Assembly (NCBI GenBank): GCA_018240685.1
Contig: JAFEFG010000002.1
Span: 1 to 64,000, forward strand
Length of the DNA stretch: 64,000 nt
Reading direction: 5' to 3'
Source of the DNA: Pseudomonadota bacterium
Lineage (GTDB): Bacteria > Pseudomonadota > Alphaproteobacteria > Reyranellales > Reyranellaceae
In this document: positions 1 through 64,000 of the stretch, one piece after another
Layout: each line of letters opens with the position of its first letter
How positions within the stretch are numbered: the stretch's first letter is position 1
Made by a program: the position numbers and the translations under genes
Notes under the pieces: generated by a model
Seen by the model: only the letters and a program-made list of their open reading frames with translations
Database searches by the model: none
What the model was told of the DNA's origin: nothing

Positions 1-222
1 GTCGAATAGCTTCCATGTTCACGCACAATCCGGCTTCGTGGGCAACCTGGTCCAGTACCGGTTGCGCCGAGGTTCTGATGGGTCGAACGACGGACAGCAT
101 TCGCCGGCAAAGCTGACAAAGCATTCGTCCAGGACAGTCGAGCGGGCCTCTCTTACTTGCCTTGCCTGCTAGTCTGTCTCGTAGAAGTATTGGTGTATGG
201 CGACGAGAGTGGAGGTTGCCAC
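1..222. other. Left-edge region without a confident gene
   Basis: No complete gene is visible before the CoaD-like gene. On the minus strand a frame is open from an ATG at 98-100 (or an earlier in-frame ATG about 24 bases upstream) to the window edge. Its short translation has a stretch reminiscent of the co-inducer domain of LysR-type regulators, but an in-frame stop lies just upstream. It could be a truncated remnant or chance. I make no functional call. Confidence 0.2.
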
Positions 223-777
223 ATGCGCAAGGGCAGCAGGACCAAAGCGCTCTATGCCGGATCGTTCGACCCCATAACGCGGGGGCATCTGGACATCATC
301 GGCAAGGCGCTGATGACCTTCGATGCAGTGCATGTCGCCATCGGAACAAACGTAAGGAAGCAACGCACGTTCGGCGTGGAGCAAAGCCTTGGGCTCATCG
401 AGCGGTCAATTGTGGAGCATTGGCCGGAGGCAGTTGCCGATGCGGGCGAGACGCGGTCAGGCAATCTGCTCTTTCAAGGCGCGCTGGAGATCGGCGAATA
501 CACCAATCAGAGCCTGATAGCGTATGCCCGCAAGATCGGCGCGACGCACATTGTGCGGGGCCTTCGGGAGGCCAGCGACTTCAACGAAGAGTTCAAACTT
601 CACGGCGTCGCCGAGCGGATCGATTCGTCGATACCCATGGTGCATTTCATCTGCGAAGCCAAGTTTCTCCACGTCTCGTCGAGCACGGCGAAGGAATTGG
701 ACACCATGGGGGAAGGCATTGGCTGGTTGGTCATGCCGAGCGTCGAGGCGGCGTTTGCCGACCGGCGTCGCCGCTGA
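223..777 (+). CDS. coaD: CoaD-like pantetheine-phosphate adenylyltransferase
   Basis: Nucleotidyltransferase of the CoaD type, which joins 4'-phosphopantetheine and ATP into dephospho-CoA, the penultimate step of CoA synthesis in the cytosol. Visible motifs are the GSFDPITRGHLDII core (residues 13-26), VRGLR followed by SDFNEEF in the middle, and a VSSSTAKEL match to the family ISSS signature. At 184 residues it is slightly longer than the usual 160-170. The ATG at 223 is chosen because GGAGG lies 8 bases upstream and homology begins at once; an earlier in-frame ATG at 157 adds a non-conserved leader. The C-terminal half departs from typical CoaD (a Cys-containing segment before the SSS motif, a basic tail), so it may be a second, specialised copy rather than the housekeeping enzyme. 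Confidence 0.85.
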   Translation: MRKGSRTKALYAGSFDPITRGHLDIIGKALMTFDAVHVAIGTNVRKQRTFGVEQSLGLIERSIVEHWPEAVADAGETRSGNLLFQGALEIGEYTNQSLIAYARKIGATHIVRGLREASDFNEEFKLHGVAERIDSSIPMVHFICEAKFLHVSSSTAKELDTMGEGIGWLVMPSVEAAFADRRRR

Positions 778-816
778 AGCTCGGTCGAGCGCCAGCGAGA
801 CAGAGCGCGGTCCCAG

Positions 817-1221
817 CTAAAGCTGGGGCTGCTCAACTGCCAAGAGGAAGCTCTTCTTGTAACCTTCAAGGGCAACCGGCTGGAGGCCGCATGCTTCGTG
901 GAGATCGAACCAGCGAAGCTGAGAATGTTCACCGTCGCGAATTTCAGGTTCGCCCTCCCACGACGATGAGGCGAACATGTGGAAGGTCACGGGCCCGAGA
1001 GCATCGACGGTCTCGATTGCCGTCAAGTACCGAAGGCGCTTCACGTCGACCCCCAGCTCCTCGCGCATCTCACGCATTGCGGCGGCCTCTGGAGATTCGC
1101 CAGGTTCCAAATGGCCGCCAGGCACCGCCCAACAAGAGGGATAGGAGCGTCGGTTCGATCCTCGCCAGCCAAGCAAGACAGCATTGCCGCGGGTCAGGAT
1201 GACATTGCTGATCTCTCTCAT
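817..1221 (-). CDS. Nudix hydrolase
   Basis: Small (134 residues) hydrolase of nucleoside diphosphates linked to another group. The complete Nudix box spans about residues 36-58 (G-x5-E-x7-RE-x2-EE-x-G, seen as GGHLEPGES then REMREELGV), providing the Mg-binding helix. The protein is a lone Nudix domain of the MutT/ADP-ribose-pyrophosphatase size class and the substrate cannot be told from sequence. It is convergent with the CoaD-like gene, with 39 bases between the stops, and seems to be a single-gene unit. Confidence 0.88.
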   Translation of the reverse strand: MREISNVILTRGNAVLLGWRGSNRRSYPSCWAVPGGHLEPGESPEAAAMREMREELGVDVKRLRYLTAIETVDALGPVTFHMFASSSWEGEPEIRDGEHSQLRWFDLHEACGLQPVALEGYKKSFLLAVEQPQL

Positions 1222-1370
1222 CGCGTCCCTCCGCTTTCCTCACTGAACGGCCACCTGCGCAAGAGTCGAGGGAAGCGAGCTTCGACGCCGCGCCACCGCC
1301 GTCAAGCGTGGTGTTACGCTTATGCTGAGAAGGCATTCCCGCGGCGCTTGAGGATGCGAAATGACAAGGC

Positions 1371-2630
1371 TTACGTGGATGGCGGCCTCGGAACGTGTCG
1401 ACCCCTGAGATAGTTCAACCCCACCGCTGCCGCCGCGAGCCCCGCCGTTGCCGCCACGGCGATCGCCCATCTGGGGCCGAAGGTGTTGGCGACCCAGCCG
1501 ACGAAGGGGGCGCCGATCGGGGTGCCGCCGAGCGCCACGGCCAGGCGGATGGCGATGACGCGGCCGCGCATCGCCGGCTCGGTGGTGAGCTGCATCAGCC
1601 CGTTCGAGGAATTGGTGATGGTGAGGGCGGCGATGCCGGTGACGACGAGGGCGGCGCCGAACAGCCAGTAGCCGGGCGCGAGGGCGGCGCAGGCGAGGCC
1701 GACGCCGAAGATCGCCGAGCCCACGACCAGCAGGGAGAAGCGCGGCGCCTCGCGGCCCGCCGCCAGCAGGGCGCCGACGATGGTGCCGGCCGCCATCATC
1801 GAGCTGAGCAGGCCGAACTCGTAGGCGCCGACCTTGAATACGCTGACGGCCATGGTCGAGATGAAGATCGGGAAGTTCAGCCCGAAGGTTCCGATCAGGA
1901 ACAGCATCACCACGATGGCCATCAGGTCGGGGCGGCCGCGGACATAGCGGAAGCCCTCGATCACGCTGCCCGGCCTGCGCAGGGCGCGATGGCTGGGATG
2001 GAGATCGGCGACGCGCAGCAGGTTGAGCGAGGCGAGCACGGCGAGGAAGGAGAGGCCGTTCAGCAGGAAGGCCCAGCCGGTCCCGACCGCGGCGATGCAC
2101 AGCCCGGCTGCCGCCGGCCCGACCATGCGGCCGGCGTTGAACGAGGTCGAGTTCAGCGCCACGGCGTTCGCCAGGTACCTGTCGCCCACCAGCTCGGTGA
2201 CGAAGGTCTGGCGCGCCGGGGCGTCGAAGGCGGCAGCGCAGCCGAACAGGAAGGCGAAGACGTAGACGTGCCAGAGCTGGACCACGCCGGTCACGGTGAG
2301 GAGGCCGAGCACCAGCGCCAGCCCGCCCATGACGGCCTGCGTCACCATCAGGAGCTTGCGGCGGTCGTAGTGGTCGGCGGCGAACCCCGTCCACGGCAGC
2401 AGCAGGAACTGCGGGCCGAACTGCAGCGCCATCACGAAGCCGACCGCGGTCGCGTCGTGGTGGGTGAGCTCGGTCAGGACCAGCCAGTCCTGGGCCGTGC
2501 GCTGCATCCACGTCCCGATGTTGGAGACGACCGCGCCGCCGGCCCAGATGCGGTAGTTGGGGAAGCGCAGCGAGCGGAACGGGCTGCGTTCCAGCCGGCC
2601 GCCGGGTTCCGTTGACGGCGTACTGGTCAC
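1371..2630 (-). CDS. MFS transporter (MFS_3/DHA3 type)
   Basis: Twelve-helix major facilitator protein of 419 residues, resembling the MFS_3/EntS branch that exports drugs or siderophores. Seen directly: an N-terminus with FPNYRIWAGGAVVSNIGTWMQ, typical of this branch, regular hydrophobic segments throughout, and the loop 2-3 motif FAADHYDRRKLL, a variant of the MFS motif A. Its ATG overlaps the stop of the upstream isochorismatase-like gene by 4 bases (ATGA), so the two are translationally coupled. With the MarR gene further upstream it forms a three-gene operon typical of locally regulated efflux. The exported compound is unknown. Confidence 0.85.
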   Translation of the reverse strand: MTSTPSTEPGGRLERSPFRSLRFPNYRIWAGGAVVSNIGTWMQRTAQDWLVLTELTHHDATAVGFVMALQFGPQFLLLPWTGFAADHYDRRKLLMVTQAVMGGLALVLGLLTVTGVVQLWHVYVFAFLFGCAAAFDAPARQTFVTELVGDRYLANAVALNSTSFNAGRMVGPAAAGLCIAAVGTGWAFLLNGLSFLAVLASLNLLRVADLHPSHRALRRPGSVIEGFRYVRGRPDLMAIVVMLFLIGTFGLNFPIFISTMAVSVFKVGAYEFGLLSSMMAAGTIVGALLAAGREAPRFSLLVVGSAIFGVGLACAALAPGYWLFGAALVVTGIAALTITNSSNGLMQLTTEPAMRGRVIAIRLAVALGGTPIGAPFVGWVANTFGPRWAIAVAATAGLAAAAVGLNYLRGRHVPRPPST

Positions 2631-3190
2631 TGCACCGCGCCGTCGAGCAGGGCGATGATCTCGCGCGTGGTGCCGGTCTCGCCCAGCCGCGGGAAGATGC
2701 GGCCGATGCTGTTGGCATGCGCATCGGCGTTGAGGTCGGCCATGGCGTCGGTGGCGAGCGTGACGTTGAAGCCGAGCTCATGGGCCTGGCGCGCGGTCGA
2801 CTCGACGCCGGCGCTGGTGGAGACGCCCACCACCACGACCTGGGTGACGCCCTGCGCCTTCAGGTGCTCGGCCAGCCCGGTGTTCGTGAAGGCGCCCCAG
2901 GTGCGCTTGGTGACGAGATGGTCCTGCGGCTGCTGGTCGAGCTCGGGGATGAGATCGGTCCAGCCGGCGGGGAAGCCGCGGGCGGCCATGCCCTGTTCGC
3001 TGCGGCCGGGCGCGAGGCCCGCGACATTGACCAGCACGACCGGCAGGTGCCGCTGCCGGAAGGCATCGAGCAGCGCCACCGTATTGGCCACCACGCCGTC
3101 GATCAGGTGCGCGGCCGGCAGGGCGACGATGCCCTTCTGCAGGTCGACGACGATCAGGGCGGTCTTGGGATCGAGAGCGGTCACGGGCAT
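2627..3190 (-). CDS. Isochorismatase-fold hydrolase lacking the catalytic Cys
   Basis: Isochorismatase-superfamily protein of 187 residues. The Asp (IVVDLQ, D16) and Lys (K95) of the usual Asp-Lys-Cys triad are present, but the Cys position reads Gly (GVSTSAGVESTAR, about residue 128). The ATG at 3190 is used because conservation begins there; a longer frame upstream runs into the marR gene. Enzymes of this fold without Cys (EntB, PhzD) hydrolyse vinyl ethers, whereas Cys members are amidases, so a non-amidase role is likely, though this is inference. It lies between marR (65 bases upstream) and the MFS gene (4-base overlap), suggesting it modifies the exported or sensed compound. Confidence 0.85.
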   Translation of the reverse strand: MPVTALDPKTALIVVDLQKGIVALPAAHLIDGVVANTVALLDAFRQRHLPVVLVNVAGLAPGRSEQGMAARGFPAGWTDLIPELDQQPQDHLVTKRTWGAFTNTGLAEHLKAQGVTQVVVVGVSTSAGVESTARQAHELGFNVTLATDAMADLNADAHANSIGRIFPRLGETGTTREIIALLDGAVQ

Positions 3191-3255
3191 GGTCTTGTCC
3201 TTCCAGGGTACGCGGGGAAAAGAGGTGCTTCTCTCGTGACGGTCGCTCCGGCCGG

Positions 3256-3699
3256 TCACGTTTCGCCGAGGCGCCGGATCACGGCGAGGGCGGCGGCCAG
3301 CGTGCGGCGGTCCTCGGGATCGAGCCGGGCCATGGCGCCGGACAGCCATTCCCGCTTGAGCAGGCGGCGCCGGCGCCGGATCTCGGCGCCTTTCGCGGTC
3401 AGGGCGAACAGGAATTGCCGCCCGTCGGTCGGGTGGGGCCGGCGTTCGACGAGGCCGTCCCGTTCCAGCCCCGCCAGGGTCACGCCCATCGACTGCGGCT
3501 TGACCGCTTCCGCGCGCGCGAGATCGGCGGTGGTCATGGCGCCGTTCCTGCCGAGCCGCGCCAGGACAACCGCCTGCGACCAGGTGAGCCCGCTGGGATT
3601 CGATTCCGCGCGCAGCCGGCGCAGGAGCTGCCCCGTTACCTGCAGCAGCTCCTCGACGACCGCTTCGGCCGGTCCGTCCCGATCAGGATGCTTGGCCAT
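3256..3699 (-). CDS. MarR family transcriptional regulator
   Basis: Winged-helix repressor of 147 residues. A central MarR domain is visible: LTWSQAVVLARLG, the recognition region AEAVKPQSMGVTLAGLERDGLVERRPHP split over helices 3-4, then the wing with D-G-R before FALTAKG. It probably autoregulates its operon with the downstream isochorismatase-like and MFS genes, because a 38-bp perfect-arm palindrome starts 14 bases upstream of its start codon. The start is weakly supported by a ribosome site, but the frame has no better one. The inducing ligand is unknown. Confidence 0.88.
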   Translation of the reverse strand: MAKHPDRDGPAEAVVEELLQVTGQLLRRLRAESNPSGLTWSQAVVLARLGRNGAMTTADLARAEAVKPQSMGVTLAGLERDGLVERRPHPTDGRQFLFALTAKGAEIRRRRRLLKREWLSGAMARLDPEDRRTLAAALAVIRRLGET

Positions 3700-3712
3700 G
3701 GCGGGTATTTAT

Positions 3713-3750
3713 GGATTGGAAGGCAAACTTGCAAGTTTATCTTCCAATCC
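3713..3750. promoter_or_regulatory. 38-bp palindrome, probable MarR operator
   Basis: Nested inverted repeat centred at 3731/3732. An inner core AAACTTGCAAGTTT is flanked, after two unpaired bases on each side, by perfect 10-base arms GGATTGGAAG and CTTCCAATCC. It lies 14 bases upstream of the MarR start codon, a position that would block transcription of the operon when bound. The inner core has the size and TTGCAA centre common in MarR boxes. Binding is inferred. Confidence 0.75.
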
Positions 3751-3816
3751 GGTCGCGAGCCGGGGAGGACGGCCCCAGGTTTTCGGGGGGAAAGGCTGGG
3801 GCGGCCGCCCGGCCCG

Positions 3817-4854
3817 CTAGGCAATTCGGTGCGACAACCGGCGGAAGGGCGCTTCGAAGAGGCGGGAGAAGACCATCGCAAATGCGATCGACACCGCGAG
3901 ACTGACGATCAGCAAGGCCGTGTCGTAGAGGGCGCCGTCGCCGAAACGCCGGCCGAGGTTCTCGATCCGCCCGCCGACGATCGTATGGGTCAGGTACAGC
4001 GAATACGAGAATCCGCCGATGACGTATGCCCACCGACCCAACCGGAGATCCTTGCCGAAGTAGATCGCCGCCGCCGTCGCCAGCACCGCGATACCGATCG
4101 CCCAATTGCCAAAGGCGAATACGGCGACGAGACACAAGCCGAGCCAGGCCTCGCTCTGGACCTTCGCCCAGGGCGGATCGACCACCAGCCGCATCAGCAG
4201 CACGCCGACCCCGAATTCGAGGATGCGGGCCACCATGAGCGAGGCCGGAAAGAAGCGGTGCTGGGCATACAGGCTGACCGCCCCGAAAGCTGCAACCACA
4301 CCGAACGTGAAGAGGCTCGGACGGGACGCGAGCGACGCGAAGGTCAACCCGACAACGATGTAGAAGACGAACTCGTAGGCCAGCGACCAGTATGTCGGCC
4401 CCAGCCATTCATAATGGGTCAGGGGAATCAGGTAGAAGAAATGAAAGCCGATCTGGGGAAGCGAATATGTCGGCGGCGTACCGCTGAATCCCGGCGCCAG
4501 GGTGGAAAGTTGCCATGCGGCGAGCACCAGCGCGATGCTCAGCAGATAGGGCGGCTCGAGCCTCGCCAGTCTGCGCATGAGGAACTTCGGGAAGTCTCGC
4601 GCGCTGTGGTCTCGACCGTGCAGGGAAAGCGGGATCACGAACCCGGAAATGACAAAGAAGACGTCGACGCCGAGCCATCCATAGGCATGCGCAAAGCGGC
4701 CTATGGGCGAAGACGACAACACGGAGAAATGGAAGCAGGCCACCGCGATCGAAGCCAGTCCGCGCATGGCTTCCACGATGGCGATTCGACCTGATCGAGA
4801 CGGCTGCCCGACGGCTTCATAGCGCGCGCCGGCGACGATATCGGAAGCTGTCAA
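3817..4854 (-). CDS. Acyltransferase 3 family membrane protein
   Basis: Polytopic membrane O-acyltransferase of the OafA/YrhL (Acyl_transf_3) type, 345 residues. These proteins move acetyl or other acyl groups onto surface polysaccharides or lipids. Key signatures are VEAMRGLASIAVACFHF near residue 30, with the conserved R and H, GWLGVDVFFVISGFVI, and a C-terminal FSYSLYLTHTIV. About ten hydrophobic segments follow one another; there is no C-terminal SGNH domain. The reading frame begins at a TTG without a good ribosome site, so the true start may differ by some codons. Nearby methyltransferase genes suggest glycan decoration, but they are on the other strand. Confidence 0.85.
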   Translation of the reverse strand: MTASDIVAGARYEAVGQPSRSGRIAIVEAMRGLASIAVACFHFSVLSSSPIGRFAHAYGWLGVDVFFVISGFVIPLSLHGRDHSARDFPKFLMRRLARLEPPYLLSIALVLAAWQLSTLAPGFSGTPPTYSLPQIGFHFFYLIPLTHYEWLGPTYWSLAYEFVFYIVVGLTFASLASRPSLFTFGVVAAFGAVSLYAQHRFFPASLMVARILEFGVGVLLMRLVVDPPWAKVQSEAWLGLCLVAVFAFGNWAIGIAVLATAAAIYFGKDLRLGRWAYVIGGFSYSLYLTHTIVGGRIENLGRRFGDGALYDTALLIVSLAVSIAFAMVFSRLFEAPFRRLSHRIA

Positions 4855-5328
4855 GGAACACTACCCAAGGTAGCAATATCATTTGGAAAATCGCCTGCCG
4901 GCGAACAATGGCGACGCTATCGCCCGGCCCGGCCGATTTCAATCTTGGGTCGCTTTAATCGCAATTCCTGCCCGCGATGGGTCGCCTTCGTCAGGGCGTT
5001 CCCGTCTTCGTGCGGCGCGTCGCGACCTGGATCGTATCGGTGGCGATCAGGCCGTGCGGGAACGCGACACGATCATCGCCCCTCTCCACCGACAATGAAT
5101 CCCGACCGGAGAAGGCAACGCCCATGGTCACTCAAAGTCAGGCGTCCCTTACGCGATTGGCAGGCGTTTGCATGGGAGCGTGCGGCTGCGGGGGACGGGC
5201 GGGCGACGTGGCCGATCTCCGCGGCGCTCATCCGCGCACGTGCCTTTCCTTTCACGCGAATTTGTCACGAAGGATGCGAAAGGTTCTTGCGGCCCGCATG
5301 CGCTGTGATAGGGATAGGGGGCTATCCG
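4855..5328. other. Intergenic region, 474 bp
   Basis: This stretch separates the divergent acyltransferase and methyltransferase genes. Overlapping open frames run through it into the methyltransferase, but they lack family conservation. I see no repeat, RNA gene or convincing promoter. Confidence 0.4.
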
Positions 5329-6000
5329 ATGGACTTTTCGAGAACCAGACTTTCTTGGTCGCGAAGCTTGACCGACTATTCAAAGGTCCAGGCGTGGGTC
5401 GGGAATTTGCGCCGCAACAACCCGATCTTCACACCGAAAATCGAGGCGGGATCGTACCTGAACGTGGGGTGCGGGCCGAACATCAGGGAAGACTTCGTCA
5501 ACATCGACTATCTCTGGCGGCCCGGCGTCGATCTCTGTTGCGACATCACGAAGCCCATCCCCATCGGCGACGGGCAGGTCGGCGGCGTCTATACCGAGCA
5601 TTGCCTGGAGCACATCCCGCTCGACGGCACCCGGCTGTTCCTCTCCGAATGCCTCAGGATGCTGATGCCGGGCGGTACCATCCGCATCGTCGTGCCCGAC
5701 CTCGAGATGTATGCGCGGGCCTACGTCCGGACGCTGGACGGGCAACCCGCGGTGCTGCCGAACGACTATTTCGTGAACGCGACGGGCGTCAACAAGCCGG
5801 TCGCCCTCATCAACGAGGTCTTCTACGGCCCCAGTCACCGCTTCATGTACGATTTCCGGACGCTTGCCGAGGTCCTGGAGCAGGCCGGCTTCACGAAGGC
5901 GGTCAAGCTGTCCCTCAACGAGGGCTCGGATCCGCGCCTGCTGATCGACGTGCCCGAGCGTGTGTCCGAATCGCTCTACGTCGAGGCGCGCAAGCCCTAG
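5329..6000 (+). CDS. SAM-dependent methyltransferase (type 11-like)
   Basis: Class I methyltransferase of 223 residues. The SAM-binding motif I reads YLNVGCGPN (about residue 45), followed by an acidic strand end (NIDY), the EHCLEHIP segment and LMPGGTIRIVVPDLE, typical of small methyltransferases in polysaccharide and natural-product loci. The ATG at 5329 is chosen because the family match begins just after it; a much longer upstream frame is not conserved. The next gene starts essentially at its stop codon, so the two are an operon. The acceptor is unknown; a sugar or lipid glycan is plausible from context. Confidence 0.78.
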   Translation: MDFSRTRLSWSRSLTDYSKVQAWVGNLRRNNPIFTPKIEAGSYLNVGCGPNIREDFVNIDYLWRPGVDLCCDITKPIPIGDGQVGGVYTEHCLEHIPLDGTRLFLSECLRMLMPGGTIRIVVPDLEMYARAYVRTLDGQPAVLPNDYFVNATGVNKPVALINEVFYGPSHRFMYDFRTLAEVLEQAGFTKAVKLSLNEGSDPRLLIDVPERVSESLYVEARKP

Positions 6001-6001
6001 A

Positions 6002-6742
6002 GTGATCGACCGCATGCTTCGTACCTTTGCCAAGAAACTCGTCGCGCTGACGCCCTATCGAATCACCCGGAGCAGCCCCAATCGCTTCGACGCGGTGGAG
6101 CACAGCCTCGGCCATCTTCGGCGTCTCGGCTACGCGCCGCGACTCGTCATCGATGCCGGCGCCCATGCCGGCTGGTTCTCGCTTGCGGCGCGGCGGACCT
6201 TCCCGGATGCGCATATCCACATGATCGAGCCGCAGCCGGCCTGTCGCGCGGCGCTGGAGGCGCTCAGCCGCGAGCCCGGCTTCACCTTCCATCCGGTCGC
6301 CCTGTCGGCCTCGTCGGGCACGGTGGCAATGGTCTTCGCGCCGGAACGGGACACGGGCGGGCATGTCGTCTGGGACGGCGAGCAGCCGGCGGCCGAAACG
6401 GAGATCGAGGCGAGGACGCTCGATCACCTGCTGGTGGACGGGATGACCGCCGACGACCGCGCGCTGCTCAAGCTCGACCTGCAGGGCCATGAGATGATGG
6501 CGCTGCAGGGCGCGTCCGCGACGCTGCCCCTGGTCGAGGTCGTGCTGATCGAGGTGTCGTTCTTCACCCAGATCGGCGCGCCGATCATCGCCGACATGGT
6601 CGCCTTCTTCGAGGCCCGGGGATTCGCCCTGTTCGACATTGCCGCCCTGGCCGGCCGAACCCGCGACGACCGCCTGCGGCAGGGCGACTTCGTGTTCGTC
6701 CGCCGCGATTCGCCGCTACAGGCGGACCGCGGCTGGGAATGA
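6002..6742 (+). CDS. FkbM family methyltransferase
   Basis: SAM-dependent O-methyltransferase of the FkbM group, about 246 residues. Motif I is VIDAGAHAGWFSL, followed by an acidic IEPQPAC segment, and the diagnostic FkbM centre is LLKLDLQGHEMMALQGA. FkbM-type enzymes methylate sugar hydroxyls in polyketides and surface glycans. It follows the preceding methyltransferase with one base between them (GTG at 6002, or ATG at 6014 as an alternative start), implying coupled translation and sequential action on the same molecule. Confidence 0.82.
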   Translation: MIDRMLRTFAKKLVALTPYRITRSSPNRFDAVEHSLGHLRRLGYAPRLVIDAGAHAGWFSLAARRTFPDAHIHMIEPQPACRAALEALSREPGFTFHPVALSASSGTVAMVFAPERDTGGHVVWDGEQPAAETEIEARTLDHLLVDGMTADDRALLKLDLQGHEMMALQGASATLPLVEVVLIEVSFFTQIGAPIIADMVAFFEARGFALFDIAALAGRTRDDRLRQGDFVFVRRDSPLQADRGWE

Positions 6743-6758
6743 CGGCGGCGGCCGGCGG

Positions 6759-7883
6759 TCAGCTCACCGACACGCCGACGGCCGCGCCGACGCCGTAGGT
6801 GATGCCGGCGGCGGCGAGGCCGATGGCGAGCTGGCGCAGGGCCGAGAAGACCGCCGAGCGGCCGGTGAACAGGCTGGTGCCGAGTCCGATCGCCATCAGG
6901 GCGACGCCGCTGGCCGCGAGGCTCGCCGCCAGGGCCGTGGTCCCGGTCAGGAAGAAGAACGGCGCGACGGGGAAGATCGCGCCCGCGGCGAACAGGAAGA
7001 AGGACCAGATCGCCGCCTGCCAGGCCGAGCCGCCCAGCTCCTCGGGATCGATGCCGAGCTCCTCGCGCGCCAGCGTGTCGAGCGCCGTGTCCTTGTTGCT
7101 CAGCAGGCGGTCGGCCAGCGCGCGGGCCTGCGCCTCCTCGATGCCCTTGGCGCGATAGATCAGGACCAGCTCCTCCTTCTCCTCGTCCGGCACCTCGCGC
7201 AGCTCCTCGGCTTCGGTCGCGATCTGCTTCTGGTTGAGCTCGCGCGAACTGGTGACCGACAGCCATTCGCCCATCGCCATCGAGCAGGCGCCGGCCACGA
7301 GCCCCGCCAGCCCGGTGAGCAGCAGCGTGCGCTCGCCGCCTGCGGCGCCGGCCACGCCCATGACGAGGGCGAGGTTGGAGACCAGCCCGTCATTGGCGCC
7401 CAGCACGGCGGCGCGCAGCGTGTTGCCGCCGCCGCGATGCCGGCCCTCGAGCATGGCGAGCGTCGGGCCGGCGAGGCCGCCATCCTTGCCGGCGATGGCG
7501 CGCATGATGCGGGCATGCGAGCGCTCGTCGCCGGGCAGCCCGGCCTTGCGCGCGTCGGCCTGGTCGTCATAGGCGCTGCTGTCGCGCGTCTCGGCAGCGG
7601 CGAGGGTGGGGACCACGAAGCCGGGGCCGAAGCGCCGCGCCAGCCAGGCCAGCGCGCGGGCGCGAAACGACGGGCTCGGCAGGCGCGTGCCGCCCGTGTC
7701 GCCCAGGCGCTTGCGCCAGAATTCGCCATGCGCCTCCTCCACCGCGGCAAGGCGGTGGAACACCTCGGCGAGCTTGGGATCGGCCTCGCTTTCGGCCAGC
7801 GAACGATAGATCGCGGCACCGTCCACCTCGCCCTGGAGGTTGGCGCGATAGCGTTGCTGGGACTGGGGATCGGGTATCGTCAT
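6759..7883 (-). CDS. mbfA: Ferritin-like/VIT1 fusion, MbfA-type iron exporter
   Basis: Inner-membrane protein of 374 residues with two parts. Residues 1 to about 140 form a ferritin-like four-helix domain with metal-ligand acidic residues (GEVDGAAIYRSL, VEEAHGEFW). The rest is a VIT1/CCC1 metal-transport domain that begins at GANDGLVSNLALVMG and ends with paired hydrophobic helices. This architecture defines MbfA of Rhizobiales, which exports iron, is repressed by Irr and protects against iron and peroxide stress. I saw no clear Irr box upstream. A good AAAAGGA ribosome site precedes the ATG. A manganese role is possible because VIT1 domains are not selective by sequence alone. Confidence 0.88.
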   Translation of the reverse strand: MTIPDPQSQQRYRANLQGEVDGAAIYRSLAESEADPKLAEVFHRLAAVEEAHGEFWRKRLGDTGGTRLPSPSFRARALAWLARRFGPGFVVPTLAAAETRDSSAYDDQADARKAGLPGDERSHARIMRAIAGKDGGLAGPTLAMLEGRHRGGGNTLRAAVLGANDGLVSNLALVMGVAGAAGGERTLLLTGLAGLVAGACSMAMGEWLSVTSSRELNQKQIATEAEELREVPDEEKEELVLIYRAKGIEEAQARALADRLLSNKDTALDTLAREELGIDPEELGGSAWQAAIWSFFLFAAGAIFPVAPFFFLTGTTALAASLAASGVALMAIGLGTSLFTGRSAVFSALRQLAIGLAAAGITYGVGAAVGVSVS

Positions 7884-8042
7884 CCTGTCCTTTTCATATC
7901 GGATACGCCCGCGCCGTCACACCGTCTCGTTCTCGACGGAGGGAGGGCGCCCGCTCTTACCCAAAGAGAGAAAGACACGGGCGCGGCTCGTTTCCTTCAG
8001 GCCGGCATGCAATAGTTGTGCGGGGGAGCGGAGCATCGGTTG

Positions 8043-8930
8043 GTGCGGGCGGCGTTACGGACAATTCGGTCTTTGGGGAGCGAGATTTCATCCCATCCCC
8101 TGACCAGAAATCATCAGCTTGCCGCCTGGATGCGATTCGCCGGCTGGCAGATCAAGGCTCGGTTCGGCTTGCAGGCGATCGTTCCCTGGGTTGCCGGCAC
8201 GCGACTGGCCGTGCGTCGCGGCATGACGGGAGCCACGGGCAATCTCTACTTCGGGCTTCATGAATTCATGTCCATGATGCTCACGCTCCACTTCCTGCGC
8301 GAAGGGGACCTGTTCGTGGACGCCGGCGCGAATGTCGGCGTCTATACCGTTCTCGCCTCGGGTGTCTGTCATGCCGACTCGCTGGCGATCGAACCGGATC
8401 CCGACACCGTCGCCGACCTGCGCCGCAACATCGAGGTCAATCATCTCGGGGAGCGGGTGCGTGTCGAGGCGGTCGCATTGGGGCCGCAGGACGGCGAGGT
8501 CGCGTTCAGCATCGGCCTTGGCGCCATGAACCGCGTCGAGTCGCGGGCGGCAACGAACGTGCGCATGGTCGCGCAGCGGTCGCTGGATGGACTGACGGCC
8601 GGTCGCGTGCCGGCGATGATCAAGCTCGATGTCGAAGGATACGAGGAGGCGGTCTTCCGCGGCGCGCGCCGGACGATGGCCGATGCCGGCCTGAAGGTGC
8701 TTGTCCTCGAGGGAGCGACCGCGGCGATGCTGGAGACGCTGGAGCAGGAAGGATTCGAGCGCGCCTACTACGATCCGTTCGCGCGGAGGCTGAGCCGGAC
8801 GCCGAACAGCCTGGCCTTCGCCGACGGGAAGTGGACGCTCTCGAACGAGTTCTTCGTCAGGGACTGGCCGTTCGTCGAGGAGCGACTGGCCACCGCCCGA
8901 CCGGTGCCGATCCTCGACCGGGCGATCTGA
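8043..8930 (+). CDS. FkbM family methyltransferase
   Basis: Second FkbM-type SAM-dependent methyltransferase, about 295 residues. Motif I is LFVDAGANVGVYTVLAS, followed by AIEPDPDT and the FkbM hallmark MIKLDVEGYEEAVFRGA. The frame is open from a TTG at 8016; I place the start at GTG 8043, where a GGGGGAGCGGAG purine run gives good ribosome spacing. The N-terminal 60 residues are poorly conserved, so the start is uncertain. It stands alone, diverging from the MbfA-like gene, and ends at a strong hairpin. The substrate is unknown, probably a surface glycan. Confidence 0.8.
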   Translation: MRAALRTIRSLGSEISSHPLTRNHQLAAWMRFAGWQIKARFGLQAIVPWVAGTRLAVRRGMTGATGNLYFGLHEFMSMMLTLHFLREGDLFVDAGANVGVYTVLASGVCHADSLAIEPDPDTVADLRRNIEVNHLGERVRVEAVALGPQDGEVAFSIGLGAMNRVESRAATNVRMVAQRSLDGLTAGRVPAMIKLDVEGYEEAVFRGARRTMADAGLKVLVLEGATAAMLETLEQEGFERAYYDPFARRLSRTPNSLAFADGKWTLSNEFFVRDWPFVEERLATARPVPILDRAI

Positions 8931-8947
8931 GGAGGCGCGGCCTCCTC
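8929..8947. terminator. Hairpin between convergent genes
   Basis: A perfect 8-bp stem (GAGGAGGC / GCCTCCTC) with a 3-base loop begins at the FkbM stop codon. No T-run follows, so it may end or stabilise transcripts of both convergent genes rather than being a classical intrinsic terminator. Confidence 0.5.
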
Positions 8948-8986
8948 AGTGCGGCCCCCTCAGTGCGACCCTCTCAGTGCGACCTG
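8945..8986. repeat. Three tandem 14-bp repeats at the end of the DUF423 gene
   Basis: Unit CTCAGTGCGRCCCY occurs three times with a 14-base period, at 8945, 8959 and 8973. The third copy contains the last codons and stop of the DUF423 gene read on the minus strand, so each copy carries the same His-stop ending. It looks like a slippage expansion of the gene's 3' end. Confidence 0.8.
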
Positions 8987-9375
8987 CCGGTCAGAGCGGC
9001 AGCGGCAAGGGAGAGCCAGCCGAGGATGAAGGCGGTACCGCCGACCGGTGCCACGGCCCCGAACCAGCGCGGGCCGCCGAGCGCGAGCGCATAGAGCGCG
9101 CCCGGGAACAGGATGCTGCCGGCGAGGAACAGCCACACCGCCACGGCGGCGAACGTGCCGCCGATCCGCCCGCCCGCCGCCAGCAGGGTCACGGCGAGGA
9201 TCGCGAGCGCATGCACGATCTCGTAGTGGCTTCCCGTCTGCAGCCACTCGCGCGCCTTCGCGCCGTTCGCGGTCGCGGGATCGAAGCCGTGGGCGCCGAA
9301 GGCACCGGCAATGACGGCGATCGCACCGCTGACGGCGGCAACGGCGATCCAGCCCTGTCCTGTCGAATCGTTCAT
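8974..9375 (-). CDS. DUF423 (YgdD-like) membrane protein
   Basis: Small inner-membrane protein of 133 residues with four hydrophobic helices, matching the DUF423/YgdD family. Seen: AVIAGAFGAHGF near the N-terminus, which is the family signature, then HALAILAVTLL and LFPGALYALALGG. No biochemical function is established for the family. The ATG at 9375 is preferred over upstream in-frame codons because GGAG sits just before it and conservation starts there. It is convergent with an FkbM gene; its 3' end lies in a tandem triplication. Confidence 0.85.
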   Translation of the reverse strand: MNDSTGQGWIAVAAVSGAIAVIAGAFGAHGFDPATANGAKAREWLQTGSHYEIVHALAILAVTLLAAGGRIGGTFAAVAVWLFLAGSILFPGALYALALGGPRWFGAVAPVGGTAFILGWLSLAAAALTGRSH

Positions 9376-9450
9376 CGGCAACTCCATCCTTTTCGTCGCC
9401 GACCCTTTCAACGCAGCCGCGGCGAAAAGGAAAGGGTGCGGAATGCCGCT

Positions 9451-12024
9451 CTACTCCAGGCGGCAGTAGGGCCGCGTGTTCCGGCCGCCGTCCTCGGTGT
9501 GCGCGTCGGTACAGGTCCAGCCGGCGGGCTTCGGCCAGCGCGCCGCGCAGTCGTCGGTTGCGGCGCGATCGTCGGCGGCGGCGCCGCTCAGGCGGTCGAG
9601 GCGCACGCACAGGCGGAAGAACTCGGCCTGGTTGCCGCAGGGATCCGGCGCGGCGCCGGAGGAGTCCCTGTCGAGACCGAGCATCGCCCGCATGGCGGCC
9701 CAGGCCTGCGCCGAATCGTGCCAGCTCATGGTCGGGCTCTTCTCGTGGTCGAGGCGGCACTGGCGGAAATGGAAGAAGTCGGTGTGGTCGTCGAGTCCCA
9801 GCCGCGCCCTTATGGCGTTGACGTCCGGCACGCCATGGTCGAGCAGCCGATCGCGCACCAGGAGGCGGAAGTCGGTCATGCGGTCGAACAGGGCCGTCGC
9901 AGCAGCCTCGCCGCGCGCCACGCGCCCGTCGTAGAGCGCGAGGACCGGATCGACGAGCAGGCGGGCATCGGTGCTGGCATCGACCGGGCATTCCTTCCAG
10001 CCGTTGCCCGGATGCGCCTCCGGCCGCGGGCGCGGATCCTCCTTGGTCGGCGAGCAGTCGGGCGTGGCGGGGTTCTTGGTGCCGTCACGCCGCAGCAGCA
10101 GCTCGTCGAGGGACGGATCGCTGCTGATCAGGATGGCGATCGGCACCACCGGATACTGGCCGTTCTGCACCTCCGACAGGCGCTCGACGAGGTAGCGCAT
10201 CACCTCGTCGGCGGTGAAGGCGCCGAAATTCTCGAACAGCCCGCCGTCGGTGACGCGCGTCCAGACCTTGCCCTTGTCGTCGACCAGCGCGCCGGTCGGC
10301 GAGATGACGGGAAAGCGCGCGCTCATGGTGACGGCCGTGCTGATGGGGATGTCCGAGCGCGTGATCTCGAACGTGTCATAGCGGTTGATGCCGCCCGAGA
10401 CGTTCTGCGCGTTGGTCGCGCTGTTGGCCCAGAAGCGGGCGTTGGAGGTGATGATGCGCTTGCCCTTCTCGACCGACGTCCCGTTGAGCGCGAGCAGGGG
10501 CCAGGGCCGGTCGCCGCCGAAGGTGCGGGTGAAGCCGTCGGTCCAGGCAAAGCGGCCGGGATCCCTGGAGATGCCGCTCTCTGCCCAGGCATGCTCCCAT
10601 GCCTTCTCCAGCGCCGCGGCGCGGTCGTCGGGCTGCAGGCGCCGGGGCAGCAGCAGGGGCAGGCCCGTGGCGGACGGGAGGTCGACATAGAGGCCCGCCG
10701 CAAGCGCCGGTCCCAGGAAGTCGTTCTCGATGAACTCGGCGCCGTCGGTCGCCGCCTTGGGCAGGCGCGGCGAGCCCGTGCCGTCGGCGGAGGCGCGGCG
10801 GTCGGCCTCGACGATCGAGCGGAAGACGGTGGCGCCCAGCGAGCCGCCCGACACGCCGCTCAACAGGAACAGGCGATCGGCGAAATGGTCCTCGCGGGCG
10901 GCGATCTCTCCCAGGACCTGCGTCGTCCAGAAGGCCGCGCGGCTCGCCCCGCCGGCCGTCGCCACCACGATCATCGGCGGTGCCGCGACCTCGGTGCCGG
11001 CGATCGGCGTGGTGAGGGCCTGGTTGGCGCGCCACCAGCCGAAGAAGGCCTGCTTGAGCAGGGGGCGCTCGGCCGCGACCGTGCAGCGGCGGGCCGGGTC
11101 GGACGAGATCGCGAGGTCGCGGCAGGTGCGCACGTCGTGGATGTCGCCCAGCAGGCCGGGCGCGACCAGGAACCAGACGAGCACGAGACCGAAGAAGGGG
11201 AAGTGCAGCCGCGCCGACACGATCACCAGCGCGCTGGTCACCGGCACGATCAGCGCCAGGCCGAACAGCACCGCCGGCACCGCACCCTTGAAGAAGGCGC
11301 TGAGGCCGACCGGATCGAAGCCGACCAGGATGTAGAAGAGGGGCGAGGCGGCCAGCGACAGGATGAGGAAGGCGAGCGTGATCGGGTTGCTGAGACCGGT
11401 GATGCGCGACACCGGCGCCGGGCTCGGCGCCAGCCAGTTGGCGACCTGGGCCGACGGAATGAGGTTGGTGCGCTGGATCACGGCCAGCATGACGGGCCGG
11501 CGCACCCAGACCACGGCATAGAAGACGACCGCGTAGATCGCGTACCGGATGGCGTCGCCGCGGAAGGCGGCGGCGCGCGTCTCGTCCTGCGCGGTGGCAT
11601 AGAGGCGGTGCGCCTCCCAGAAGGCCAGCGCCACCGACAGGATGCCGAGGAAGCCGATCAGCCGCGGCACATGGCCGGCCCAGAACTTCCGCCATCGCCG
11701 CCGCCACCGCGCCGCATCCGGCCCCGGCCCGGGGCAGACGAAGTCGTAGTCGAGGGTGGTGCGGGCCCAGTACCAGGCGAAGACGGCCCAGAACAGCACG
11801 GCGATGAAGATCTCGTAGCCGCCGCGCAGCGAGGGTGCCCCCGAGGCGATGACGATGTCGCGCGCCTGGTCGGTGAGCGCGATCAGGCCGAAGCCGACCG
11901 CGACCGACAGGGCCGGCGCGCGGCATGCCCAGACCAGCCGCGCCACCTCGACGACGGCCCACCAGCCCGCCGCGAGCTTCATCGCAGTCCAACGCAGAAC
12001 CACGCGCCAACGCGCGATCGGCAT
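9451..12024 (-). CDS. Membrane-anchored patatin-like phospholipase
   Basis: Protein of 857 residues combining a polytopic N-terminal half (about seven or eight hydrophobic segments within residues 1-310) and a C-terminal patatin-like acyl hydrolase. The catalytic Ser is in GVSGGS near residue 388, preceded by TAGGASRAAFWT, which supplies the oxyanion loop; the catalytic Asp is in TDGGLFENFG near residue 595. Family members cleave acyl chains from phospholipids or other lipids. The membrane-domain fusion is less common than soluble bacterial patatins and suggests action at the inner membrane. It is a single-gene unit with a long frame and no frameshift. Confidence 0.85.
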   Translation of the reverse strand: MPIARWRVVLRWTAMKLAAGWWAVVEVARLVWACRAPALSVAVGFGLIALTDQARDIVIASGAPSLRGGYEIFIAVLFWAVFAWYWARTTLDYDFVCPGPGPDAARWRRRWRKFWAGHVPRLIGFLGILSVALAFWEAHRLYATAQDETRAAAFRGDAIRYAIYAVVFYAVVWVRRPVMLAVIQRTNLIPSAQVANWLAPSPAPVSRITGLSNPITLAFLILSLAASPLFYILVGFDPVGLSAFFKGAVPAVLFGLALIVPVTSALVIVSARLHFPFFGLVLVWFLVAPGLLGDIHDVRTCRDLAISSDPARRCTVAAERPLLKQAFFGWWRANQALTTPIAGTEVAAPPMIVVATAGGASRAAFWTTQVLGEIAAREDHFADRLFLLSGVSGGSLGATVFRSIVEADRRASADGTGSPRLPKAATDGAEFIENDFLGPALAAGLYVDLPSATGLPLLLPRRLQPDDRAAALEKAWEHAWAESGISRDPGRFAWTDGFTRTFGGDRPWPLLALNGTSVEKGKRIITSNARFWANSATNAQNVSGGINRYDTFEITRSDIPISTAVTMSARFPVISPTGALVDDKGKVWTRVTDGGLFENFGAFTADEVMRYLVERLSEVQNGQYPVVPIAILISSDPSLDELLLRRDGTKNPATPDCSPTKEDPRPRPEAHPGNGWKECPVDASTDARLLVDPVLALYDGRVARGEAAATALFDRMTDFRLLVRDRLLDHGVPDVNAIRARLGLDDHTDFFHFRQCRLDHEKSPTMSWHDSAQAWAAMRAMLGLDRDSSGAAPDPCGNQAEFFRLCVRLDRLSGAAADDRAATDDCAARWPKPAGWTCTDAHTEDGGRNTRPYCRLE

Positions 12025-12171
12025 GGTCGTCCCTCCGCGTCGCCGTTTCCTTCCGTCCTCCCGCGGGGCGGGAGGGGAGAGGTCCGATGGTCTTTTGCCG
12101 CAATTCTAGCGCGGCCGGGCGGAAGGGCCCATGTGCATCGGCGCAGAGCTAGCGCACCTGCAGGCTGCTTC

Positions 12172-13137
12172 TCAGGACCCTCCGTCGGCCTTGATGCCGA
12201 GCTTCGCGATCAGCATGCCGAGGCGCTCGTGCTCACGCTGCATGGCTTCCGCCACGCCGGCCGGCGTCAGGGGCGTCACCTGCACGTAGGCGCGTTCGAG
12301 CCGCCGCGCGGTCTCGGGATCGGCGAGCGCGGCATTCATGGCCTTGTTGATCCGGTCCACGATCGGCGCCGGCAGTGCCTTCTGCCCGTAGAGCGGCAGC
12401 GAGGAGCGGACCTCGACATCGCCCACGTCCTGCTCGGTGAGGGTGGCGACGCCGGGCAGGTCGTCGAGTCGCTTGGGCCCGATCACGCCGATCGCCTTGA
12501 GGCGGCCCGCCTTCACGTGCGCCATGACGAGCGTCGTGCTCACCATCGCCAGATCGAGGCGGCCGGCGAGCAGGTCCTGAACGCCCGGCGGCAGGCCCTT
12601 GTAGGAGATCGAGGTAATGTCGAGCCCGTACTTGATCTTGAGCAGCTCCGGCAGGAGATGCGCGCCCGTGCCGTTGCCCGAGTTGAGGTAGTTCAGCTTG
12701 CCGGGGTTGGCCTTCGCGTAGGCGACGAACTCGGCCACCGTGTTCGCGGGAGAGGCAGGCGGCACGCACAGCAGCGCCGTGCTGACGCCGATCATGGCGA
12801 TGGGCTGGAAGTCGGCCATCGAGTCGAACGGCACCTTCATCAGGAAGGGCAGGGCGACGTGGCCGGAGACGGTGAGATAGAGCGTGTAGCCGTCGGCGGG
12901 GGCGCCCAGGAACGTCTGCGCCGCCAGGATCCCGTTGGCCCCCGGCCTGGGATCGATCAGCCATGGCTGACCGAGTTCCTTCTGCATGGCATCGCCGACG
13001 GCGCGGCCGGCGATGTCGATCAGGCCGCCGACCGGCCCGGGAAGGATCACACGGACGGGCTTGCCGGGCCAGGTCTCCGCACGCGCGGCGAACGGCAGGG
13101 CGAACGCGGCGCCGAGGAACAGGCGACGTGGGATCAT
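12172..13137 (-). CDS. Bug family (tripartite tricarboxylate transporter) substrate-binding protein
   Basis: Periplasmic receptor of about 321 residues. A signal peptide (PRRLFLGAAFALPFAARA) is followed by WPGKPVRVILPGPVGG, the normal Bug N-terminus, and by GAPADGYTLYL and GLPPGVQDLLAGRLDLA, family hallmarks of the ligand-binding folds. Bug proteins bind organic acids and other small metabolites for TctAB-type transporters; many are orphans, as here, since no tctA or tctB lies nearby. The second ATG (13137) has better spacing from GAGGGG than the first at 13143. It is transcribed with the upstream TauD-like gene, so the ligand may be that enzyme's substrate. Confidence 0.88.
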   Translation of the reverse strand: MIPRRLFLGAAFALPFAARAETWPGKPVRVILPGPVGGLIDIAGRAVGDAMQKELGQPWLIDPRPGANGILAAQTFLGAPADGYTLYLTVSGHVALPFLMKVPFDSMADFQPIAMIGVSTALLCVPPASPANTVAEFVAYAKANPGKLNYLNSGNGTGAHLLPELLKIKYGLDITSISYKGLPPGVQDLLAGRLDLAMVSTTLVMAHVKAGRLKAIGVIGPKRLDDLPGVATLTEQDVGDVEVRSSLPLYGQKALPAPIVDRINKAMNAALADPETARRLERAYVQVTPLTPAGVAEAMQREHERLGMLIAKLGIKADGGS

Positions 13138-13250
13138 GGCCATCCCCTCATGGTCATCGGAAGCGCGGCGATGGAAGCGATGCCGGTCGCGGCTTGCGGC
13201 CGGCTCCGGCTCCTGCGCCGCCGTTCAGGACAGTCGGCGGCGGCGGCCGC

Positions 13251-14087
13251 CTACGCGCGGTAGAACGGCTTGTCCCCGCAGACCGTGACGCGGTGGCCGT
13301 AGCGCCGGTGCGGATAGTAGTCGAACAGCGCGTGATGCTGGGTCGAGCGGTTGTCCCAGAAGGCGACCGAGTTCGGCTGCCAGTGGAAGCGGCACTGGAA
13401 CTCCGGCGTCTCGATGTGCCGATAGAGCATATCGAGCAGCGCATCGCTCTCGTTCCGGCGCAGCTGCGGGATGCGCAGCGTGAAGCCGCGATTGACGAAC
13501 AGCGCCTGCTTCCCGGTCACCGGGTGCGTGCGCACGATGGGATGCTCGCCGTTGGGGAACTGGATGTCGTCGCGATCCGTCGCCTTGACGCGGTAGTAGT
13601 GCGCCTTGGAGCTGTCGTGCAGTGCGGTCAGCCCCTTCAGCATGTCCTTGATCGGCTCGGAGAGCGTCTCGTAGGCGCGATACATGTTGGCGAACAGCGT
13701 CGCGCCGCCGCCGTCGGGCGGCACCTCGGTGAGATAGAGGATCGAGCCCATCGGCGGCTCCGGATCGCACGAGACGTCCGAGTGCCATTCCTCGCCGGCG
13801 ACGTGCTTGGACTTCTCGTCGGCCTTGATGACCAGGATCTCGGGATGCTCGGGGAAGGTGATCGGCGCGTTGGGATGGACGTGCAGCGGACCGAAGCGGC
13901 GGCCGAATTCCTTGTGCTGCTCGATCGACATCTTCTGGTCGCGGAAGAAGATCACCAGGTTCTCCATCAGCGCGTCGTGCACTTCCTGGAACTGCTGGTT
14001 GCCGAGCGGCTTGCCGAGATCGACGCCGTAGATTTCGGCGCCGATCGTGGGCGTGACCTTGCGCACCTCGATCGACTGGTAGGCCAT
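13251..14087 (-). CDS. TauD/TfdA family Fe(II)/2-oxoglutarate dioxygenase
   Basis: Non-haem iron hydroxylase of 278 residues. The iron triad is seen as WHSD (His and Asp near residues 104-106) and the distal His in WDNRSTQH near residue 249, with the 2-oxoglutarate-binding Arg in the following HRRYGHR segment. TauD/TfdA enzymes hydroxylate sulfonates, aryloxyacetates and similar organic acids so that they fall apart or enter catabolism. A GGAGG site precedes the ATG at 14087; the longer frame upstream crosses the promoter. It is divergent from iclR and upstream of the Bug receptor gene, pointing to an inducible catabolic unit with unidentified substrate. Confidence 0.88.
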   Translation of the reverse strand: MAYQSIEVRKVTPTIGAEIYGVDLGKPLGNQQFQEVHDALMENLVIFFRDQKMSIEQHKEFGRRFGPLHVHPNAPITFPEHPEILVIKADEKSKHVAGEEWHSDVSCDPEPPMGSILYLTEVPPDGGGATLFANMYRAYETLSEPIKDMLKGLTALHDSSKAHYYRVKATDRDDIQFPNGEHPIVRTHPVTGKQALFVNRGFTLRIPQLRRNESDALLDMLYRHIETPEFQCRFHWQPNSVAFWDNRSTQHHALFDYYPHRRYGHRVTVCGDKPFYRA

Positions 14088-14131
14088 CGTCGTTTCCTCC
14101 CGCTTTGCGGTTTGTTGTCGGTCGCATTCTA

Positions 14132-14147
14132 GGCCCCCGCGGGGGCC
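14132..14147. repeat. 16-bp GC palindrome in the tauD-iclR intergenic region
   Basis: GGCCCCCGCGGGGGCC is a perfect palindrome between the divergent TauD-like and IclR genes. It could be structural or a protein site; nothing more can be said. Confidence 0.4.
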
Positions 14148-14167
14148 AGGGATGGGCAAAGTCCAGG

Positions 14168-14186
14168 AAGTCCGTATTATGGACTT
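14168..14186. promoter_or_regulatory. Candidate IclR operator
   Basis: Inverted repeat AAGTCC-gtattat-GGACTT in the divergent promoter region, about 48 bases before the iclR start and 80 from the TauD-like start. Its TCCGTATTATGGA core resembles published IclR-type sites with TCCG/CGGA half-sites. Regulation of both divergent genes is inferred. Confidence 0.5.
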
Positions 14187-14233
14187 CTGCCGTCGCGACC
14201 GGCGACACGTTCCGGCGGCCGGGGAGGGCTGCA

Positions 14234-14998
14234 ATGGCAACGGCCATCATCGAACCGATCCGCCGCAGCTTCGCGGTGCTGGAAGCGCTGAGCCGGCGCC
14301 CCAGCACGACGGTGGCCGTGCTGACCCGCGAGACGGGCCTGCCGCGGCCGACCGTGCTGCGGTTGCTCCACACCCTGATCGCGCTCGGCTATGCGACGCG
14401 GCTGTCGCGCCAGCAGGGCTACCGGCTCACCGACCGCGTGCTGGGGCTCTCGGAGTCGATCCGCTTCGTCGATCACCTTGTCGATGCCGCCAGCCCGCAC
14501 ATGAGCCGCTTCACCGCCGAGCACGGCTGGCCCCTGTACCTGGCGACGCTCGGCTACGGCGCCATCACCATCCGTCATTCGACCGCGCCGGAGAGTCCCA
14601 TGGCGTTCGAGGGGGCGGGACTCAACGCGCGGCGGCCGGTGCTGATCAGTGCGCTCGGCCGCGCCTGGCTCGCCTTCTGCTCCGACGTCGAGCGCCGCAA
14701 CGTCCTGCGCGACATCGGCGGCCTGTCGCGCCGCCAGGAAGCGGCGCTGGAGGAAGTCCTCGCGCGCGTGCGCCGCGAGGGCGTGGCCTTCACCCAGCCG
14801 CCGCGGCCGACGCGCCTGCACGGCATGGCCGTGGCGGTGCGCCAGCATGGCCGGCCCGACGGCCGCGTGATCGCCAGCCTGTCGATGCGCTTCCCGCGCT
14901 CGGCGATGACGGAGGAGGAGGCGGCGCGGCGCTTCGGCCGGCCGCTGGCGGTGCTGGCACGCGCCATCGCGGCGGACACCGCCCGGCGAGCCCGGTAA
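14234..14998 (+). CDS. IclR family transcriptional regulator
   Basis: Regulator of 254 residues with an N-terminal winged helix (SFAVLEALSRRPSTTVAVL, then GLPRPTVLRLLHTLIALGYA) and a C-terminal IclR ligand-binding domain. The ATG at 14234 follows GGGGAGGG at proper spacing. IclR proteins control catabolic operons in response to a small metabolite. This one is divergent from the TauD-like/Bug gene pair across 146 bases containing a candidate operator, so it is the likely local controller. Confidence 0.88.
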   Translation: MATAIIEPIRRSFAVLEALSRRPSTTVAVLTRETGLPRPTVLRLLHTLIALGYATRLSRQQGYRLTDRVLGLSESIRFVDHLVDAASPHMSRFTAEHGWPLYLATLGYGAITIRHSTAPESPMAFEGAGLNARRPVLISALGRAWLAFCSDVERRNVLRDIGGLSRRQEAALEEVLARVRREGVAFTQPPRPTRLHGMAVAVRQHGRPDGRVIASLSMRFPRSAMTEEEAARRFGRPLAVLARAIAADTARRAR

Positions 14999-15042
14999 GC
15001 GGCGATACGCCAGGGCATCGGCGCGGAATCGCGCCCCGCGCT

Positions 15043-15309
15043 CTAGTCCCGCTTCGGCAGCGTGAAGCCGGCGGCGCGCAGCTTCTTCTCGAGGAAGGCG
15101 ATTCCGGCGGCGGTGTTGCCCGAGCGGCAATCCCGAAGGGCATTCAGCGTCGTGATGTCGGGGGCGAGGTGGCCTTCTCCGCCGGCACTGCCCATGTAGC
15201 GCAACGCCAGCGCACCGAGCGCCTCGCAGTAGGAGGCATCGTCGGCATGAGCGAGACCCGGCAACGCCAGAAGGCCCGCGAGGGCGAGCAGGGCGAGTTT
15301 GGTCTTCAT
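15043..15309 (-). CDS. Small secreted protein, paralogue of the upstream gene
   Basis: Hypothetical exported protein of 88 residues. Residues 1 to about 22 form a signal peptide ending AHA. The mature part has two Cys (SYCEALG and LRDCRSG) and ends with a charged helix and FTLPKRD. The same layout, Y-C-x2-L, a Cys about 25-30 residues later, then A-I-x2-LEK-x-L and a terminal LP, occurs in the next gene upstream, so they are tandem paralogues. The start lacks a ribosome site; a TATAAT lies exactly 6 bases before the ATG, so the message may be leaderless. Function unknown. Confidence 0.75.
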   Translation of the reverse strand: MKTKLALLALAGLLALPGLAHADDASYCEALGALALRYMGSAGGEGHLAPDITTLNALRDCRSGNTAAGIAFLEKKLRAAGFTLPKRD

Positions 15310-15325
15310 GCCGGGATTATAGGGT

Positions 15326-15353
15326 GTGTCCGGCCCGTCGTCGGGCCGGACAC
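15326..15353. terminator. Perfect 12-bp hairpin between the two secreted paralogues
   Basis: GTGTCCGGCCCG and CGGGCCGGACAC flank a 4-base loop. On the minus strand it follows the upstream paralogue and precedes the downstream one. No T-run follows on that strand, while GCTTTCTT follows on the plus strand, so it may be a transcript-stabilising or attenuating hairpin rather than a simple terminator. Confidence 0.6.
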
Positions 15354-15379
15354 GCTTTCTTGATCGGCCTGCGGTCGCG

Positions 15380-15631
15380 TTACGACCGCGCCGGCAGCTT
15401 GATCCTGTTGCCGCTCAGGATCTTCTCGAGCACCGGAATGGCGACCGCCGGCTTGTCGTCGCACTGGCTCATCGCCGTCGCGATCGCGCCGTCGACCACG
15501 CCGCCGCGCGCATAGTCGCGATAGGCGCTGCTGAGCGACTTGCAGTAGGCGGTGTCGCCGCCGGACTGGGCGAACGCCGAGGTGGCGATCAGAAGCGTCG
15601 TTCCAGTGAGGGCGATGGTACGAAGCAACAT
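15380..15631 (-). CDS. Small secreted protein, paralogue of the downstream gene
   Basis: Hypothetical exported protein of 83 residues: signal peptide to about residue 22 (ending AFA), then a mature part with Cys in TAYCKSLS and in MSQCDDK and a C-terminal IPVLEKILSG...LPARS. It shares the two-Cys and LEK-x-L layout of the neighbouring 88-residue protein, with low overall identity. AAGGAGAG before the ATG at 15631 fixes the start; the frame extends further upstream without conservation. Both are probably periplasmic with one disulfide. Function unknown. Confidence 0.78.
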   Translation of the reverse strand: MLLRTIALTGTTLLIATSAFAQSGGDTAYCKSLSSAYRDYARGGVVDGAIATAMSQCDDKPAVAIPVLEKILSGNRIKLPARS

Positions 15632-15852
15632 GGGTACTCTCCTTGAGGGGTTACATCCCGGCCGCCTCGTTGGCGTGACCGGTGCCGACAACGCCGGCGG
15701 CGCGGAGGAGGGGCCCGATTTGCGTCAAGCTTGTGGCGGTGCTCCTCACATTGGCGTGTCGTCCGCGTGGCGGACGGCAACGGTCGATCCTGCGCAGCAT
15801 GCCTGATAAAAGTCGGCCAACATTCGTCCCGGCATTCGCAGGAGTTTCGCCG

Positions 15853-16845
<993 letters not shown>

Positions 16846-16920
16846 TAGATTAATTCAGGTCGACCCGCGGCCACGAGACGTGGTCGGCTTCCTGTCCAAG
16901 CTTTCGAAGGTTTGCCCTCA

Positions 16921-18252
16921 ATGTCTCCGTCGAACACCCAGCCCACCGCCAACAATCTCGATGCCTTCTTCATGCCGTTCACGGCGAACCGGCAGTTCAA
17001 GAAGAACCCGCGGTTGCTGGCGAAGGCCAAGGGTGTGCACTACTGGACGCCGGAAGGCCGCAAGGTGATCGACGGCACCGCCGGTCTGTGGTGCGTCAAT
17101 GCCGGCCACGGCCGCGAGGAGATCAAGGCGGCCATCGTCAAGCAGCTCGACGAGATGGACTACGCGCCGTCGTTCCAGATGGGCCATCCGAAGTCCTTCG
17201 AGCTGGCCGCGCGCCACGCGGCCATGCTGCCGGGCGACCTCAACCACGCCTTCTACTGCAACTCCGGCTCCGAGGCCGTCGACTCCGCGCTCAAGATCGC
17301 GCTCGCCTACCAGCGCGCCCGCGGCCAGGGCACGCGTACGCGCCTGATCGGCCGCGAGCGCGGCTATCACGGCGTCGGCTTCGGCGGCATCTCGGTCGGC
17401 GGCATGGTGAACAATCGCAAGTGGTTCGGCGCGATGCTGCCGGGCGTCGACCATCTGCCGCACACCCACGACCTCAAGCGCAACGCCTTCTCGCGCGGCG
17501 AGCCGGAGCATGGCGTGGAGCTCGCGGACGAGCTCGAGCGCATCGTCGGCCTGCATGACGCCTCCAATATCGCTGCCGTCATCGTCGAGCCCTGCGCCGG
17601 CTCGACGGGCTTCCTGCCGCCGCCGCAGGGCTACCTCAAGCGCCTGCGCGAGATCTGCGACAAGCACGGCATCCTGCTGATCTTCGACGAGGTCATCACC
17701 GGCTTCGGCCGCCTCGGTGCCAGCTTCGCCGCCGAGAAGTTCGGCGTCATCCCCGACCTGATGACGGTCGCCAAGGGCATCTCCAACGCCACCGTGCCGA
17801 TGGGCGGCGTGTTCGTGCGCAAGCACGTCTACGAGGGCCTGATGCAGGGCCCCGACAGCGCCATCGACCTGTTCCACGGCTACACCTATTCCGCCCATCC
17901 GCTGGCCTGCGCCGCGGCCTCGGCGGTGCTCGACATCTATCGCGACGAGGGCCTGTTCCAGCGCGCCGCCGAGCTGTCGAAGTACTGGGAGGACGGCGTG
18001 CACTCGCTGAAGGGCACGGGCGGCATCACCGACATCCGCAATCTCGGCCTCGCCGCCGGCATCGACTTCGAGTCGCGCAAGGATGCGCCGGGCGCTCGTG
18101 GCTACGACACCTTCGTCAAGGCCTTCGAGCTCGGCCTGATGGTGCGCCAGGCCGGTGACTGCATCGCCATGTCGCCGCCGCTGATCATCGAGAAGAACCA
18201 GATCGACGAGATCATCGAGATCACGGGCAAGGCGATCAAGGCGACGGCCTGA
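16921..18252 (+). CDS. Beta-alanine--pyruvate-type omega-aminotransferase
   Basis: Class III PLP aminotransferase of 443 residues. Long stretches follow the Pseudomonas beta-alanine:pyruvate transaminase: LDAFFMPFTANRQF, GRERGYHGVGFGG, DHLPHTHDL, IIVEP-type AAVIVEPCAGS, LLIFDEVITGFGR and HGYTYSAHPLACA. The Schiff-base Lys is in VAKGISN near residue 285. It moves the amino group of beta-alanine or another omega-amino acid to pyruvate. The ATG at 16921 follows GAAGG; an in-frame TTG three codons earlier is less likely. The cardiolipin synthase gene starts 9 bases after its stop. Confidence 0.88.
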   Translation: MSPSNTQPTANNLDAFFMPFTANRQFKKNPRLLAKAKGVHYWTPEGRKVIDGTAGLWCVNAGHGREEIKAAIVKQLDEMDYAPSFQMGHPKSFELAARHAAMLPGDLNHAFYCNSGSEAVDSALKIALAYQRARGQGTRTRLIGRERGYHGVGFGGISVGGMVNNRKWFGAMLPGVDHLPHTHDLKRNAFSRGEPEHGVELADELERIVGLHDASNIAAVIVEPCAGSTGFLPPPQGYLKRLREICDKHGILLIFDEVITGFGRLGASFAAEKFGVIPDLMTVAKGISNATVPMGGVFVRKHVYEGLMQGPDSAIDLFHGYTYSAHPLACAAASAVLDIYRDEGLFQRAAELSKYWEDGVHSLKGTGGITDIRNLGLAAGIDFESRKDAPGARGYDTFVKAFELGLMVRQAGDCIAMSPPLIIEKNQIDEIIEITGKAIKATA

Positions 18253-18261
18253 CGGAGGCGC

Positions 18262-19680
18262 GTGACTCCCAGCGGCCATCTGGCTTGGTTGATCACTGAA
18301 GCGGCCGCGCTGGCGCATTTCGCCATCGCGGGCTGGGTGACGGTCCACGTCCTTCTCTACAAGCGCAATGTCGGCGCCGCGGTGTCGTGGATCGGCATCG
18401 CCTGGCTGTCGCCATTCATCGGCGGCCTGCTCTATTTCGCCATGGGCGTGAACCGCGTGAAGCGGCGCGCCAAGCGGCTGCGCCGCGACCGCTCGCACGT
18501 CTTCGCCGTGGACGAGACGCCGTCGGCGGCTTCCGGCGCCAATCCGCTGACACCGCTCGAATATGCGATCGGCCGGCTGACCGGCCTGCCGGCCGAGCGC
18601 GGCAACAGCGCCCGGATGCTGCGCAACGGCGACGAGGCCTATCCCGCCATGCTGGCGGCGATCGAGGGGGCCCAGCACAGCATCGGGCTGTGCAGCTACA
18701 TCTTCCGCGACGACCCGGGCGGGCGACCCTTCATCGAGGCGCTGGCGCGCGCCCGGCACCGCGGGGTGCAGGTGCGCGTGCTGCTCGACGGCATCGGCAG
18801 CGGCTATTTCTGGAACGCCGCCTATAACCGGCTGCGCGCGCTCGACGTGCCGGCGGCGCGCTTTCTCCATTCGTACTTTCCCTGGCGGACGCCGTTCCTG
18901 AACCTGCGCAACCACCGCAAGCTGATGGTCGTCGACGGCCGGCTCGCCTATGTCGGCGGCATTAACATTGGCGGCGAGAACCTGATGTCGACGAAGCCGT
19001 CGCATCCGGTGCGGGACACGCATTTCCAGCTCGAAGGCCCGGTGGTCGAGCAGCTCGTCGAGGCCTTCGCCGACGACTGGCTGTTCACGACCGGCGAGAA
19101 GCTGCTCAGCGACGACTGGTTCCCCGATCTCGGGCCGACCGGCACCGTCGTGGCGCGCACCGTCACGTCGGGGCCGGACGAGGACCTCGAGAAGATCGAG
19201 TTCGCGGTGCTGCATGCCATCTCCTGCGCACGCCGGTCGATCCGCGTGGTCACGCCCTACTTCCTGCCGCCGGAGGTGCTGACCACCGCGCTGGGCCTCG
19301 CGGCCATGCGCGGCATCGTCGTGGATATCGTGGTGCCCGAGAACTCGAACCATTTCGTGCTCGACTGGGCGCGGCGCGTACCGATACGGCCGCTGCTGGA
19401 GGCAGGATGCCGGGTCTGGCTGCGCCCGGCGCCCTTCGACCACTCCAAGCTCATGACTGTCGACGACAGCTGGTCCCTGATCGGCAGCGCCAACTGGGAC
19501 ACGCGCAGCTTCCGGCTGAATTTCGAGCTGAACCTGGAGGTCCAGGATCCGGAGTTCGCGCGCCGCCTCAACGAGGCGACGAGCACCGGCCGCCAGCTCG
19601 ATCTCACCACGCTCGACGACGAGCCGCTGCTGCTGCGCCTGCGCGACAGCGCCGCCCGCCTGCTGCAGCCTTATCTCTAG
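18262..19680 (+). CDS. cls: Cardiolipin synthase (phospholipase D family)
   Basis: Membrane phosphatidyltransferase of 472 residues. Two N-terminal helices (PLDNc region: AVSWIGIAWLSPFIGGLLYF) are followed by two PLD domains with complete HKD motifs, HRKLMVVDGRLAYVGG near residue 218 and HSKLMTVDDSWSLIGSAN near residue 393. It condenses phosphatidylglycerol into cardiolipin at the inner membrane. GGAGG precedes the GTG start at 18262. The 9-base distance from the aminotransferase gene suggests co-transcription without an evident metabolic link. Confidence 0.88.
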   Translation: MTPSGHLAWLITEAAALAHFAIAGWVTVHVLLYKRNVGAAVSWIGIAWLSPFIGGLLYFAMGVNRVKRRAKRLRRDRSHVFAVDETPSAASGANPLTPLEYAIGRLTGLPAERGNSARMLRNGDEAYPAMLAAIEGAQHSIGLCSYIFRDDPGGRPFIEALARARHRGVQVRVLLDGIGSGYFWNAAYNRLRALDVPAARFLHSYFPWRTPFLNLRNHRKLMVVDGRLAYVGGINIGGENLMSTKPSHPVRDTHFQLEGPVVEQLVEAFADDWLFTTGEKLLSDDWFPDLGPTGTVVARTVTSGPDEDLEKIEFAVLHAISCARRSIRVVTPYFLPPEVLTTALGLAAMRGIVVDIVVPENSNHFVLDWARRVPIRPLLEAGCRVWLRPAPFDHSKLMTVDDSWSLIGSANWDTRSFRLNFELNLEVQDPEFARRLNEATSTGRQLDLTTLDDEPLLLRLRDSAARLLQPYL

Positions 19681-19701
19681 GAGCGCTCCCGGCGGAGCGC
19701 G

Positions 19702-20421
19702 TCACCAGATCAGCCGGCGCCGGTGCGCCTGCGGCCGCACCACATGGGTATGGTCCATGACGTCCCGCACGCCCGGCACGGCCTCGACCGCGACGCGATA
19801 GGCCTTCCGCACCGCATCGTCGGCGACCACGCCCCAGAGATGGACCACGCCGCCGCTCACGGTGACTTCCATCCGGGCCGAGGCCCATCGGTGCGCCTTT
19901 ACCGCATCCTCGACCTGGCGTCGCAGGCGGGCATCGGAAAGGGGCACGGGCGGCTCGGCTTCTTCTTCGGGGGCTTTCTTCGTGTTGCGGGTGATCAGGG
20001 CCTGAACCAGGTTGATCCGGCTCACGATGCCGACGATGTGCTCGTCGCGCATGACGACGATGCGCTTCACCTTGTGCTTCAGCATGAGCGAGGCGATCTG
20101 CTCCACCGGCGTGTCCTCGGTGCAGGTAAGCACGTCCCTGGTCATCACGTCGGTCACGCGGCGCGAATGGGTCTTCACGTAGGCTGCCGCCACCGCCGCG
20201 TCGTCGGCGATCTCGCGCAGCAGGTCCGTCTCGTCCGAGGTATCGGCCTCGAGATGGCCGATCAGGTCGCCCTCGCTCACGATGCCGACCATCTTGCCGT
20301 CGCCGTCGACGACCGGCAGGCCGCTGACGCGGGTATTCACGAGCAGTTCGGCCGCTTCGTAGATCGTGGCCGTATCGGCGACGGACACCGCACCCTTCGT
20401 CATCACGTCGCTTGCGCGCAT
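19702..20421 (-). CDS. CBS-pair and BON domain protein
   Basis: Soluble protein of 239 residues: CBS domain 1 (ASDVMTKGAVSV... VSGLPVVDGDGKMVGIVSEGDLI), CBS domain 2 (VTDVMTRDVLTC... KRIVVMRDEHIVGIVSRINLV) and a C-terminal BON domain (GGVVHLWGVVADDAVRKA). CBS pairs bind adenine nucleotides, and BON domains associate with membranes or phospholipid. This architecture is common in alphaproteobacteria and is thought to be stress-related, but no molecular role is established. It is convergent with the cardiolipin synthase gene, with 21 bases between stops. Confidence 0.88.
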   Translation of the reverse strand: MRASDVMTKGAVSVADTATIYEAAELLVNTRVSGLPVVDGDGKMVGIVSEGDLIGHLEADTSDETDLLREIADDAAVAAAYVKTHSRRVTDVMTRDVLTCTEDTPVEQIASLMLKHKVKRIVVMRDEHIVGIVSRINLVQALITRNTKKAPEEEAEPPVPLSDARLRRQVEDAVKAHRWASARMEVTVSGGVVHLWGVVADDAVRKAYRVAVEAVPGVRDVMDHTHVVRPQAHRRRLIW

Positions 20422-20500
20422 ACCCAGCGTCCCTTCGTTCGGGGGCGACCCTAGAGCGTCTTTCCCGCCGAGTCCTGCGCCAAATCGGCTCTGCGATATC

Positions 20501-21178
20501 TCAGCGGAATGCCGCCCTGATGCCGGCCAGGCGCCGACGCATGCGCTGCATGGGATGGTGGTGGACCTTCATCTCCGCCACCTGGAGATCGAGCACGATC
20601 GGCTTGTGGTCCGAGGGGCCGAAGTCGAGCGTGCCGGCGAAGGTGCAGGCGACGCCATGCGCCAGGCAGCGATCGAGACGAAAGGGCAGGACGTCGCCGC
20701 CGAAGTGCGTCGGCTCGCGCGGGCCGACATCGGCGAAGCCGGGGATCAGGCTCGGCCCCACGGCGTTGTAGTCGCCGATGATGGCGGAGGGCTTGCCGCG
20801 CAGGGCGGCGGCGATGCGCAGCAACTGGCGGCGGTTGAGCAGCTGGCCGTGGGAGAGGTGGACGTTGGCCACGGTGATCTCTCCCAACTGCACGATCTGG
20901 GCGCGCCGCCGCGGCAGCCGGCCGGGCAGGGGCGACGCGGGCAGCGGCAGCACCTGCGGCGCGGCGAGATGATGGCGGCTCCAGACGGCGAGGCCGTGGA
21001 TGCGGCCGGGCCAGGGCAGGCGATGATAGTGGCCCGGCACCAGCGTCGTCAGCCTGTCCATGTGCTGCGTCACTTCCTGCATCAGGAGCATGTCGGGCCG
21101 CTGGCGTTCGAGGAGGGCCGCCACATCCTGCATTGCCGCCCCCTCCAGACGCAGCAGGTTCCAGCTGATGATCCGCAT
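20501..21178 (-). CDS. Endonuclease/exonuclease/phosphatase family protein
   Basis: Metal-dependent phosphodiesterase of 225 residues in the EEP superfamily (DNase I, AP endonuclease, sphingomyelinase). Seen: MRIISWNLLRLEG with the conserved Asn, MLLMQEVTQ with the metal-binding Glu, NVHLSHG, IIGDYNAVG with catalytic Asp and Asn, and the terminal SDHKPIVLDL with Asp-His. The ATG at 21178 begins the family's conserved first strand, so the 22 upstream codons are excluded. The substrate, nucleic acid or phospholipid head group, cannot be decided. It is divergent from denD. Confidence 0.85.
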   Translation of the reverse strand: MRIISWNLLRLEGAAMQDVAALLERQRPDMLLMQEVTQHMDRLTTLVPGHYHRLPWPGRIHGLAVWSRHHLAAPQVLPLPASPLPGRLPRRRAQIVQLGEITVANVHLSHGQLLNRRQLLRIAAALRGKPSAIIGDYNAVGPSLIPGFADVGPREPTHFGGDVLPFRLDRCLAHGVACTFAGTLDFGPSDHKPIVLDLQVAEMKVHHHPMQRMRRRLAGIRAAFR

Positions 21179-21258
21179 GGCGCCAACATAGACGGCCGCG
21201 GGCGTTCTGTGCACACTCCGCCCGGAAAATTCGCGGAAATTCACGGGGTGGAAACGAC

Positions 21259-22257
21259 ATGAAGGTGGTCATCACCGGCGGGGCGGGCTTCCTGGGCAAG
21301 AAGCTGGCGAGGCGTATTCTACAGCAGGGCACGCTGATCAACGCCGAGGGCCAGCCGCAGGCGGTGAACGAGCTGCTGCTGTTCGATGTTGGCCGTGCGA
21401 GCGGTCCCGGGCTGGACGATCCGCGCGTCAAGACGATCGCGGGCGACATCGCCAATTCGGCCACCGTGCAGTCGATCGTGCAGGGCGCCTCGACGGTGTT
21501 CCATTTCGCCGCGGTGGTGAGCGCGGGCGCGGAGGCCGATTTCGACCTCGGCTACCGCGTCAATCTCGACGGCACGCGCAACGTGCTTGAAGCCTGCCGC
21601 GCGCTGGGCACCGGTCCGCGCGTGGTCTTCACCAGCTCGCTCGCGGCCTATGGCGGCGACCTGCCGCCGGCCGTCACCGACGACACGCCGCTCACGCCGC
21701 AGACCTCCTACGGGGCGCAGAAGTCGATCGGCGAGTTCCTGGTGCGCGACTACACGCGCAAGGGCTTCCTGCGCGGCACCGCGGTGCGCCTGCCGACCAT
21801 CTGCGTGCGCACGGGCCTGCCCAACAAGGCCGCCTCGACCTGGGCGAGTTCGGTGGTGCGCGAGCCGCTGACCGGCCTCGACGTCGTCTGTCCGGTGTCG
21901 CCGGAAACGGTGATGGTGGTGCTGAGCCCGCGCAAGACCGTGGAGGCCTTCCTGCGCGTGCACGATCTTGCCCCCGACGCCTTCGGTCCCGGCCGTACGC
22001 TGCTGCTGAACGGCATCAAGGTGACGGCGAGGGAACTCGAACAGGCGGTCGCCAAGCACGCCGGCAACCGCAAGGTGGGCCGGATCGCGTGGGAGCACGA
22101 TCCGGCGATCCAGAAGATCTGCGACGGCTGGCCCCAGGGTCTCGACTCGGTGCGCGCCCGCCGGCTCGGCTTCGAGGTCGACCGCGATCTCGACGAGATC
22201 GTGCGCAACTTCATTGCCGACGATCTCGACGAGCAGATGAGGCTCGTGAAGCCGTAG
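21259..22257 (+). CDS. denD: D-erythronate dehydrogenase-like SDR
   Basis: Extended short-chain dehydrogenase of 332 residues. The NAD-binding motif is GGAGFLGKK (residues 7-15), the catalytic Ser is in FTSSLAAYGG and the Tyr-Lys pair in SYGAQKSIGE near residue 150. Close resemblance to DenD is seen in the FLGKKLARRIL and NKAASTWASSVVREPLTG segments. DenD oxidises D-erythronate at C2 in tetronate catabolism, with DenK-type kinases and OtnC aldolases; none of these partners lies nearby, so the exact substrate is uncertain. It ends at a convergent junction with a GC palindrome. Confidence 0.8.
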   Translation: MKVVITGGAGFLGKKLARRILQQGTLINAEGQPQAVNELLLFDVGRASGPGLDDPRVKTIAGDIANSATVQSIVQGASTVFHFAAVVSAGAEADFDLGYRVNLDGTRNVLEACRALGTGPRVVFTSSLAAYGGDLPPAVTDDTPLTPQTSYGAQKSIGEFLVRDYTRKGFLRGTAVRLPTICVRTGLPNKAASTWASSVVREPLTGLDVVCPVSPETVMVVLSPRKTVEAFLRVHDLAPDAFGPGRTLLLNGIKVTARELEQAVAKHAGNRKVGRIAWEHDPAIQKICDGWPQGLDSVRARRLGFEVDRDLDEIVRNFIADDLDEQMRLVKP

Positions 22258-22266
22258 CGGGCAAGC

Positions 22267-22282
22267 GGGCGGCGCGCCGCCC
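22267..22282. terminator. GC palindrome between convergent genes
   Basis: GGGCGGCGCGCCGCCC can form a 6-bp stem with a 4-base loop between the denD stop (22257) and the methyltransferase stop (22314). There is no T-run. A shared terminator is possible. Confidence 0.35.
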
Positions 22283-22313
22283 GGAGGGGCCGGAAAGTCC
22301 GCGCCCCGGAGGA

Positions 22314-23123
22314 TCAGCGGCCGACGGCCCGCCTCAGGAACTCCTGCACGTGGCGCCAGGGCCCCCAGACATGGCGGGTCTCGATCATGTGCCAGTGGTG
22401 CGGGTCGTCGTCGGGGCCGACGGTGATGCCCGCGGCGTCGACGAACTCGCCCATGCCGACGGCATCCATGTCCCAGGGGCCGGTGGTCTTGTAGATCGTG
22501 GCCTTCCAGCCGTACTTGCGCATCGAGCGCGGCATGCCGGAGGCCATGAATTCCATGTAGCGCGGCAGGCTCTCGGGCCGGCAGAGATAGGCCTTGTTGA
22601 AGCCGACGGCGAGCAGGCGGAAATGGAACGGGTTCTTTTCCAGGTACCGCACCACTTCCGTCGTGTTGGCCGGATAACGCGGCGAGAAGAAGTCGTCGAT
22701 CACGACGATGCCGTGGGGATTGACGATCTGGTTGGCCAGCTCGAGCTCGCGATAGACGGCGGTGCCGGTGTGCTCGCCGTCGATGTGGCACCAGCGTACC
22801 GTGTGGTGCATCGCCTTGAGGTCGAGCTTCGCCGGCAGGTCGATCGAGAAGGCCTCGACCAGCTGCAGGTTGGCCGGTTCGATGCCGGTGGAGCGGATCG
22901 AGGCCTTTATCTCCGCCTCATCGAGCCTGCGGTCGCACAGGATGAGCTTTTCGTCGCCCTTGCGGTAATTGGCCAGCATGGAGGCCGACCGCCCCTTCCA
23001 GACGCCGATTTCGAACAGATCTCCCTTCGTCTCGGCCTGCTCGTCCAGCAGCCCGCGCCAGACGCAGAACGACTGGAACGAGAACCAGCCCGGAATAGCG
23101 TCGATTTTCTCCCAACTGAGCAT
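22314..23123 (-). CDS. Class I SAM-dependent methyltransferase (TylF/CmcI-like)
   Basis: Methyltransferase of 269 residues. Motif I is DLFEIGVWKGRSASMLA, followed by LILCDRRL, and a metal-site-like segment CHIDGEHTGTAVYRELELA then IVVIDDFFSPRYPA, which matches the TylF/CmcI group of sugar and antibiotic O-methyltransferases. The ATG at 23123 has AGAGGAAG upstream; the frame continues upstream without conservation. It is divergent from two large membrane-protein genes and may share a promoter region with them. The acceptor is unknown. Confidence 0.75.
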   Translation of the reverse strand: MLSWEKIDAIPGWFSFQSFCVWRGLLDEQAETKGDLFEIGVWKGRSASMLANYRKGDEKLILCDRRLDEAEIKASIRSTGIEPANLQLVEAFSIDLPAKLDLKAMHHTVRWCHIDGEHTGTAVYRELELANQIVNPHGIVVIDDFFSPRYPANTTEVVRYLEKNPFHFRLLAVGFNKAYLCRPESLPRYMEFMASGMPRSMRKYGWKATIYKTTGPWDMDAVGMGEFVDAAGITVGPDDDPHHWHMIETRHVWGPWRHVQEFLRRAVGR

Positions 23124-23233
23124 CCATCTTCCTCTTCGCGCGGCTCTTGCTAACAGCGCCCTATCGACGCTGCAAGCCATCCTGTCTTGCGCGTCCCGCG
23201 GCCCTCGGGTAGAGCCCGGAAAACCGCTGCTCG

Positions 23234-24583
23234 ATGCCCTCCACGACTCTCGCATACCGCGCCGCAATCGGCCTGATCTGGGTGCTCGCTCTCTGGCATA
23301 GCTGGCTGTGCCGCGGCCTTTTCGTCGACGGCTCGGCCTTCCTGCTCAATATCGTGCGGCTGGAGTGGTTCTTCGATTTCTACCCGCCGCGGCTCTATGC
23401 CATGATCGCGGCCCAGGTGCCGATCATGACGGCGATCACGCTTGGCGTGACCGACCTGCACCAGCTGGGCCGGCTCCTGTCGCTCGGCCTGTTCGCCCTG
23501 CCGACCTTTTTCTATACGCTGGCGCTGGTCCGGGCCCGCAACGAGCCAGTGCTGCTGGCCCTGGTGATCACGGCCATCGGCCTCGTCTTCATGACGACCT
23601 CGTTCTTCATCGTCGGCGAATACAACACGGCATATGCGCTTACGATCGCGGTCGCAGTCTGGTACGCGACGGCCCGGCGGCTGACGCTGCAGGACGGCCT
23701 GTTCGTCGCCTTCGCGGGCATCCTGGCCATCCGCACCTACGAGGTCTTCATCTATCTCGGGCCGCTGCTCGCCGCGATGACGCTGTGGCAGGTGTGGCGC
23801 CTGCGGCCGCGGCCCGTGCTGGCGGTCCTGCTGCATCTGGTCGCGGCGGCGGGCTTCCTGGCCGGGATGGCGGTCGCGGCCAATTCGGTGATCCATCCCT
23901 ATTCGGAGGAGCACCTCGCGGAAACCTACTTCACGGCGCTGAACTTCTGGCAGGACCTGCAGTTCGACCTCGCATTCATCCCGGTGGCGACGGTCGCGAT
24001 CTGGGCGCTGGTGCGGCCGCAGGACCTGGCCACGATCAGGCCCTACCGGTGGGCGCTCGGCTGCCTGGCGCTGCTGGCGCTGTCGCCGCTGCTCGTCGTC
24101 GCGGACACGCTGGTCCGGCCGTTCGCCAAGTCCCAGTACGTCGCCCGCACGGTGTCGGGCGTGATCATCGCCACCATGGTGGTCTTCGTCTGGTGCTACA
24201 CCGCCGAGCGCCTGCGCGGCTGGCGGCTGCGGATCGTGCTGCAGGGAGAGGCCGCACGGCGGCGGCTGCTGGGTTTCGCCTGCATCGTCTTCCTGGCGGC
24301 GCTGCCGGCCGACATTTTCCTGTCGCTGAGCTGGGATTCGTTCCTGAAGTCGTTCCGCCACGTCGTGTCCAGCCACAGCGGCATCGTGGCGTTCGAGGAC
24401 ACGCCGCTGTCGCGGCCGCCCGACCTGTACATGATCGAGAACTGGACGATCTCGACCCAGAGCCTGATCCTGCGCTCGAAGCCCGGCGACGGCATCGTCG
24501 TGCCGCCGCGCGGCTTCTCCGACTGGGTGCCGTTTCCGCCGGACGAGCCGCCCAATCTGGGCCGTTTCGTCTGGCGCGACTGA
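23234..24583 (+). CDS. Polytopic membrane protein, unknown family (copy 1)
   Basis: Integral membrane protein of 449 residues with about ten hydrophobic segments. I do not recognise a named family. It shares with the next gene a constant scaffold: CRGLFVDGSAFLLNI near the start, FFDFYPPR, the strongly conserved TTSFFIVGEYNTAYA, YEVFIYLGPLLAA, FWQDLQFDLAFIP, and a C-terminal soluble tail with a GDGIVV segment. The size, the early acidic FFDFYP motif and the final soluble part recall GT-C-type glycosyltransferases, but no catalytic pair is proven. It starts 110 bases from the divergent methyltransferase and 11 bases before its paralogue. Confidence 0.8.
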   Translation: MPSTTLAYRAAIGLIWVLALWHSWLCRGLFVDGSAFLLNIVRLEWFFDFYPPRLYAMIAAQVPIMTAITLGVTDLHQLGRLLSLGLFALPTFFYTLALVRARNEPVLLALVITAIGLVFMTTSFFIVGEYNTAYALTIAVAVWYATARRLTLQDGLFVAFAGILAIRTYEVFIYLGPLLAAMTLWQVWRLRPRPVLAVLLHLVAAAGFLAGMAVAANSVIHPYSEEHLAETYFTALNFWQDLQFDLAFIPVATVAIWALVRPQDLATIRPYRWALGCLALLALSPLLVVADTLVRPFAKSQYVARTVSGVIIATMVVFVWCYTAERLRGWRLRIVLQGEAARRRLLGFACIVFLAALPADIFLSLSWDSFLKSFRHVVSSHSGIVAFEDTPLSRPPDLYMIENWTISTQSLILRSKPGDGIVVPPRGFSDWVPFPPDEPPNLGRFVWRD

Positions 24584-24594
24584 GGAGCGTTCCC

Positions 24595-25968
24595 TTGCCG
24601 CCGGCCGTCGCCTACCGCGTCATCATTCTGCTGCTGTGGGCGCTGGTGGTGCTGGATGCGGCCGTCGCGCGCGGCCTGTTCTGGGACGGTGCGTCGTTCC
24701 TGGCGAACATGCTCGAGTTCGGGACCTTCCACGATTTCTACCCCGAGCGTTCGCACGTCGACTGGGTGACGCAGGCGCCGACGCTGCTGCTGGCCGAGGC
24801 AGGCGTGCGCAACACCCGGCTGCTCGCGATCGTCTATTCGGCGTCCCTGTATGCCTGGCCGGCGGCGCTCTATCACGTCGCTCTGGCGCGCGTGCGCCGT
24901 GACGCCACGCTGATGGCGGCAGTGGCGGTGGCGCTCGCGGCGGTCTATCTGCCGACGAGCTTCTTCATCGTCGGCGAGTACAACGTCGCCTATGCCGCGG
25001 TGATGGCCGCGATGGCGGTCGTCGTCACGGGCGGCGCGGGCCGGCGCCGCGACGGCGTGATCCTCTGCGCGTTCGGGGCGCTCTGCCAGGCCTCCTACGA
25101 GGCCATGCTCTATCTCGGCCCGCTGGTGGCGGCCGCGATCCTGTGGGGGCTGCGCCGCGCCCGCCGCGCCGGCGCCACCGACGATATCGGAAGCCTGCTG
25201 GCGCTGCTGGCCGCCTTGACGTTCCTGTCGTCGGCGCTGGTGTCGCTGCAGGCCGTGGTCGAATACTGGAACCTCGACTACTTCGTGCGCGTGCGCGCCG
25301 CGACCTTCGACTTCTGGCAGAACCTGCAATTCGTCATCCCGTTCGTCGGCCTTGCAATCCTGGTCGTGGTGTCGATCGTCCTTCCGCGCTGGCTGGAGCG
25401 GCGGGGGCCGGCGCTGCTGCTCGGGCTGGTGGCGCTGCTGCTGGCGGCCACGCCGTGGCTGCGCCGGCTCGATCCGGAGGCGATGCTGTTCCCGCCGGCG
25501 CACCACATTGCCCGCACCGCCGCCGGTGGGCTGGTGGTCGCGATCGCGATCGCGATGTGGCTCCACGTCGGCTGGCGCCACGCCGGTCGATGGGGAGGGC
25601 CGCCCCGCGTGCTGGTGGAACTGCGCCGGCCCGAGGTGGGGCGGCGCCTGCTTTCGGCCGCGTCGGCCCTGCTGCTGGCGGCCGCCGTCCCCGACGTCGC
25701 GCTGAGCCGCCTGTGGGTGGGCTATCTCGATTATTTCCGCGGGCTCGTCACCGGCCACACGGGGCTGGTGCGCGCCAACGACCTGCCGATGCGGCAATGG
25801 CCGCAGCGGCTGTTCAGCCAGGACTGGACCTATCCCGCGCTCAGCGCGCTGGTGCGCAGCGCGCCGGGACAGGGGATCGTGGTGATGGACAAGGACTACC
25901 GCAGCAACCCGCCCTTCGAGCCCTCCTGCGGGACGGTGCCGCGGCTGGAGGGCTACGCCTGGCGGTGA
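24595..25968 (+). CDS. Polytopic membrane protein, unknown family (copy 2)
   Basis: Paralogue (457 residues) of the preceding gene, 11 bases downstream, with the same order of blocks: ARGLFWDGASFLANM, FHDFYPER, PTSFFIVGEYNVAYA, YEAMLYLGPLVAA, FWQNLQFVIPFV, and a tail with GQGIVVMDKDY. The start is TTG 24595, supported by GAGGAGCG seven bases before; no ATG occurs until much later. The shared blocks point to conserved function and recent-to-moderate duplication. A role in cell-envelope glycan assembly is a guess from topology and the neighbouring sugar-type methyltransferase. Confidence 0.78.
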   Translation: MPPAVAYRVIILLLWALVVLDAAVARGLFWDGASFLANMLEFGTFHDFYPERSHVDWVTQAPTLLLAEAGVRNTRLLAIVYSASLYAWPAALYHVALARVRRDATLMAAVAVALAAVYLPTSFFIVGEYNVAYAAVMAAMAVVVTGGAGRRRDGVILCAFGALCQASYEAMLYLGPLVAAAILWGLRRARRAGATDDIGSLLALLAALTFLSSALVSLQAVVEYWNLDYFVRVRAATFDFWQNLQFVIPFVGLAILVVVSIVLPRWLERRGPALLLGLVALLLAATPWLRRLDPEAMLFPPAHHIARTAAGGLVVAIAIAMWLHVGWRHAGRWGGPPRVLVELRRPEVGRRLLSAASALLLAAAVPDVALSRLWVGYLDYFRGLVTGHTGLVRANDLPMRQWPQRLFSQDWTYPALSALVRSAPGQGIVVMDKDYRSNPPFEPSCGTVPRLEGYAWR

Positions 25969-25986
25969 CGGCGCGCGGGAAGGCGG

Positions 25987-27543
25987 TTACGGCCGCATCC
26001 CGTGGCTGCTGGCCCCCGGCGTGCGCAGCGGCGCGGCGAGTTCGACGAACTCGCACAGGATCTGGCGCGTGTCGCGGGGATCGATGATCTCCTCGATCCA
26101 GAACGTCTCGGCGCTGCGGAAGGGCGAGCGCAGCTTGTTCAGCCGCTCCTCGATCTCCTCCATCTTGGCCTTGCGGTCGGTCGCGGCGTCGAGATCGGCG
26201 CGGTAGGCCGCCTCGATGCCGCCCTCCAGCGGCAGCGAGCCCCAGCGGCCCGACGGCCAGGCATAGCGCCAGTTCAGGCGCGAGCCGTTCTGGTGCGCGG
26301 CGCCGGCCACGCCGAAGGCGTTGCGGATGATGAAGGTGCACCACGGCACCGTGGTCTGGAACATCGCCGACATGGCGCGCACGCCCTGGCGGATGACGCC
26401 GGTCTTCTCGGCTTCGAGGCCGATCAGGAAGCCGGGGCAGTCGCAGAAATAGACGACCGGCAGATGGAAGGTCTCCGCCATGTCGAGGAAGCGGATCACC
26501 TTCTGGCAGGTGTCGGACGTCCAGCCGCCGCCATAGAACATCGGATCGCTCGCCATCACCGCCACCGGCCAGCCGTCGATGCGGGCGAAGGCCGTCATCA
26601 CCGACCGGCCATAGAGCTTGCCCATCTCGAACAGCGAGCCCTGGTCGACGATCTTCTCGACGATCGGGCGGATACGATAGACCTTGCGGGTGTCGCGCGG
26701 GATGGCCTGGAACAGCGACTCCTCGCGCCGCGCCGGATCGTCGGTCTGCGGTCCGCGCGCCGGCAGGTCGTAGACCGAGGAGGGCAGGTACGAGAGGAAG
26801 CGGCGGGCGAGCGCAAACGCCTCGTCCTCGCTCTCGGCCGCCTCGTCGATGGCGCCGGCGCGGAGCTGGATCTCCCAGCCGCCGAGGTCCTGCTTGTCGA
26901 ACTGGCGCGGCCCGAGGCGGTTCACGACCGGCGGGCCGGCCACGAACATCGCCGAGATCTCCTTCACCATCACCGAGTAGTGGGTGGCGGCGAGCCGCGC
27001 CGCGCCCAGCCCGGCGACCGAGCCGAGGCCGAGCCCGACCGTCGGCACCACACCCATGTTGCGCACGACCCATTCCCAGCCGCTGACGCCCGGCACGTTG
27101 GCGCGGCCGGTGGTCTCGATCGTCTTCACCGAGCCGCCGCCGCCCGAGCCCTCGATCATGCGGATCAGCGGCACGCGATACTGGTTGGCGTAGCGCTCGA
27201 TGTAGATCGCCTTTTCCTTGATGGTGGCGTCGGCCGAGCCGCCGCGCACGGTGAAGTCGTCGCCGGTCACCGCCACCGGACGGCCGTCGATCTTCGCCCG
27301 ACCCATCACGCTGTTGGCCGGCATGAGATCGACGAGGTCGTTGCGGCCGTCATACTCGGCTTTGCCGGCGACGCTGCCGATCTCGCGGAAGGAACCGTGG
27401 TCGACCAAGCGGTCGATGCGCTCGCGCACCGTCAGCCGGCCGGCATCGTGCTGGCGCTTCACCTTGTCCGCGCCGCCCATCCGCTTCGTCATCTCCTGAC
27501 GGCGGCGCAGTTCATCCATCTCCGGTTGCCAGCTCATGTCCAC
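25987..27543 (-). CDS. Acyl-CoA carboxylase carboxyltransferase (beta) subunit
   Basis: Carboxyltransferase of 518 residues with two crotonase-like halves. Seen: GRLTVRERIDRLVDHGSF, the oxyanion-forming IEGSGGGGSVKT with GLGLGSVAG in the first half, and FCDCPGFLIGLEAEKTGVIRQG with RNAFGVAG in the second. Such subunits pass CO2 from carboxybiotin to propionyl-CoA, methylcrotonyl-CoA or similar substrates. The partner biotin carboxylase/BCCP subunit is not next to it, so it is an orphan and its substrate cannot be assigned. It is divergent from the DoxX gene. Confidence 0.85.
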   Translation of the reverse strand: MDMSWQPEMDELRRRQEMTKRMGGADKVKRQHDAGRLTVRERIDRLVDHGSFREIGSVAGKAEYDGRNDLVDLMPANSVMGRAKIDGRPVAVTGDDFTVRGGSADATIKEKAIYIERYANQYRVPLIRMIEGSGGGGSVKTIETTGRANVPGVSGWEWVVRNMGVVPTVGLGLGSVAGLGAARLAATHYSVMVKEISAMFVAGPPVVNRLGPRQFDKQDLGGWEIQLRAGAIDEAAESEDEAFALARRFLSYLPSSVYDLPARGPQTDDPARREESLFQAIPRDTRKVYRIRPIVEKIVDQGSLFEMGKLYGRSVMTAFARIDGWPVAVMASDPMFYGGGWTSDTCQKVIRFLDMAETFHLPVVYFCDCPGFLIGLEAEKTGVIRQGVRAMSAMFQTTVPWCTFIIRNAFGVAGAAHQNGSRLNWRYAWPSGRWGSLPLEGGIEAAYRADLDAATDRKAKMEEIEERLNKLRSPFRSAETFWIEEIIDPRDTRQILCEFVELAAPLRTPGASSHGMRP

Positions 27544-27647
27544 GTTCCTCGCCTACTTGGTATCAAATGTTGGTTCGGCCTCTCGTGTCGTACCAACACC
27601 GGCGCGAACGAGCTACACTGATATGCACGGCGACGGGGGCTTGGCCG

Positions 27648-28040
27648 ATGGACGAAACAGGAGACAGCAGCGTGCTGCTTGTGGCGCGTTGCCTGATCGC
27701 GGGCTTGTTCCTGTGGTCGGGCATCGGCCACGCGACGGGCTACGAGCAGACCGCCATCGTCCTCTCGCAGAGCGGGTGGACGTCCTATCTCGTGCCGCTC
27801 GCTGTCGCAGTCGAGGTGGGCGGTGCGCTGCTGCTGATCGTGGGCTTCAAGGCGCGTCTCATCTGCCTCGCCCTTGCGGGCTTCTGCGTCGGCACCGCGC
27901 TGCTCTTCCACGCCAACTTCGGCGACAAGACGCAGATGTTCCATTTCCTGAAGAACGCCGCCATCGCCGGCGGCCTGCTCGCGCTCTACGTCGCCGGCCC
28001 CGGCCGCCTGTCCTTCGACGGCATCGACGAGCCGGGCTGA
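27648..28040 (+). CDS. DoxX family membrane protein
   Basis: Small membrane protein of 130 residues with four helices, of the DoxX/YphA type: VARCLIAGLFLWSGIGHATG, VPLAVAVEVGGALLLIVGFKAR, ALAGFCVGTALLFHANF and KNAAIAGGLLALYVAGPG. Members include subunits of thiosulfate:quinone oxidoreductases, but most stand alone with unknown roles, as here. The ATG at 27648 begins the family's first helix. The frame extends upstream to 27567 over non-conserved codons. Confidence 0.82.
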   Translation: MDETGDSSVLLVARCLIAGLFLWSGIGHATGYEQTAIVLSQSGWTSYLVPLAVAVEVGGALLLIVGFKARLICLALAGFCVGTALLFHANFGDKTQMFHFLKNAAIAGGLLALYVAGPGRLSFDGIDEPG

Positions 28041-28056
28041 AAGGCTACAGCGCGCT

Positions 28057-29115
28057 TTACGCCGACAACGGCTCGTAGACGACGCCGTCGATCAGGTTCT
28101 CTTCATAGAGGCGTGCGAGATCGATGCCGCCGGCGGGCAGCGCCGGCTGGAAATCGGCAATGGCGCGGGCGACGCGCGCTTCCTGGTCGCGCCGCAGCTT
28201 CTCCGCTTCCTCGACCGTGACGGCCGTGAAGCGCACGACCTGACCTGGCAGCAGGCGTCCCAGCCGCGGCAGGTCGACCGACGCAATGGTCGCGATCTTC
28301 GGATAGCCGCCCACGGTCTGGCGGTCGGCCAGCAGCACGATCGGCAGGCCGGCGCCCGGCACCTGGATCGCGCCCGGCGCGATGCCGTCGGAGATGATGT
28401 CGGCACCGCCCTTGGCCGGCGGCGTGGCATGCTCGATCACCGGGCCCTCGAAGCGGATGCCCATGCGGTCCGCTTCCTTGGAGACGCGGTACTCCGACTC
28501 GACGAAGGTCTTGCGGCCCTTGTCGCTGAAATACTCCTCCTGCGGTCCCCACACGACGCGCACCGGTCCCTTGCCGTAGTCGAACGGCTGGGCGAGCTTG
28601 CGCTCGTCGCGCGCGGGCGCGTCACTGCGGGCCAGCGGCAGCACGTCGCCGCCGGCGAGCTTGCGGCCCTCGAAGCCGCCGATCCCGGCGCGGGCGTAGG
28701 TCGAGAGGCTGCCCATGAAGGCGGGCAGGGCGAAGCCGCCTGCCACCGCGAGATAGGCCGTGCTCGATCCCTCGACCATGCCGACCTTCAGCGTCTGGCC
28801 GCGTTTCAGCAGGTGCGAGCGGTCCGACTCCAGCGGCTTGGGCGGCGCATCGGGCCCCTCGATCAGCGACGGCGACAGCGGCCCGACCAGCGCGATGCGC
28901 ACCGAGTCCGCCTCGACCAGCAGGTCCGGCCCCATGACGCCGATCTCGAGCCCCGCGGTGCCGCCGGGATTGCCGACCAGTGCATTGGCGAGCGCGAGGC
29001 CGATCCGGTCCATGGCGCCGGCGGTCGGCATGCCGAGCGCCATGTAGCCCGTGCGGCCCATGTCCTGCAGCGTGTCGAACAGCCCCGGCCGCACGACCTT
29101 CAGGGCCGCGCTCAT
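28057..29115 (-). CDS. pxpC: 5-oxoprolinase subunit C (biotin-dependent carboxyltransferase family)
   Basis: PxpC/KipA-type subunit of 352 residues. Seen: LKVVRPGLFDTLQDMGRTGY at the start, the normal family opening, GAMDRIGLALANALVGNP, and GIAPGAIQVPGAGLPIVLLADRQTVGGYPKIA. With PxpA and PxpB it opens 5-oxoproline to glutamate using ATP, removing a damage product of glutamine. Its ATG overlaps the pxpB stop by 4 bases (ATGA), implying a tight complex made in equal amounts. The start is fixed by that overlap; the frame continues through pxpB in another phase. Confidence 0.9.
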   Translation of the reverse strand: MSAALKVVRPGLFDTLQDMGRTGYMALGMPTAGAMDRIGLALANALVGNPGGTAGLEIGVMGPDLLVEADSVRIALVGPLSPSLIEGPDAPPKPLESDRSHLLKRGQTLKVGMVEGSSTAYLAVAGGFALPAFMGSLSTYARAGIGGFEGRKLAGGDVLPLARSDAPARDERKLAQPFDYGKGPVRVVWGPQEEYFSDKGRKTFVESEYRVSKEADRMGIRFEGPVIEHATPPAKGGADIISDGIAPGAIQVPGAGLPIVLLADRQTVGGYPKIATIASVDLPRLGRLLPGQVVRFTAVTVEEAEKLRRDQEARVARAIADFQPALPAGGIDLARLYEENLIDGVVYEPLSA

Positions 29116-29852
29116 GCCGTCACCAGGGTCGACCAGTCGAGCGTGCCCGCCTCGACCGCGCGCGCGAGGCGGTCGAAGGTCGCGCGGTCGACGCGCTCGA
29201 AGGTGAGGGAGTCGCCCGGTGCCAGGAAGACCGGCTGCTCGCGGCGCTGGTCGAACATCCACAGCGGCGTGCGGCCGATCAGGTGCCAGCCGCCCGGACT
29301 CTCGAAGGGATAGATCGTCGTCATGTCCATGGCGATGGCGACCGAGGAACGCGGCACGCGCACGCGCGGCTGGCTGCGCCGCGGCAGGTACAGGCCGGCA
29401 TCGAGGCCGGCGATGTAGGCGAGGCCGGGCATGAAGCCCAGCACATAGACCGTGAAGGCGGACTTGAGATGCGCCTCGATCACCTGTTCGGGCGTCTTGC
29501 CGGTCCGCTCGGCGACCTCGGCGAGATCGGGCGCGAATTCCTCGCCGTCGTAGCAGCAGGGCACCCTCACGCGCCGCGTCTTGCCGCCCACCGGCAGGCC
29601 GCGCGCCATCAGCGCGTCGATCTCGGGCTGCAGGGCCGCCCGCGACGTCGCCATCGGGTCGTAGGTGACCATCAGGGACCGCATGGTCGGTACCGTTTCG
29701 ACCACGCCGGCCAGCCGCCCGGAGGCCTTGGCCTCGCCGATCGCCGCATGCAGGGCCATGACCTGGCCGTTGATCCGGGGCGAGATTTCGTTGCCGAATT
29801 CGACCGTGAAGGCCGTGTCGCCGCAGGAAAGGTACCGAACGCTCACCAGCAA
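29112..29852 (-). CDS. pxpB: 5-oxoprolinase subunit B
   Basis: PxpB/KipI-type subunit of 246 residues: CGDTAFTVEFG at the N-terminus, then VPCCYDGEEFAPDLAEVA, the family hallmark GFMPGLAYIAGLD, and SPGGWHLIGRTPLWMFD. It partners PxpC, whose gene overlaps its end. The frame begins at TTG 29852; GTG 29846 is an alternative, and no ribosome site decides. pxpA is on the other strand 200 bases upstream, so the three subunits arise from divergent transcripts. Confidence 0.88.
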   Translation of the reverse strand: MLVSVRYLSCGDTAFTVEFGNEISPRINGQVMALHAAIGEAKASGRLAGVVETVPTMRSLMVTYDPMATSRAALQPEIDALMARGLPVGGKTRRVRVPCCYDGEEFAPDLAEVAERTGKTPEQVIEAHLKSAFTVYVLGFMPGLAYIAGLDAGLYLPRRSQPRVRVPRSSVAIAMDMTTIYPFESPGGWHLIGRTPLWMFDQRREQPVFLAPGDSLTFERVDRATFDRLARAVEAGTLDWSTLVTA

Positions 29853-29894
29853 AACTCTGGAACAATCACAGGCAGAAGGCGCCGGTTCCGGACG

Positions 29895-29979
29895 CCGGCG
29901 TCATCCCGGGCGCAGCGGCAGGTCCTCGGCGGCACTCCATCGAAGGCCCCACGCTGCGCTGCGCTCGGGATGACACCGG
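29895..29979. repeat. Palindromic intergenic element (REP-like)
   Basis: Two 23-base arms, CCGGCGTCATCCCGGGCGCA... at 29895-29917 and its near-complement at 29957-29979 (two mismatches), enclose about 39 bases. The GTCATCCCGAGCGCAGCG core is of the kind scattered between genes in alphaproteobacterial genomes. It sits between divergent pxpB and pxpA. Confidence 0.65.
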
Positions 29980-30049
29980 CTCGTTCCTCGACGCTTTGGG
30001 TTTGGTCGAACTCTCCTTAAGATAGCGGCTTCGATCGAAGGAGTCTCGC

Positions 30050-30850
30050 ATGTCAGCAGCCACCACCAACGCCGGACTGGTGAATATCAACTCCGATCTG
30101 GGCGAAAGCTTCGGGCCCTGGGTGATGGGCAACGACGCCGAGGTGCTGAAGATCGTGAAATCCGCCAACGTGGCCTGCGGCTTCCATGCCAGCGACCCCG
30201 TGGTGATGATGGATACGGTGAAGCTCTGCGTGCAGAACGGCGTCAGCATCGGCGCCCACCCCGGCTTCGCCGACCTGCAGGGCTTCGGCCGGCGCGTCAT
30301 CCAGCTCACGGTCAAGGAACTCGAGGCCAACATCGCCTACCAGCTCGGCGCCCTGCAGGCGGTGGCCGCGCTGCACGGCGCCAAGGTCACGCACATCAAG
30401 CCGCACGGCATGATGGGCAACATGTCGGCCGACAGCGTCGAGATGTCGGAGGCCATCGCGCGCGCCGCCAAGGCGGTCGACCGCGACATCATCTTCCTGT
30501 GCCAGGCCAATACCGAGCAGGGCAAGGCGGCGCGCAAGTACGGCCTGCGCGCGGCGGAGGAGGTGTTCGCCGACCGCACCTACACGGATGCCGGCACGCT
30601 CACCCCGCGCAAGGAGCCCAACGCGATGATCAAGGACGCCGCGCAGGCCGTGGCGCATGTGCGGCGCATGGTCGACGAGCAGGCGATCTACTCGACCTCG
30701 GGCAAGCGCATTCCCTGCCAGGTCGATTCGATCTGCGTGCACGGCGACGGCCCGACCGCGATCCCGGTCTCCACGGCCGTGCGCGAAGGGTTGGAGGCGG
30801 CCGGCATCCGCATCGTCACCCTGCCGGAACTGCCGAGCCTCAAGCACTAG
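30050..30850 (+). CDS. pxpA: 5-oxoprolinase subunit A (LamB/YcsF family)
   Basis: PxpA subunit of 266 residues. Seen: VNINSDLGESFGPW with the invariant D-x-G-E, SANVACGFHASDP, GAHPGFADLQGFGRR, HIKPHGMMGN, and CVHGDGPTAI near the end, all family landmarks around a metal-binding pocket. It completes the ATP-dependent 5-oxoprolinase with PxpB and PxpC encoded divergently. AAGGAG lies before the ATG at 30050. Confidence 0.9.
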   Translation: MSAATTNAGLVNINSDLGESFGPWVMGNDAEVLKIVKSANVACGFHASDPVVMMDTVKLCVQNGVSIGAHPGFADLQGFGRRVIQLTVKELEANIAYQLGALQAVAALHGAKVTHIKPHGMMGNMSADSVEMSEAIARAAKAVDRDIIFLCQANTEQGKAARKYGLRAAEEVFADRTYTDAGTLTPRKEPNAMIKDAAQAVAHVRRMVDEQAIYSTSGKRIPCQVDSICVHGDGPTAIPVSTAVREGLEAAGIRIVTLPELPSLKH

Positions 30851-31039
30851 GCCGACAAGCGGCCGCGGTCTGTGTCGGCGCCAGCCGGCCGCCCTTTGCG
30901 TCGGCCGGAAGCCGCTTGCGGTTACAAAGATCGTCGTGACAAGAAACCGGGAGTTGCGATACGAGCCTGTCGTCCACTGGATGAGTGGGGTCTAGGGCGG
31001 AGACCTCGTTTCTGAGTACGGCGGGAGAGGCCTGGTGAC

Positions 31040-32299
31040 ATGAATCGACTGCGCGATGTGTCGTCTGCAATGCGCGATGGGTGGAGGACGTGGGCCGGGC
31101 TCGCCTGTATCGCCGTTCTGGTGACCGGTTGTTACGAAAAGAACAAGCTTGCCGCACCGCCGCCGGCGAAGGTCACGGTTGCCGCCCCGGTTCAGGCGCC
31201 GATCACGCTCTACGCAGAGTTCACAGGCAAGACGGCGCCGTCTCTTTCGGTCGATCTCGAAGCCCGCGTGGAGGGCTATCTGACCGCCATCGGCTATCGC
31301 GACGGCGAGGCGGTCAAGAAGGGGCGGGAGCTTTTCGAGATCGAGAAGAACCAGTACCAGGACCAGGTCACGGTTCAGCAGGGGCAGCTGACCATGGCCC
31401 AGGCCAAGGAGGCCAACGCGAAGGTCCAGTACGACCGTCAGGTCGCCCTCGGCCAGAAGGAGGCGGCAAGCCAGCGCTCCGTCGAGGATTTCCGGGCGAC
31501 ACTCGACACCGCCAGGGGGCAGGTGACGGCCAACGAGGCAAGCCTGGACCTCGCCAAGGTGAATCTCGGCTATACGACCATCCGTGCGCCGTTCGACGGT
31601 GTGGTGACCCGTCATCTCGTCGATGTCGGCTCGCTGGTCGGGTCTTCGGGACCGACCAAGCTCGCCACCATCCTTCAGGTCGATCCGCTCTACGTCTATT
31701 TCAACATGACGGAGCAGCAGCAGATCGACATGCGCGACGCCCTGGCCGCACAGGGCAAGACGCTGCGCGACATCCGCGAGAAGAATATCGAGCCTCCGGT
31801 CGAGGTTGCCTTGGCGCAGGACAAGACGTTCAGGTACTCGGGCCGGATCGACTATATCGCGCCGCAGCTCGACGGCTCCACCGGCTCGCTGCAGATGCGC
31901 GCCACCCTCGCCAACAAGGACGTGGAATTGGTGCCCGGCCAGTTCGTGCGGGTCCGCGTGCCCATCGGCAAGATCGACAAGGCGCTCCTGGTCGATGACA
32001 CGGCGGTGCGATCCAACCAGGTCGGCAGCTATGTCATGGTGGTCGGCAAGGACAACGTCGTCGAGCAGCGCTTCGTGACGACCGGCCCGGTCGAGGGTCA
32101 GCTGCGCGTCGTCACCAAGGGGCTGAATGCCGGCGACAGGGTGGTGATCGGCTCCCTCCAGCGCGCCATCTCGGGCAAGAGCGTCAACCCTGTTGACGGC
32201 GCCATGGCGGCCCTGCCGTCGACGACCGGCTCCACGACGACCGGTTCCACTCCGACCGGTTCCACTCCGACCGGCACCAAGAGCAAGATCTCTCCCTGA
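31040..32299 (+). CDS. RND efflux periplasmic adaptor (MFP) lipoprotein
   Basis: Membrane fusion protein of 419 residues. The N-terminus has a lipobox (IAVLVTGC, Cys near residue 31), so it is anchored in the inner membrane. A lipoyl-type half (LEARVEGYLTAIGYRDGEAVKKG), an alpha-hairpin coiled coil and the second lipoyl half (GYTTIRAPFDGVV) follow, then beta-barrel and membrane-proximal domains. It links the RND pump, whose gene starts 25 bases later, to an outer-membrane TolC protein not encoded here. The extreme C-terminus is an unusual Thr-Gly-Ser-Pro repeat. No regulator gene adjoins. Confidence 0.9.
   Translation: MNRLRDVSSAMRDGWRTWAGLACIAVLVTGCYEKNKLAAPPPAKVTVAAPVQAPITLYAEFTGKTAPSLSVDLEARVEGYLTAIGYRDGEAVKKGRELFEIEKNQYQDQVTVQQGQLTMAQAKEANAKVQYDRQVALGQKEAASQRSVEDFRATLDTARGQVTANEASLDLAKVNLGYTTIRAPFDGVVTRHLVDVGSLVGSSGPTKLATILQVDPLYVYFNMTEQQQIDMRDALAAQGKTLRDIREKNIEPPVEVALAQDKTFRYSGRIDYIAPQLDGSTGSLQMRATLANKDVELVPGQFVRVRVPIGKIDKALLVDDTAVRSNQVGSYVMVVGKDNVVEQRFVTTGPVEGQLRVVTKGLNAGDRVVIGSLQRAISGKSVNPVDGAMAALPSTTGSTTTGSTPTGSTPTGTKSKISP
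32221..32280 (+). repeat. 15-bp tandem repeat in the adaptor's C-terminus
   Basis: Four degenerate copies of a unit like ACTCCGACCGGTTCC encode T-T-G-S / T-P-T-G-S repeats, in frame, just before the stop of the adaptor gene. The tail is likely disordered. Confidence 0.75.
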
Positions 32300-32324
32300 C
32301 ACCGGCAGTTCCGAGGCGGAGCCC

Positions 32325-35300
32325 ATGTTTTCGCGCTTCTTCATCGAGCGGCCGGTGCTGTCCAACACGCTGGCGTTCCTTATCGTCCTGCTGGGAATTC
32401 TGTCCCTTACCAGCCTGCCGGTTTCGCAGTATCCCAACGTGGTGCCGCCCACCGTCTCGGTGACCGCGACCTATCCCGGCGCCAACGCCCGGACCGTGAT
32501 GGACACGGTGGCCCTGCCGATCGAGCAGCAGGTGAACGGTGTCGACGGCATGCTCTACATGCAGTCGACCAGCGGCAACGACGGCAGCTATTCGCTGGTG
32601 GTCACCTTTGCCATCGGCACCGACCCGGACATGGCGCAGGTGCTGGTCCAGAACCGCGTCTCGCTGGCCTCCGCCCAGCTACCCACCGCGGTCTCGACGC
32701 AGGGGCTGAACGTCCAGAAGGTGTCGACTTCCATCCTGAAGTTCGTGAATCTCTATTCGCAGGACGGGCGCTACGACAACCTGTTCCTCGCCAACTACGC
32801 CACCCTCAGTCTGAAGAACGAACTCGCGCGGCTTCCGGGCGTCGGTTCCGTCACCGTGCTGGGGTCCGGCAACTACGCGATGCGCGTATGGCTCGATCCC
32901 GATCGCCTGCAGACCTACGGCCTGACGCCGAGCGATGTTACCGCCGCGATCCAGCAGCAGAGCACCGAGGTCACGGCGGGTCTTGTGGGGGCGCCGCCCA
33001 CCCCGTCCATGGTGAACTTCCAGTACGCCATCAACGTCATCGGCCGCTTCGACGAGGCGAAGGACTTCGAGAACATCGTGGTGAAAGTCCTCGACGAAGG
33101 TGGCGGCAGGATCGTACGCATCCGCGACATCGGCCGCGTCGAGCTGGGCGCCGCCACCTACGGCCACACCGCGACGCTCGATGGCAAGCCTTCGGCGGCT
33201 ATCGCCATCAGTCAGCTGACCGGCGCCAATGCGCTGGCCGTTGCCGAAGAAGTCGACGCCAAGATGAAGGAGCTCGCCAGGGCCTTCCCGGCAGGGCTCA
33301 CCTACAAGGTATCCTTCGACAGCACCAAGTTCGTCACTGCCTCCATCGACGAAGTGTACGAGACGCTCGTTATCGCCGCGGCGCTGGTACTGGTCGTCAT
33401 CCTGCTCTTCCTCCAGGACTGGCGGGCCATGCTGGTGCCGGCGACCACGGTGCCGGTGACCATCATCGGCGCCTTCGTGGCCATGGCGCTGCTCGGCTAC
33501 ACCGTGAATACCACCAGCCTGTTCGCCCTGGTGCTCGCCATCGGCATCGTGGTGGACGATGCCATCGTCATCGTCGAAGGCGTGTCGCGTCACATGGATG
33601 CGGGCATGTCCAGCCGCGAGGCGGCGGTGAAGGCCATGTCGGAGCTGTTCGGTCCCATCATCGGCATTACGCTCGTCCTGATGGCGGTGTTCCTGCCGGC
33701 GGCCACCATGTCCGGTCTCACCGGCAAGATGTACCAGCAGTTCGCGCTGGTCATCGCCGCCACCGCCGTGATCTCGGCGATCAACGCGGCCACTCTAAAG
33801 CCGACGCAATGCGCGTTGTGGTTGCGCCCCTCGACGCCGCCGGAGAGGCGGAATTTGGTCTATCGCGGCTTCAATGCCGCCTATGCCGTCGTCGAGAGGA
33901 TCTATGTCGCCGTGGTGCGCCGGCTGGTGCGCTTTGCGTCGCTCACCACGCTTGTCGGGCTGGGGCTGGTCGGCGTTGCCTTCTATGGCCTGTCGCAGGT
34001 GCCGACAGGCTTCCTGCCGGACGAGGACCAGGGCTACTTCGTCATCAGCCTGAATCTGCCCGACTCGGCCTCGGCGCAGCGCACCGAGACCGCGGTCGCC
34101 GAGGCGGTCGCGCGCATCCGGCCGCTCGACGGCATCGACAGCGTCATCGGCGTGTCGGGCATCTCACCACTCGACAACAATGCCACGCTCTACAGCACGG
34201 GCATGCTGTACGTGGTGCTGAAGGACTGGAGCGAGCGCAAGACCGCCGCGCTGAGCGCCGCCAGCATCGGCAGCAAGGTGCGCACCGTGCTCGCCGATCT
34301 TGGCACCGCCGAGGCCACGATCCTGATGCCGCCGCCCATTCAAGGCATCGGCAATGCGGCAGGCTTCACCATGATGGTGGAGATGAAGGACGGCAGTTCC
34401 AGCTTTGTCACCCTGCAGGACACCGCCGACGAGATCGTCGACGAGGCTGCCACCCAGACCGGTCTCTCCCATGTGACGACCAACTTCCGGGGCAACGTCA
34501 AGCAGCTGCGCCTCGTGGTGGACCGGGTGAAGGCCGAGACGTACGGGCTCACCGTCGGCCAGGTGTTCACGGCGCTGGAGACCTATGTCGGCTCGAGCTA
34601 CGTGAACCAGTTCACCAAGTTCAACTACGTCTTCCAGGTCTACGTTCAGGCCGACGCGCCGTTCCGCCTGCAGCCCGACGACATCCTGAAACTCAAGGTG
34701 AAGGGGGCGGGAGGAAAGATGGTGGCCCTCGGCGAGGTGGCGCGGTTCGTGGACGATGTCGGGCCGCCGCTCATCACCCTCTACAATCTCTATCCTGCGG
34801 CGCAGGTGACCGGCGGCCCGGCGACCGGCTTCAGCTCGGGGGACGCGATGACGCTGATGAGCGAGGTCGCCGGTCGGGTGCTGCCGTCGTCCATGGGGAC
34901 GGCATGGACCGCCATGTCCTACCAGGAGCAGTTGATCGGCAACCAGATCTACTATGTCTTCGGCATCGCGCTGGTGCTGGTCTATTTCGTCCTGTCCAGC
35001 CAGTACGAAAGCTGGCTGCGGCCGCTGGCGGTGATCCTCGCGGTGCCGCTCACCCTGCTTGGCACCGTGGTGGCACTCGCGGCCACCGGCCTGCCGAACG
35101 ACCTGTACACGCAGATCGGTATCGTGCTGCTCGTCGCCCTCGCGGCCAAGAATGCCATCCTCATCGTGGAATACGCCCGTGAGCGCCGGGCCGAGGGCAT
35201 GGAGGCCGGGGCGGCGGCGGTCGAGGCGGCGCGGCTGCGGTTCCGTCCCATCCTCATGACCTCCTTCGCCTTCATCTTCGGCATGCTGCCCCTGGTCTTC

Positions 35301-35441
35301 GCCACCGGGGCGGGAGCGGGCGCACGCGTGTCGCTCGGCATGGCCGTGGTCAGCGGCATGCTGGCCTCGACCGGTCTGGCGGTCCTGTTCGTGCCGGCGT
35401 TCTTCACGGTGCTGGAGCGGCTGTCGTCCCGCCGCTTGTAG
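32325..35441 (+). CDS. RND multidrug efflux permease (HAE1 family)
   Basis: Inner-membrane proton-driven pump of 1038 residues, the normal length of AcrB/MexB-type HAE1 proteins. Seen: MFSRFFIERPVLSNTLAFLI start, the porter-loop order, GIVVDDAIVIVEGV with the Asp pair of transmembrane helix 4 near residues 410-411, GFLPDEDQGYF at the second-half start, and AKNAILIVEYA in helix 10. It extrudes hydrophobic compounds through the adjacent adaptor and an external TolC channel. The TPALCA motif common after helix 6 reads KPTQCAL here. It is transcribed with the adaptor gene. Confidence 0.92.
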   Translation: MFSRFFIERPVLSNTLAFLIVLLGILSLTSLPVSQYPNVVPPTVSVTATYPGANARTVMDTVALPIEQQVNGVDGMLYMQSTSGNDGSYSLVVTFAIGTDPDMAQVLVQNRVSLASAQLPTAVSTQGLNVQKVSTSILKFVNLYSQDGRYDNLFLANYATLSLKNELARLPGVGSVTVLGSGNYAMRVWLDPDRLQTYGLTPSDVTAAIQQQSTEVTAGLVGAPPTPSMVNFQYAINVIGRFDEAKDFENIVVKVLDEGGGRIVRIRDIGRVELGAATYGHTATLDGKPSAAIAISQLTGANALAVAEEVDAKMKELARAFPAGLTYKVSFDSTKFVTASIDEVYETLVIAAALVLVVILLFLQDWRAMLVPATTVPVTIIGAFVAMALLGYTVNTTSLFALVLAIGIVVDDAIVIVEGVSRHMDAGMSSREAAVKAMSELFGPIIGITLVLMAVFLPAATMSGLTGKMYQQFALVIAATAVISAINAATLKPTQCALWLRPSTPPERRNLVYRGFNAAYAVVERIYVAVVRRLVRFASLTTLVGLGLVGVAFYGLSQVPTGFLPDEDQGYFVISLNLPDSASAQRTETAVAEAVARIRPLDGIDSVIGVSGISPLDNNATLYSTGMLYVVLKDWSERKTAALSAASIGSKVRTVLADLGTAEATILMPPPIQGIGNAAGFTMMVEMKDGSSSFVTLQDTADEIVDEAATQTGLSHVTTNFRGNVKQLRLVVDRVKAETYGLTVGQVFTALETYVGSSYVNQFTKFNYVFQVYVQADAPFRLQPDDILKLKVKGAGGKMVALGEVARFVDDVGPPLITLYNLYPAAQVTGGPATGFSSGDAMTLMSEVAGRVLPSSMGTAWTAMSYQEQLIGNQIYYVFGIALVLVYFVLSSQYESWLRPLAVILAVPLTLLGTVVALAATGLPNDLYTQIGIVLLVALAAKNAILIVEYARERRAEGMEAGAAAVEAARLRFRPILMTSFAFIFGMLPLVFATGAGAGARVSLGMAVVSGMLASTGLAVLFVPAFFTVLERLSSRRL

Positions 35442-35584
35442 CGTCGGCCGCGCGCGATCGAGACGGAAGCGTTCGGCCTGCCATTGCGGGTGGCACGGGA
35501 CAGGTCTTCAGGACGATATCGTCGCCGGCCAAGCGGGGCGCTTACTTCCGGTTCGGACAGCCGCTGCATGGCTCGATCGGGCGG

Positions 35585-35616
35585 TTGGGCGAACCTGGCA
35601 ATTATGCTATAATTGC
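35585..35616 (+). promoter_or_regulatory. Sigma70-like promoter overlapped by an inverted repeat
   Basis: TTGGGC (35585-35590) and a perfect TATAAT (35608-35613) are 17 bases apart. The -10 region lies within the inverted repeat GCAATTAT-gct-ATAATTGC (35598-35616), so a dimeric repressor could block it. It is an AT-rich island in a GC-rich genome. Function is inferred from sequence only. Confidence 0.5.
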
Positions 35617-35780
35617 AATAAATATTGGCGGAATGATGCGATAAAGACAACGCCATCGATTGATGCTCCGGTCGGCGGCATCGAGGGGAGGCGGCTGTCC
35701 GCTCCGATTCTCCGCAAACCCTCGCGAGATTCGTCGAGCCTCGCGAGGAATTGGATCGGATGCAGTGACGACAGCGTTTT

Positions 35781-35808
35781 GGGCCAATCCTCGCGAGCCC
35801 GTTTTTTT
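35781..35808 (+). terminator. Possible weak intrinsic terminator
   Basis: GGGC and GCCC arms enclose 12 bases and are followed by a run of seven T about one base later. The stem is short, so confidence is low; it lies about 170 bases downstream of the promoter-like site. Confidence 0.3.
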
Positions 35809-36004
35809 GATGAGGATGCAGCGGGGGGGAGGAGGAGGCGCACGGCGCGGCAAAGTCTTCGGGCAGCCTTTCCGCATCGGCGTTCGAGGTTTCCCACCGC
35901 TATGGGAAAGAGGCGAAACGCGAACCCGCGTCGCCTTGTGCCGCATCCGTCCGCCGCTATAGTCCGCCCCAACCCGATTGAGACCCATTTTCGAGGAGTG
36001 GCGT

Positions 36005-38302
36005 ATGGCGGCGTTCGGCAAGGCCCAGTACATCAAGCGCGTCGAGGACGACAGGCTGCTCACTGGCACCGGCGGCTTCACCGACAACCTGTCGCGGCCC
36101 AACCAGGTCCATGTGGTGCTGGTCCGTTCGCCGCACGCCCATGCCCGGATCGCGAATATCGACACGTCGGCTGCGAAAAAGGCGCCGGGCGTGGTGGCCG
36201 TCTATACCTGGGCCGACATGGCGGCGGACGGCTGCGGCGACTTCTCCTTCCCGGCCATGTTCCCCAACGCCGACGGCAGCAAGCCCGAGATGACGCCGCG
36301 CCGGTCGCTGGCGCACGAGGTCGTGCGCCATGTCGGCGAGGCGGTGGCGGCGGTGGTCGCCGAGACGCGCGAGCAGGCCGTCGATGCGGTCGAACTGGTC
36401 GAGGTGGAATACGATCCGCTGCCGGCCGTGACGGAGATCGACGATGCGCTCAGGCCCGGCGCACCGCTGGTCTGGCAGGGTGCCCCGGGCAACCTCGCCG
36501 GCTTCAACCGCTTCGGCGACCAGGCCAAGGCCGACGACGCCTTCAAGGCGGCCGCGCACATCGTGTCGCTCGACATCATGCACCAGCGCCTGATCGTGAA
36601 CGCCATGGAGCCGCGCGCCATCATGGCCGAGTGGGAAGACGACCGCATGATCGTCCACATCGGCAGCCAGAATCCCTCGGTCACGCGCGATACGCTGGCG
36701 GGCGTGATCCTCAAGATGCCGAAGGAGCAGGTGCGCGTGCTGGTGCGCGACATCGGCGGCGGCTTCGGCATGAAGACCGGCATCCAGCCCGACGAGTCGG
36801 TCGCGGTGTGGGTAGCCAAGGTGCTGAAGCGCCCGGCCAGGTGGCGCGCCGAGCGCAGCGAGGAGTTCCAGGCCACGACGGCCGGCCGCGACCAGTTGCA
36901 CAAGGCCTCGCTGGCGCTCGACAAGGACGGCCGCATCCTGGCGCTGCGCATGGAGGCCTTCGCCAACATCGGTGCCTATCCCTCGCGCGGCGGCGTGGTG
37001 ATCCCGCTGTTCGTCGGCCCCAAGGTCACGACGGGCACCTACGACATCCCGGTCGTCGATCTCAGGCTCAACTGCGTCCTCACCAACACGGCCACCATCG
37101 CCGCCTATCGCGGCGCCGGCCGGCCGGAATGCATCTTCAACATCGAGCGCCTGATGGACACGGCAGCGCGCCAGATCGGCATGGATCCGGCCGAACTGCG
37201 GCGCCGCAACTTCGTGAAGCCGGCGCAGATGCCCTACACCACGGCGATGGGCGAGAAGTACGACACCGGCGACTTCAACCTCTTCCTTGGCAAGACGCTC
37301 GACGCCTCCGACTGGAACGGCTTCGCCCAGCGCAAGGCCGAGGCGGAGAAGCGGGGCAAGCTCTACGGCCGCGGGCTCGCCTCCTACGTCGAGTGGACCA
37401 GCGCCAACGTCATGAACGAGATGGCGCACTACGAGGTGAAGGCCGACGGCACGGTGACGATCTGGATGGGCACCCAGGGCATGGGGCAGGGGCTGCAGAC
37501 CAGCTTCACCCAGCTCGCCTCCGAGCTGCTGGGCATCGATCCGTCCAAGATCGAGATCGCCATGGGCGATTCCGACCGCGTCGGCGGCGTCGGCTCGATG
37601 GGCTCGCGCTCGGCCTATATCGGCGGCTCGGCGGTCCTCACCGGCAGCGAGAAGCTGATCGACAAGGGCAAGGACCTGGCGGCCGATGCGCTGGAAGCCA
37701 GCACGGCCGACATCACCTATGCCTCGGGCCGCTTCACCATCGCCGGCACCGACCGCGGCATCGGGCTCGGCGAGCTGGCGGCCAAGCAGCCCGACAAGCG
37801 TATCTTCATCGAGAACGTGAACACCGTAGACGGCATCGCCTGGCCGAATGGCGCGCATGTCGGCGAGGTGGAGATCGATCCCGAGACCGGGCACGTGGAG
37901 CTCAAGCGCTACACGACGGTCGACGACGTCGGCCGGCCGCTGCACCGGCCGATCGTGTTCGGCCAGATCCACGGCGGCTGCGCCCAGGGCATCGGCCAGG
38001 CGCTGCTGGAGGAGAACGTCTACGACCGCGAGTCCGGACAGCTCCTCACCGGCTCGTTCATGGACTATGCCATGCCGCGCGCCGACACCTTCCCGACCTT
38101 CAACAACCAGCTCGACGACTCGGTGCCGGCCAAGAGCAATCCGCTTGGCGCCAAGGGCGTAGGCGAATCGGGAACGGTCGGCTCCACGCCCACGGTGATG
38201 AACGCCATCATGGACGCGCTGTGGCCGCTCGGCGTGCGCAACTTGCAGATGCCCGCCACGCCGCTGCGCGTCTGGCAGGCGATCCAGGCTACGCGCAAAT
38301 AA
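36005..38302 (+). CDS. Xanthine dehydrogenase-family molybdopterin-binding subunit
   Basis: Large subunit (765 residues) of a molybdenum hydroxylase, the CoxL/aldehyde-oxidase type. Seen: RVEDDRLLTGTGGFTDN at the start, GGGFGMKTGI and the AYRGAGRPE loop near residue 368, and the catalytic Glu in KGVGESGT near residue 718. The AYRGAGRPE form, not AYRCSFR, rules against true CO dehydrogenase, so it is one of the many uncharacterised form-II-like enzymes. The usual FAD (CoxM) and 2Fe-2S (CoxS) subunit genes are not adjacent. GAGGAG precedes ATG 36005. The SGNH-like gene follows after 10 bases. Confidence 0.88.
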   Translation: MAAFGKAQYIKRVEDDRLLTGTGGFTDNLSRPNQVHVVLVRSPHAHARIANIDTSAAKKAPGVVAVYTWADMAADGCGDFSFPAMFPNADGSKPEMTPRRSLAHEVVRHVGEAVAAVVAETREQAVDAVELVEVEYDPLPAVTEIDDALRPGAPLVWQGAPGNLAGFNRFGDQAKADDAFKAAAHIVSLDIMHQRLIVNAMEPRAIMAEWEDDRMIVHIGSQNPSVTRDTLAGVILKMPKEQVRVLVRDIGGGFGMKTGIQPDESVAVWVAKVLKRPARWRAERSEEFQATTAGRDQLHKASLALDKDGRILALRMEAFANIGAYPSRGGVVIPLFVGPKVTTGTYDIPVVDLRLNCVLTNTATIAAYRGAGRPECIFNIERLMDTAARQIGMDPAELRRRNFVKPAQMPYTTAMGEKYDTGDFNLFLGKTLDASDWNGFAQRKAEAEKRGKLYGRGLASYVEWTSANVMNEMAHYEVKADGTVTIWMGTQGMGQGLQTSFTQLASELLGIDPSKIEIAMGDSDRVGGVGSMGSRSAYIGGSAVLTGSEKLIDKGKDLAADALEASTADITYASGRFTIAGTDRGIGLGELAAKQPDKRIFIENVNTVDGIAWPNGAHVGEVEIDPETGHVELKRYTTVDDVGRPLHRPIVFGQIHGGCAQGIGQALLEENVYDRESGQLLTGSFMDYAMPRADTFPTFNNQLDDSVPAKSNPLGAKGVGESGTVGSTPTVMNAIMDALWPLGVRNLQMPATPLRVWQAIQATRK

Positions 38303-38312
38303 AGGGGAAGCG

Positions 38313-39566
38313 ATGAAGCAGCGCATCTTCGGTTGGATCTCGACGCTCGTCGGCGTCGTCCTGGCGCTGGCCCTCGTCGAGGTCACCGCCACGGTGTGGC
38401 TGATGATCGAGGACGGGCACTACACGCCCGCGTCGGAACTCTTCGAGCGCACGCAGAACACCTACGTGCGCGACATGACGAAGCATTCCGACTGCCGCTA
38501 CGTCGATACGCTGTTCCCGCATCCCTACGTCGCCTTCGTCCACCACGCCAACCCGCCCTGCGGCAAGCCGTGGGTGAACAATGTCGGCCTGTTCGGTCCC
38601 GACTTCCCGACGGTGAAGCGCACCGACGTCTACACCGTGATGCTGGTCGGCGGCTCGGTGGCGTCCCAGCTCGGCCAGGAACTGCAGCCGCCGGCGCAGC
38701 GCTATCTCGAGGAGGAGCTGAACAAGCGCTACATCAGCCCCACCGGCAAACCGTTCCTGCTCCTCAACGGTGGCGACGGCGCCTGGAAGGAGCCGCAGTC
38801 CTTCATCCTGTTCTCGCTCTATGCCAGCTCGGTCGATGCGGTGCTGACGCTCGACGGCTTCAACGAGCACTATTTCTTCTTCCCCGGTACGCCTGAGCGT
38901 CTCGAACGGCCGCTCAGCAACTTCATCGACGTCAATCCGTTCGTCGCCGACGAGAATTTCGGAGATGCCGCCATCGGCTGGGTGATCGGCCGCGTCGGCG
39001 GCACGCTGCAGCGCATGCCGTTGCTGGGTCACAGCCACGCCGCCTACATGATCGTCCGTGGCATCGAGGCGGTGGCCAAGAGCAAAGACATCTTCTCCTC
39101 GACCAAGAAGACGACGCTGGCCAGCCTGTTCAAGATGCCCGACGACATCGTCAAGGACCATGAACGAGAGTTCCAGGTCCAGGTGGGCCTCTACCAGAAG
39201 TATGAGCGGGCGATCGAGGCGGTGGCCAAGGACAACGGCGTGAAGACGGCCTACTTCTTCCAGCCCGTGCCGGCCTACGGCAAGGAGCTGACCGAGGAGG
39301 AGAAGAAGGACGCCGGCGATCTCAGCTATGGTCCCCTCTATCGACGCCTCGTCGGGGAGATGATGACCCTGCGCAGCCGCGGCATGGCCATGTACGATCT
39401 GGGCGACATCTACAAGGACGAGAAGGGCCGGATCTATGCCGACCAGGTCCATTGCTATCGCGAGCCCGGCCCGAAGGCCAACAGCCGCGGCTACTCGATC
39501 ATGGCCCAGCGCGTCGCGCAGAATCTCGCCGAGGCCTGGGGGCTCAAGGAGAAGCCTGCCAACTGA
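38313..39566 (+). CDS. Membrane-anchored SGNH-hydrolase-like protein
   Basis: Protein of 417 residues with one N-terminal hydrophobic helix (residues 8-32) and a periplasmic body. VMLVGGSVASQL near residue 110 looks like the nucleophile block of SGNH/GDSL hydrolases, LTLDGFNEHYF may be the Asn block, and YADQVHCY near the C-terminus gives the Asp-x-x-His pair. Such enzymes deacylate glycans or lipids. Most of the middle is unfamiliar, so the assignment rests on the spacing of these motifs. It starts 10 bases after the molybdenum-hydroxylase gene. Confidence 0.65.
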   Translation: MKQRIFGWISTLVGVVLALALVEVTATVWLMIEDGHYTPASELFERTQNTYVRDMTKHSDCRYVDTLFPHPYVAFVHHANPPCGKPWVNNVGLFGPDFPTVKRTDVYTVMLVGGSVASQLGQELQPPAQRYLEEELNKRYISPTGKPFLLLNGGDGAWKEPQSFILFSLYASSVDAVLTLDGFNEHYFFFPGTPERLERPLSNFIDVNPFVADENFGDAAIGWVIGRVGGTLQRMPLLGHSHAAYMIVRGIEAVAKSKDIFSSTKKTTLASLFKMPDDIVKDHEREFQVQVGLYQKYERAIEAVAKDNGVKTAYFFQPVPAYGKELTEEEKKDAGDLSYGPLYRRLVGEMMTLRSRGMAMYDLGDIYKDEKGRIYADQVHCYREPGPKANSRGYSIMAQRVAQNLAEAWGLKEKPAN

Positions 39567-39725
39567 GCGTACCGTGCCCGGTTGCGATTGATACAAAGGC
39601 GGGCCGTTCGCGACACCAAAGTTACAGATTCGCGACCTATATCTTCCTTGCGCCGCTCGGGAGGGGTCCCGGGAAGCGCGGTTATATCGTGTGGGAAGCG
39701 CTCCGCCTGCGGGCGGGGCAAGGGT

Positions 39726-39763
39726 GCCGGCCTAACGAGCGAAGGGGTTCGCTCCAGGCCGGC
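39726..39763 (+). promoter_or_regulatory. Strong two-part hairpin upstream of a pilin-like gene
   Basis: Stems GCCGGCCT/AGGCCGGC and GAGCGAA/TTCGCTC are nested, with a 3-base bulge on one side, 1 on the other, and a GGGG loop. It ends 23 bases before the ATG at 39787, with no T-run, so it would be a leader structure rather than a terminator. Confidence 0.5.
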
Positions 39764-39786
39764 GGGGTCAGAACTTGGGGTGTTCC

Positions 39787-39948
39787 ATGACGACTGCTCG
39801 TGCGTCTGCTGTCTGCCGTTCGCTGTGCGATGATTGCGTCGGCCGATCCTCCATCCGCTATGCGCTGATGGTCGGTCTCGCCTCCTCGGCATTGCTGGTG
39901 CTGGTGCGAGTCGCCACCGCTGCGGCTTCACCACTTTTCACTGGCTAG
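39787..39948 (+). CDS. Small pilin-like membrane protein (53 aa)
   Basis: A 53-codon frame whose product has a short Cys-containing N-terminus (three Cys), then VGRSSIRYALMVGLASSALLVL, one hydrophobic helix and a short tail. The G-x3-I-x-Y-x-L pattern matches Flp-type IVb pilins at the prepilin cleavage site, but the residue corresponding to Glu5 is Arg. Three Flp-type genes occur at 61.4-62.0 kb for comparison. No clear ribosome site is visible, and coding status is uncertain; alternatively the frame is chance. Confidence 0.4.
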   Translation: MTTARASAVCRSLCDDCVGRSSIRYALMVGLASSALLVLVRVATAAASPLFTG

Positions 39949-40050
39949 TGCGAATAGCCGCGGTCATCCGGCTTTGCGTTTGATCGGCGCTTTGGGGTGC
40001 GCCATCCTCGACGGGCCGGCAACGGGATCCGGCCAAGAAAGGAACCAACC

Positions 40051-41430
40051 GTGTCGCGTACCGACCGCGTCGAAGGCACGTCGATCCATCGCCCGCCGTC
40101 CATCGACCGCATGGCCAACTGGCCGGCGCTCGCACCGCTGATCGACAAGGTCGGCCGGGCGCCGGTCGTGGACGCGCTGCGCGCCTGGGCGGAGGCGCGG
40201 CGCGGCCATGCCGATGTCGGCGACGCGGCGGCCTGCGCGCGCTGGTGCGAGGAGAAGCTGGCGTCCCTCGCCCATCCCTCGCAGCGGCGCGTGTTCAACC
40301 TCACCGGCACGGTGCTGCACACCAATCTCGGCCGCGCGCTGCTGGCGGAAGAGGCGATCGAGGCGGCGGTGGCCGCCATGCGCACGCCGACCACGCTCGA
40401 GTACGATCTCGCCGATGGCGGCCGCGGCGAGCGCGATGATCACATTGCGCCGTGGCTGTGCCGGCTCACCGGCGCCGAAGCCGCGACGGCGGTGAACAAC
40501 AATGCGGGTGCCGTGCTGCTGGCGCTTGCCGCGCTGGCGGCGGGACGCGAAGTGATCGTCTCGCGCGGCGAGCTGATCGAGATCGGCGGCGCCTTCCGCA
40601 TCCCCGACATCATGGCGCGCGCGGGCTGCCGGCTGGTCGAGGTCGGCACCACCAACCGCACGCACCTCAAGGACTATGCGGCGGCGATCGGGCCGGACAC
40701 GGCCGCGATCATGAAGGTGCATCCCTCCAACTACGCGGTGCAGGGCTTCACCAGCTCGGTGCCGGCGGCGGAGCTGGTGCCGCTGGCGCACGAGAAGGGC
40801 CTGCCGGTGATCGAGGATCTCGGCAGCGGCACGCTGGTCGATCTCGAGACCTGGGGCCTGCCGCACGAGCCGACGGCGCGCGAGGCGGTTGCGGCCGGCA
40901 TCGATGTCGTCACCTTCTCCGGCGACAAGCTGCTGGGCGGCCCGCAGGCGGGGCTGCTGGTGGGCAAGCGCTCCTGCATCGAGCGCATCGCGAAGAATCC
41001 CCTGAAACGCGCCCTGCGCCTCGACAAGGTGCGGCTGGCCGGGCTCGAGGCGACGCTCAGGCTCTATGCCGCTCCCGAGCGGCTGGTGATGCGCCTGCCG
41101 ACGATCCGCACGCTGGCGCGGCCGGCGGCCGAGATCCATGCTCAGGCCGAACGCCTGCTGCCGGCCTTCGCGCAGGTGCTGGGCGCGGCCTGGCAGGCCG
41201 GCATCCGGCCGGTGCGCGGCCAGATCGGCTCCGGCGCGCTGCCCGTCGACCTGCTGCCCTCCTTCGCGCTGACGGCGAAGGGCCGGGGCCTCAACGGCCT
41301 CGCTGCCGCGTTGCGCGCGTTGCCCATCCCGGTGATCGGCCGCATCGAGGACGACACGCTGCTTCTCGACCTGCGCACGCTCGACGACGAAGCCGCTTTC
41401 GTCGCGCAGCTCGACCGGCTCGCGCCATGA
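40051..41430 (+). CDS. selA: L-seryl-tRNA(Sec) selenium transferase
   Basis: PLP enzyme of 459 residues (E. coli SelA is 463) that converts Ser-tRNA(Sec) to Sec-tRNA(Sec) using selenophosphate. Seen: [54 protein letters not shown], and the Schiff-base Lys in [13 protein letters not shown] near residue 293. The GTG at 40051 has AAAGGAA upstream; the earlier in-frame ATG at 39997 is not conserved. Its stop overlaps the selB start (ATGA), so the two are coupled, with tRNA-Sec directly downstream. Confidence 0.93.
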
Positions 41431-43328
41431 TCGTCGGCACCGCGGGTCATATCGATCATGGCAAAACGGCGCTGGTGAAGGCTCTCACCGGCGTCGATGC
41501 CGATCGCCTCAAGGAAGAGAAGGCGCGCGGCATCACCATCGATCTCGGCTACGCCTACAGCGATCTCGGCGACGGCCGCCAGCTCGGCTTCGTCGACGTG
41601 CCGGGCCACGAGCGCTTCGTGCACAACATGCTGGCGGGCGCGACCGGCATCGATGCCGCCCTGCTGGTCGTGTCGGCGGCCGAAGGCATCAAGCCGCAGA
41701 CGGTCGAGCATCTGCAGATCCTCGACCTGCTGGGCCTCGACCGCGGGATCGTGGCGCTGACCAAGGCCGATCTCGTCACGGAGGACCAGCTTCTCGAACG
41801 CATGACCGAGGTCGAGGCGCTGCTGGCGACCAGCACGCTCAAGGGCGCGGAGATCGTGCCGGTGTCCGCGCTCACCGGCCAGGGCGTCGACGAGCTCAAG
41901 GCCAAACTCCTGGCGTTGGGCGAGAGCGTGCGGAGCACGACCGGCTTCGCGCGGCTGGCAGTGGATCGCAGCTTCGTGCTGCCGGGTGCGGGCGTCGTCG
42001 TCACCGGTACCGTGCATGCCGGCGAGATCCGGGTCGACGACCGCCTGTTGCTCACGCCCTCGGGGCTGGAGGCGCGCGTGCGCTCGCTGCATGCGCAGAA
42101 CCGGCCCGCCGAGATCGGCCGCGCAGGCGAGCGCTGCGCGCTCAATCTCACCGGCCCCAAGCTCACGAAGGAGGCCGTGCGCCGTGGCGACTGGGTCGTG
42201 AGCCCCGAACTGCATGCGCCGACGGATCGGCTCGACGTGCGGCTCAAGCTGCTGGCCTCCGAGCCGCACGCGCTCAAGCACTGGTCACCGGTCCATGTCC
42301 ATATCGGCGCCGCGCATGTGATGGGCCGCGTGGCGTTGCTGGAGGGCGATTCTCTCGCCCCCGGCGCGAGTGGGCTGGCGCAGCTCGTGATCGAGGAGGA
42401 GATCGGCGCGCTTGTGGGCGACCGCGTCATCCTGCGCGATCCCTCGGCCACGCGCACGATCGGCGGCGGCACCGTCGTCGATCCGTTCGGCCCGCCGCGC
42501 AACCGCCGAACGCCGCGCCGGCTGCGCGAACTTGCCCTGATGGAAGAGCTGGAGCCGATTGCCGCGCTGATTTCCGCGGAAGGCGGTTTCGTCGATCTGG
42601 CGCGGCTCGGCCTCGCGCTCAACCTGCGCCCGGAGGAGGCGGACAGGCGACTTGCCGAGGCGGGCGGCGTGCGCGTGCAGGGGTTCGGATTCCGGCCCTC
42701 GACCCTGGCTGCGGTGCGCCAGGATATCGTCGACACGCTCGGCGCCTTCCACGAGGCCAATGCCGATGCGCCCGGCATGCCGCCGGAGCGGCTGCGGGTG
42801 AGCCTGAAGCAGCGCTGGCCCGCCCCGGTGTTCCGTGCGCTGCTGGAGGGAGAGGCGGCCGCAAAGACGGTCGTGGTCGAGGGAGGTTTCGCGCGCCTGC
42901 CTGGCCATTCGCTCACGCTGACACCGCGGGACGAGGCGCTGTGGAGGAAGATCTCGGCGGAGCTTGCCCGCGAGCGCTTCAAGCCGCCGCGCGTGCGCGA
43001 CTTCGCCAACGAATTCCGCGAGCCTGAACCCAACGTGCGCAAGCTCCTGCGCCAGCTCGCGCGTCTGGGCCGCGTGGTCGAGATCGCCCCCGACCAGTTC
43101 TTCCTGCGCCCGGCGGTGGCGGAGATGATCGCCATCGCCCACGGCCTGGGGCCCGATTTCACCGCGGCGCAATTCCGCGACAGCCTCGACAACGGCCGCA
43201 AGCTGGCGATCCTCATTCTGGAATTCTTCGACCGCCACGGCATCACGATCCGCCGCGGCGACCTGCGCCGCACCATCCCGCAGAAGCTCGGCCAGTACGG
43301 GGCGCCGCCGGCCGGCATCCCGGCGTGA
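41427..43328 (+). CDS. selB: Selenocysteine-specific elongation factor
   Basis: GTPase of 633 residues that delivers Sec-tRNA(Sec) to UGA codons beside a SECIS hairpin. GTPase motifs are [17 protein letters not shown] (residues 4-20), [15 protein letters not shown] (about 60-74) and ALTKAD for the NKxD site; EF-Tu-like domains 2 and 3 follow. The C-terminal 270 residues contain the winged-helix repeats that bind SECIS RNA ([19 protein letters not shown] is split among helices). It is slightly longer than the 614-residue E. coli protein. The 4-base overlap with selA sets the start. Confidence 0.93.
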
Positions 43329-43360
43329 CAGGCGTCTCCGTCTCGGGGAATATCGGTCCT

Positions 43361-43456
43361 GGAAGAGAAGCGCTCCCGGTGGGGCGGCTGGCCTTCAAAG
43401 CCAGAGAGGGCCGCCAGACGGCTCTTAGTGGGTTCGACTCCCACTCTCTTCCGCCA
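43361..43456 (+). tRNA. selC: tRNA-Sec (anticodon UCA)
   Basis: The 96-base gene has an 8-bp acceptor stem (GGAAGAGA/TCTCTTCC), an anticodon arm CTGGC-CTTCAAA-GCCAG with UCA at 43395-43397, a long variable arm, a T arm with GGTTCGACTCC, a G discriminator and an encoded CCA. The long acceptor stem, long extra arm and UCA anticodon are diagnostic of selenocysteine tRNA. It lies 32 bases after selB, forming a compact selA-selB-selC cassette. Confidence 0.95.
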
Positions 43457-43484
43457 GCCCGCCTTGCGCCGCCACGAAGCCGGA

Positions 43485-44354
43485 TCAGTACAGCAGGATC
43501 CTCTGAAGGTCGTAGGTCACCACGTATTCCCTGGTGATCGTCCCGGTTCTCTTGATGCGCCCTTCCATGCCGTTGTCGGGCTTGTCCCTGATCCGGGGCT
43601 CCATCCATTTCGTGTTCTTCAGGCGAAGGGCGTCCAGGTCGGTGATCCCGGTGAAGAACTGGTCGGTTGTCGTGCTGCGCAGGCACCGTTCCTTCGTGGG
43701 AGGGGGAGTCTCCGTCACCGGCGTGCTGTCGCAGCCCTGGTCGTACTCGTGCGACCGGTGCAGCGTTCTTTCGCAACCAAGCTTCTGCTCGAAGACGTCG
43801 AAGCTCACGTACCAGCCTGGAGGCCCCTGGCTCCCGGCCTCCGAGTGCCAGCTCACGTCGAATCGCGCGGCAACGGCCCCTTGCATGATCGCGCTGGATC
43901 CCCTGCTTTCCTTTTCGCTGATGACGCCCTTCCTGCCGCCGCGGCATGCCCTCGGCGTCGCGGCTTTGGAATTGGTGTTCTCGGTCCGCCGATACTCGAC
44001 TTCGCCCGAGAAGGTCCGGCCCGCGCATTCAGAGCGGTTCGAGGGATCGGCGCAATCGCCCGTTATCTTCGCGTCGTAGAATTCGTATGTCGTCTGATCT
44101 TCGACGTAGTGGCGGTCTCCCGTCGCCTGGGCATGGGAAGCGGCGATCAGGCCATCGCGATGATAACGATCGTCGATCTTGCGGGTCACCGTGACCTCGC
44201 CGATCCAGAAATCCTGCTTCGCCTTCTTGGGCGATACCAGCGGCGCAAGAGGATCCGGATCGTCCTGTGCGACGCTCCGATGGCAGGGGCCGGCTATCGC
44301 CAACACCGAACACAGTGCCAGGATCGGCCTGGTGGCTCTGGAAGCAGGTTTCAC
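43485..44354 (-). CDS. Hypothetical secreted Cys-containing protein
   Basis: Protein of 289 residues of unknown family. A signal peptide covers about residues 1-29 (ends SVAQ). The mature part begins with an acidic Pro-rich segment, contains about six Cys (GDCAD, SECAG, RACRG, LGCER, QGCDS, ERCLR) that could form three disulfides, and ends with ITREYVVTYDLQRILLY. It is beta-rich in appearance with repeated short charged strands. The start is GTG 44354 with GAGGA before it. It is the last gene of three on the minus strand, after the two described next. Confidence 0.7.
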   Translation of the reverse strand: MKPASRATRPILALCSVLAIAGPCHRSVAQDDPDPLAPLVSPKKAKQDFWIGEVTVTRKIDDRYHRDGLIAASHAQATGDRHYVEDQTTYEFYDAKITGDCADPSNRSECAGRTFSGEVEYRRTENTNSKAATPRACRGGRKGVISEKESRGSSAIMQGAVAARFDVSWHSEAGSQGPPGWYVSFDVFEQKLGCERTLHRSHEYDQGCDSTPVTETPPPTKERCLRSTTTDQFFTGITDLDALRLKNTKWMEPRIRDKPDNGMEGRIKRTGTITREYVVTYDLQRILLY

Positions 44355-44506
44355 GGCAAATCCTCGCTCACGCTGGTCAGGGCGAGTAGTTTGTCATCTT
44401 CCCTTTGCGCGCCATGCGAGGGCGTTGATTCAAGTCAAGGTGAACCGCGCCACGGCAGTAGCCGTTCCCTTCTCTCGATCGCGATGGGGGAACCGTGGCG
44501 GAGGCG

Positions 44507-45001
44507 CTAGGCTGGTGGTGGAATGATTGCCGGGACCTGCATGGTGCACAGGGTGATCGCGAGCGAATATCGTCCGGGAGCGGATTGCGAGGCAATGGTT
44601 TCGGCTTGCGCGATGTAGACGCTCGTATGGGGTTGTATGACCATGACGATCTCCTCGCAGTTCGGATCGTCGAGCGCCTGGGCCATGAGCTTCGTCAGCT
44701 CCTTGCCGACGTTGCTTCCGGAGCCGCCCGGACCGTAGGGCGTCGTTCCCGGGATGGTGTAGGCCGGCAGCGCGGAGCATGCCGTTTGATGAAGGATGTT
44801 CACCAGCCAGTGTCTCCACCGCGGCTGTGCCTGCGCGCTGCCGGGGACCACGCCATACCTGGCCGCGATCTGATGAAGATTGAGCGCGCCGTTGAAGTCG
44901 CCCTTGCGCGCCCTCCATGTTGCGAGGTTGCTGGCGGCGAACTGCGTGTTGACCATCGCGGTCATCTCCAGCGTGGCCGGGGTGTTGAAGATCATGCCCA
45001 T
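44507..45001 (-). CDS. Hypothetical protein (164 aa)
   Basis: Unknown soluble protein, probably cytosolic since no signal peptide or membrane helix is seen. Notable parts are a polar N-terminal helix region with NLATWRARKGDF and NLHQIAARYGV, a Gly-rich loop YGPGGSGSNVGKELTKLM, and a Pro-rich end IIPPPA. A strong GAGGAGGG precedes the ATG at 45001. It is 70 bases after the HExxH protein gene and 152 before the secreted Cys-containing protein gene. I assign no function. Confidence 0.65.
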   Translation of the reverse strand: MGMIFNTPATLEMTAMVNTQFAASNLATWRARKGDFNGALNLHQIAARYGVVPGSAQAQPRWRHWLVNILHQTACSALPAYTIPGTTPYGPGGSGSNVGKELTKLMAQALDDPNCEEIVMVIQPHTSVYIAQAETIASQSAPGRYSLAITLCTMQVPAIIPPPA

Positions 45002-45071
45002 TGCGCCCTCCTCAAGAGACCGGTGCCATTATTGGCGCGCACCGTGCGAAAATGAAACACAAGGATCCCAT

Positions 45072-45503
45072 TCATCCGAAGGCCGACCGAAGGTCGCGCG
45101 ATCCTTCCTGCCAGACGCGGATCGCACGCGTCGCGAACACCGCCGGCAACCCGACGTCTCGCGCCCAGTCGTTCGCCCGCTCTTCGCTGCTGAGCCAGCG
45201 AAAGTGCTCCAGGTGAGGGGGACCGCCAAGATGGTGGCCGGTCTCGTGGGCGAGCGCGACGGCGAGACCGGCCCATCCGATGCAGCGATGTCGGGTGAGA
45301 CCGCCATAGATGACGACGCAATGTCGTCCATTCAGCCGGAGGGCCTGCGCGTTCGCAGCCGGTACGGACGGTCTCGACTCGTAGAGGATGTCGGGAAAGG
45401 TTTTTTCGAAGCGGGCGATCAATGCAGCGATCCGTCGGCGCGGCCATCGGGCCGTCTCCGGCCAGAGCAGATGAGGCGGCACGGGATCGTCGAAGATCGG
45501 CAT
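45072..45503 (-). CDS. Small HExxH (putative zinc) peptidase-like protein
   Basis: Protein of 143 residues with HETGH at residues 86-90 in a helix (AVALAHETGHHLGG) and, 16-18 residues later, SSEERANDWARDVGLP. HExxH followed by E-x-x-A-N-x-W/F-A matches the layout of gluzincin-like zinc proteases such as the ImmA/IrrE group, where the later Glu is the third ligand. That would predict a cytosolic metalloprotease, possibly cleaving a regulator, but no HTH partner is visible. AAGGAG lies before ATG 45503. It is first in a three-gene leftward cluster of unknowns. Confidence 0.7.
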   Translation of the reverse strand: MPIFDDPVPPHLLWPETARWPRRRIAALIARFEKTFPDILYESRPSVPAANAQALRLNGRHCVVIYGGLTRHRCIGWAGLAVALAHETGHHLGGPPHLEHFRWLSSEERANDWARDVGLPAVFATRAIRVWQEGSRDLRSAFG

Positions 45504-45739
45504 CGATCAAGCCTACTCCTTGTCACCCGCATCTGCGCGATGGTTCATCGCATTCACGATTGCGTTCTGGGGATAGCGACCGTGAGCGCGGGTCTTGTGA
45601 GCCGACGGCGAATGGCCTAGTAGAAGTTCATAAGGACTGTCGGCGATGTCGAAGTCCGCACCGTGCGTGCTCCTCCGCGAGCGCGCGCACCCAACGCTAA
45701 AACGCTACCGCTTCACCCCTTGCCCCTCAGGGAGTGCGG

Positions 45740-47353
45740 ATGCCTCATCAGGCTGCTCGTGCGGAGATTCATCCGCAGGCTGGCGACAGTCGTTCGTCGG
45801 TCGTCATCGCCCTCGCGTCTCGTCGCACTCCGGTCGCGCCGAAGCCGTCGCCAACCTTCGTCGTGATCCGGCCATCGCGGCCGGCGCGCGGCCGACGCCT
45901 GCTCCTGACCTTCAGCGCCGCGACAGTGCTCGCATCGGCTCTGCTGATCGTGGCGATGGCGCAACGCCTGCCGATGCTCCACTGGCCGACGCTCCACTGG
46001 CCGACGCTCCACTGGCCGACGCTCGACTTGCCGCGCGTCGCGGCGACAGCGACGACGACGCCGGCGATACCGGCGGGGCCGACACCTCAGGCGGCGGAGC
46101 CGGCGCCCCCGGTGGCGGGGAGCGATCCCGATCTCGCGCTGGCGGCGCAGATTCCGGCGCCGGAGGATCCGCCGCCGCCCCCGACGATTTCATCCCAGGC
46201 TGTCGTCCAGGACATCGTGCAGGAATCCGTCCTGCATCTCGGCAAGGGCGGCACGCTTGCGGGTCTTCTCGGCGACCTCAATCTGGATCGGCAGGAAATC
46301 GCCCGGGCGCTGACGGCGCTGGCGCCGCATGTCAGCCTGAGGCGATTGCCGCCCGGCCAGGAGATCCGTGTCACCACGCGCGCGCCGGCCTCCGGCGAGG
46401 AGCAGCCGCACCTGGAGACGCTGACCATTCGTCCCGAGTCGCGGCGACAGTTCGTGCTGGAACGCAGCGATGCCGGCGTCTACGGCATCACCGAGAAGAT
46501 CTTCGACGCAGTGAAGCGGCTGGTGCAGGCGGCCGGCACCATCCGGGGATCGCTGATGGCGAGCCTTCACGCGGCCCACCTGCCGCCGCAGGCGATGGCC
46601 GAGATGCTGCGCGCCTTTTCGTGGGACGTGAGCTTCCAGCACGACATCAAGCTCGGGGACCGGTTCGCGGCCCTGATCGAGCAATCGTGGACCGAGGACG
46701 GGCAGCGGATCGATGGCGGCCGCCTGCTGTGGGCGATGCTGACGACCGGCGGCGGCCGGCAGAGCTACAGCGTCTATCGCTTCAAGCCGCAGGACGGCCG
46801 CGAGTTCTTCTACAACCGTCAGGGCGAGAGCGTGGCCAAGGCGCTGCTGCGCACGCCGCTCGACCTGGCGCGCGTGGCCATATCGTCCGGCTTCGGCCTG
46901 CGACTGCATCCGCTTCTGGGCTTCACGCGCATGCATACCGGCGTCGATTTTGCGGCGCCGCCGGGCACGCCGGTGCTCGCGGCCGGCGACGGCACGATCG
47001 TCGAGGCCGGGCGCAACGGCGGTTACGGCAACTGGGTGGAGATCCGCCACGGGCAGGGGCTCGCGACCGGCTATGCCCATCTGCTGCGCATCGCGCCCGG
47101 CATCCGCCCCGGCGCCACGGTGCATCAGAGCCAGGTCGTGGGCTTCGTCGGCAGCACCGGCCTCTCGACCGGCCCGCACCTGCACTTCGAGCTGCGGCGC
47201 AGTGGCGTGCCCGTGAATCCGCTCGCCGTCGCCCAGAGATCGCTGCGACAGCGCCTCAAGGGGCGCGACCTCGACCGCTTCAGGCAGGTGGTGGAGCGGA
47301 TCGATCGCCTGGTGCACGGCGAGAAGGCCAAGACCCGTTTGACGGGTCCCTGA
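45740..47353 (+). CDS. M23 family cell-wall metallopeptidase
   Basis: Protein of 537 residues: cytosolic N-terminus, one transmembrane helix (LLLTFSAATVLASALLIVAM), a threefold LHWPT repeat and Pro-rich linker, OpgA/LysM-like middle domains, and a C-terminal lysostaphin-type M23 domain with zinc ligands in MHTGVDF near residue 399 and GPHLHFEL near residue 480. It should cleave peptidoglycan cross-links or activate amidases in the periplasm. The ATG at 45740 has AGGGAG before it; GTG 45734 is an in-frame alternative. It is a single gene. Confidence 0.88.
   Translation: MPHQAARAEIHPQAGDSRSSVVIALASRRTPVAPKPSPTFVVIRPSRPARGRRLLLTFSAATVLASALLIVAMAQRLPMLHWPTLHWPTLHWPTLDLPRVAATATTTPAIPAGPTPQAAEPAPPVAGSDPDLALAAQIPAPEDPPPPPTISSQAVVQDIVQESVLHLGKGGTLAGLLGDLNLDRQEIARALTALAPHVSLRRLPPGQEIRVTTRAPASGEEQPHLETLTIRPESRRQFVLERSDAGVYGITEKIFDAVKRLVQAAGTIRGSLMASLHAAHLPPQAMAEMLRAFSWDVSFQHDIKLGDRFAALIEQSWTEDGQRIDGGRLLWAMLTTGGGRQSYSVYRFKPQDGREFFYNRQGESVAKALLRTPLDLARVAISSGFGLRLHPLLGFTRMHTGVDFAAPPGTPVLAAGDGTIVEAGRNGGYGNWVEIRHGQGLATGYAHLLRIAPGIRPGATVHQSQVVGFVGSTGLSTGPHLHFELRRSGVPVNPLAVAQRSLRQRLKGRDLDRFRQVVERIDRLVHGEKAKTRLTGP
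45976..46020 (+). repeat. Three perfect 15-bp tandem repeats inside the M23 gene
   Basis: The unit GCTCCACTGGCCGAC occurs three times without mismatch and encodes LHWPT in frame, just outside the membrane helix. It is a likely site of length variation. Confidence 0.85.
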
Positions 47354-47368
47354 ACCATGGCTGCTGAA

Positions 47369-47608
47369 CTAGCTGCCGAGCAGACCGCTTGACGGGCACT
47401 GCGCGCGGCGCAGGCTCGACCAGGAGCGGTCGAGCGGATGCCGCAACGCCGCCTGCCGGGCCCACCGGGCCATGTCGCGGCTCAGCCCGTCGCCGTCATG
47501 GGGGGAACCGCGCAGCATCAGGCGCGCGGAGGGTCCGGGGTCGGCCGCCAGGTGAGGCGCGGGCCGTCCGGCTTCGAAAGCCGTCGCTCGGCGATACAAG
47601 GGGATCAT
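47369..47608 (-). CDS. Small hypothetical protein (79 aa)
   Basis: A 79-codon frame with high third-position GC like the neighbouring genes. The product is soluble and Arg-rich: LAADPGPSARLMLRG, DGDGLSRDMARWARQAALR and a Cys near the end. No family is recognised and no ribosome site is visible before the ATG at 47608. It is convergent with the M23 gene. The rest of the 445-base interval 47354-47798 holds nothing else I can support. Confidence 0.4.
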   Translation of the reverse strand: MIPLYRRATAFEAGRPAPHLAADPGPSARLMLRGSPHDGDGLSRDMARWARQAALRHPLDRSWSSLRRAQCPSSGLLGS

Positions 47609-47798
47609 GGCGAATTAACTGGCCGGACGCCGGATGGTTCCCTGCTGCCCATCGCGCTTCCTCTCCGGCGTCGAAGTGCAACGACCCACGCGGATGCTCT
47701 ATCTTGTGAATCGTTTTGGCGGGCGAATTGAGGGACCTGCCGTGATGGGCCAGAGTTGCAGGATGACTGCACAGGCGTGAAAGGCGGGCGCGACGGGA

Positions 47799-48146
47799 AT
47801 GAAGCTGGACGAATTCGCAACCGGCGCCGGCCATGTCGTGGAACTGATCGGCATCTGCGTGCTGATCGGTGGCGCGGCCGTGGCGACGCTCGCCTTCTTC
47901 CTGCGCCTGCTGCGGGGCATGACGTTCCGGGACTGCTACCACGAACTGCGCGCCGATCTCGGACGCGCCATCCTGCTCGGCCTCGAGTTCCTCGTCATCG
48001 CCGACATCATCGGTACCGTCGCGGTCGAGCCGACGCTCCACAACCTTGGCGTGCTGGCCGTCATCGTCACCATCCGGACCCTGCTGAGCTTCTCGCTGGA
48101 GCTGGAAGTGAGCGGCCGGTGGCCCTGGCAGAGAGGCACGCAATAG
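47799..48146 (+). CDS. DUF1622 membrane protein
   Basis: Small inner-membrane protein of 115 residues with three hydrophobic segments. Family landmarks are HVVELIGICVLIGGAAVA, ELRADLGRAILLGLEFLVIADII and TLHNLGVLAVIVTIRTLLSFSLELEV. The family has no experimental function; its conserved acidic residues inside helices hint at ion or proton contact. It ends 47 bases before the FNR-type box that precedes the DUF2252 gene. Confidence 0.85.
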   Translation: MKLDEFATGAGHVVELIGICVLIGGAAVATLAFFLRLLRGMTFRDCYHELRADLGRAILLGLEFLVIADIIGTVAVEPTLHNLGVLAVIVTIRTLLSFSLELEVSGRWPWQRGTQ

Positions 48147-48193
48147 CCCGAGGGCCCGCCGGTCGGACCAGCGTGGGGCAGGGGTATATTTAT

Positions 48194-48207
48194 TTGATCA
48201 GGATCAA
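48194..48207 (+). promoter_or_regulatory. Perfect FNR/FixK/Anr box
   Basis: TTGAT-cagg-ATCAA fits the FNR/FixK consensus TTGAT-N4-ATCAA exactly. Its centre is about 41.5 bases upstream of a start predicted from the -10-like CATAAT at 48230-48235, the standard class II activation distance. The target is the DUF2252 gene starting at 48261. Activation under low oxygen is inferred. Confidence 0.75.
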
Positions 48208-48260
48208 GGGGCGGACGATCATTCGGCGCCATAATATTTTGTTTGATCGAACGAGAACCC

Positions 48261-49688
48261 ATGACCAACGTCACCAAGCTTCCGGTCCAGCCTGCTCCCG
48301 AAATTCCCGAGACGCAGCGGCCGCCGCACTCGGTGCCCACAGATGATCTCGTCGAGGCCGGCAAGCGGTTGCGCGATGCGATCCCGCGTTCGAGCCTGGC
48401 GACGTGGAAGCCCGGCCGCGACCGTGCCGATCCTCTCGAGATCCTGCAACGGGCGGATGAGGGGCGCGTGCCCGAGCTGCTGCCGATCCGCTATGGCCGC
48501 ATGCTGCAATCGCCCTTCACCTTCTATCGCGGTTCTGCAGGCGTTATGGCGGCCGATCTGGCGAGCCTGCCGACCACCGGCGTGCGCGTCCAGGCATGCG
48601 GCGATTGCCATCTGCTGAATTTCGGCGGCTTTGCCACGCCGGAACGCAACATTGTCTTCGACATCAACGACTTCGACGAGACGCTGCCGGCACCCTGGGA
48701 GTGGGATGTGAAGCGGCTGGTTGCGTCGTTCGTCCTGGCGGCACGCGCGAACGGCCTGTCCGATTCGACGGGTCGCGACGCCGCCGTCGCCAGTGCGCGC
48801 AGCTACCGCGAGCGCCTGCGCGAGATCGCGGCCATGAGCCCGCTCGAGGCTTGGTACGCGACGATCACGGCCGACGATTTCCTCGACCTCCTGAAGGATG
48901 CGGACATCAGGAAGCGCGTGAAGCGGCGGATCGAAAAGGCGCAGGATCAGACATCGTCGGAATTCGACTATCCCAAGCTGGCCGAGATGGTGGGCGGGCA
49001 GGTCCGCATCAAGGATCAACCGCCGTTGATCTTCCATATGGATTTCCACCGGGAAGAGAGCTTCCGGACCTACCTGGACAAGGCGTTGGCGGACTATCGT
49101 GAAAGCCTGCCCGAGGATCGGCGCGCCCTGCTCGATCGCTATCGTCTGGTCGACATCGCGATCAAGGTGGTCGGCATCGGCAGCGTCGGGCGCTACTGCT
49201 CGATCGGCCTGTTCATGTCGTCTTCGAACCAGCCGCTGTTCCTGCAGTTCAAGCAGGCCGTCCCCTCCGTTCTGGAGCCCTATGCCGGCAAGAGTGTCTA
49301 TCCGCATGCGGGCCAGCGCGTCGTGATGGGACAACGCCTGATGCAGTCCTCTTCCGATATCTTCCTCGGCTGGGTGAACGGCTTCGAGGCGCAGCACGTC
49401 TATGTGCGGCAGCTGCGGGACGCCAAGATCAAGCCGCTGGTAGAGACCTTCGACGCCGACATGCTGACCCTTTACGGCGAAGCCTGTGGCTGGGCGCTGG
49501 CGCGTGCCCACGGGCGGGCCAGCCATCCCTGGCTGGTGAGCGGCTATCTCGGCACCAGCGATACCTTCGACGAGGCGATGGGCGATTTCGCGGTCGCCTA
49601 CGCCGACCAGGCGGAAAAGGATCACGCGGCCCTGAAGGCTGCGGTGAAGGCAGGGAAGATCCAGGTCCATATCGAGGAAGAGAGATAG
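48261..49688 (+). CDS. DUF2252 family protein
   Basis: Protein of 475 residues matching DUF2252. The core reads ACGDCHLLNFGGF near residue 113 and FDINDFDETLPAPWEWD near residue 135, followed by KRLVASFVLAARANG. GDxHxxN and the DxD-like motif resemble the catalytic and metal loops of aminoglycoside-phosphotransferase-like kinases, so a small-molecule or protein kinase fold is plausible, but no activity is known to me. The ATG at 48261 is used; TTG 48243 is an in-frame alternative. It lies under a perfect FNR/FixK-type site, suggesting induction at low oxygen. Confidence 0.85.
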   Translation: MTNVTKLPVQPAPEIPETQRPPHSVPTDDLVEAGKRLRDAIPRSSLATWKPGRDRADPLEILQRADEGRVPELLPIRYGRMLQSPFTFYRGSAGVMAADLASLPTTGVRVQACGDCHLLNFGGFATPERNIVFDINDFDETLPAPWEWDVKRLVASFVLAARANGLSDSTGRDAAVASARSYRERLREIAAMSPLEAWYATITADDFLDLLKDADIRKRVKRRIEKAQDQTSSEFDYPKLAEMVGGQVRIKDQPPLIFHMDFHREESFRTYLDKALADYRESLPEDRRALLDRYRLVDIAIKVVGIGSVGRYCSIGLFMSSSNQPLFLQFKQAVPSVLEPYAGKSVYPHAGQRVVMGQRLMQSSSDIFLGWVNGFEAQHVYVRQLRDAKIKPLVETFDADMLTLYGEACGWALARAHGRASHPWLVSGYLGTSDTFDEAMGDFAVAYADQAEKDHAALKAAVKAGKIQVHIEEER

Positions 49689-49855
49689 GACCGCCGCCAG
49701 GGCGGAAGGTGCCTGCGACCGGAGACGGCTGTCGGCACGGTTAGCGTGGCTTACCGCCGGGAAGGCAGTCGACCATTCAGGCGGCAGCGCACATTGAGCC
49801 CGAGGCGTGCTGCGACGCGAGGTGTATGCGGACATGCTAGCATCAGCCTGCCCCA

Positions 49856-50485
49856 ATGCCTGAATTCGCGACGCTCCTTTCCGCCTTCGTGACGCTGCTG
49901 GTGACCATCGGTCCGTTCGAGACCGCGCCGATGTTCGGCGTGCTGACGCGCGACCTCGCCCGTCCCGAGCGCCTGCGGATCGCGCGACGCTCGGTCGGCA
50001 TTGCAGGCGCCGTGCTGGTCCTCTTCGCCCTTGGTGGCGAGCAGCTCCTGTCGATCCTGCATGTATCGCTGCCGGCGCTGCGCACGGCCGGCGGCGTCCT
50101 GCTGTTCCTGGAAGCGGTGAACATGATGACTGCCAATCCAGGCACTTCCTCGATCAAGCCCGAGGAAAAGGATGAGGCGCGGCCGCCGCGCGACATCACG
50201 GTGTTTCCGCTCGCCTTTCCCCTGATCGCGGGACCGGGCTCGCTGATGGCGGTCATCCTGCTCATGAGCAAGGCGCAGGGCGATCTGGCGCTGCAGGCCG
50301 GCATCATGCTCGTGCTGCTCCTGTGCCTGGCCATCACGCTGACGGCCTTCATCATGGTCGACGGGCTGCGCCGCGTGCTGGGCGTCACGGGAACGGACGT
50401 CATCGGCCGCCTCTCCGGCCTCCTGCTGGCCGCGATGGCCATGCAGTTCGTCTTCGACGGCGTGACGGAAGGCCTGCTCCGCTGA
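49856..50485 (+). CDS. MarC family (UPF0056) membrane protein
   Basis: Inner-membrane protein of 209 residues with six helices. Signatures are FVTLLVTIGPFETAPMF, the N-terminal repeat with the conserved G-P, LRTAGGVLLFLEAVNMM, and the second repeat FPLAFPLIAGPGSLMAVIL. MarC proteins were once linked to multiple antibiotic resistance in E. coli, but that link was withdrawn and their function is unknown. It appears to be a single gene with the DUF992 gene about 105 bases downstream. Confidence 0.88.
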   Translation: MPEFATLLSAFVTLLVTIGPFETAPMFGVLTRDLARPERLRIARRSVGIAGAVLVLFALGGEQLLSILHVSLPALRTAGGVLLFLEAVNMMTANPGTSSIKPEEKDEARPPRDITVFPLAFPLIAGPGSLMAVILLMSKAQGDLALQAGIMLVLLLCLAITLTAFIMVDGLRRVLGVTGTDVIGRLSGLLLAAMAMQFVFDGVTEGLLR

Positions 50486-50589
50486 GGGCCCGGCCCTGAG
50501 GAGGTGGCGCTGAGGACTTGGAGCGGACGGCGCTTCGGCGTACCCTTGCGGCGTGTGGGAGAGGAACCTCGTCGAAAGACGGAGGCGAT

Positions 50590-51078
50590 ATGCGACGTTC
50601 GATTTTTGCTTTGTTCGGCGCGACGACCCTGGTGGCCGGCGCCGCCTTCTATGCGCAGACGCATGCCGAAACCGAGGTCGGGGCAGGCGTCAATGTCGGC
50701 TCGCTCATCTGCACGGCGGCTGAAGCCCTGCCGGCGCCCGACCCGGCGCATGGCCTCGACTGCCTGTTCGCCCGCAGCGACGGTGTGGCCGAACCCTATC
50801 ATGCCGACATCAGGCGCCTCGGCACCGGCGGCGTCGCCGGCGGCAAGGCCCCGCTGGTATGGCTGGTCTTCGCGTCCGGTGCGGTGGCGCCTGGCGCCCT
50901 GGCCGGCGATTTCGGGAAGGCGGATGAATCCGTGCGGAGCGCCGGCCTGCCGGAGGGAGTGATCCTGCTCGGCGGCGCAGGCGACCGGATCGCCCTGGCG
51001 CCGGCCCGCGTGCCCGGCCATGCCGGCCTCAACGTCGCCGATCGGGTCTCCGAGGTCGCGCTGAGGCGCGGTGGCTGA
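50590..51078 (+). CDS. DUF992-like secreted protein
   Basis: Exported protein of 162 residues. The signal peptide (MRRSIFALFGATTLVAGAAF) ends near AHA. The mature part has the DUF992 pattern: VNVGSLICTAAEAL, a second Cys in GLDCLFARSDG, and EPYHADIRRLGTGGVAGG, suggesting one disulfide and a compact beta fold in the periplasm. Function unknown. GGAGG precedes ATG 50590. The fdhD gene begins 6 bases after its stop. Confidence 0.75.
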   Translation: MRRSIFALFGATTLVAGAAFYAQTHAETEVGAGVNVGSLICTAAEALPAPDPAHGLDCLFARSDGVAEPYHADIRRLGTGGVAGGKAPLVWLVFASGAVAPGALAGDFGKADESVRSAGLPEGVILLGGAGDRIALAPARVPGHAGLNVADRVSEVALRRGG

Positions 51079-51084
51079 CGCCTC

Positions 51085-51906
51085 GTGGACAGCATCGTCC
51101 GCCGCGGATCGATCCATCTTCCGGCGCAGCGCCTCACGGCGTCCGGCGTCGAGGTCCTGGACGAGGTGGTGGCCGAGGAAGTCGCCGTGGCGCTGGTCTA
51201 CAACGGCATCAGCCATGCGGTGATGATGGCCACGCCCTGCGATCTGGAGGATCTGGCGCGGGGCTTCACCCTGACCGAGGGCATCGTCGACAAGCCGTCG
51301 CAGATCTACGACGTGGAGGTCGAGGAACTGGACGTTGGCACGGGAGCCCGCGGCATCGAGGTCCGGATCGAGATCGCGGGCGAGCGGCTGGCTGCCTTGC
51401 GCGAACGCCGGCGGACGCTGGCGGGGCGGACCGGTTGCGGCCTGTGCGGGGTCGAGAGCCTCGATGCGGCGCTGCGGCCCGTGGCGTCCGTGTCGGCCGG
51501 ACCGACCATTGCAAGGGCGGCCATCGCGCGGGCGATGGCGGCGCTTCCCGCGGCCCAGCGGCTGAACCGCGAGAACGGCGCCAGCCATGCCGCCGGCTGG
51601 GCCACCGCCGATGGTACGCTGGTCGCCGTGCGCGAGGACGTCGGGCGCCACAATGCCCTCGACAAGCTGGCCGGCGCACTGGCGCGGGAGAGGGCGGCGG
51701 GTGACGGCTTCGTCGTCGTGACCAGCCGCTGCTCCTACGAGATGGTGCAGAAGGCCGCCGCCCTGGGCGCCGTGGCCATCGCGGCCGTCTCGGCGCCGAC
51801 CTCGCTTGCGATCACCACCGCCGGGCAGGCGGGGCTGGCCCTCGTGGCCTTCGTGCGCGAGGGTCGGCTCACCGTCTATGCCCATCCGGAACGCATCGCG
51901 GCGTGA
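51085..51906 (+). CDS. fdhD: Formate dehydrogenase accessory sulfurtransferase FdhD
   Basis: FdhD of 273 residues transfers sulfur from IscS-type desulfurases to Mo-bisMGD before insertion into formate dehydrogenase. Seen: the essential Cys pair in TGCGLCGVES near residue 117, GFTLTEGIVD, GASHAAGWA, REDVGRHNALDKL and SRCSYEMVQKAA, all family landmarks. The GTG start (51085) follows the DUF992 gene closely; its stop overlaps the mobB start (GTGA). The formate dehydrogenase itself is not in the window. selA-selB-selC 8 kb away suggests it may be the selenocysteine type. Confidence 0.93.
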   Translation: MDSIVRRGSIHLPAQRLTASGVEVLDEVVAEEVAVALVYNGISHAVMMATPCDLEDLARGFTLTEGIVDKPSQIYDVEVEELDVGTGARGIEVRIEIAGERLAALRERRRTLAGRTGCGLCGVESLDAALRPVASVSAGPTIARAAIARAMAALPAAQRLNRENGASHAAGWATADGTLVAVREDVGRHNALDKLAGALARERAAGDGFVVVTSRCSYEMVQKAAALGAVAIAAVSAPTSLAITTAGQAGLALVAFVREGRLTVYAHPERIAA

Positions 51907-52412
51907 GGGGACAGCCCGTCTTCGGCGTCACCGGCTGGAAGAATGCCGGCAAGACCACGCTGGTCGAGCGTCTGGTGGCCGAGTTCGTGCGGCGCGGCTG
52001 GACGGTGTCGACGATCAAGCATGCGCACCACGACGTCGATATCGACCGGCCGGGGACGGACTCCTGGCGCCATCGCGCGGCCGGTGCGGCCGAGGTGGCG
52101 CTGGTCGGCGGCCAGCGCTACGCCATCATGCGCGAACAGGAGGAGCCGTCGCTCGCCGAGGTGATGGCGCGCCTTGCACCGGTGGACCTGGTGCTGATCG
52201 AGGGCTTCAAGCGCGAGCGGCATCCGAAGATCGAGGTGAGGGCGCCCGGCGATGCGGCCGCGCGGCCACCTCTGGCGGCGGGCGATCCCGATATCGTGGC
52301 ACTCGCGGCGGATACGGCGCCCGCGGAGTCGCACCTGCCCTGGTTCCGGCGCGACGACATCGCTGCCATCGCCGACTTCATCGCCGCGCGGGTCGCTACT
52401 TCTGTGCCTTGA
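51903..52412 (+). CDS. mobB: Molybdopterin-guanine dinucleotide biosynthesis protein MobB
   Basis: GTP-binding protein of 169 residues that assists MobA in making the MGD cofactor. The Walker A motif is GWKNAGKTTLVE (residues 11-22), with KHAHHDVDIDRPGTDSWRH and LVLIEGFKRERHPKIEV following, typical MobB blocks. GTG start overlaps the fdhD stop by 4 bases, so molybdenum cofactor maturation genes are coupled. Its 3' end overlaps the convergent FecR-domain gene by 17 bases. Confidence 0.92.
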   Translation: MRGQPVFGVTGWKNAGKTTLVERLVAEFVRRGWTVSTIKHAHHDVDIDRPGTDSWRHRAAGAAEVALVGGQRYAIMREQEEPSLAEVMARLAPVDLVLIEGFKRERHPKIEVRAPGDAAARPPLAAGDPDIVALAADTAPAESHLPWFRRDDIAAIADFIAARVATSVP

Positions 52413-55200
52413 AGGTACCGGCGGCCGTGTAGTTCGATCCCGTGACGCTGAAGTTGCCGATCTGGCCCGCGGCCGGAACGGCGCCGTTGTTGACGAATGC
52501 GCCGTTCAGCGTGCCGGTGCGGCCGCTCGTGCCGACCGCCGTGATGGAGCCGGTGAACTGTGCCGTGCCGGAACGCAGCGCCGTGCTGCCCTGGTAGTTG
52601 GTGCCGTCGAAGTTGGAGATGTTCACCGCGCCGGTCTGGGTCGCGAAGTTCCAGCTGTTCGAGTAGCCGCCGACGGCGATGTAGGAATTGCTGCCGTTGC
52701 GGACGTTGCCGATCATGTCGCCGGTGTAGGTCGCCGTACCGGTCATCGGCAGCTGCACGGCCGAGGTCAGCGTGCCCGCGACGTAGGTCGAGAGATGGAC
52801 GCGGTCCGTCCCGCCGGCATTGTAGCCGCTGTTGTAGGTGACGTCGCCGCTCCACCAGCCCCAGGTCAGGAACGAGCAGGTGCAGGCCGTGACGCCGGCG
52901 GCCGTGTAGAGCGGATTGAGAGCGGTCGGATTGGTGGTGCCGCTCACCAGGACCGTCGAGGAGGTCACGGCGCCCGGCGTCGTGCCCTGCTGGACGCTGG
53001 TGCTTCCGTTGTCCATCACGGCGTAGTTGCTGTCGTCGATGAACGCGCTCGTGCCATTGCTGGTGCCGGTCGTGCTGCCGAGATTGAAGGTGGCGGACAC
53101 GCCGTTGCCCGGGCTGCCCCAGGACGAATGCGTGATGGTGGCCGATGCGCGATTGGTGGACGCGTCGGTCGTGAGCTGGAGATTGGGCGTCGAGTCGCTG
53201 ACGCCGAAGGCAGTGGTGGTCGGACTTGCGTTCGTGAGGGTGCGCTGGTCGACGAGACCCGCCACGAAGCCGCTCAGGGTCTGCGACGTGCGCGACTGGC
53301 CAAGCGTCGAGGGCGTCGTGGTCTGCGTCGCGGTGTTGACGGCATAGTAGTCGGAGGCGCTGAGCGTCTGGAAGGGGATGTCCGCTGCCGCCTGGGAGGT
53401 ACGGGTGGTGGAGATCGTATTGATGAAGCCGTCGACGTTCGTGGTGTAGCTGGTCGAGAGCTTGTCCGGCGTCATCACGATGGCGCTCGCGTTCTGGCCG
53501 TAGATCGCATTGGCCGAGGAGCTCGCCGCGGGAGTCGAGACGGCGGAGATCAGGCGGCTCGGGCCGCTCGTGCTGTCCAGGCGATAGGTGCCGACGTAAT
53601 TGCCGCCGAAGCCGACCGACACCGTGTTGAGGTCGTTGAAGAAGTAGCCGACCATCACGCCCATGTAGGATTTCTGGTTCGCGCCGGTGCCGGAGATCGC
53701 GATCGTGGCCTGCATCGCGGTGGCGCGCTGGTCGCCCGGCCTCTGGCTGGCGGAGAAGGTCTGGGGTGCGAAGGTCGTCAGGAGCTTGGAGACGTCCTTC
53801 ACCGACTGCAGGTCGGCGTCGTCGCCGACGGTTCCGTTGGCGAACGGCAGACGGTTCGTGCCGCCGAGATTGTTCATGTCGTAGGCGGCGTAGCCGGAGG
53901 TGGGAAACTGCCAGTAGGTGGTCGTCGGCTTGCCGCCGAAGAAGCCCAGCTTCTGGTTGCTGGCATTGGTGAAGACGTAGGCGAAGAAATTGCCGTCGGT
54001 CGAGACGTAGCCCTTGCCCGAAAGCGCACCGAACGTGGGGTCGGTGAAGGATGCGATGTTGAAGGAGGTGCCGGTCTGCTGCCACGGCAAGGTGATGGAA
54101 TGCCCGTCGGCCGTCGACAGGGTCACCTGGCTGTCGTTGGTCACGGTGCCGGTGCTCTTGAGGAGCTGGTTGTTCGAGGCGACCGGCGTCACCACGAGCC
54201 CGTTCTGGCTGTAGTCGAAGGCCGAATAGGGCGTGGTCCCGACATAGCGTCCCGCGGTGACGATGACCCGTGTCGTGGTCGTCGCCGTGGACTGGCTGGT
54301 CTGCTGGTTGCGGCGATCGTCAGCCTGGACCTGCTGGACGCCGGTATTGGCGGTGTTGAGGGCGGTGTCCACGGCATTGTTCAGCCGCTGATTGAACGCG
54401 CCGGCGCCCGGACTCAGCAGCGGCTGCCCCGGCGACGGCGGCGCCCCGTTGTTCTGGCGCGAGAAGGTCTGTGCACCCCGCTCGGCGTTCGCGGCACCCT
54501 GCTGGCCGCCGGATCCGCCGCCGGACGTGCCGGAATTGCCGCTCTGTCCGCTGCTGCTCCTTCCCTCGAGCTGGGCGAGCTGGTTGGCCAGCGCGCCCTG
54601 CGCGATGAGGGTCGGCTGACCTGGCGGCGAGCCGAAGTTGGTGACGATCTGCGAACCCGGCCGCGTCGCCGTCTGGGTCTGGCCCTGCCCGGTGACCGTC
54701 ATCGAGTGGCCGAAGACGAAGGTCGAAGAGGTCGATGTCTGGCCGACCGAGAAGACGGTGATGCCGCCGCGGATGCCGATCGTTCCCGACGGGGTCGTGA
54801 TCGTGATTGGACGGCTCTTGCTGATCTTGCCGCCGACCAGCCGGAACACGCCCTTGCCGGCGTCGACGGCAAGCTCGCCCGTCTTGGTCGCGGGATCGAA
54901 CACGAATTTGTCGATGACGATGTAGGCGTTCGGCCCGACCGTCAGCGACGTGCCGTCGAGGAACACCAGATGGGCGCGGTCGTTGGCGCCGGTCGTGATG
55001 GCTTCGTTGGCCTGCACGTCGATGCCGATGCGCAGCACGCGCTGCGGCTGGGTCGGCGGCTTGCCGAGCGGATCGCCGTCGGTCGCCGATGTCACGCCCA
55101 CGCGTGCCATCGCGGCCGGGCTGCCGAAGAGGGCGACCGCTGCGGTGCCGAGCAGGACGGCGCGCAGGAAGGGAATTCTCGATGTCGCAGGACGAGCCAT
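52396..55200 (-). CDS. FecR-domain protein with C-terminal TbpB-type barrel (putative T11SS cargo)
   Basis: Exported protein of 934 residues. Residues 1-32 form a signal peptide with no lipobox. A FecR-type beta domain follows (about 55-170; VFRLVGGKISKSRPITI and TTPSGTIGIRGG), then a Gly/Ser/Gln-rich linker (about 205-330), a long Thr/Ser-rich beta region, and at about 810-934 a domain resembling the eight-stranded barrel of transferrin-binding protein B: GTATYTGDMIGNV, NFDGTNYQGST, FTGSITAVG, GTLNGAFVNNG, and a final TAAGTFKAQK. TbpB-type barrels mark cargo of Slam (type XI) secretion, and the Slam-like gene is 18 bases upstream in the same operon. GGGAGG precedes the ATG. Ligand and role are unknown. 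Confidence 0.8.
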   Translation of the reverse strand: MARPATSRIPFLRAVLLGTAAVALFGSPAAMARVGVTSATDGDPLGKPPTQPQRVLRIGIDVQANEAITTGANDRAHLVFLDGTSLTVGPNAYIVIDKFVFDPATKTGELAVDAGKGVFRLVGGKISKSRPITITTPSGTIGIRGGITVFSVGQTSTSSTFVFGHSMTVTGQGQTQTATRPGSQIVTNFGSPPGQPTLIAQGALANQLAQLEGRSSSGQSGNSGTSGGGSGGQQGAANAERGAQTFSRQNNGAPPSPGQPLLSPGAGAFNQRLNNAVDTALNTANTGVQQVQADDRRNQQTSQSTATTTTRVIVTAGRYVGTTPYSAFDYSQNGLVVTPVASNNQLLKSTGTVTNDSQVTLSTADGHSITLPWQQTGTSFNIASFTDPTFGALSGKGYVSTDGNFFAYVFTNASNQKLGFFGGKPTTTYWQFPTSGYAAYDMNNLGGTNRLPFANGTVGDDADLQSVKDVSKLLTTFAPQTFSASQRPGDQRATAMQATIAISGTGANQKSYMGVMVGYFFNDLNTVSVGFGGNYVGTYRLDSTSGPSRLISAVSTPAASSSANAIYGQNASAIVMTPDKLSTSYTTNVDGFINTISTTRTSQAAADIPFQTLSASDYYAVNTATQTTTPSTLGQSRTSQTLSGFVAGLVDQRTLTNASPTTTAFGVSDSTPNLQLTTDASTNRASATITHSSWGSPGNGVSATFNLGSTTGTSNGTSAFIDDSNYAVMDNGSTSVQQGTTPGAVTSSTVLVSGTTNPTALNPLYTAAGVTACTCSFLTWGWWSGDVTYNSGYNAGGTDRVHLSTYVAGTLTSAVQLPMTGTATYTGDMIGNVRNGSNSYIAVGGYSNSWNFATQTGAVNISNFDGTNYQGSTALRSGTAQFTGSITAVGTSGRTGTLNGAFVNNGAVPAAGQIGNFSVTGSNYTAAGTFKAQK

Positions 55201-55218
55201 GTCAGCCTCCCTGGAGAG

Positions 55219-56604
55219 CTAGAAGCGTCTGCTTATGCCGAACATGAAACTGTTGTTCTCGAACGCGTAGTTGGGCAGCGTGGCGGCTCGTACGAACCGG
55301 CCGCCCGAAACCGAGAAGGTGGTGAGGGCGTCGAACGGGACGTTCAGCACGATATTGAGAATCGTGTCGTTCTGGTAGCGCATCGTGTTGGGGTCGACGA
55401 CGGGGTCCGGCGCATCGTAGGTCCACCACTGTTCGTTGACGCTGAGATTGATGCTCCAGGGCAGCCCGGTCCTGAACAGGGGGTCGCCGAAGCGGAAGGC
55501 CATGCCGCCGCCCACGCCCACCAGCGCGTAGTTCTGGGACGGGGTCTGGACGGTCTCGTAGCGCTGTACGCTGCCGGTGCTGTAGATCGTGATGATGTTG
55601 GTGAGCTGGAACTGGAAGCTCGAATTGACGGTGAACAGCGTCCCCGTGAGCTGGTTGTTGTTCGGCAGGTACCAGGTGTTGGGATAGTCTTCCTTGCGCC
55701 AGGTGAAGGTCGTGATGTTGCGCAGCCGGTCGGACAGCAGTGCATTGCCTTCGAGACCGGCGCCATAGCTCGCGTAGTAGGGCGTGTCGTTGACCCAGAT
55801 CGCGCCGATGGCGGCGAAGGGCTTGAGCGTCACGTCCTCGAAGATGCCGTTGAAGATCTGGAATCGCGGCCCTGTCGTGAGGTCGACCAGCGACACGTTG
55901 GCTGTACTGAGCTGGAACTGGCGGTTGGCATAGGCCGTGAACAGCGTCTCCAGCATGGACCTGTCCTGGCGGCCGAAATCGTAGGTGTGGCGCAGTTGCA
56001 GCGAGCCGACCACGCCCCAGTCGGCCGTGCCGACCGCGGCCTGGTTGAGGTTGGCAGCCTGGCCGAACAGCATCACGGAGGAGGTCGCGGGACCGAGATT
56101 GGCGTTCGACTGGTAGCGCCAGCCGAAGAACGCTTCACCCGAGAACTGGGAAGGGCGCTGCTGGGCCACGACCTGCGCCATGAATTCCTCCGCACGGCTT
56201 CGCACTTCGGGCGGCAGGTTGGGCGAAGCGAGCGCGCCCTCGAGATAGGTGCGTGCGACTTCGAAGGAGCCGAGCCGGTAGTAGAGCACGCCCAGTTCGA
56301 GACGGACGCGCGGCAGGTCGGGACTGATCAGCAGCATGCGCTCGAGCGCCGACACGGCTCCTTCGAGGTCGCCGGTCTGGCTGGCGATCGTGGCGAAGCG
56401 AAACAGCACATCGAGATTGGCGGGCTGCTTCATCATCGCCTGGAACGCTTCGTCGTACTCGCGTTTCGGATCGGAGGGAGGCGCCGGCGCGGCAGTCTGC
56501 GCCTTCGCCGCGCCGGTATGCAGGGCGAGGGCGGCGAAGACGGCTCCGATTGTCACGAGGGTATGAGCGCAACGTCTCAGGCGTCGCAAAATGACCTGCC
56601 CCAC
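55219..56604 (-). CDS. Slam-like outer-membrane secretion protein (TPR + barrel)
   Basis: Protein of 461 residues. After a signal peptide (to about residue 35, AKA) come TPR-like helices (about 50-150: LFRFATIASQTGDLEGAVSAL, LELGVLYYRLGSFEVA) and a C-terminal outer-membrane barrel beginning SGEAFFGWRYQSNANL and ending in MFGISRRF with terminal Phe. This is the surface lipoprotein assembly modulator (Slam/DUF560) architecture. Slams move TbpB-barrel proteins to the cell surface. The start is GTG 56604 with no strong ribosome site. It is followed by the FecR/TbpB-barrel gene after 18 bases, a typical transporter-cargo pair. Confidence 0.78.
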   Translation of the reverse strand: MGQVILRRLRRCAHTLVTIGAVFAALALHTGAAKAQTAAPAPPSDPKREYDEAFQAMMKQPANLDVLFRFATIASQTGDLEGAVSALERMLLISPDLPRVRLELGVLYYRLGSFEVARTYLEGALASPNLPPEVRSRAEEFMAQVVAQQRPSQFSGEAFFGWRYQSNANLGPATSSVMLFGQAANLNQAAVGTADWGVVGSLQLRHTYDFGRQDRSMLETLFTAYANRQFQLSTANVSLVDLTTGPRFQIFNGIFEDVTLKPFAAIGAIWVNDTPYYASYGAGLEGNALLSDRLRNITTFTWRKEDYPNTWYLPNNNQLTGTLFTVNSSFQFQLTNIITIYSTGSVQRYETVQTPSQNYALVGVGGGMAFRFGDPLFRTGLPWSINLSVNEQWWTYDAPDPVVDPNTMRYQNDTILNIVLNVPFDALTTFSVSGGRFVRAATLPNYAFENNSFMFGISRRF

Positions 56605-56646
56605 GGCGAACCGTTACCCCGGAGCAAGGATGACGCACGACCCGCG

Positions 56647-57642
56647 CTAAATCAACCAACTCCGCAGCACATAGAGCCACGACATCGGGATCGTGGCGCG
56701 CGCCGCCTTCATGCGCAGCAGCATGCGCCGGTACTGGCGCTCGCCGAGTGCCGTCACGAATCGTTCCCGATCGCGGATCATCGCCGTCAGCATCCGGTCG
56801 AGCATGCGAGCATGGGTATCGCCCCAATTGCGCGCCGACAGGTGGAGACGGCCGCCAAGAATCGGATTGTTCGCTGCAAAATTCCGCCCATGGAGACGAT
56901 AGGAATAGAGTGCCTCGTCAATCAGCAGCGATCCTGCAACCATCTGCGCCATCACGACGATGTAGAAGTCCATGTGCAGTCGGAAGGTTTCGTCATCGTC
57001 TGGGAAAACAAGATCGATCAGCGAGCGCCGGAACATCATCGACGACGTGCTGACCCAGACCCAGTGGACCAGCCGCTTGGTGTAGAGCCGGTACGGGGTC
57101 TGCTTCTGCCAATGCGCCGCCCGCGATGCGGTATCCAGTTTGGGTACACGTTCCGGATCGATGGGCGCGAACGCACGGCCCCTGTCTGCGACGGCGCGAT
57201 CCTTGCCGAACCAGTAGACGGCGCCGGCGATCACCGCGTTCTTGCCGTCGATCAGGCGGGCATTGCAGGCCGTGAAGCCCACCGCGTAGGTCTCGTTGAG
57301 ATGCGCTGCGAGATGGCGTTCGAGGAAATCCTCGTTCCACAGATCGTCGGAGTCGAGGAAGCAGATGAACGGCGCGGTCGTGCGCGCCAGCCCCGCGCGC
57401 GTGGCGCCCGTCTGGCCCACGTTCTTCTCCAGTCGCACCAGGCTGAAGCGCGGATCGGCAAGCGCGTCGAGCGTCTGCTGGATGACGGCAGCGGAATCGT
57501 CGGTCGAGGCGTCGTCGACGATCACGCACTCGAAGTCGGTCAGCGTCTGCCGCGCCACCGAGCGGATCGCGTCGCCGATATAGTCGGCGCAGTTGTAGCA
57601 GGTGACGACGACGGAGATCTTGGGGAGATGGATGTCGGTCAT
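56647..57642 (-). CDS. Glycosyltransferase family 2
   Basis: Inverting GT-A glycosyltransferase of 331 residues. Seen: ISVVVTCYNCADYIGDAI, the nucleotide-sugar VDDASTDDS (residues 42-50), CFLDSDDLWNEDF with the metal-binding DxD near residue 98, and the C-terminal LRSW end. It likely adds a sugar to a surface glycan at the cytosolic face of the membrane. It sits between the Slam-like gene (42 bases downstream) and the dehydratase gene (38 bases upstream), all leftward. A relation to the surface protein is possible but not shown. Confidence 0.85.
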   Translation of the reverse strand: MTDIHLPKISVVVTCYNCADYIGDAIRSVARQTLTDFECVIVDDASTDDSAAVIQQTLDALADPRFSLVRLEKNVGQTGATRAGLARTTAPFICFLDSDDLWNEDFLERHLAAHLNETYAVGFTACNARLIDGKNAVIAGAVYWFGKDRAVADRGRAFAPIDPERVPKLDTASRAAHWQKQTPYRLYTKRLVHWVWVSTSSMMFRRSLIDLVFPDDDETFRLHMDFYIVVMAQMVAGSLLIDEALYSYRLHGRNFAANNPILGGRLHLSARNWGDTHARMLDRMLTAMIRDRERFVTALGERQYRRMLLRMKAARATIPMSWLYVLRSWLI

Positions 57643-57680
57643 GGGGCCAGAGAGTCAGGGGGCCAGCGAGAAGGCATCTC

Positions 57681-59420
57681 TCAACGCGCCGCCGGACCGA
57701 GGAAGTCGAAATCGACTCCTTCGTCTGCCTGCAGGACCGTCTTGTGGAAGAGGCCGTTGTAGCCGCGTCCGCTGCCGGGATGCGGCAGCGGTGCCTTCCA
57801 GGCCTTGCGGCGCTGGGCGAGTTCGCGTGCCGAGACCAGCAACTCGAGCTTGCGGTTGGGCACGTCGAGGGTGATGCGGTCGCCGGTCTTGACCAGGGCG
57901 AGTGGTCCGCCCACCGCCGCCTCCGGCGCGACATGCAGCACGATGGTGCCGAAGGCCGTGCCGCTCATGCGTGCGTCGGAGATGCGGATCATGTCCTTCA
58001 CGCCGGCGCGCGCGAGCTTCATCGGAATGGGGAAGGAGCCGGCCTCCGGCATGCCGGGCGCGCCCTTGGGTCCGGCGTTGCGCAGCACCAGGATGTCGTC
58101 GGGCTTCACGTCGAGTTTCGGATCGTCGCCGCGTGCGGCCAGGTCCTCCAGCGAGTCGAACACCACGGCGCGCCCGGTGTGCGTGAGCAGGGACGGCGAG
58201 GCCGCGGCATGCTTGATGACCGCGCCGCGCGGCGCAAGGTTGCCGCGCAGCACCGCCATGCCGCCGGTCGGCTTGATGGGATCCTTGGGCGTGCGGATCA
58301 CGGTCTGGTTGGGCACGATCTCGGCTGCGTCGATGACCTGCTTCAGCGTCCTGCCCGAAACGGTCAGGCATTTCTCGTCGAGATGGCCGCGGATCTCCTT
58401 CATCAGCCGCGAATTGCCGCCGGCCCAGTGGAAGTGCTCCATGTAGTGATCGCCCGATGGCTTGAGATCGACCAGCACCGGCACCTTGCGGCCGATGGCG
58501 TCGAACTCCTCCAGCTCGATGGCGATGCCGAGCCGGCGCGCCACGGCGGTGAGATGCACCAGCGCGTTGGTCGAGCCGCCGATCGCCTGCAGCACGGTGA
58601 GCGCGTTGCGGAAGGCGGCCTTGGTCATGATCTCGCTGGGCTTCGGTCCCTGCTTGATCGCCATCTCGGCCGCGAGCCGGCCGGTCTGTTCGGCCACGCG
58701 CAGGCGGTCGGAATGCGTGGCCGGAATCGAGCCGCTGCCGGGCAGGCCCATGCCCAGCGTCTCCACCATGCAGCCCATGGTGCTGGCCGTGCCCATCACC
58801 ATGCAGGTGCCCTTGGTCGGCGCCAGCCGCTCGCTCACCTTCTCGATGTCGGTGTCGGAGAAGGTACCGGCGCGATACTGGCCCCACAGACGACGGCAGT
58901 CGGTACAGGCGCCCAGCACCTCGCCTTTGTAGTGGCCGACCAGCATCGGTCCGACCGGCAGCACGACGGCCGGCCGGTCGGCGCTGGCTGCGGCCATGAG
59001 CTGGGCCGGCAGGGTCTTGTCGCAGCCGCCGATCAGCACCACGGAATCCATCGGCTGGGCGCGCACCATCTCCTCGGTGTCCATCGCCATCAGGTTGCGC
59101 AGGAACATGCTGGTCGGGTGCGAGAAGCTCTCGTGGATCGACACGGTCGGGAAGACCATCGGCAGGGCGCCCGCCAGCATGACGCCGCGCTTCACCGCCT
59201 CGATCAGGTCGGGCACGTTGCCGTGGCAGGGATTGTAGTCGCTGAAGGTGTTGGTGATGCCCACGATCGGGCGGTCCAGCGCATCGTCGGAATAGCCGCC
59301 GGCCTTGATGAAGGCCTTGCGCAGGAACAGCGAAAAGCCGGCATCGCCGTAGGTCGCCAGGCCCTGGCGCAGTCCGGTGGCCTTGGGCGCGCCGGGGCCG
59401 CGCCGCTTGCGGGATGCCAT
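57681..59420 (-). CDS. IlvD/Edd family dehydratase (sugar-acid type)
   Basis: Fe-S dehydratase of 579 residues. Cluster Cys are in YNPCHGNV, IGGCDKTLPA near residue 133 and GTCMVMGTASTMGCMVE; PTGGMAVLRGNLAPRGAVIK and ISDARMSGTAFGTIVLHVAPEAA are family landmarks. The GACTDCRRLWGQYR segment and overall form resemble sugar-acid dehydratases (arabonate/xylonate/galactonate group) more than housekeeping IlvD. It would convert an aldonate to a 2-keto-3-deoxy acid. The FAD oxidoreductase gene lies 32 bases upstream, so both may act in one catabolic route. Confidence 0.85.
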   Translation of the reverse strand: MASRKRRGPGAPKATGLRQGLATYGDAGFSLFLRKAFIKAGGYSDDALDRPIVGITNTFSDYNPCHGNVPDLIEAVKRGVMLAGALPMVFPTVSIHESFSHPTSMFLRNLMAMDTEEMVRAQPMDSVVLIGGCDKTLPAQLMAAASADRPAVVLPVGPMLVGHYKGEVLGACTDCRRLWGQYRAGTFSDTDIEKVSERLAPTKGTCMVMGTASTMGCMVETLGMGLPGSGSIPATHSDRLRVAEQTGRLAAEMAIKQGPKPSEIMTKAAFRNALTVLQAIGGSTNALVHLTAVARRLGIAIELEEFDAIGRKVPVLVDLKPSGDHYMEHFHWAGGNSRLMKEIRGHLDEKCLTVSGRTLKQVIDAAEIVPNQTVIRTPKDPIKPTGGMAVLRGNLAPRGAVIKHAAASPSLLTHTGRAVVFDSLEDLAARGDDPKLDVKPDDILVLRNAGPKGAPGMPEAGSFPIPMKLARAGVKDMIRISDARMSGTAFGTIVLHVAPEAAVGGPLALVKTGDRITLDVPNRKLELLVSARELAQRRKAWKAPLPHPGSGRGYNGLFHKTVLQADEGVDFDFLGPAAR

Positions 59421-59452
59421 GTCGATCTCACTCCCTGACGAGGGTCATTTTG

Positions 59453-60574
59453 TCAGGATGGTGTATCGCCTTCCAGACCGGCCGCCCAGCGGGCATGTAC
59501 CGCCGGATCGCGGCCCGAGACGATGGTCCGCGCGAGTTCGAGCCCCATCAGGGCGCCGAACTTGAAGCCGTGGCCGGAGCAGGGCGACATGATCCATCCG
59601 GCGGCGCCCTGTTTCTCCACGACGAACCGCTCGTCCTCGGTCACGGTATAGAAGCAGACCTTGAGCCGCTCGGTGCGCCACCGGTCGAAGCCGCGGAACA
59701 GCGCCCGGCACCGGTCCAGCAGCAACCCGACCTCGTCCTCGTGCGCCTCGCGGCCAGCCTCGGGATCGCCGCGGCGGCTGAACTCGTGATCGCCGACCTT
59801 GAAGCCGCGCCCTTCCATCGGTGGCACGAGATAGAGGCCGACGTCTCCGGTCTTCTCGATGATCATCGGTCCCCTCGACCAGGCCGCCCGATCGGCGGCG
59901 GGCATGTCGAAATAGACGACGATCTGGCGCGAGGGCACGAGCCGCGCGGCCAACGACGGCGCCAGCCGCCCGATCCAGGCGCCGGCAGCGACGACGACGA
60001 CATCGGCATCGTGGATCGCGCCGTCGGCGGTGATGACGCGGCCCCGCTCGGGATCGACCGAGCGCACGGGCGTGCCGGCATGCACCGTGACCTTCGGCAT
60101 CGCCGCGAGATGCCGCGCCAGCGCGGTCACGATGTCCTGAGCGAAGAGCACGCCGCCGGTGTCGATCCAGAAGGCGCGTTCGACGCCGGTCGCGTTCAGC
60201 ATCGGAAAACGCTTCGGCAGGTCTGCGACGGAAAGCTCCTGCATCGGCCTGCCGATGGCGGCCAGCGTTGCCGCCGAGCGTTGCGCCCAGTCGGCACCGT
60301 TGCCGCTCAGCGCCAGCGTGCCCGTCGGCGCGTAGAGGCGCTCGCCGAGGTCGTGCCACAGCAGATCCCAGGCGGCGAAGGCATCGTCGATCATGCGGGC
60401 ATAGCCCCTGTGATCGCCGTAGGGATGGCGGATCAGGCGGTGTTCGTCGAACGACGAGGCCAGCGGATTGGGAAGAGCGGCCTGTTCGAACAGCCGGACA
60501 TCACAGCCCGAGCGCGCCAGGGCCCAACTCGTGGCGAGGCCCATGATGCCGCCGCCGACAACGATCGCTTTCAT
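59453..60574 (-). CDS. FAD-dependent oxidoreductase, sarcosine oxidase-like
   Basis: DAO-type flavoprotein of 373 residues. The dinucleotide motif is VVGGGIMGLATSWALARSG (residues 5-23); LFEQ follows; the covalent-FAD signature of monomeric sarcosine oxidase and N-methyltryptophan oxidase is present as VCFYTVTEDERF, with Cys near residue 305. GHGFKFGALMG closes the FAD site. It probably oxidises an N-methyl amino acid or secondary amine, releasing H2O2. It is first in the leftward run with the IlvD/Edd gene. Confidence 0.87.
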   Translation of the reverse strand: MKAIVVGGGIMGLATSWALARSGCDVRLFEQAALPNPLASSFDEHRLIRHPYGDHRGYARMIDDAFAAWDLLWHDLGERLYAPTGTLALSGNGADWAQRSAATLAAIGRPMQELSVADLPKRFPMLNATGVERAFWIDTGGVLFAQDIVTALARHLAAMPKVTVHAGTPVRSVDPERGRVITADGAIHDADVVVVAAGAWIGRLAPSLAARLVPSRQIVVYFDMPAADRAAWSRGPMIIEKTGDVGLYLVPPMEGRGFKVGDHEFSRRGDPEAGREAHEDEVGLLLDRCRALFRGFDRWRTERLKVCFYTVTEDERFVVEKQGAAGWIMSPCSGHGFKFGALMGLELARTIVSGRDPAVHARWAAGLEGDTPS

Positions 60575-60759
60575 GATCGCGCACCCTTCATGAGCCGCAG
60601 GGGGCCGTCAAGCGCCTGCAACTTATGCGGGATATGGAAAAGACTCGGATCGCCCGACGGTGGCCCTCCTGTGCGTTCGTGGGGGCTTGCCAATACACCG
60701 ATCTTCAGCGTTGATAGCGCACACGTTTACACAACCAATTCTTCGAACAGGGGCTAAAT

Positions 60760-61350
60760 ATGGCAATGACCATGCTGCAGATGTCCGGGATGGCGCCGAC
60801 GCCGGCCACTTTGGCCGACGGCGTTCTGCTCATCATCGACGCGCAGCGGGAGTATACCGACGGCCTGTTGCCGCTGAGTGGTGTCGCCGATGCCGTTGCG
60901 GCGCTGGCGGGGCTGCTCGAAAGGGCGCGTGGCGCCGGCTCGCCGGTCGTCCATGTCCGCCATCGAAGCCAGGGCAAGGCCTTCAATCCGTCGTCGAGCG
61001 GCTATGAGATCGTGAAGGAACTGACGCCGCGCGACGGCGAGACCATCGTCGACAAGGGACTGCCCAACGCCTTCGCCGGCACGGATCTTGCCGACCGACT
61101 CGCGGCCATTGGCCGCAAGAACCTGATCGTGGGTGGCTTCATGACTCACATGTGCGTTTCGGCGACCGTGCGGTCGGCGACCGACCATGGCTACATGAGC
61201 ACCATCGCCACGGACACGGTCGCCACCCGCGACCTGCCGGACACCACCGGCGGTGCCACCATCACGGCTGATGTGATCAACAGGATCACGCTTGCGGCGC
61301 TGTCGGACCGCTTCGCCTGGGTCGTGCCGAAGGCCGAAGTGATCGTCTGA
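60760..61350 (+). CDS. Isochorismatase-family cysteine hydrolase
   Basis: Amidase-type isochorismatase-fold protein of 196 residues with an intact Asp-Lys-Cys triad: D27 in LIIDAQREY, K99 in IVDKGLPNAF, C132 in GFMTHMCVSATVR. These enzymes release ammonia from nicotinamide, carbamoyl or similar amides; the substrate here is unknown. It contrasts with the Cys-less relative near 3 kb. It is convergent with the small pilin-like genes, 22 bases apart. Confidence 0.87.
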   Translation: MAMTMLQMSGMAPTPATLADGVLLIIDAQREYTDGLLPLSGVADAVAALAGLLERARGAGSPVVHVRHRSQGKAFNPSSSGYEIVKELTPRDGETIVDKGLPNAFAGTDLADRLAAIGRKNLIVGGFMTHMCVSATVRSATDHGYMSTIATDTVATRDLPDTTGGATITADVINRITLAALSDRFAWVVPKAEVIV

Positions 61351-61371
61351 GCCGGCTTCGGCGTCCCGAGG

Positions 61372-61512
61372 TCAGGGGCGCGGCGCGCTGTCGAACTGGG
61401 TGATCGCGATGGCGGCAATCGCGATCAGAAGGGCGAACGAACTGTATTGAATGAGAGAAGAGCCGCGCGAACAGGCCAGCAGCCAGCGCAGCCGGGCGAG
61501 GATGTTCGACAT
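61372..61512 (-). CDS. Divergent Flp pilin-like protein (46 aa)
   Basis: A 46-residue product with a short basic N-terminus, SRGSSLIQYSSFALLIAIAAIA and an acidic-Pro tail. Compared with the Flp pilins upstream, Gly at the cleavage site and the Tyr are kept (G-SSLI-Q-Y) but the essential Glu5 is Gln. It starts 3 bases after the stop of the next Flp gene, so it is translated from the same message. Possibly a minor, tip-type or non-assembling pilin. It is too short for most gene finders. Confidence 0.6.
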   Translation of the reverse strand: MSNILARLRWLLACSRGSSLIQYSSFALLIAIAAIAITQFDSAPRP

Positions 61513-61515
61513 CGG

Positions 61516-61674
61516 TCAGGTCAGGTTGATGATCGGAGCGAGCGCGTTGACGATCGATCGGCCGACATTCGTCACGGTAGCGACCACGACGAGCGTGATC
61601 ATGCCAAGAATCAGGCCGTATTCGACGGCGGTCACGGCGCGCTGGTCCACGAAGAGGCGGCGAATCACCGACAT
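61516..61674 (-). CDS. Flp family type IVb pilin (52 aa)
   Basis: Product of 52 residues: basic N-terminus MSVIRRLFVDQ, then RAVTAVEYGLILGMITLVVVATVTNVG. The VEYGLI block carries the conserved Glu5-Tyr6 of Flp pilins, although the residue before the cleavage point is Ala rather than Gly. Flp pilins are exported and assembled by Tad machinery for surface adhesion; no tad/cpa gene is present here. It lies 170 bases after the other flp gene and shares a message with the divergent pilin downstream. Confidence 0.78.
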   Translation of the reverse strand: MSVIRRLFVDQRAVTAVEYGLILGMITLVVVATVTNVGRSIVNALAPIINLT

Positions 61675-61791
61675 TATCCCACTCCTTGAATCGGTCGGCC
61701 AAGATTAGGGCCTGGCGCCTTGGCGACAACGACCGACTTGTAACGATGGTAAGACTTGTGTCCGGCGCGCGGTCGGCCCGGCAACAAATGG

Positions 61792-61818
61792 AAAGGGCGG
61801 ACCTTTCGGTCCGCCCCT
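61792..61818 (-). terminator. Intrinsic terminator after the flp gene
   Basis: Read on the minus strand, a 9-bp perfect GC stem (GGGCGGACC / GGTCCGCCC) with a 4-base loop GAAA is followed by TTTCC, 27 bases after the stop of the flp gene at 61845. It separates the abundant pilin transcript from the two following pilin-like genes. Confidence 0.75.
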
Positions 61819-61844
61819 TGCCTGTCTGATCGGGCAGACAGCGA

Positions 61845-62009
61845 CTACTGCAGCGCCGTGTTCACGTTGCCGAGCAGCGTGTTGAGGTTGGTGCCGACCG
61901 ACTTGAAGGCCGTGACGGCGGCGACGGCGATCAGCGAAGCGATGAGCGTGTATTCGATGGCGGTGGCGCCCTGTTCGTTCTTCATCAGGCGACGGAAAAT
62001 GGACAGCAT
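61845..62009 (-). CDS. Flp family type IVb pilin (54 aa)
   Basis: Canonical Flp pilin precursor of 54 residues. MLSIFRRLMKNEQG is the leader ending at Gly, and ATAIEYTLIASLIAVAAVTAF begins the mature hydrophobic helix with Glu5 and Tyr6. The prepilin peptidase should cut after the Gly. GGAG lies before ATG 62009; longer frames upstream are artefacts. An AT-rich promoter region of 250 bases precedes it and a strong terminator follows. This is the likely major pilin; the Tad export genes must be elsewhere. Confidence 0.9.
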   Translation of the reverse strand: MLSIFRRLMKNEQGATAIEYTLIASLIAVAAVTAFKSVGTNLNTLLGNVNTALQ

Positions 62010-62262
62010 GTGTATCTCCAAAAGAAGTCGATATTTGACCGACGCTCCTGCCCCTCCGGGTCGCCGGGTCTGGGGCCCGACGGTGGCTGAACATTTGCGC
62101 TTGGGCCTAAAATTGCGCCCACACCTCAACAATGTACTGAGGTATGTATGGTAAAATATTGAAATAGATACCGGACTCAATGCACCTATTGTATCAACTG
62201 CTTCTGTCATGCGATCCGTGGAAGGGGCGTGGTATCGTGAGTAACGACAGGGGAGGCATGTC

Positions 62263-63069
62263 ATGAAGTCAATTCTGACAATGGCCTGGACGGCGGAAGA
62301 TCCGTCCGCGTTTGATCTGGCAGCGAAGCTTGCGCGTTCTTTCGAGGCGCGCCTGGTGGGGTTGGAGCCGCCGTCCTACGGCGTCATGAGCATGGCGTGG
62401 GCCGACGCCGGCATGGGAGCGCCCATCGGCGGCGGCCTGGCCGAGGACGCGGAGGAGCGCCAGCGCGTGGCGGCGGTGCGGCAGGCGTTCGAACAGCGCG
62501 CGGTGGGGCTCGCCTCCGAATGGCGCACGGCGGACGACAGCGGGCCGACGGCCATCGGCATCATCGGCCGCGCCTACGATCTGATCGTCATGCCGCAGCC
62601 CGGCCCGCTGCCGAAGATGCCGGAAAGCGTGTTCGAAACGGCGCTGTTCGACACCGGGCGGCCGGTGCTGGTGGTGCCGGCGGGCTTCAGCGGCATGGTC
62701 GGCAAGCGCATCCTGTTCGCCTGGAACGGCTCGACCGAGAGCGCGCGGGCGATTTCGATCGCCATGCCGATGCTCAGCCGGGCCGAGTCGATCGACGTCC
62801 TGAGCGTCGACGGGGCGATGGTGCCGGGTCCGAGCGCGGCGGAGATCGCCCAGTCGCTGGCGGCGCACGGCCTCAAGGTGACCAGCCAGCACGTCAAGCC
62901 CGGCACGCGGTCGGCCGGACAGACGATCGTCGACACGGCGATCGCCGGAGGCGCCGACCTGATCGTCAAGGGCGCCTATACCCAGAGCCGGCTGCGCCAG
63001 ATGATCTTCGGCGGCATGACGCGACACCTGATCCTCAATTCGCCGCTGCCGGTGCTGTTCTCCTACTGA
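62263..63069 (+). CDS. Universal stress protein (UspA family, tandem domains)
   Basis: Soluble stress protein of 268 residues with two Usp-like domains; only the second keeps an ATP-binding signature, KGAYTQSRLRQMIFGG (G-x-x-x-S-R-x-R-x3-FGG). The first half is degenerate but keeps the start MKSILTMAWTAEDP and DLIVMPQPG. Usp proteins protect during starvation and oxidative or respiratory stress. GGGGAGGC precedes ATG 62263. It is divergent from the flp gene over 253 bases with an AT-rich centre. Confidence 0.85.
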   Translation: MKSILTMAWTAEDPSAFDLAAKLARSFEARLVGLEPPSYGVMSMAWADAGMGAPIGGGLAEDAEERQRVAAVRQAFEQRAVGLASEWRTADDSGPTAIGIIGRAYDLIVMPQPGPLPKMPESVFETALFDTGRPVLVVPAGFSGMVGKRILFAWNGSTESARAISIAMPMLSRAESIDVLSVDGAMVPGPSAAEIAQSLAAHGLKVTSQHVKPGTRSAGQTIVDTAIAGGADLIVKGAYTQSRLRQMIFGGMTRHLILNSPLPVLFSY

Positions 63070-63127
63070 GCGCCGGTGCGCGCTTGGCCGCGTCGATGCC
63101 GGCCGGGTTTGTGCTAGAACCCCGCGC

Positions 63128-64000
63128 ATGACGACCGGCCCGGGCTTGTTAGTCGCTGCAGGGCGCCGAGGCTGGATCGCCGCCGCGGCGGCGGCGACTG
63201 CCATGGTGCTCCTCGGCCTTGCCTATCTGATCGGAGGCCGCGAGCCGCCGCACCAGGGGCCGACGGTTGGCGAGAAGCTGTCGACGCTCGCGGCGGAGAG
63301 GGCGGTCCTGCAGGCACAGGCGGATGGCGAAACCAGGATCGGCCTGGTCGGCGCCTTCCGTGTCGCGGGCCTTCTGACGGACGCCCTCGCGGCGCGCCAC
63401 GCCGCCGATCGCGACCGTCCCCTCGACACGCTGCCGATGGCGCATCAGCGTCTCTTCGGCGAGGCCGACGAACTCGTCGTCGCCCTGCGCGAGAGCGTGA
63501 CCCTGCCCGGCGAAGGCAGTCGCCGCGCCGCGCGCGCGGCGGCACAGCTCGCGCAGCAGGCGCTCGACCGGCTGGCGAGCGACGGGCAGCCCCTGGTGCT
63601 CCAGTTCAGCCCGCGGTTCGTGCCGCCGCGGCGGGGGGCGGGCGAGCTGCGGCTCGATCCCCCCGTCGTCCGGCCCTCCGATATCCCGCTCGACCAGCCG
63701 CCCGTCCTGTCCCTGGGCGTCGGCACCAGGGTCGCGGCGGAGACGGTCCTTCCCGTGGTGCCGCGCTATGCCCCCGCCTTCGTCGAGACCGATGTCGCCG
63801 ATCCGCCGGTCGATATCGAGATCGCCGCCGTCGGCTTCGACAGCGATGCGCCGCCGCCCGTGCTGACGATCGGATCCTGGCGCGGCCCGGCGCGCGCGAC
63901 GCCGCTGCGGCTGCACTTCGCCGTTCCGCGCAGCGCCTTCGCGACCGATGCGACGCGTACCGTCTTCGTCACGGGAAGGCTCTCCTATCGCCATGCTGCG
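63128..64000 (+). CDS. Hypothetical membrane-anchored protein, truncated by window end
   Basis: The frame is open from ATG 63128 to the last base (291 codons), so the C-terminus is missing. One hydrophobic helix (WIAAAAAATAMVLLGLAYLIGG, residues 16-37) anchors a periplasmic part rich in Ala, Arg and Pro: a likely helical segment (residues 50-160) and then a beta-like region (LTIGSWRGPARATPLRL). No family is recognised. The opposite strand is also open here but has no conserved features. Confidence 0.6.
   Translation, partial: MTTGPGLLVAAGRRGWIAAAAAATAMVLLGLAYLIGGREPPHQGPTVGEKLSTLAAERAVLQAQADGETRIGLVGAFRVAGLLTDALAARHAADRDRPLDTLPMAHQRLFGEADELVVALRESVTLPGEGSRRAARAAAQLAQQALDRLASDGQPLVLQFSPRFVPPRRGAGELRLDPPVVRPSDIPLDQPPVLSLGVGTRVAAETVLPVVPRYAPAFVETDVADPPVDIEIAAVGFDSDAPPPVLTIGSWRGPARATPLRLHFAVPRSAFATDATRTVFVTGRLSYRHAA

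Follow-up and report, generated by a model that had tools for sequence, protein, structure and literature searches.

In M. tuberculosis, the regulator Rv2887 binds a 30-bp duplex as two dimers, 15 bp to each and on nearly opposite faces of the DNA, an arrangement likened in the source to the QacR and ST1710 complexes (PMC5526998). For SCO3205, the excerpted account gives contacts over about 22 bp for one dimer, with 24-mer footprints and a 22-mer in the crystal, and calls this consistent with other MarR-DNA complexes (PMC3737563). The locus described here lies in a 64-kb window, by which we mean the whole 64,000-nucleotide stretch of DNA analysed. In it, a marR gene with its ATG at 3697-3699 heads a marR/isochorismatase-fold hydrolase/MFS operon, with all three genes on the minus strand and a long palindrome just upstream:

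3713..3750, minus strand: putative operator, a 38-bp palindrome (sequence, repeat finder, simulations, conservation upstream of MarR relatives)
3256..3699, minus strand: marR, a 147-aa MarR-family regulator with the winged-helix MarR domain (PF01047, 3.2e-14; PF12802, 3.5e-13)
2627..3190, minus strand: isochorismatase-fold hydrolase, YecD-like, with Gly at the usual catalytic-Cys position (PF00857, 9.6e-43)
1371..2630, minus strand: MFS transporter, MFS_3/MFS_1, whose start codon overlaps the hydrolase gene's end (PF05977, 1.9e-47)

The palindrome reads GGATTGGAAG, GC, AAACTTG, CAAGTTT, AT and CTTCCAATCC, its centre lying between AAACTTG and CAAGTTT. Seventeen of its 19 pairs match; the arms found by the repeat finder (3713-3731 and 3732-3750, 19 nt each) are 89% complementary, and the mismatched positions are two per side (3723-3724 and 3739-3740). 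As the original prediction stated, the inner 14 bp (3725-3738) and the outer 10-nt arms pair perfectly. It was also right about the close spacing to marR, except that the real gap is 13 bases (3700-3712), the 14 it gave being a difference between coordinates. No other 38-bp palindrome in the window matches so many pairs, the runner-up having 15. Seventeen pairs were never reached in 60 first-order Markov simulations of 64 kb (maxima of 14 in 30, 15 in 23 and 16 in 7), nor in 4000 simulations of the 117-bp intergenic stretch (maximum 16, in 2). In its own 5.04-Mb genome (97% complete), the inner 14-mer occurs at a single place with 0 or 1 mismatch and at 2 further places with 2 mismatches. A separate, imperfect inverted repeat at 3772-3802 has 13-nt arms (85%) and a 5-nt gap; it stands between the operator and the end of the acyltransferase gene that lies upstream, and was not called by the terminator scan.

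The nearest NCBIfam model for the regulator is the Rv0880 family, at 92.5 bits and under its cut-off of 220, and its relatives are patchily spread. One scan of species genomes gave 27 MarR-relative loci, and genome searches were positive for 6 of 61 relatives at 1e-10, 3 of 65 genomes of the same genus at 1e-20, 3 of 385 class genomes at 1e-25, 14 of 398 phylum genomes at 1e-20 and, for three families at 1e-30, 73 of 349, 4 of 341 and 5 of 248, these counts including the window's own genome where it is a member of the set. Such a spread suggests horizontal transfer. Thirty of the 67 relatives belong to the family with 73 matches, from which 30 loci were fetched. The conservation set comprised 68 MarR genes at least 49% identical (67 relatives plus the window); 17 relatives under 49% identity were left out of the conservation counts and scored separately, and L001, L031, L032, L042 and L043 were excluded because they duplicate the window or L004. 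For the alignment, each upstream region was placed with its centre at the best fit to ACTTGCAAGT in the 260 bp preceding the MarR match; L037, L051 and L052 are mis-centred in the alignment, their units lying elsewhere. Removal of regions at least 80% alike left 43 regions, which takes out shared ancestry only in part, and the sequences represent fewer events than their number.

The dyad, sought upstream of homologous operons, was found there. Element-bearing loci span Alpha-, Beta- and Gammaproteobacteria, among them Enhydrobacter and Pleomorphomonas (Alphaproteobacteria), Pandoraea (Betaproteobacteria) and Luteibacter (Gammaproteobacteria); L014 and L075 carry the same operator. The palindromic site just upstream of its own marR gene, probably overlapping the promoter, is conserved with that gene in three proteobacterial classes, which supports well the predicted operator of a self-regulated marR operon. 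In relation to the centre, CTT stands at -4 to -2 in 68/68 regions and AAG at +2 to +4 in 66/68 (CAG in the other 2), and the outer half-sites are MAG in 64/68 and CTK in 65/68; the inner counts arise partly by construction, from centring on the core, and the outer counts do not. Information peaks in an unbroken block around position 0, AAACTTGCAAGTTT, and the outer AG/CT letters vary hardly more than this core. Symmetric conservation extends to ±19 (T-16 in 38/43, A+16 in 29/43, A-19 in 32/43, T+19 in 30/43), where the promoter-side position may also serve the -10 element. The outer arms vary between genomes yet tend toward symmetry: the paired fraction at distances 13-20 is 0.529, vs 0.379 once arms are exchanged at random among genomes (z 6.8). 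Distances 7-10, 12-15 and 18 lie singly above the shuffles (uncorrected p < 0.05), and covariation at distances 5, 6, 11, 16, 17, 19 and 20 does not, some of these positions being too conserved to covary.

The genes that follow marR are shared to differing extents. Among the 67 relatives at or above 49% identity, 48 have a hydrolase homologue at most 120 bp downstream of marR. Downstream within the fetched DNA, at least 10 of the 67 carry an MFS homologue of the same type as in the window, a lower bound, as many fetched loci are short. When 20 downstream ORFs of 17 relatives were scanned (15 of these relatives being among the 19 without a near hydrolase), MFS_1 was found in 4, PBP in 1 and an enoyl-reductase in 1; the other 14 gave no Pfam match, several of them probably not being genes. 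At four loci (L017, L021, L046 and L085), an MFS_1 transporter of 459-471 aa directly follows marR, the operator is of the same type, and a hydrolase homologue within 120 bp was not detected.

Asp-Lys-Cys is the defining catalytic set of the cysteine hydrolases in the isochorismatase superfamily. In the hydrolase of the window, the catalytic Cys is absent: Gly128 aligns with the Cys of 3kl2, and Gly occupies that position in 57/57 homologues of the fetched loci, a count that possibly includes one locus twice, from two sources, as L014 and L075. Asp16 is kept in 56/56 covered homologues and Lys95 in 57/57. True isochorismatases, too, are known to lack this catalytic Cys. The nearest solved structures are 3txy (6.3e-36) and E. 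coli YecD (1j2r, 2.6e-28), which has the fold in common and likewise has Gly at the cysteine position; the comparison covers these two features, and the present gene belongs to an operon that opens with marR and also carries an MFS gene. "Cysteine hydrolase" would be a misnomer for the product of 2627-3190. The gene content fits the detoxification module originally proposed, but this protein and its homologues carry Gly where the catalytic Cys would usually be.

Inside the palindrome, a shorter palindromic unit, MAG-N5-CTK, is repeated in tandem at a 13-bp pitch, with a 2-bp linker between copies:

3733..3743, minus strand: unit 1 of the tandem, AAG-ATAAA-CTT (pattern scoring)
3731..3732, minus strand: 2-bp linker GC between the units, the centre of the whole palindrome (alignment, linker scan)
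3720..3730, minus strand: unit 2 of the tandem, AAG-TTTGC-CTT (pattern scoring)

When all offsets within 60 bp were scored, 41 of the 43 regions had a MAG-N5-CTK beginning at -12 and 41 had one beginning at +1, counts whose inner halves were helped by centring. It occurs at the next 13-bp steps in 4 regions (-25) and 2 regions (+14) and elsewhere in 3 in all, the mean at other offsets being 0.03. Two units with a 2-bp linker are present in 62/67 relatives under the strict pattern, failing in L014, L026, L027, L065 and L075, and in 10/17 diverged relatives under a relaxed pattern that makes no use of centring, failing in 7; linkers of 0, 1 and 3-11 bp were found in none of the 67 (strict) or the 17 (relaxed). 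Markov versions of these diverged regions (17 regions, 4,006 bases) showed the relaxed pattern in 0.01 regions on average and in at most 1. Diverged relatives have the linker and the central TTGCAA altered (CTTTGTAG, CTTTACAG, CTACACAG) and the units kept, the outcome that a junction at the centre would lead one to expect; in several of them the middle has lost its symmetry. The usual copy number is two, and nine loci have three units, in phase in L020, L021, L023, L025, L047, L053, L087 and L088 and, with the relaxed pattern, in L037. The N5 spacers within a unit are not symmetric. Since a tandem of palindromes is itself palindromic overall, the nesting described originally is explained: two symmetric sites of dimer size lie inside one longer palindrome, each of which would be the site of one dimer.

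In the window's own genome (97% complete assembly), the two-unit pattern occurs with 0 mismatches only at the window and with 1 mismatch at one place, which fits a local autoregulator. When up to 2 mismatches were allowed, MAG-N5-CTTGCAAG-N5-CTK matched 36 places in this genome, vs 58 for the reversed control, and a wider regulon is not claimed. Among 41 genomes, the pattern ACTTGCAAGTNNNCNTNCNA is found in 3, namely at the window, in G011 (an Enhydrobacter-like genome) and in G043 (L041). The L041 sequence (contig 67, 4325-4344), ACTTGCAAGTTTGCTTGCAA, is operator-like and belongs to a genome of the same class in which no close MarR relative was detected. A second MarR group, about 36-42% identical (L034, L037, L048, L049 and L051-L055), neighbours homologous hydrolase and/or MFS genes; 8 of its 9 loci follow the same 13-bp unit plan, with different linkers, and L055 does not match.

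The position of the element relative to the start codon bears on what it could do in RNA. Two promoter-like hexamers can be placed on the alignment:

3729..3734, minus strand: -35-like hexamer TTGCAA at the operator centre (putative, from the alignment, with a 17-bp spacer)
3706..3711, minus strand: -10-like hexamer TAAATA, weak, TATGAT in many relatives (putative, from alignment columns +21 to +26)

In the -10-like columns, T21 is present in 57/68 and A22 in 59/68; a consensus promoter scan called no promoter at the operator. The ATG lies 31-34 nt from the operator centre in 57/68 genomes, 5-8 nt past the -10-like box, and some of the 11 outside this range owe their place there to an earlier GTG or TTG that the script chose. 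In 65/68, the stretch from +19 to the script-chosen start codon contains none of four Shine-Dalgarno-like 4-mers. Since the ATG sits close to the expected transcription start, the marR mRNA is most naturally read as leaderless, and the palindrome probably falls outside the transcript made from this promoter.

Together with the observed sequence, its retention alongside marR, its division into units and their fixed 13-bp pitch, these features suggest that the element is probably the autorepressor operator of the adjacent MarR, built from two tandem 11-bp dimer sites. In the mechanism we propose, two copies of a palindromic site, AAG-N5-CTT, joined by 2 bp, would each hold one MarR dimer, and the neighbouring dimers would lie on different faces of the DNA, offset by 13 bp. 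The bound dimers would cover the -35 and the spacer of the leaderless marR promoter and shut off marR, hydrolase and pump, and a ligand would free the repressor and turn the operon on. Two dimers are most strongly opposed by the central 14-mer: conservation peaks in this unbroken block, which a single dimer could read; asymmetric N5 spacers, pattern failures, the weak -10 of the window and the bias toward one family also count against the tandem model. One MarR dimer may instead sit on the central 14-bp palindrome, with the outer arms as secondary contacts (wings, DNA shape) and the three-unit loci as two such dimer sites. We regard this arrangement as rather unlikely. The information peak in the contiguous core AAACTTGCAAGTTT speaks for it, as does the single MarR dimer documented on a 22-24-bp autoregulatory site in the excerpted SCO3205 report (PMC3737563), but symmetric conservation reaches ±19, the outer AG/CT letters are nearly as fixed as the core, and diverged relatives drop the central symmetry while keeping the units. 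Conservation over about 38 bp, against about 22 bp per SCO3205 dimer, together with the two-dimer precedent of Rv2887, favours two dimers 13 bp apart. The two dimers of the original prediction are in this way plausible as side-by-side occupants of neighbouring units, and its two nested dyads are not retained; concentric binding was set aside by reasoning, as two dimers should be unable to share concentric dyads at once.

The original prediction also allowed the palindrome to double as an RNA hairpin in the marR leader, acting as attenuator or stability element. We consider an operator combined with such a hairpin very unlikely. Folded as RNA, the 38 nt reach -19 kcal/mol (z -6.05), as any such palindrome would, and G.T makes up 0.210 of the non-pairing cells against 0.182 in shuffles (sd 0.010), a slight excess. 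The excess for A.C is smaller (0.206 vs 0.192, sd 0.011), and the two are nearly equal in number, at 65 and 64 of 310 unpaired cells; pair types on their own do not settle the matter. A terminator-like site was not found at the operator by the scan, and the distance to the ATG would leave no room for a leader. The palindrome is placed upstream of the probable transcription start, which argues against a hairpin. Less likely still, in our estimate, is that the symmetry is a by-product of mutation (quasi-palindrome correction) or belongs to the site of another regulator and does not reflect MarR binding. Template switching could also make the arms covary between genomes as they do, but the element tracks marR in three classes, its distance from the start codon being almost constant and its pitch always the same, and a second full match was not found in the window's own genome. 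Two MarR dimers on tandem units remain our preferred reading.

Conservation with the gene makes this palindrome matter more than a lone palindrome would. A simple repeat rule replaces the nested dyad and predicts two dimers, a 13-bp phase and natural variants with three copies. It also supplies a candidate operator consensus for a MarR group of Alpha-, Beta- and Gammaproteobacteria that is often followed by a YecD-like hydrolase, and the natural two- and three-unit promoters offer material for measuring the effect of site number on induction. More tentatively, there may be a MarR subfamily whose operators are modular arrays, a 13-bp palindromic unit being repeated two or three times. On these arrays, dimers would stack cooperatively and helically over the -35 of a leaderless promoter. 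Copy number could then set the steepness or threshold of induction, and the half-sites (AAG/CTT vs CAG/CTG) could drift with the repressor.

A search of titles and abstract openings in the open-access literature, with subscription journals mostly outside its reach, found no account of this operator or of a tandem 13-bp architecture. In the excerpted report on SCO3205, pseudo-palindromic MarR sites also lie upstream of the regulator's own gene, but the 24-bp footprints are fitted as 1:1 binding, the consensus is TTnAAnnnTCAA, the two sites are separate, and a 13-bp tandem is not described (PMC3737563). The operator of QacR, a TetR-family protein, is similarly an elongated palindrome that controls an MFS pump, and according to the excerpted source it is bound by two dimers (PMC6018408); coming from a different protein family, QacR would work alike without being a member. 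Rv2887 (5hsm, 5.2e-10) is the third of eight solved chains matched by the present MarR at 1e-6. Like it, Rv2887 is a MarR-family repressor, and its two dimers share one short DNA; unlike the site described here, that of Rv2887 is GC-rich and only partly palindromic, with 15 bp per dimer and a proposed indirect readout, in the excerpted report (PMC5526998). Compared with it, the present operator has a sharply defined repeated unit, in 2-3 copies at a 13-bp pitch. A MarR autorepressor operator is a known kind of element, and what looks new is its modular 13-bp architecture.

Follow-up and report, generated by a model that had tools for sequence, protein, structure and literature searches.

A FecR-headed protein with a TbpB-type barrel and its adjacent Slam-family transporter: a probable type XI secretion pair in Alphaproteobacteria

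The closest described systems are those of type XI secretion (T11SS, TXISS). Slam1 carries unfolded TbpB over the outer membrane with the help of Skp (PMC9090332), and TXISS-1B exports soluble cargo bearing a TbpB_B_D domain (PMC8406197). The putative targeting domain of T11SS cargo is the C-terminal barrel, and for most T11SS outer-membrane proteins a cargo is neither known nor predicted (PMC12282271). How Slams recognise their cargo is an open question (PMC9090332). The DNA analyzed here is a stretch of 64,000 nucleotides (the window) that belongs to contig 173 in an assembly of 5.04 Mb. Two of its genes, 55219-56604 and 52396-55200, both on the minus strand, probably encode a type XI secretion pair in which a FecR-headed cargo is exported through the adjacent Slam. 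Both family memberships, the eight-strand fold of the cargo barrel, the adjacency of the genes and their co-occurrence were computed in this analysis.

The two genes were confirmed at the coordinates given in the original prediction, on the same strand and 18 bases apart, with the transporter gene (461 aa, GTG start) upstream of the cargo gene (934 aa). The pair was conserved in relatives, the closest being Enhydrobacter aerosaccus ATCC 27094, whose Slam is 88% identical, together with members of Reyranella; the host is accordingly placed in the Reyranella group of the Alphaproteobacteria. A transporter homologue was present in 65 of the 76 genomes of the order and a cargo homologue in 70 of the 76, often by the FecR part alone, so neither gene is a chance ORF. 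The annotated neighbours of the pair are a GT2 glycosyltransferase, a dehydratase, MobB and FdhD. The GT2 gene (56647-57642, minus strand) precedes the Slam gene by 43 bases in the same orientation. Its product may act as a glycosylating enzyme on the Ser/Thr-rich cargo, or the arrangement may be synteny and nothing more. mobB (51903-52412, plus strand) is convergent with the cargo gene, and the 3′ ends of the two share 17 bases (52396-52412).

The gene at 55219-56604 encodes a true homologue of Slam (SlipAM/DUF560). By inspection of the sequence, residues 1-36 (56497-56604) form a signal peptide. The periplasmic TPR domain (residues 45-150; 56155-56472) was assigned from TPR Pfam matches and from helices in the model, and the outer-membrane β-barrel (residues 152-461; 55222-56151) from the model (pLDDT 88.4) and the barrel profile. 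SlipAM (PF04575) scored 25.7 bits (cut-off 22), the only such match in the whole genome. The repeat models PF13371 (TPR_9) and PF14559 (TPR_19) were also over their cut-offs; the Slam-specific model TPR_Slam (PF24575) reached 15.2 bits against a cut-off of 35.2. A profile of 40 relatives, covering TPR and barrel, was compared with 16 canonical SlipAM proteins and aligned with them over 370 columns at 99.9% probability (E 5.7e-33). The barrel alone, taken as a profile of seven diverse members, matched canonical Slams with 98.8% probability (E 9.4e-17), so that the relationship rests on more than the TPR.

An AlphaFold model of the transporter (pLDDT 88, pTM 0.72) contained six helices and 14 long strands. 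The best Foldseek matches were PelB (2e-9) and BcsC (3e-9), and the best 50 PDB matches were TPR-barrel exporters and porins with no Slam among them; the fold search was thus undecisive for this protein, and the sequence decides. Together PF04575, the profile comparison with canonical Slams and the model identify the partner as a Slam-family TPR-plus-barrel protein, as had been proposed, and not as a plain porin.

The cargo begins with an SPI-like type I signal peptide (residues 1-32; 55105-55200), assigned by inspection of the sequence, with cleavage between AMA and RV and with no cysteine in the peptide. It runs straight into a FecR module (residues 41-200; 54601-55080) with no cytoplasmic anti-sigma part. 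PF04773 was matched over cut-off at residues 67-159 (E 4.3e-9), in agreement with the N-terminal FecR domain read from the letters. The only cysteines of the protein are C773 and C775. The absence of a lipobox was therefore borne out, as no cysteine precedes C773; its description as unusual was not, because TXISS-1B cargo is also soluble (PMC8406197).

The FecR module is followed by a low-complexity linker (residues 201-318; 54247-54600) of 23% N+Q, 20% S+T and 15% G, and by a β-rich, TbpB-like passenger (residues 319-821; 52738-54246). The long Thr/Ser-rich region of the original prediction stood in composition, with 29% S+T in residues 319-800, but this stretch was predicted as ordered β structure (mean pLDDT 87.5), a passenger and not a stalk, and the low-complexity part is the linker. 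A model of residues 318-934 (pLDDT 87.5, pTM 0.89) ended in exactly eight strands, residues 822-933 (52402-52737). The first 23 Foldseek matches of this model were to TbpB without exception; next came haemophilin, HphA, NHBA (TM 0.72 by target length), the TbpB C-lobe and fHbp. TM-scores over the whole passenger were low (0.21-0.24), so membership of the family is claimed and the exact lobe arrangement is unsure.

The C-terminal 135 residues of the cargo itself gave no Pfam match, PF01298 included. Among 39 relatives, TbpB_B_D was matched by 14 (best 9e-7) and FHBP_C by 14, the Pfam models concerned being PF01298 and PF08794. The cargo family profile matched NHBA across the barrel (E 1.7e-5). 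Single-sequence searches of the PDB returned TPR matches or noise only, and the family profile was required. Taken together, the family profile (TbpB_B_D/NHBA), the model and the Foldseek matches support the expected eight-strand TbpB-type barrel at the C terminus. A CxC motif (C773, C775; 52876-52884) with neighbouring tryptophans precedes the barrel and was invariant in all 25 aligned full-length cargos; a WGxW lies near it. The motif is a possible disulphide or metal/haem site. The passenger's relatives by fold include haemophores and receptors for metal-carrying proteins, which would make a metal or haem a reasonable first guess for its ligand.

Six-frame scans of a class-wide sample of 385 genomes were performed with profiles built in this analysis. 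The cargo barrel profile was found in 37 genomes from 26 genera, the Slam profile in 63 and PF04575 in 43. Of the 37 barrel genomes, 32 had the Slam profile and the other five PF04575; all therefore carry a Slam (37/37, Fisher 1.3e-26). With the order of the window removed, the co-occurrence was 34/34 (Fisher 1.2e-24). The transporter-cargo pair recurs across Alphaproteobacteria. Strong barrel matches were nearly all FecR proteins of 600-1630 aa, many of them directly downstream of a TPR-Slam, and where a cargo stood alone a Slam was still present elsewhere in the genome. A phylum-wide search gave one match outside the class (G649).

Several loci extended this pattern. Two FecR cargos of about 1630 aa carried two C-type barrels (L142:3922-8820 and L146:4029-8891). 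One genome (G353) contained six barrel-bearing FecR cargos on different contigs (L155, L162, L164, L167, L169, L176) and a single Slam (L200) with no FecR neighbour; here one translocon may serve many cargos. A bridging case (G157/L175) combined a Slam with a strong PF04575 match (1.5e-14) with a downstream protein consisting of FecR plus a TbpB_B_D-like C terminus, the latter at 2e-4 and below the cut-off of the model. In G114 and G241 the barrel profile also picked out short cargo next to canonical SlipAM genes; in G132 it picked out short barrel proteins, with SlipAM elsewhere on the same contig.

The gene directly downstream was then tallied for distinct Slam-like loci. In 109 of 142 loci this was a FecR gene in the same orientation, at a median gap of 19 bases, 142 being the Slam-like genes with enough downstream sequence and close relatives weighing on the counts. 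In the same test a downstream FecR gene followed none of six canonical SlipAM genes (L112, L114, L115, L120, L122, L133). A barrel was detectable in only 54 of the 109 FecR partners, although diverged barrels may have been missed, candidates being L223 and L230 with FecR proteins of 935 and 965 aa; such misses would reduce the count of barrel-less partners in general and leave the short type B proteins described below unaffected. In 78 of 87 cargos, conservation was higher for the FecR module than for the barrel.

Three architectures were distinguished within the order of the window. In A, that of the window, a TPR-barrel protein is paired with a FecR-passenger-barrel protein. In B, a TPR-barrel protein is paired with a FecR protein of 290-340 aa whose Pro/Gly-rich tail leaves no room for a barrel. 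In C, a TPR-only protein of 157-185 aa is paired with a FecR protein with a low-complexity tail; about twenty such pairs were counted by coordinates. The genome of the window itself contains a further pair, of type C (L062:6326-8354; G000:C192): an exported TPR-only protein of 157 aa and, 10 bases downstream, a FecR protein of 514 aa whose tail is of low complexity, with no barrel on either side. Pairs of this type occur in many genomes of the order, some beside a mechanosensitive channel gene. From the barrel-less FecR partners, and from barrel-less TPR proteins that also have FecR, the TPR-FecR combination emerges as the most constant element. What accompanies a TPR-Slam of this kind most consistently is FecR, and not the barrel.

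In a tree of Slam proteins, 23 canonical SlipAM sequences formed a cluster (97/94) separate from the FecR-linked ones. The FecR-with-barrel label required at least 7 changes, some of which reflect contig truncation (L213), an internal stop in the cargo (L015) or barrels that have diverged beyond detection, and a single gain of the cargo barrel was rejected as unsupported on this count. As deep branches were long and labels came in part from truncated contigs, the tree was used only as support for the separation. FecR-headed cargo is best read as a recurrent class with a Slam clade of its own.

The export reading of the pair that was originally put forward is supported, the cargo barrel having eight strands and the partner belonging to the Slam family; the role of adhesin or receptor suggested with it is conjectural. 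In the proposed mechanism the 934-aa cargo would leave the cytoplasm via Sec, be cut near residue 32 and receive no lipid. It would then pass the outer membrane through the adjacent TPR-barrel protein, with its C-terminal eight-strand barrel presumably acting as the transport domain as in known cargo, and be released or held non-covalently at the surface. The FecR module might contact the periplasmic TPR domain of the Slam, for address or retention and with no signalling to a sigma factor. Alternatively, FecR could stay bound to the TPR domain while the passenger is exposed, which would provide an anchor for an unlipidated cargo.

Docking of FecR on the periplasmic TPR domain is possible, though we regard it as less likely than not. 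Many FecR partners of related Slams are without a C-terminal barrel, so barrel-directed export cannot explain everything. We tentatively consider that this Slam clade may recognise cargo from the N terminus, with FecR on TPR as the main address tag and barrel-less proteins handled as well; TPR and FecR would then be a stable periplasmic pair to which Slam and cargo barrels were gained or lost.

Two other explanations of the pair were weighed. The PelB and BcsC fold matches and the GT2 gene 43 bases away on the same strand would fit a PelB/BcsC-type exporter of polysaccharide working with that glycosyltransferase, with the FecR protein as an accessory surface protein. This is very improbable: sequence profiles tie the TPR-barrel protein to SlipAM, barrel included, and the fold search falls back on other TPR-barrels, with no Slam in its best 50 PDB matches. 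Among orthologous Reyranella loci the GT2 gene immediately preceded the Slam gene in 40 of 49, against only 3 of 94 other loci, and such an exporter would leave the co-occurrence with a TbpB-type barrel unexplained. A polysaccharide exporter was rejected on the grounds that only a GT2 gene is linked, with no synthase operon, and that the conservation of this gene does not extend beyond the genus.

Signalling is the usual function of a FecR domain. The FecR protein might accordingly remain in the periplasm for signalling or as a scaffold, bound to the TPR domain and regulating or blocking the Slam barrel, with other proteins as the true cargo, and it is in keeping with this that barrel-less FecR partners are common and that TPR-only plus FecR pairs exist with a barrel on neither side. 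We judge it unlikely for the window, where the FecR protein and its relatives bear a TbpB-like passenger of 600 aa that includes the hallmark barrel of T11SS cargo, and where no sigma factor is found among the annotated neighbours. FecR anti-sigma signalling as such was rejected, there being neither a cytoplasmic anti-sigma part nor an ECF sigma gene among those neighbours. Export of the FecR-headed protein through the adjacent Slam is preferred over both explanations.

A 2025 survey of T11SS cargo, with about ten architectures, makes no mention of FecR, and the same holds for the 2021 family paper, the NilC paper and the Slam reconstitution paper. No report of a FecR-headed T11SS/Slam cargo was found in open-access papers; subscription papers, preprints and supplements were beyond the search, and prior notice is possible. 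The FecR-headed proteins described here, which reach 1632 aa and in some cases have two barrels, would form a large class of cargo for an alphaproteobacterial Slam clade, and one that seems to have gone unreported. If this is true, FecR domains gain a role outside sigma-factor signalling. Natural variants with or without the cargo barrel, and with or without the Slam barrel, make cargo recognition directly testable.

Among known systems the window's pair resembles TXISS-1B (HrpB/HrpC; haemophilin, HphA) in that a SlipAM/DUF560 transporter adjoins a protein that is exported by Sec, carries no lipid and has a single TbpB_B_D barrel at its C terminus (PMC8406197). It differs in its far longer cargo, in which the FecR module comes first, and its Slam falls outside the canonical alphaproteobacterial SlipAM group on the tree. 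The passenger resembles TbpB over its length, as in the Neisseria Slam1/TbpB and Slam/fHbp systems, and NHBA is nearest in sequence to the cargo barrel; unlike the Neisseria Slam cargo and NHBA, the window's cargo has no lipid anchor and has an extra N-terminal FecR module. With the FecR sigma-regulators (PF04773) it shares a FecR domain over cut-off, but here the domain lies behind a signal peptide, with no anti-sigma part and no annotated ECF sigma neighbour. The window's Slam shares the fold of TPR plus outer-membrane barrel with PelB and BcsC, whereas by sequence it belongs to another family, and its GT2 neighbour is confined to the genus.
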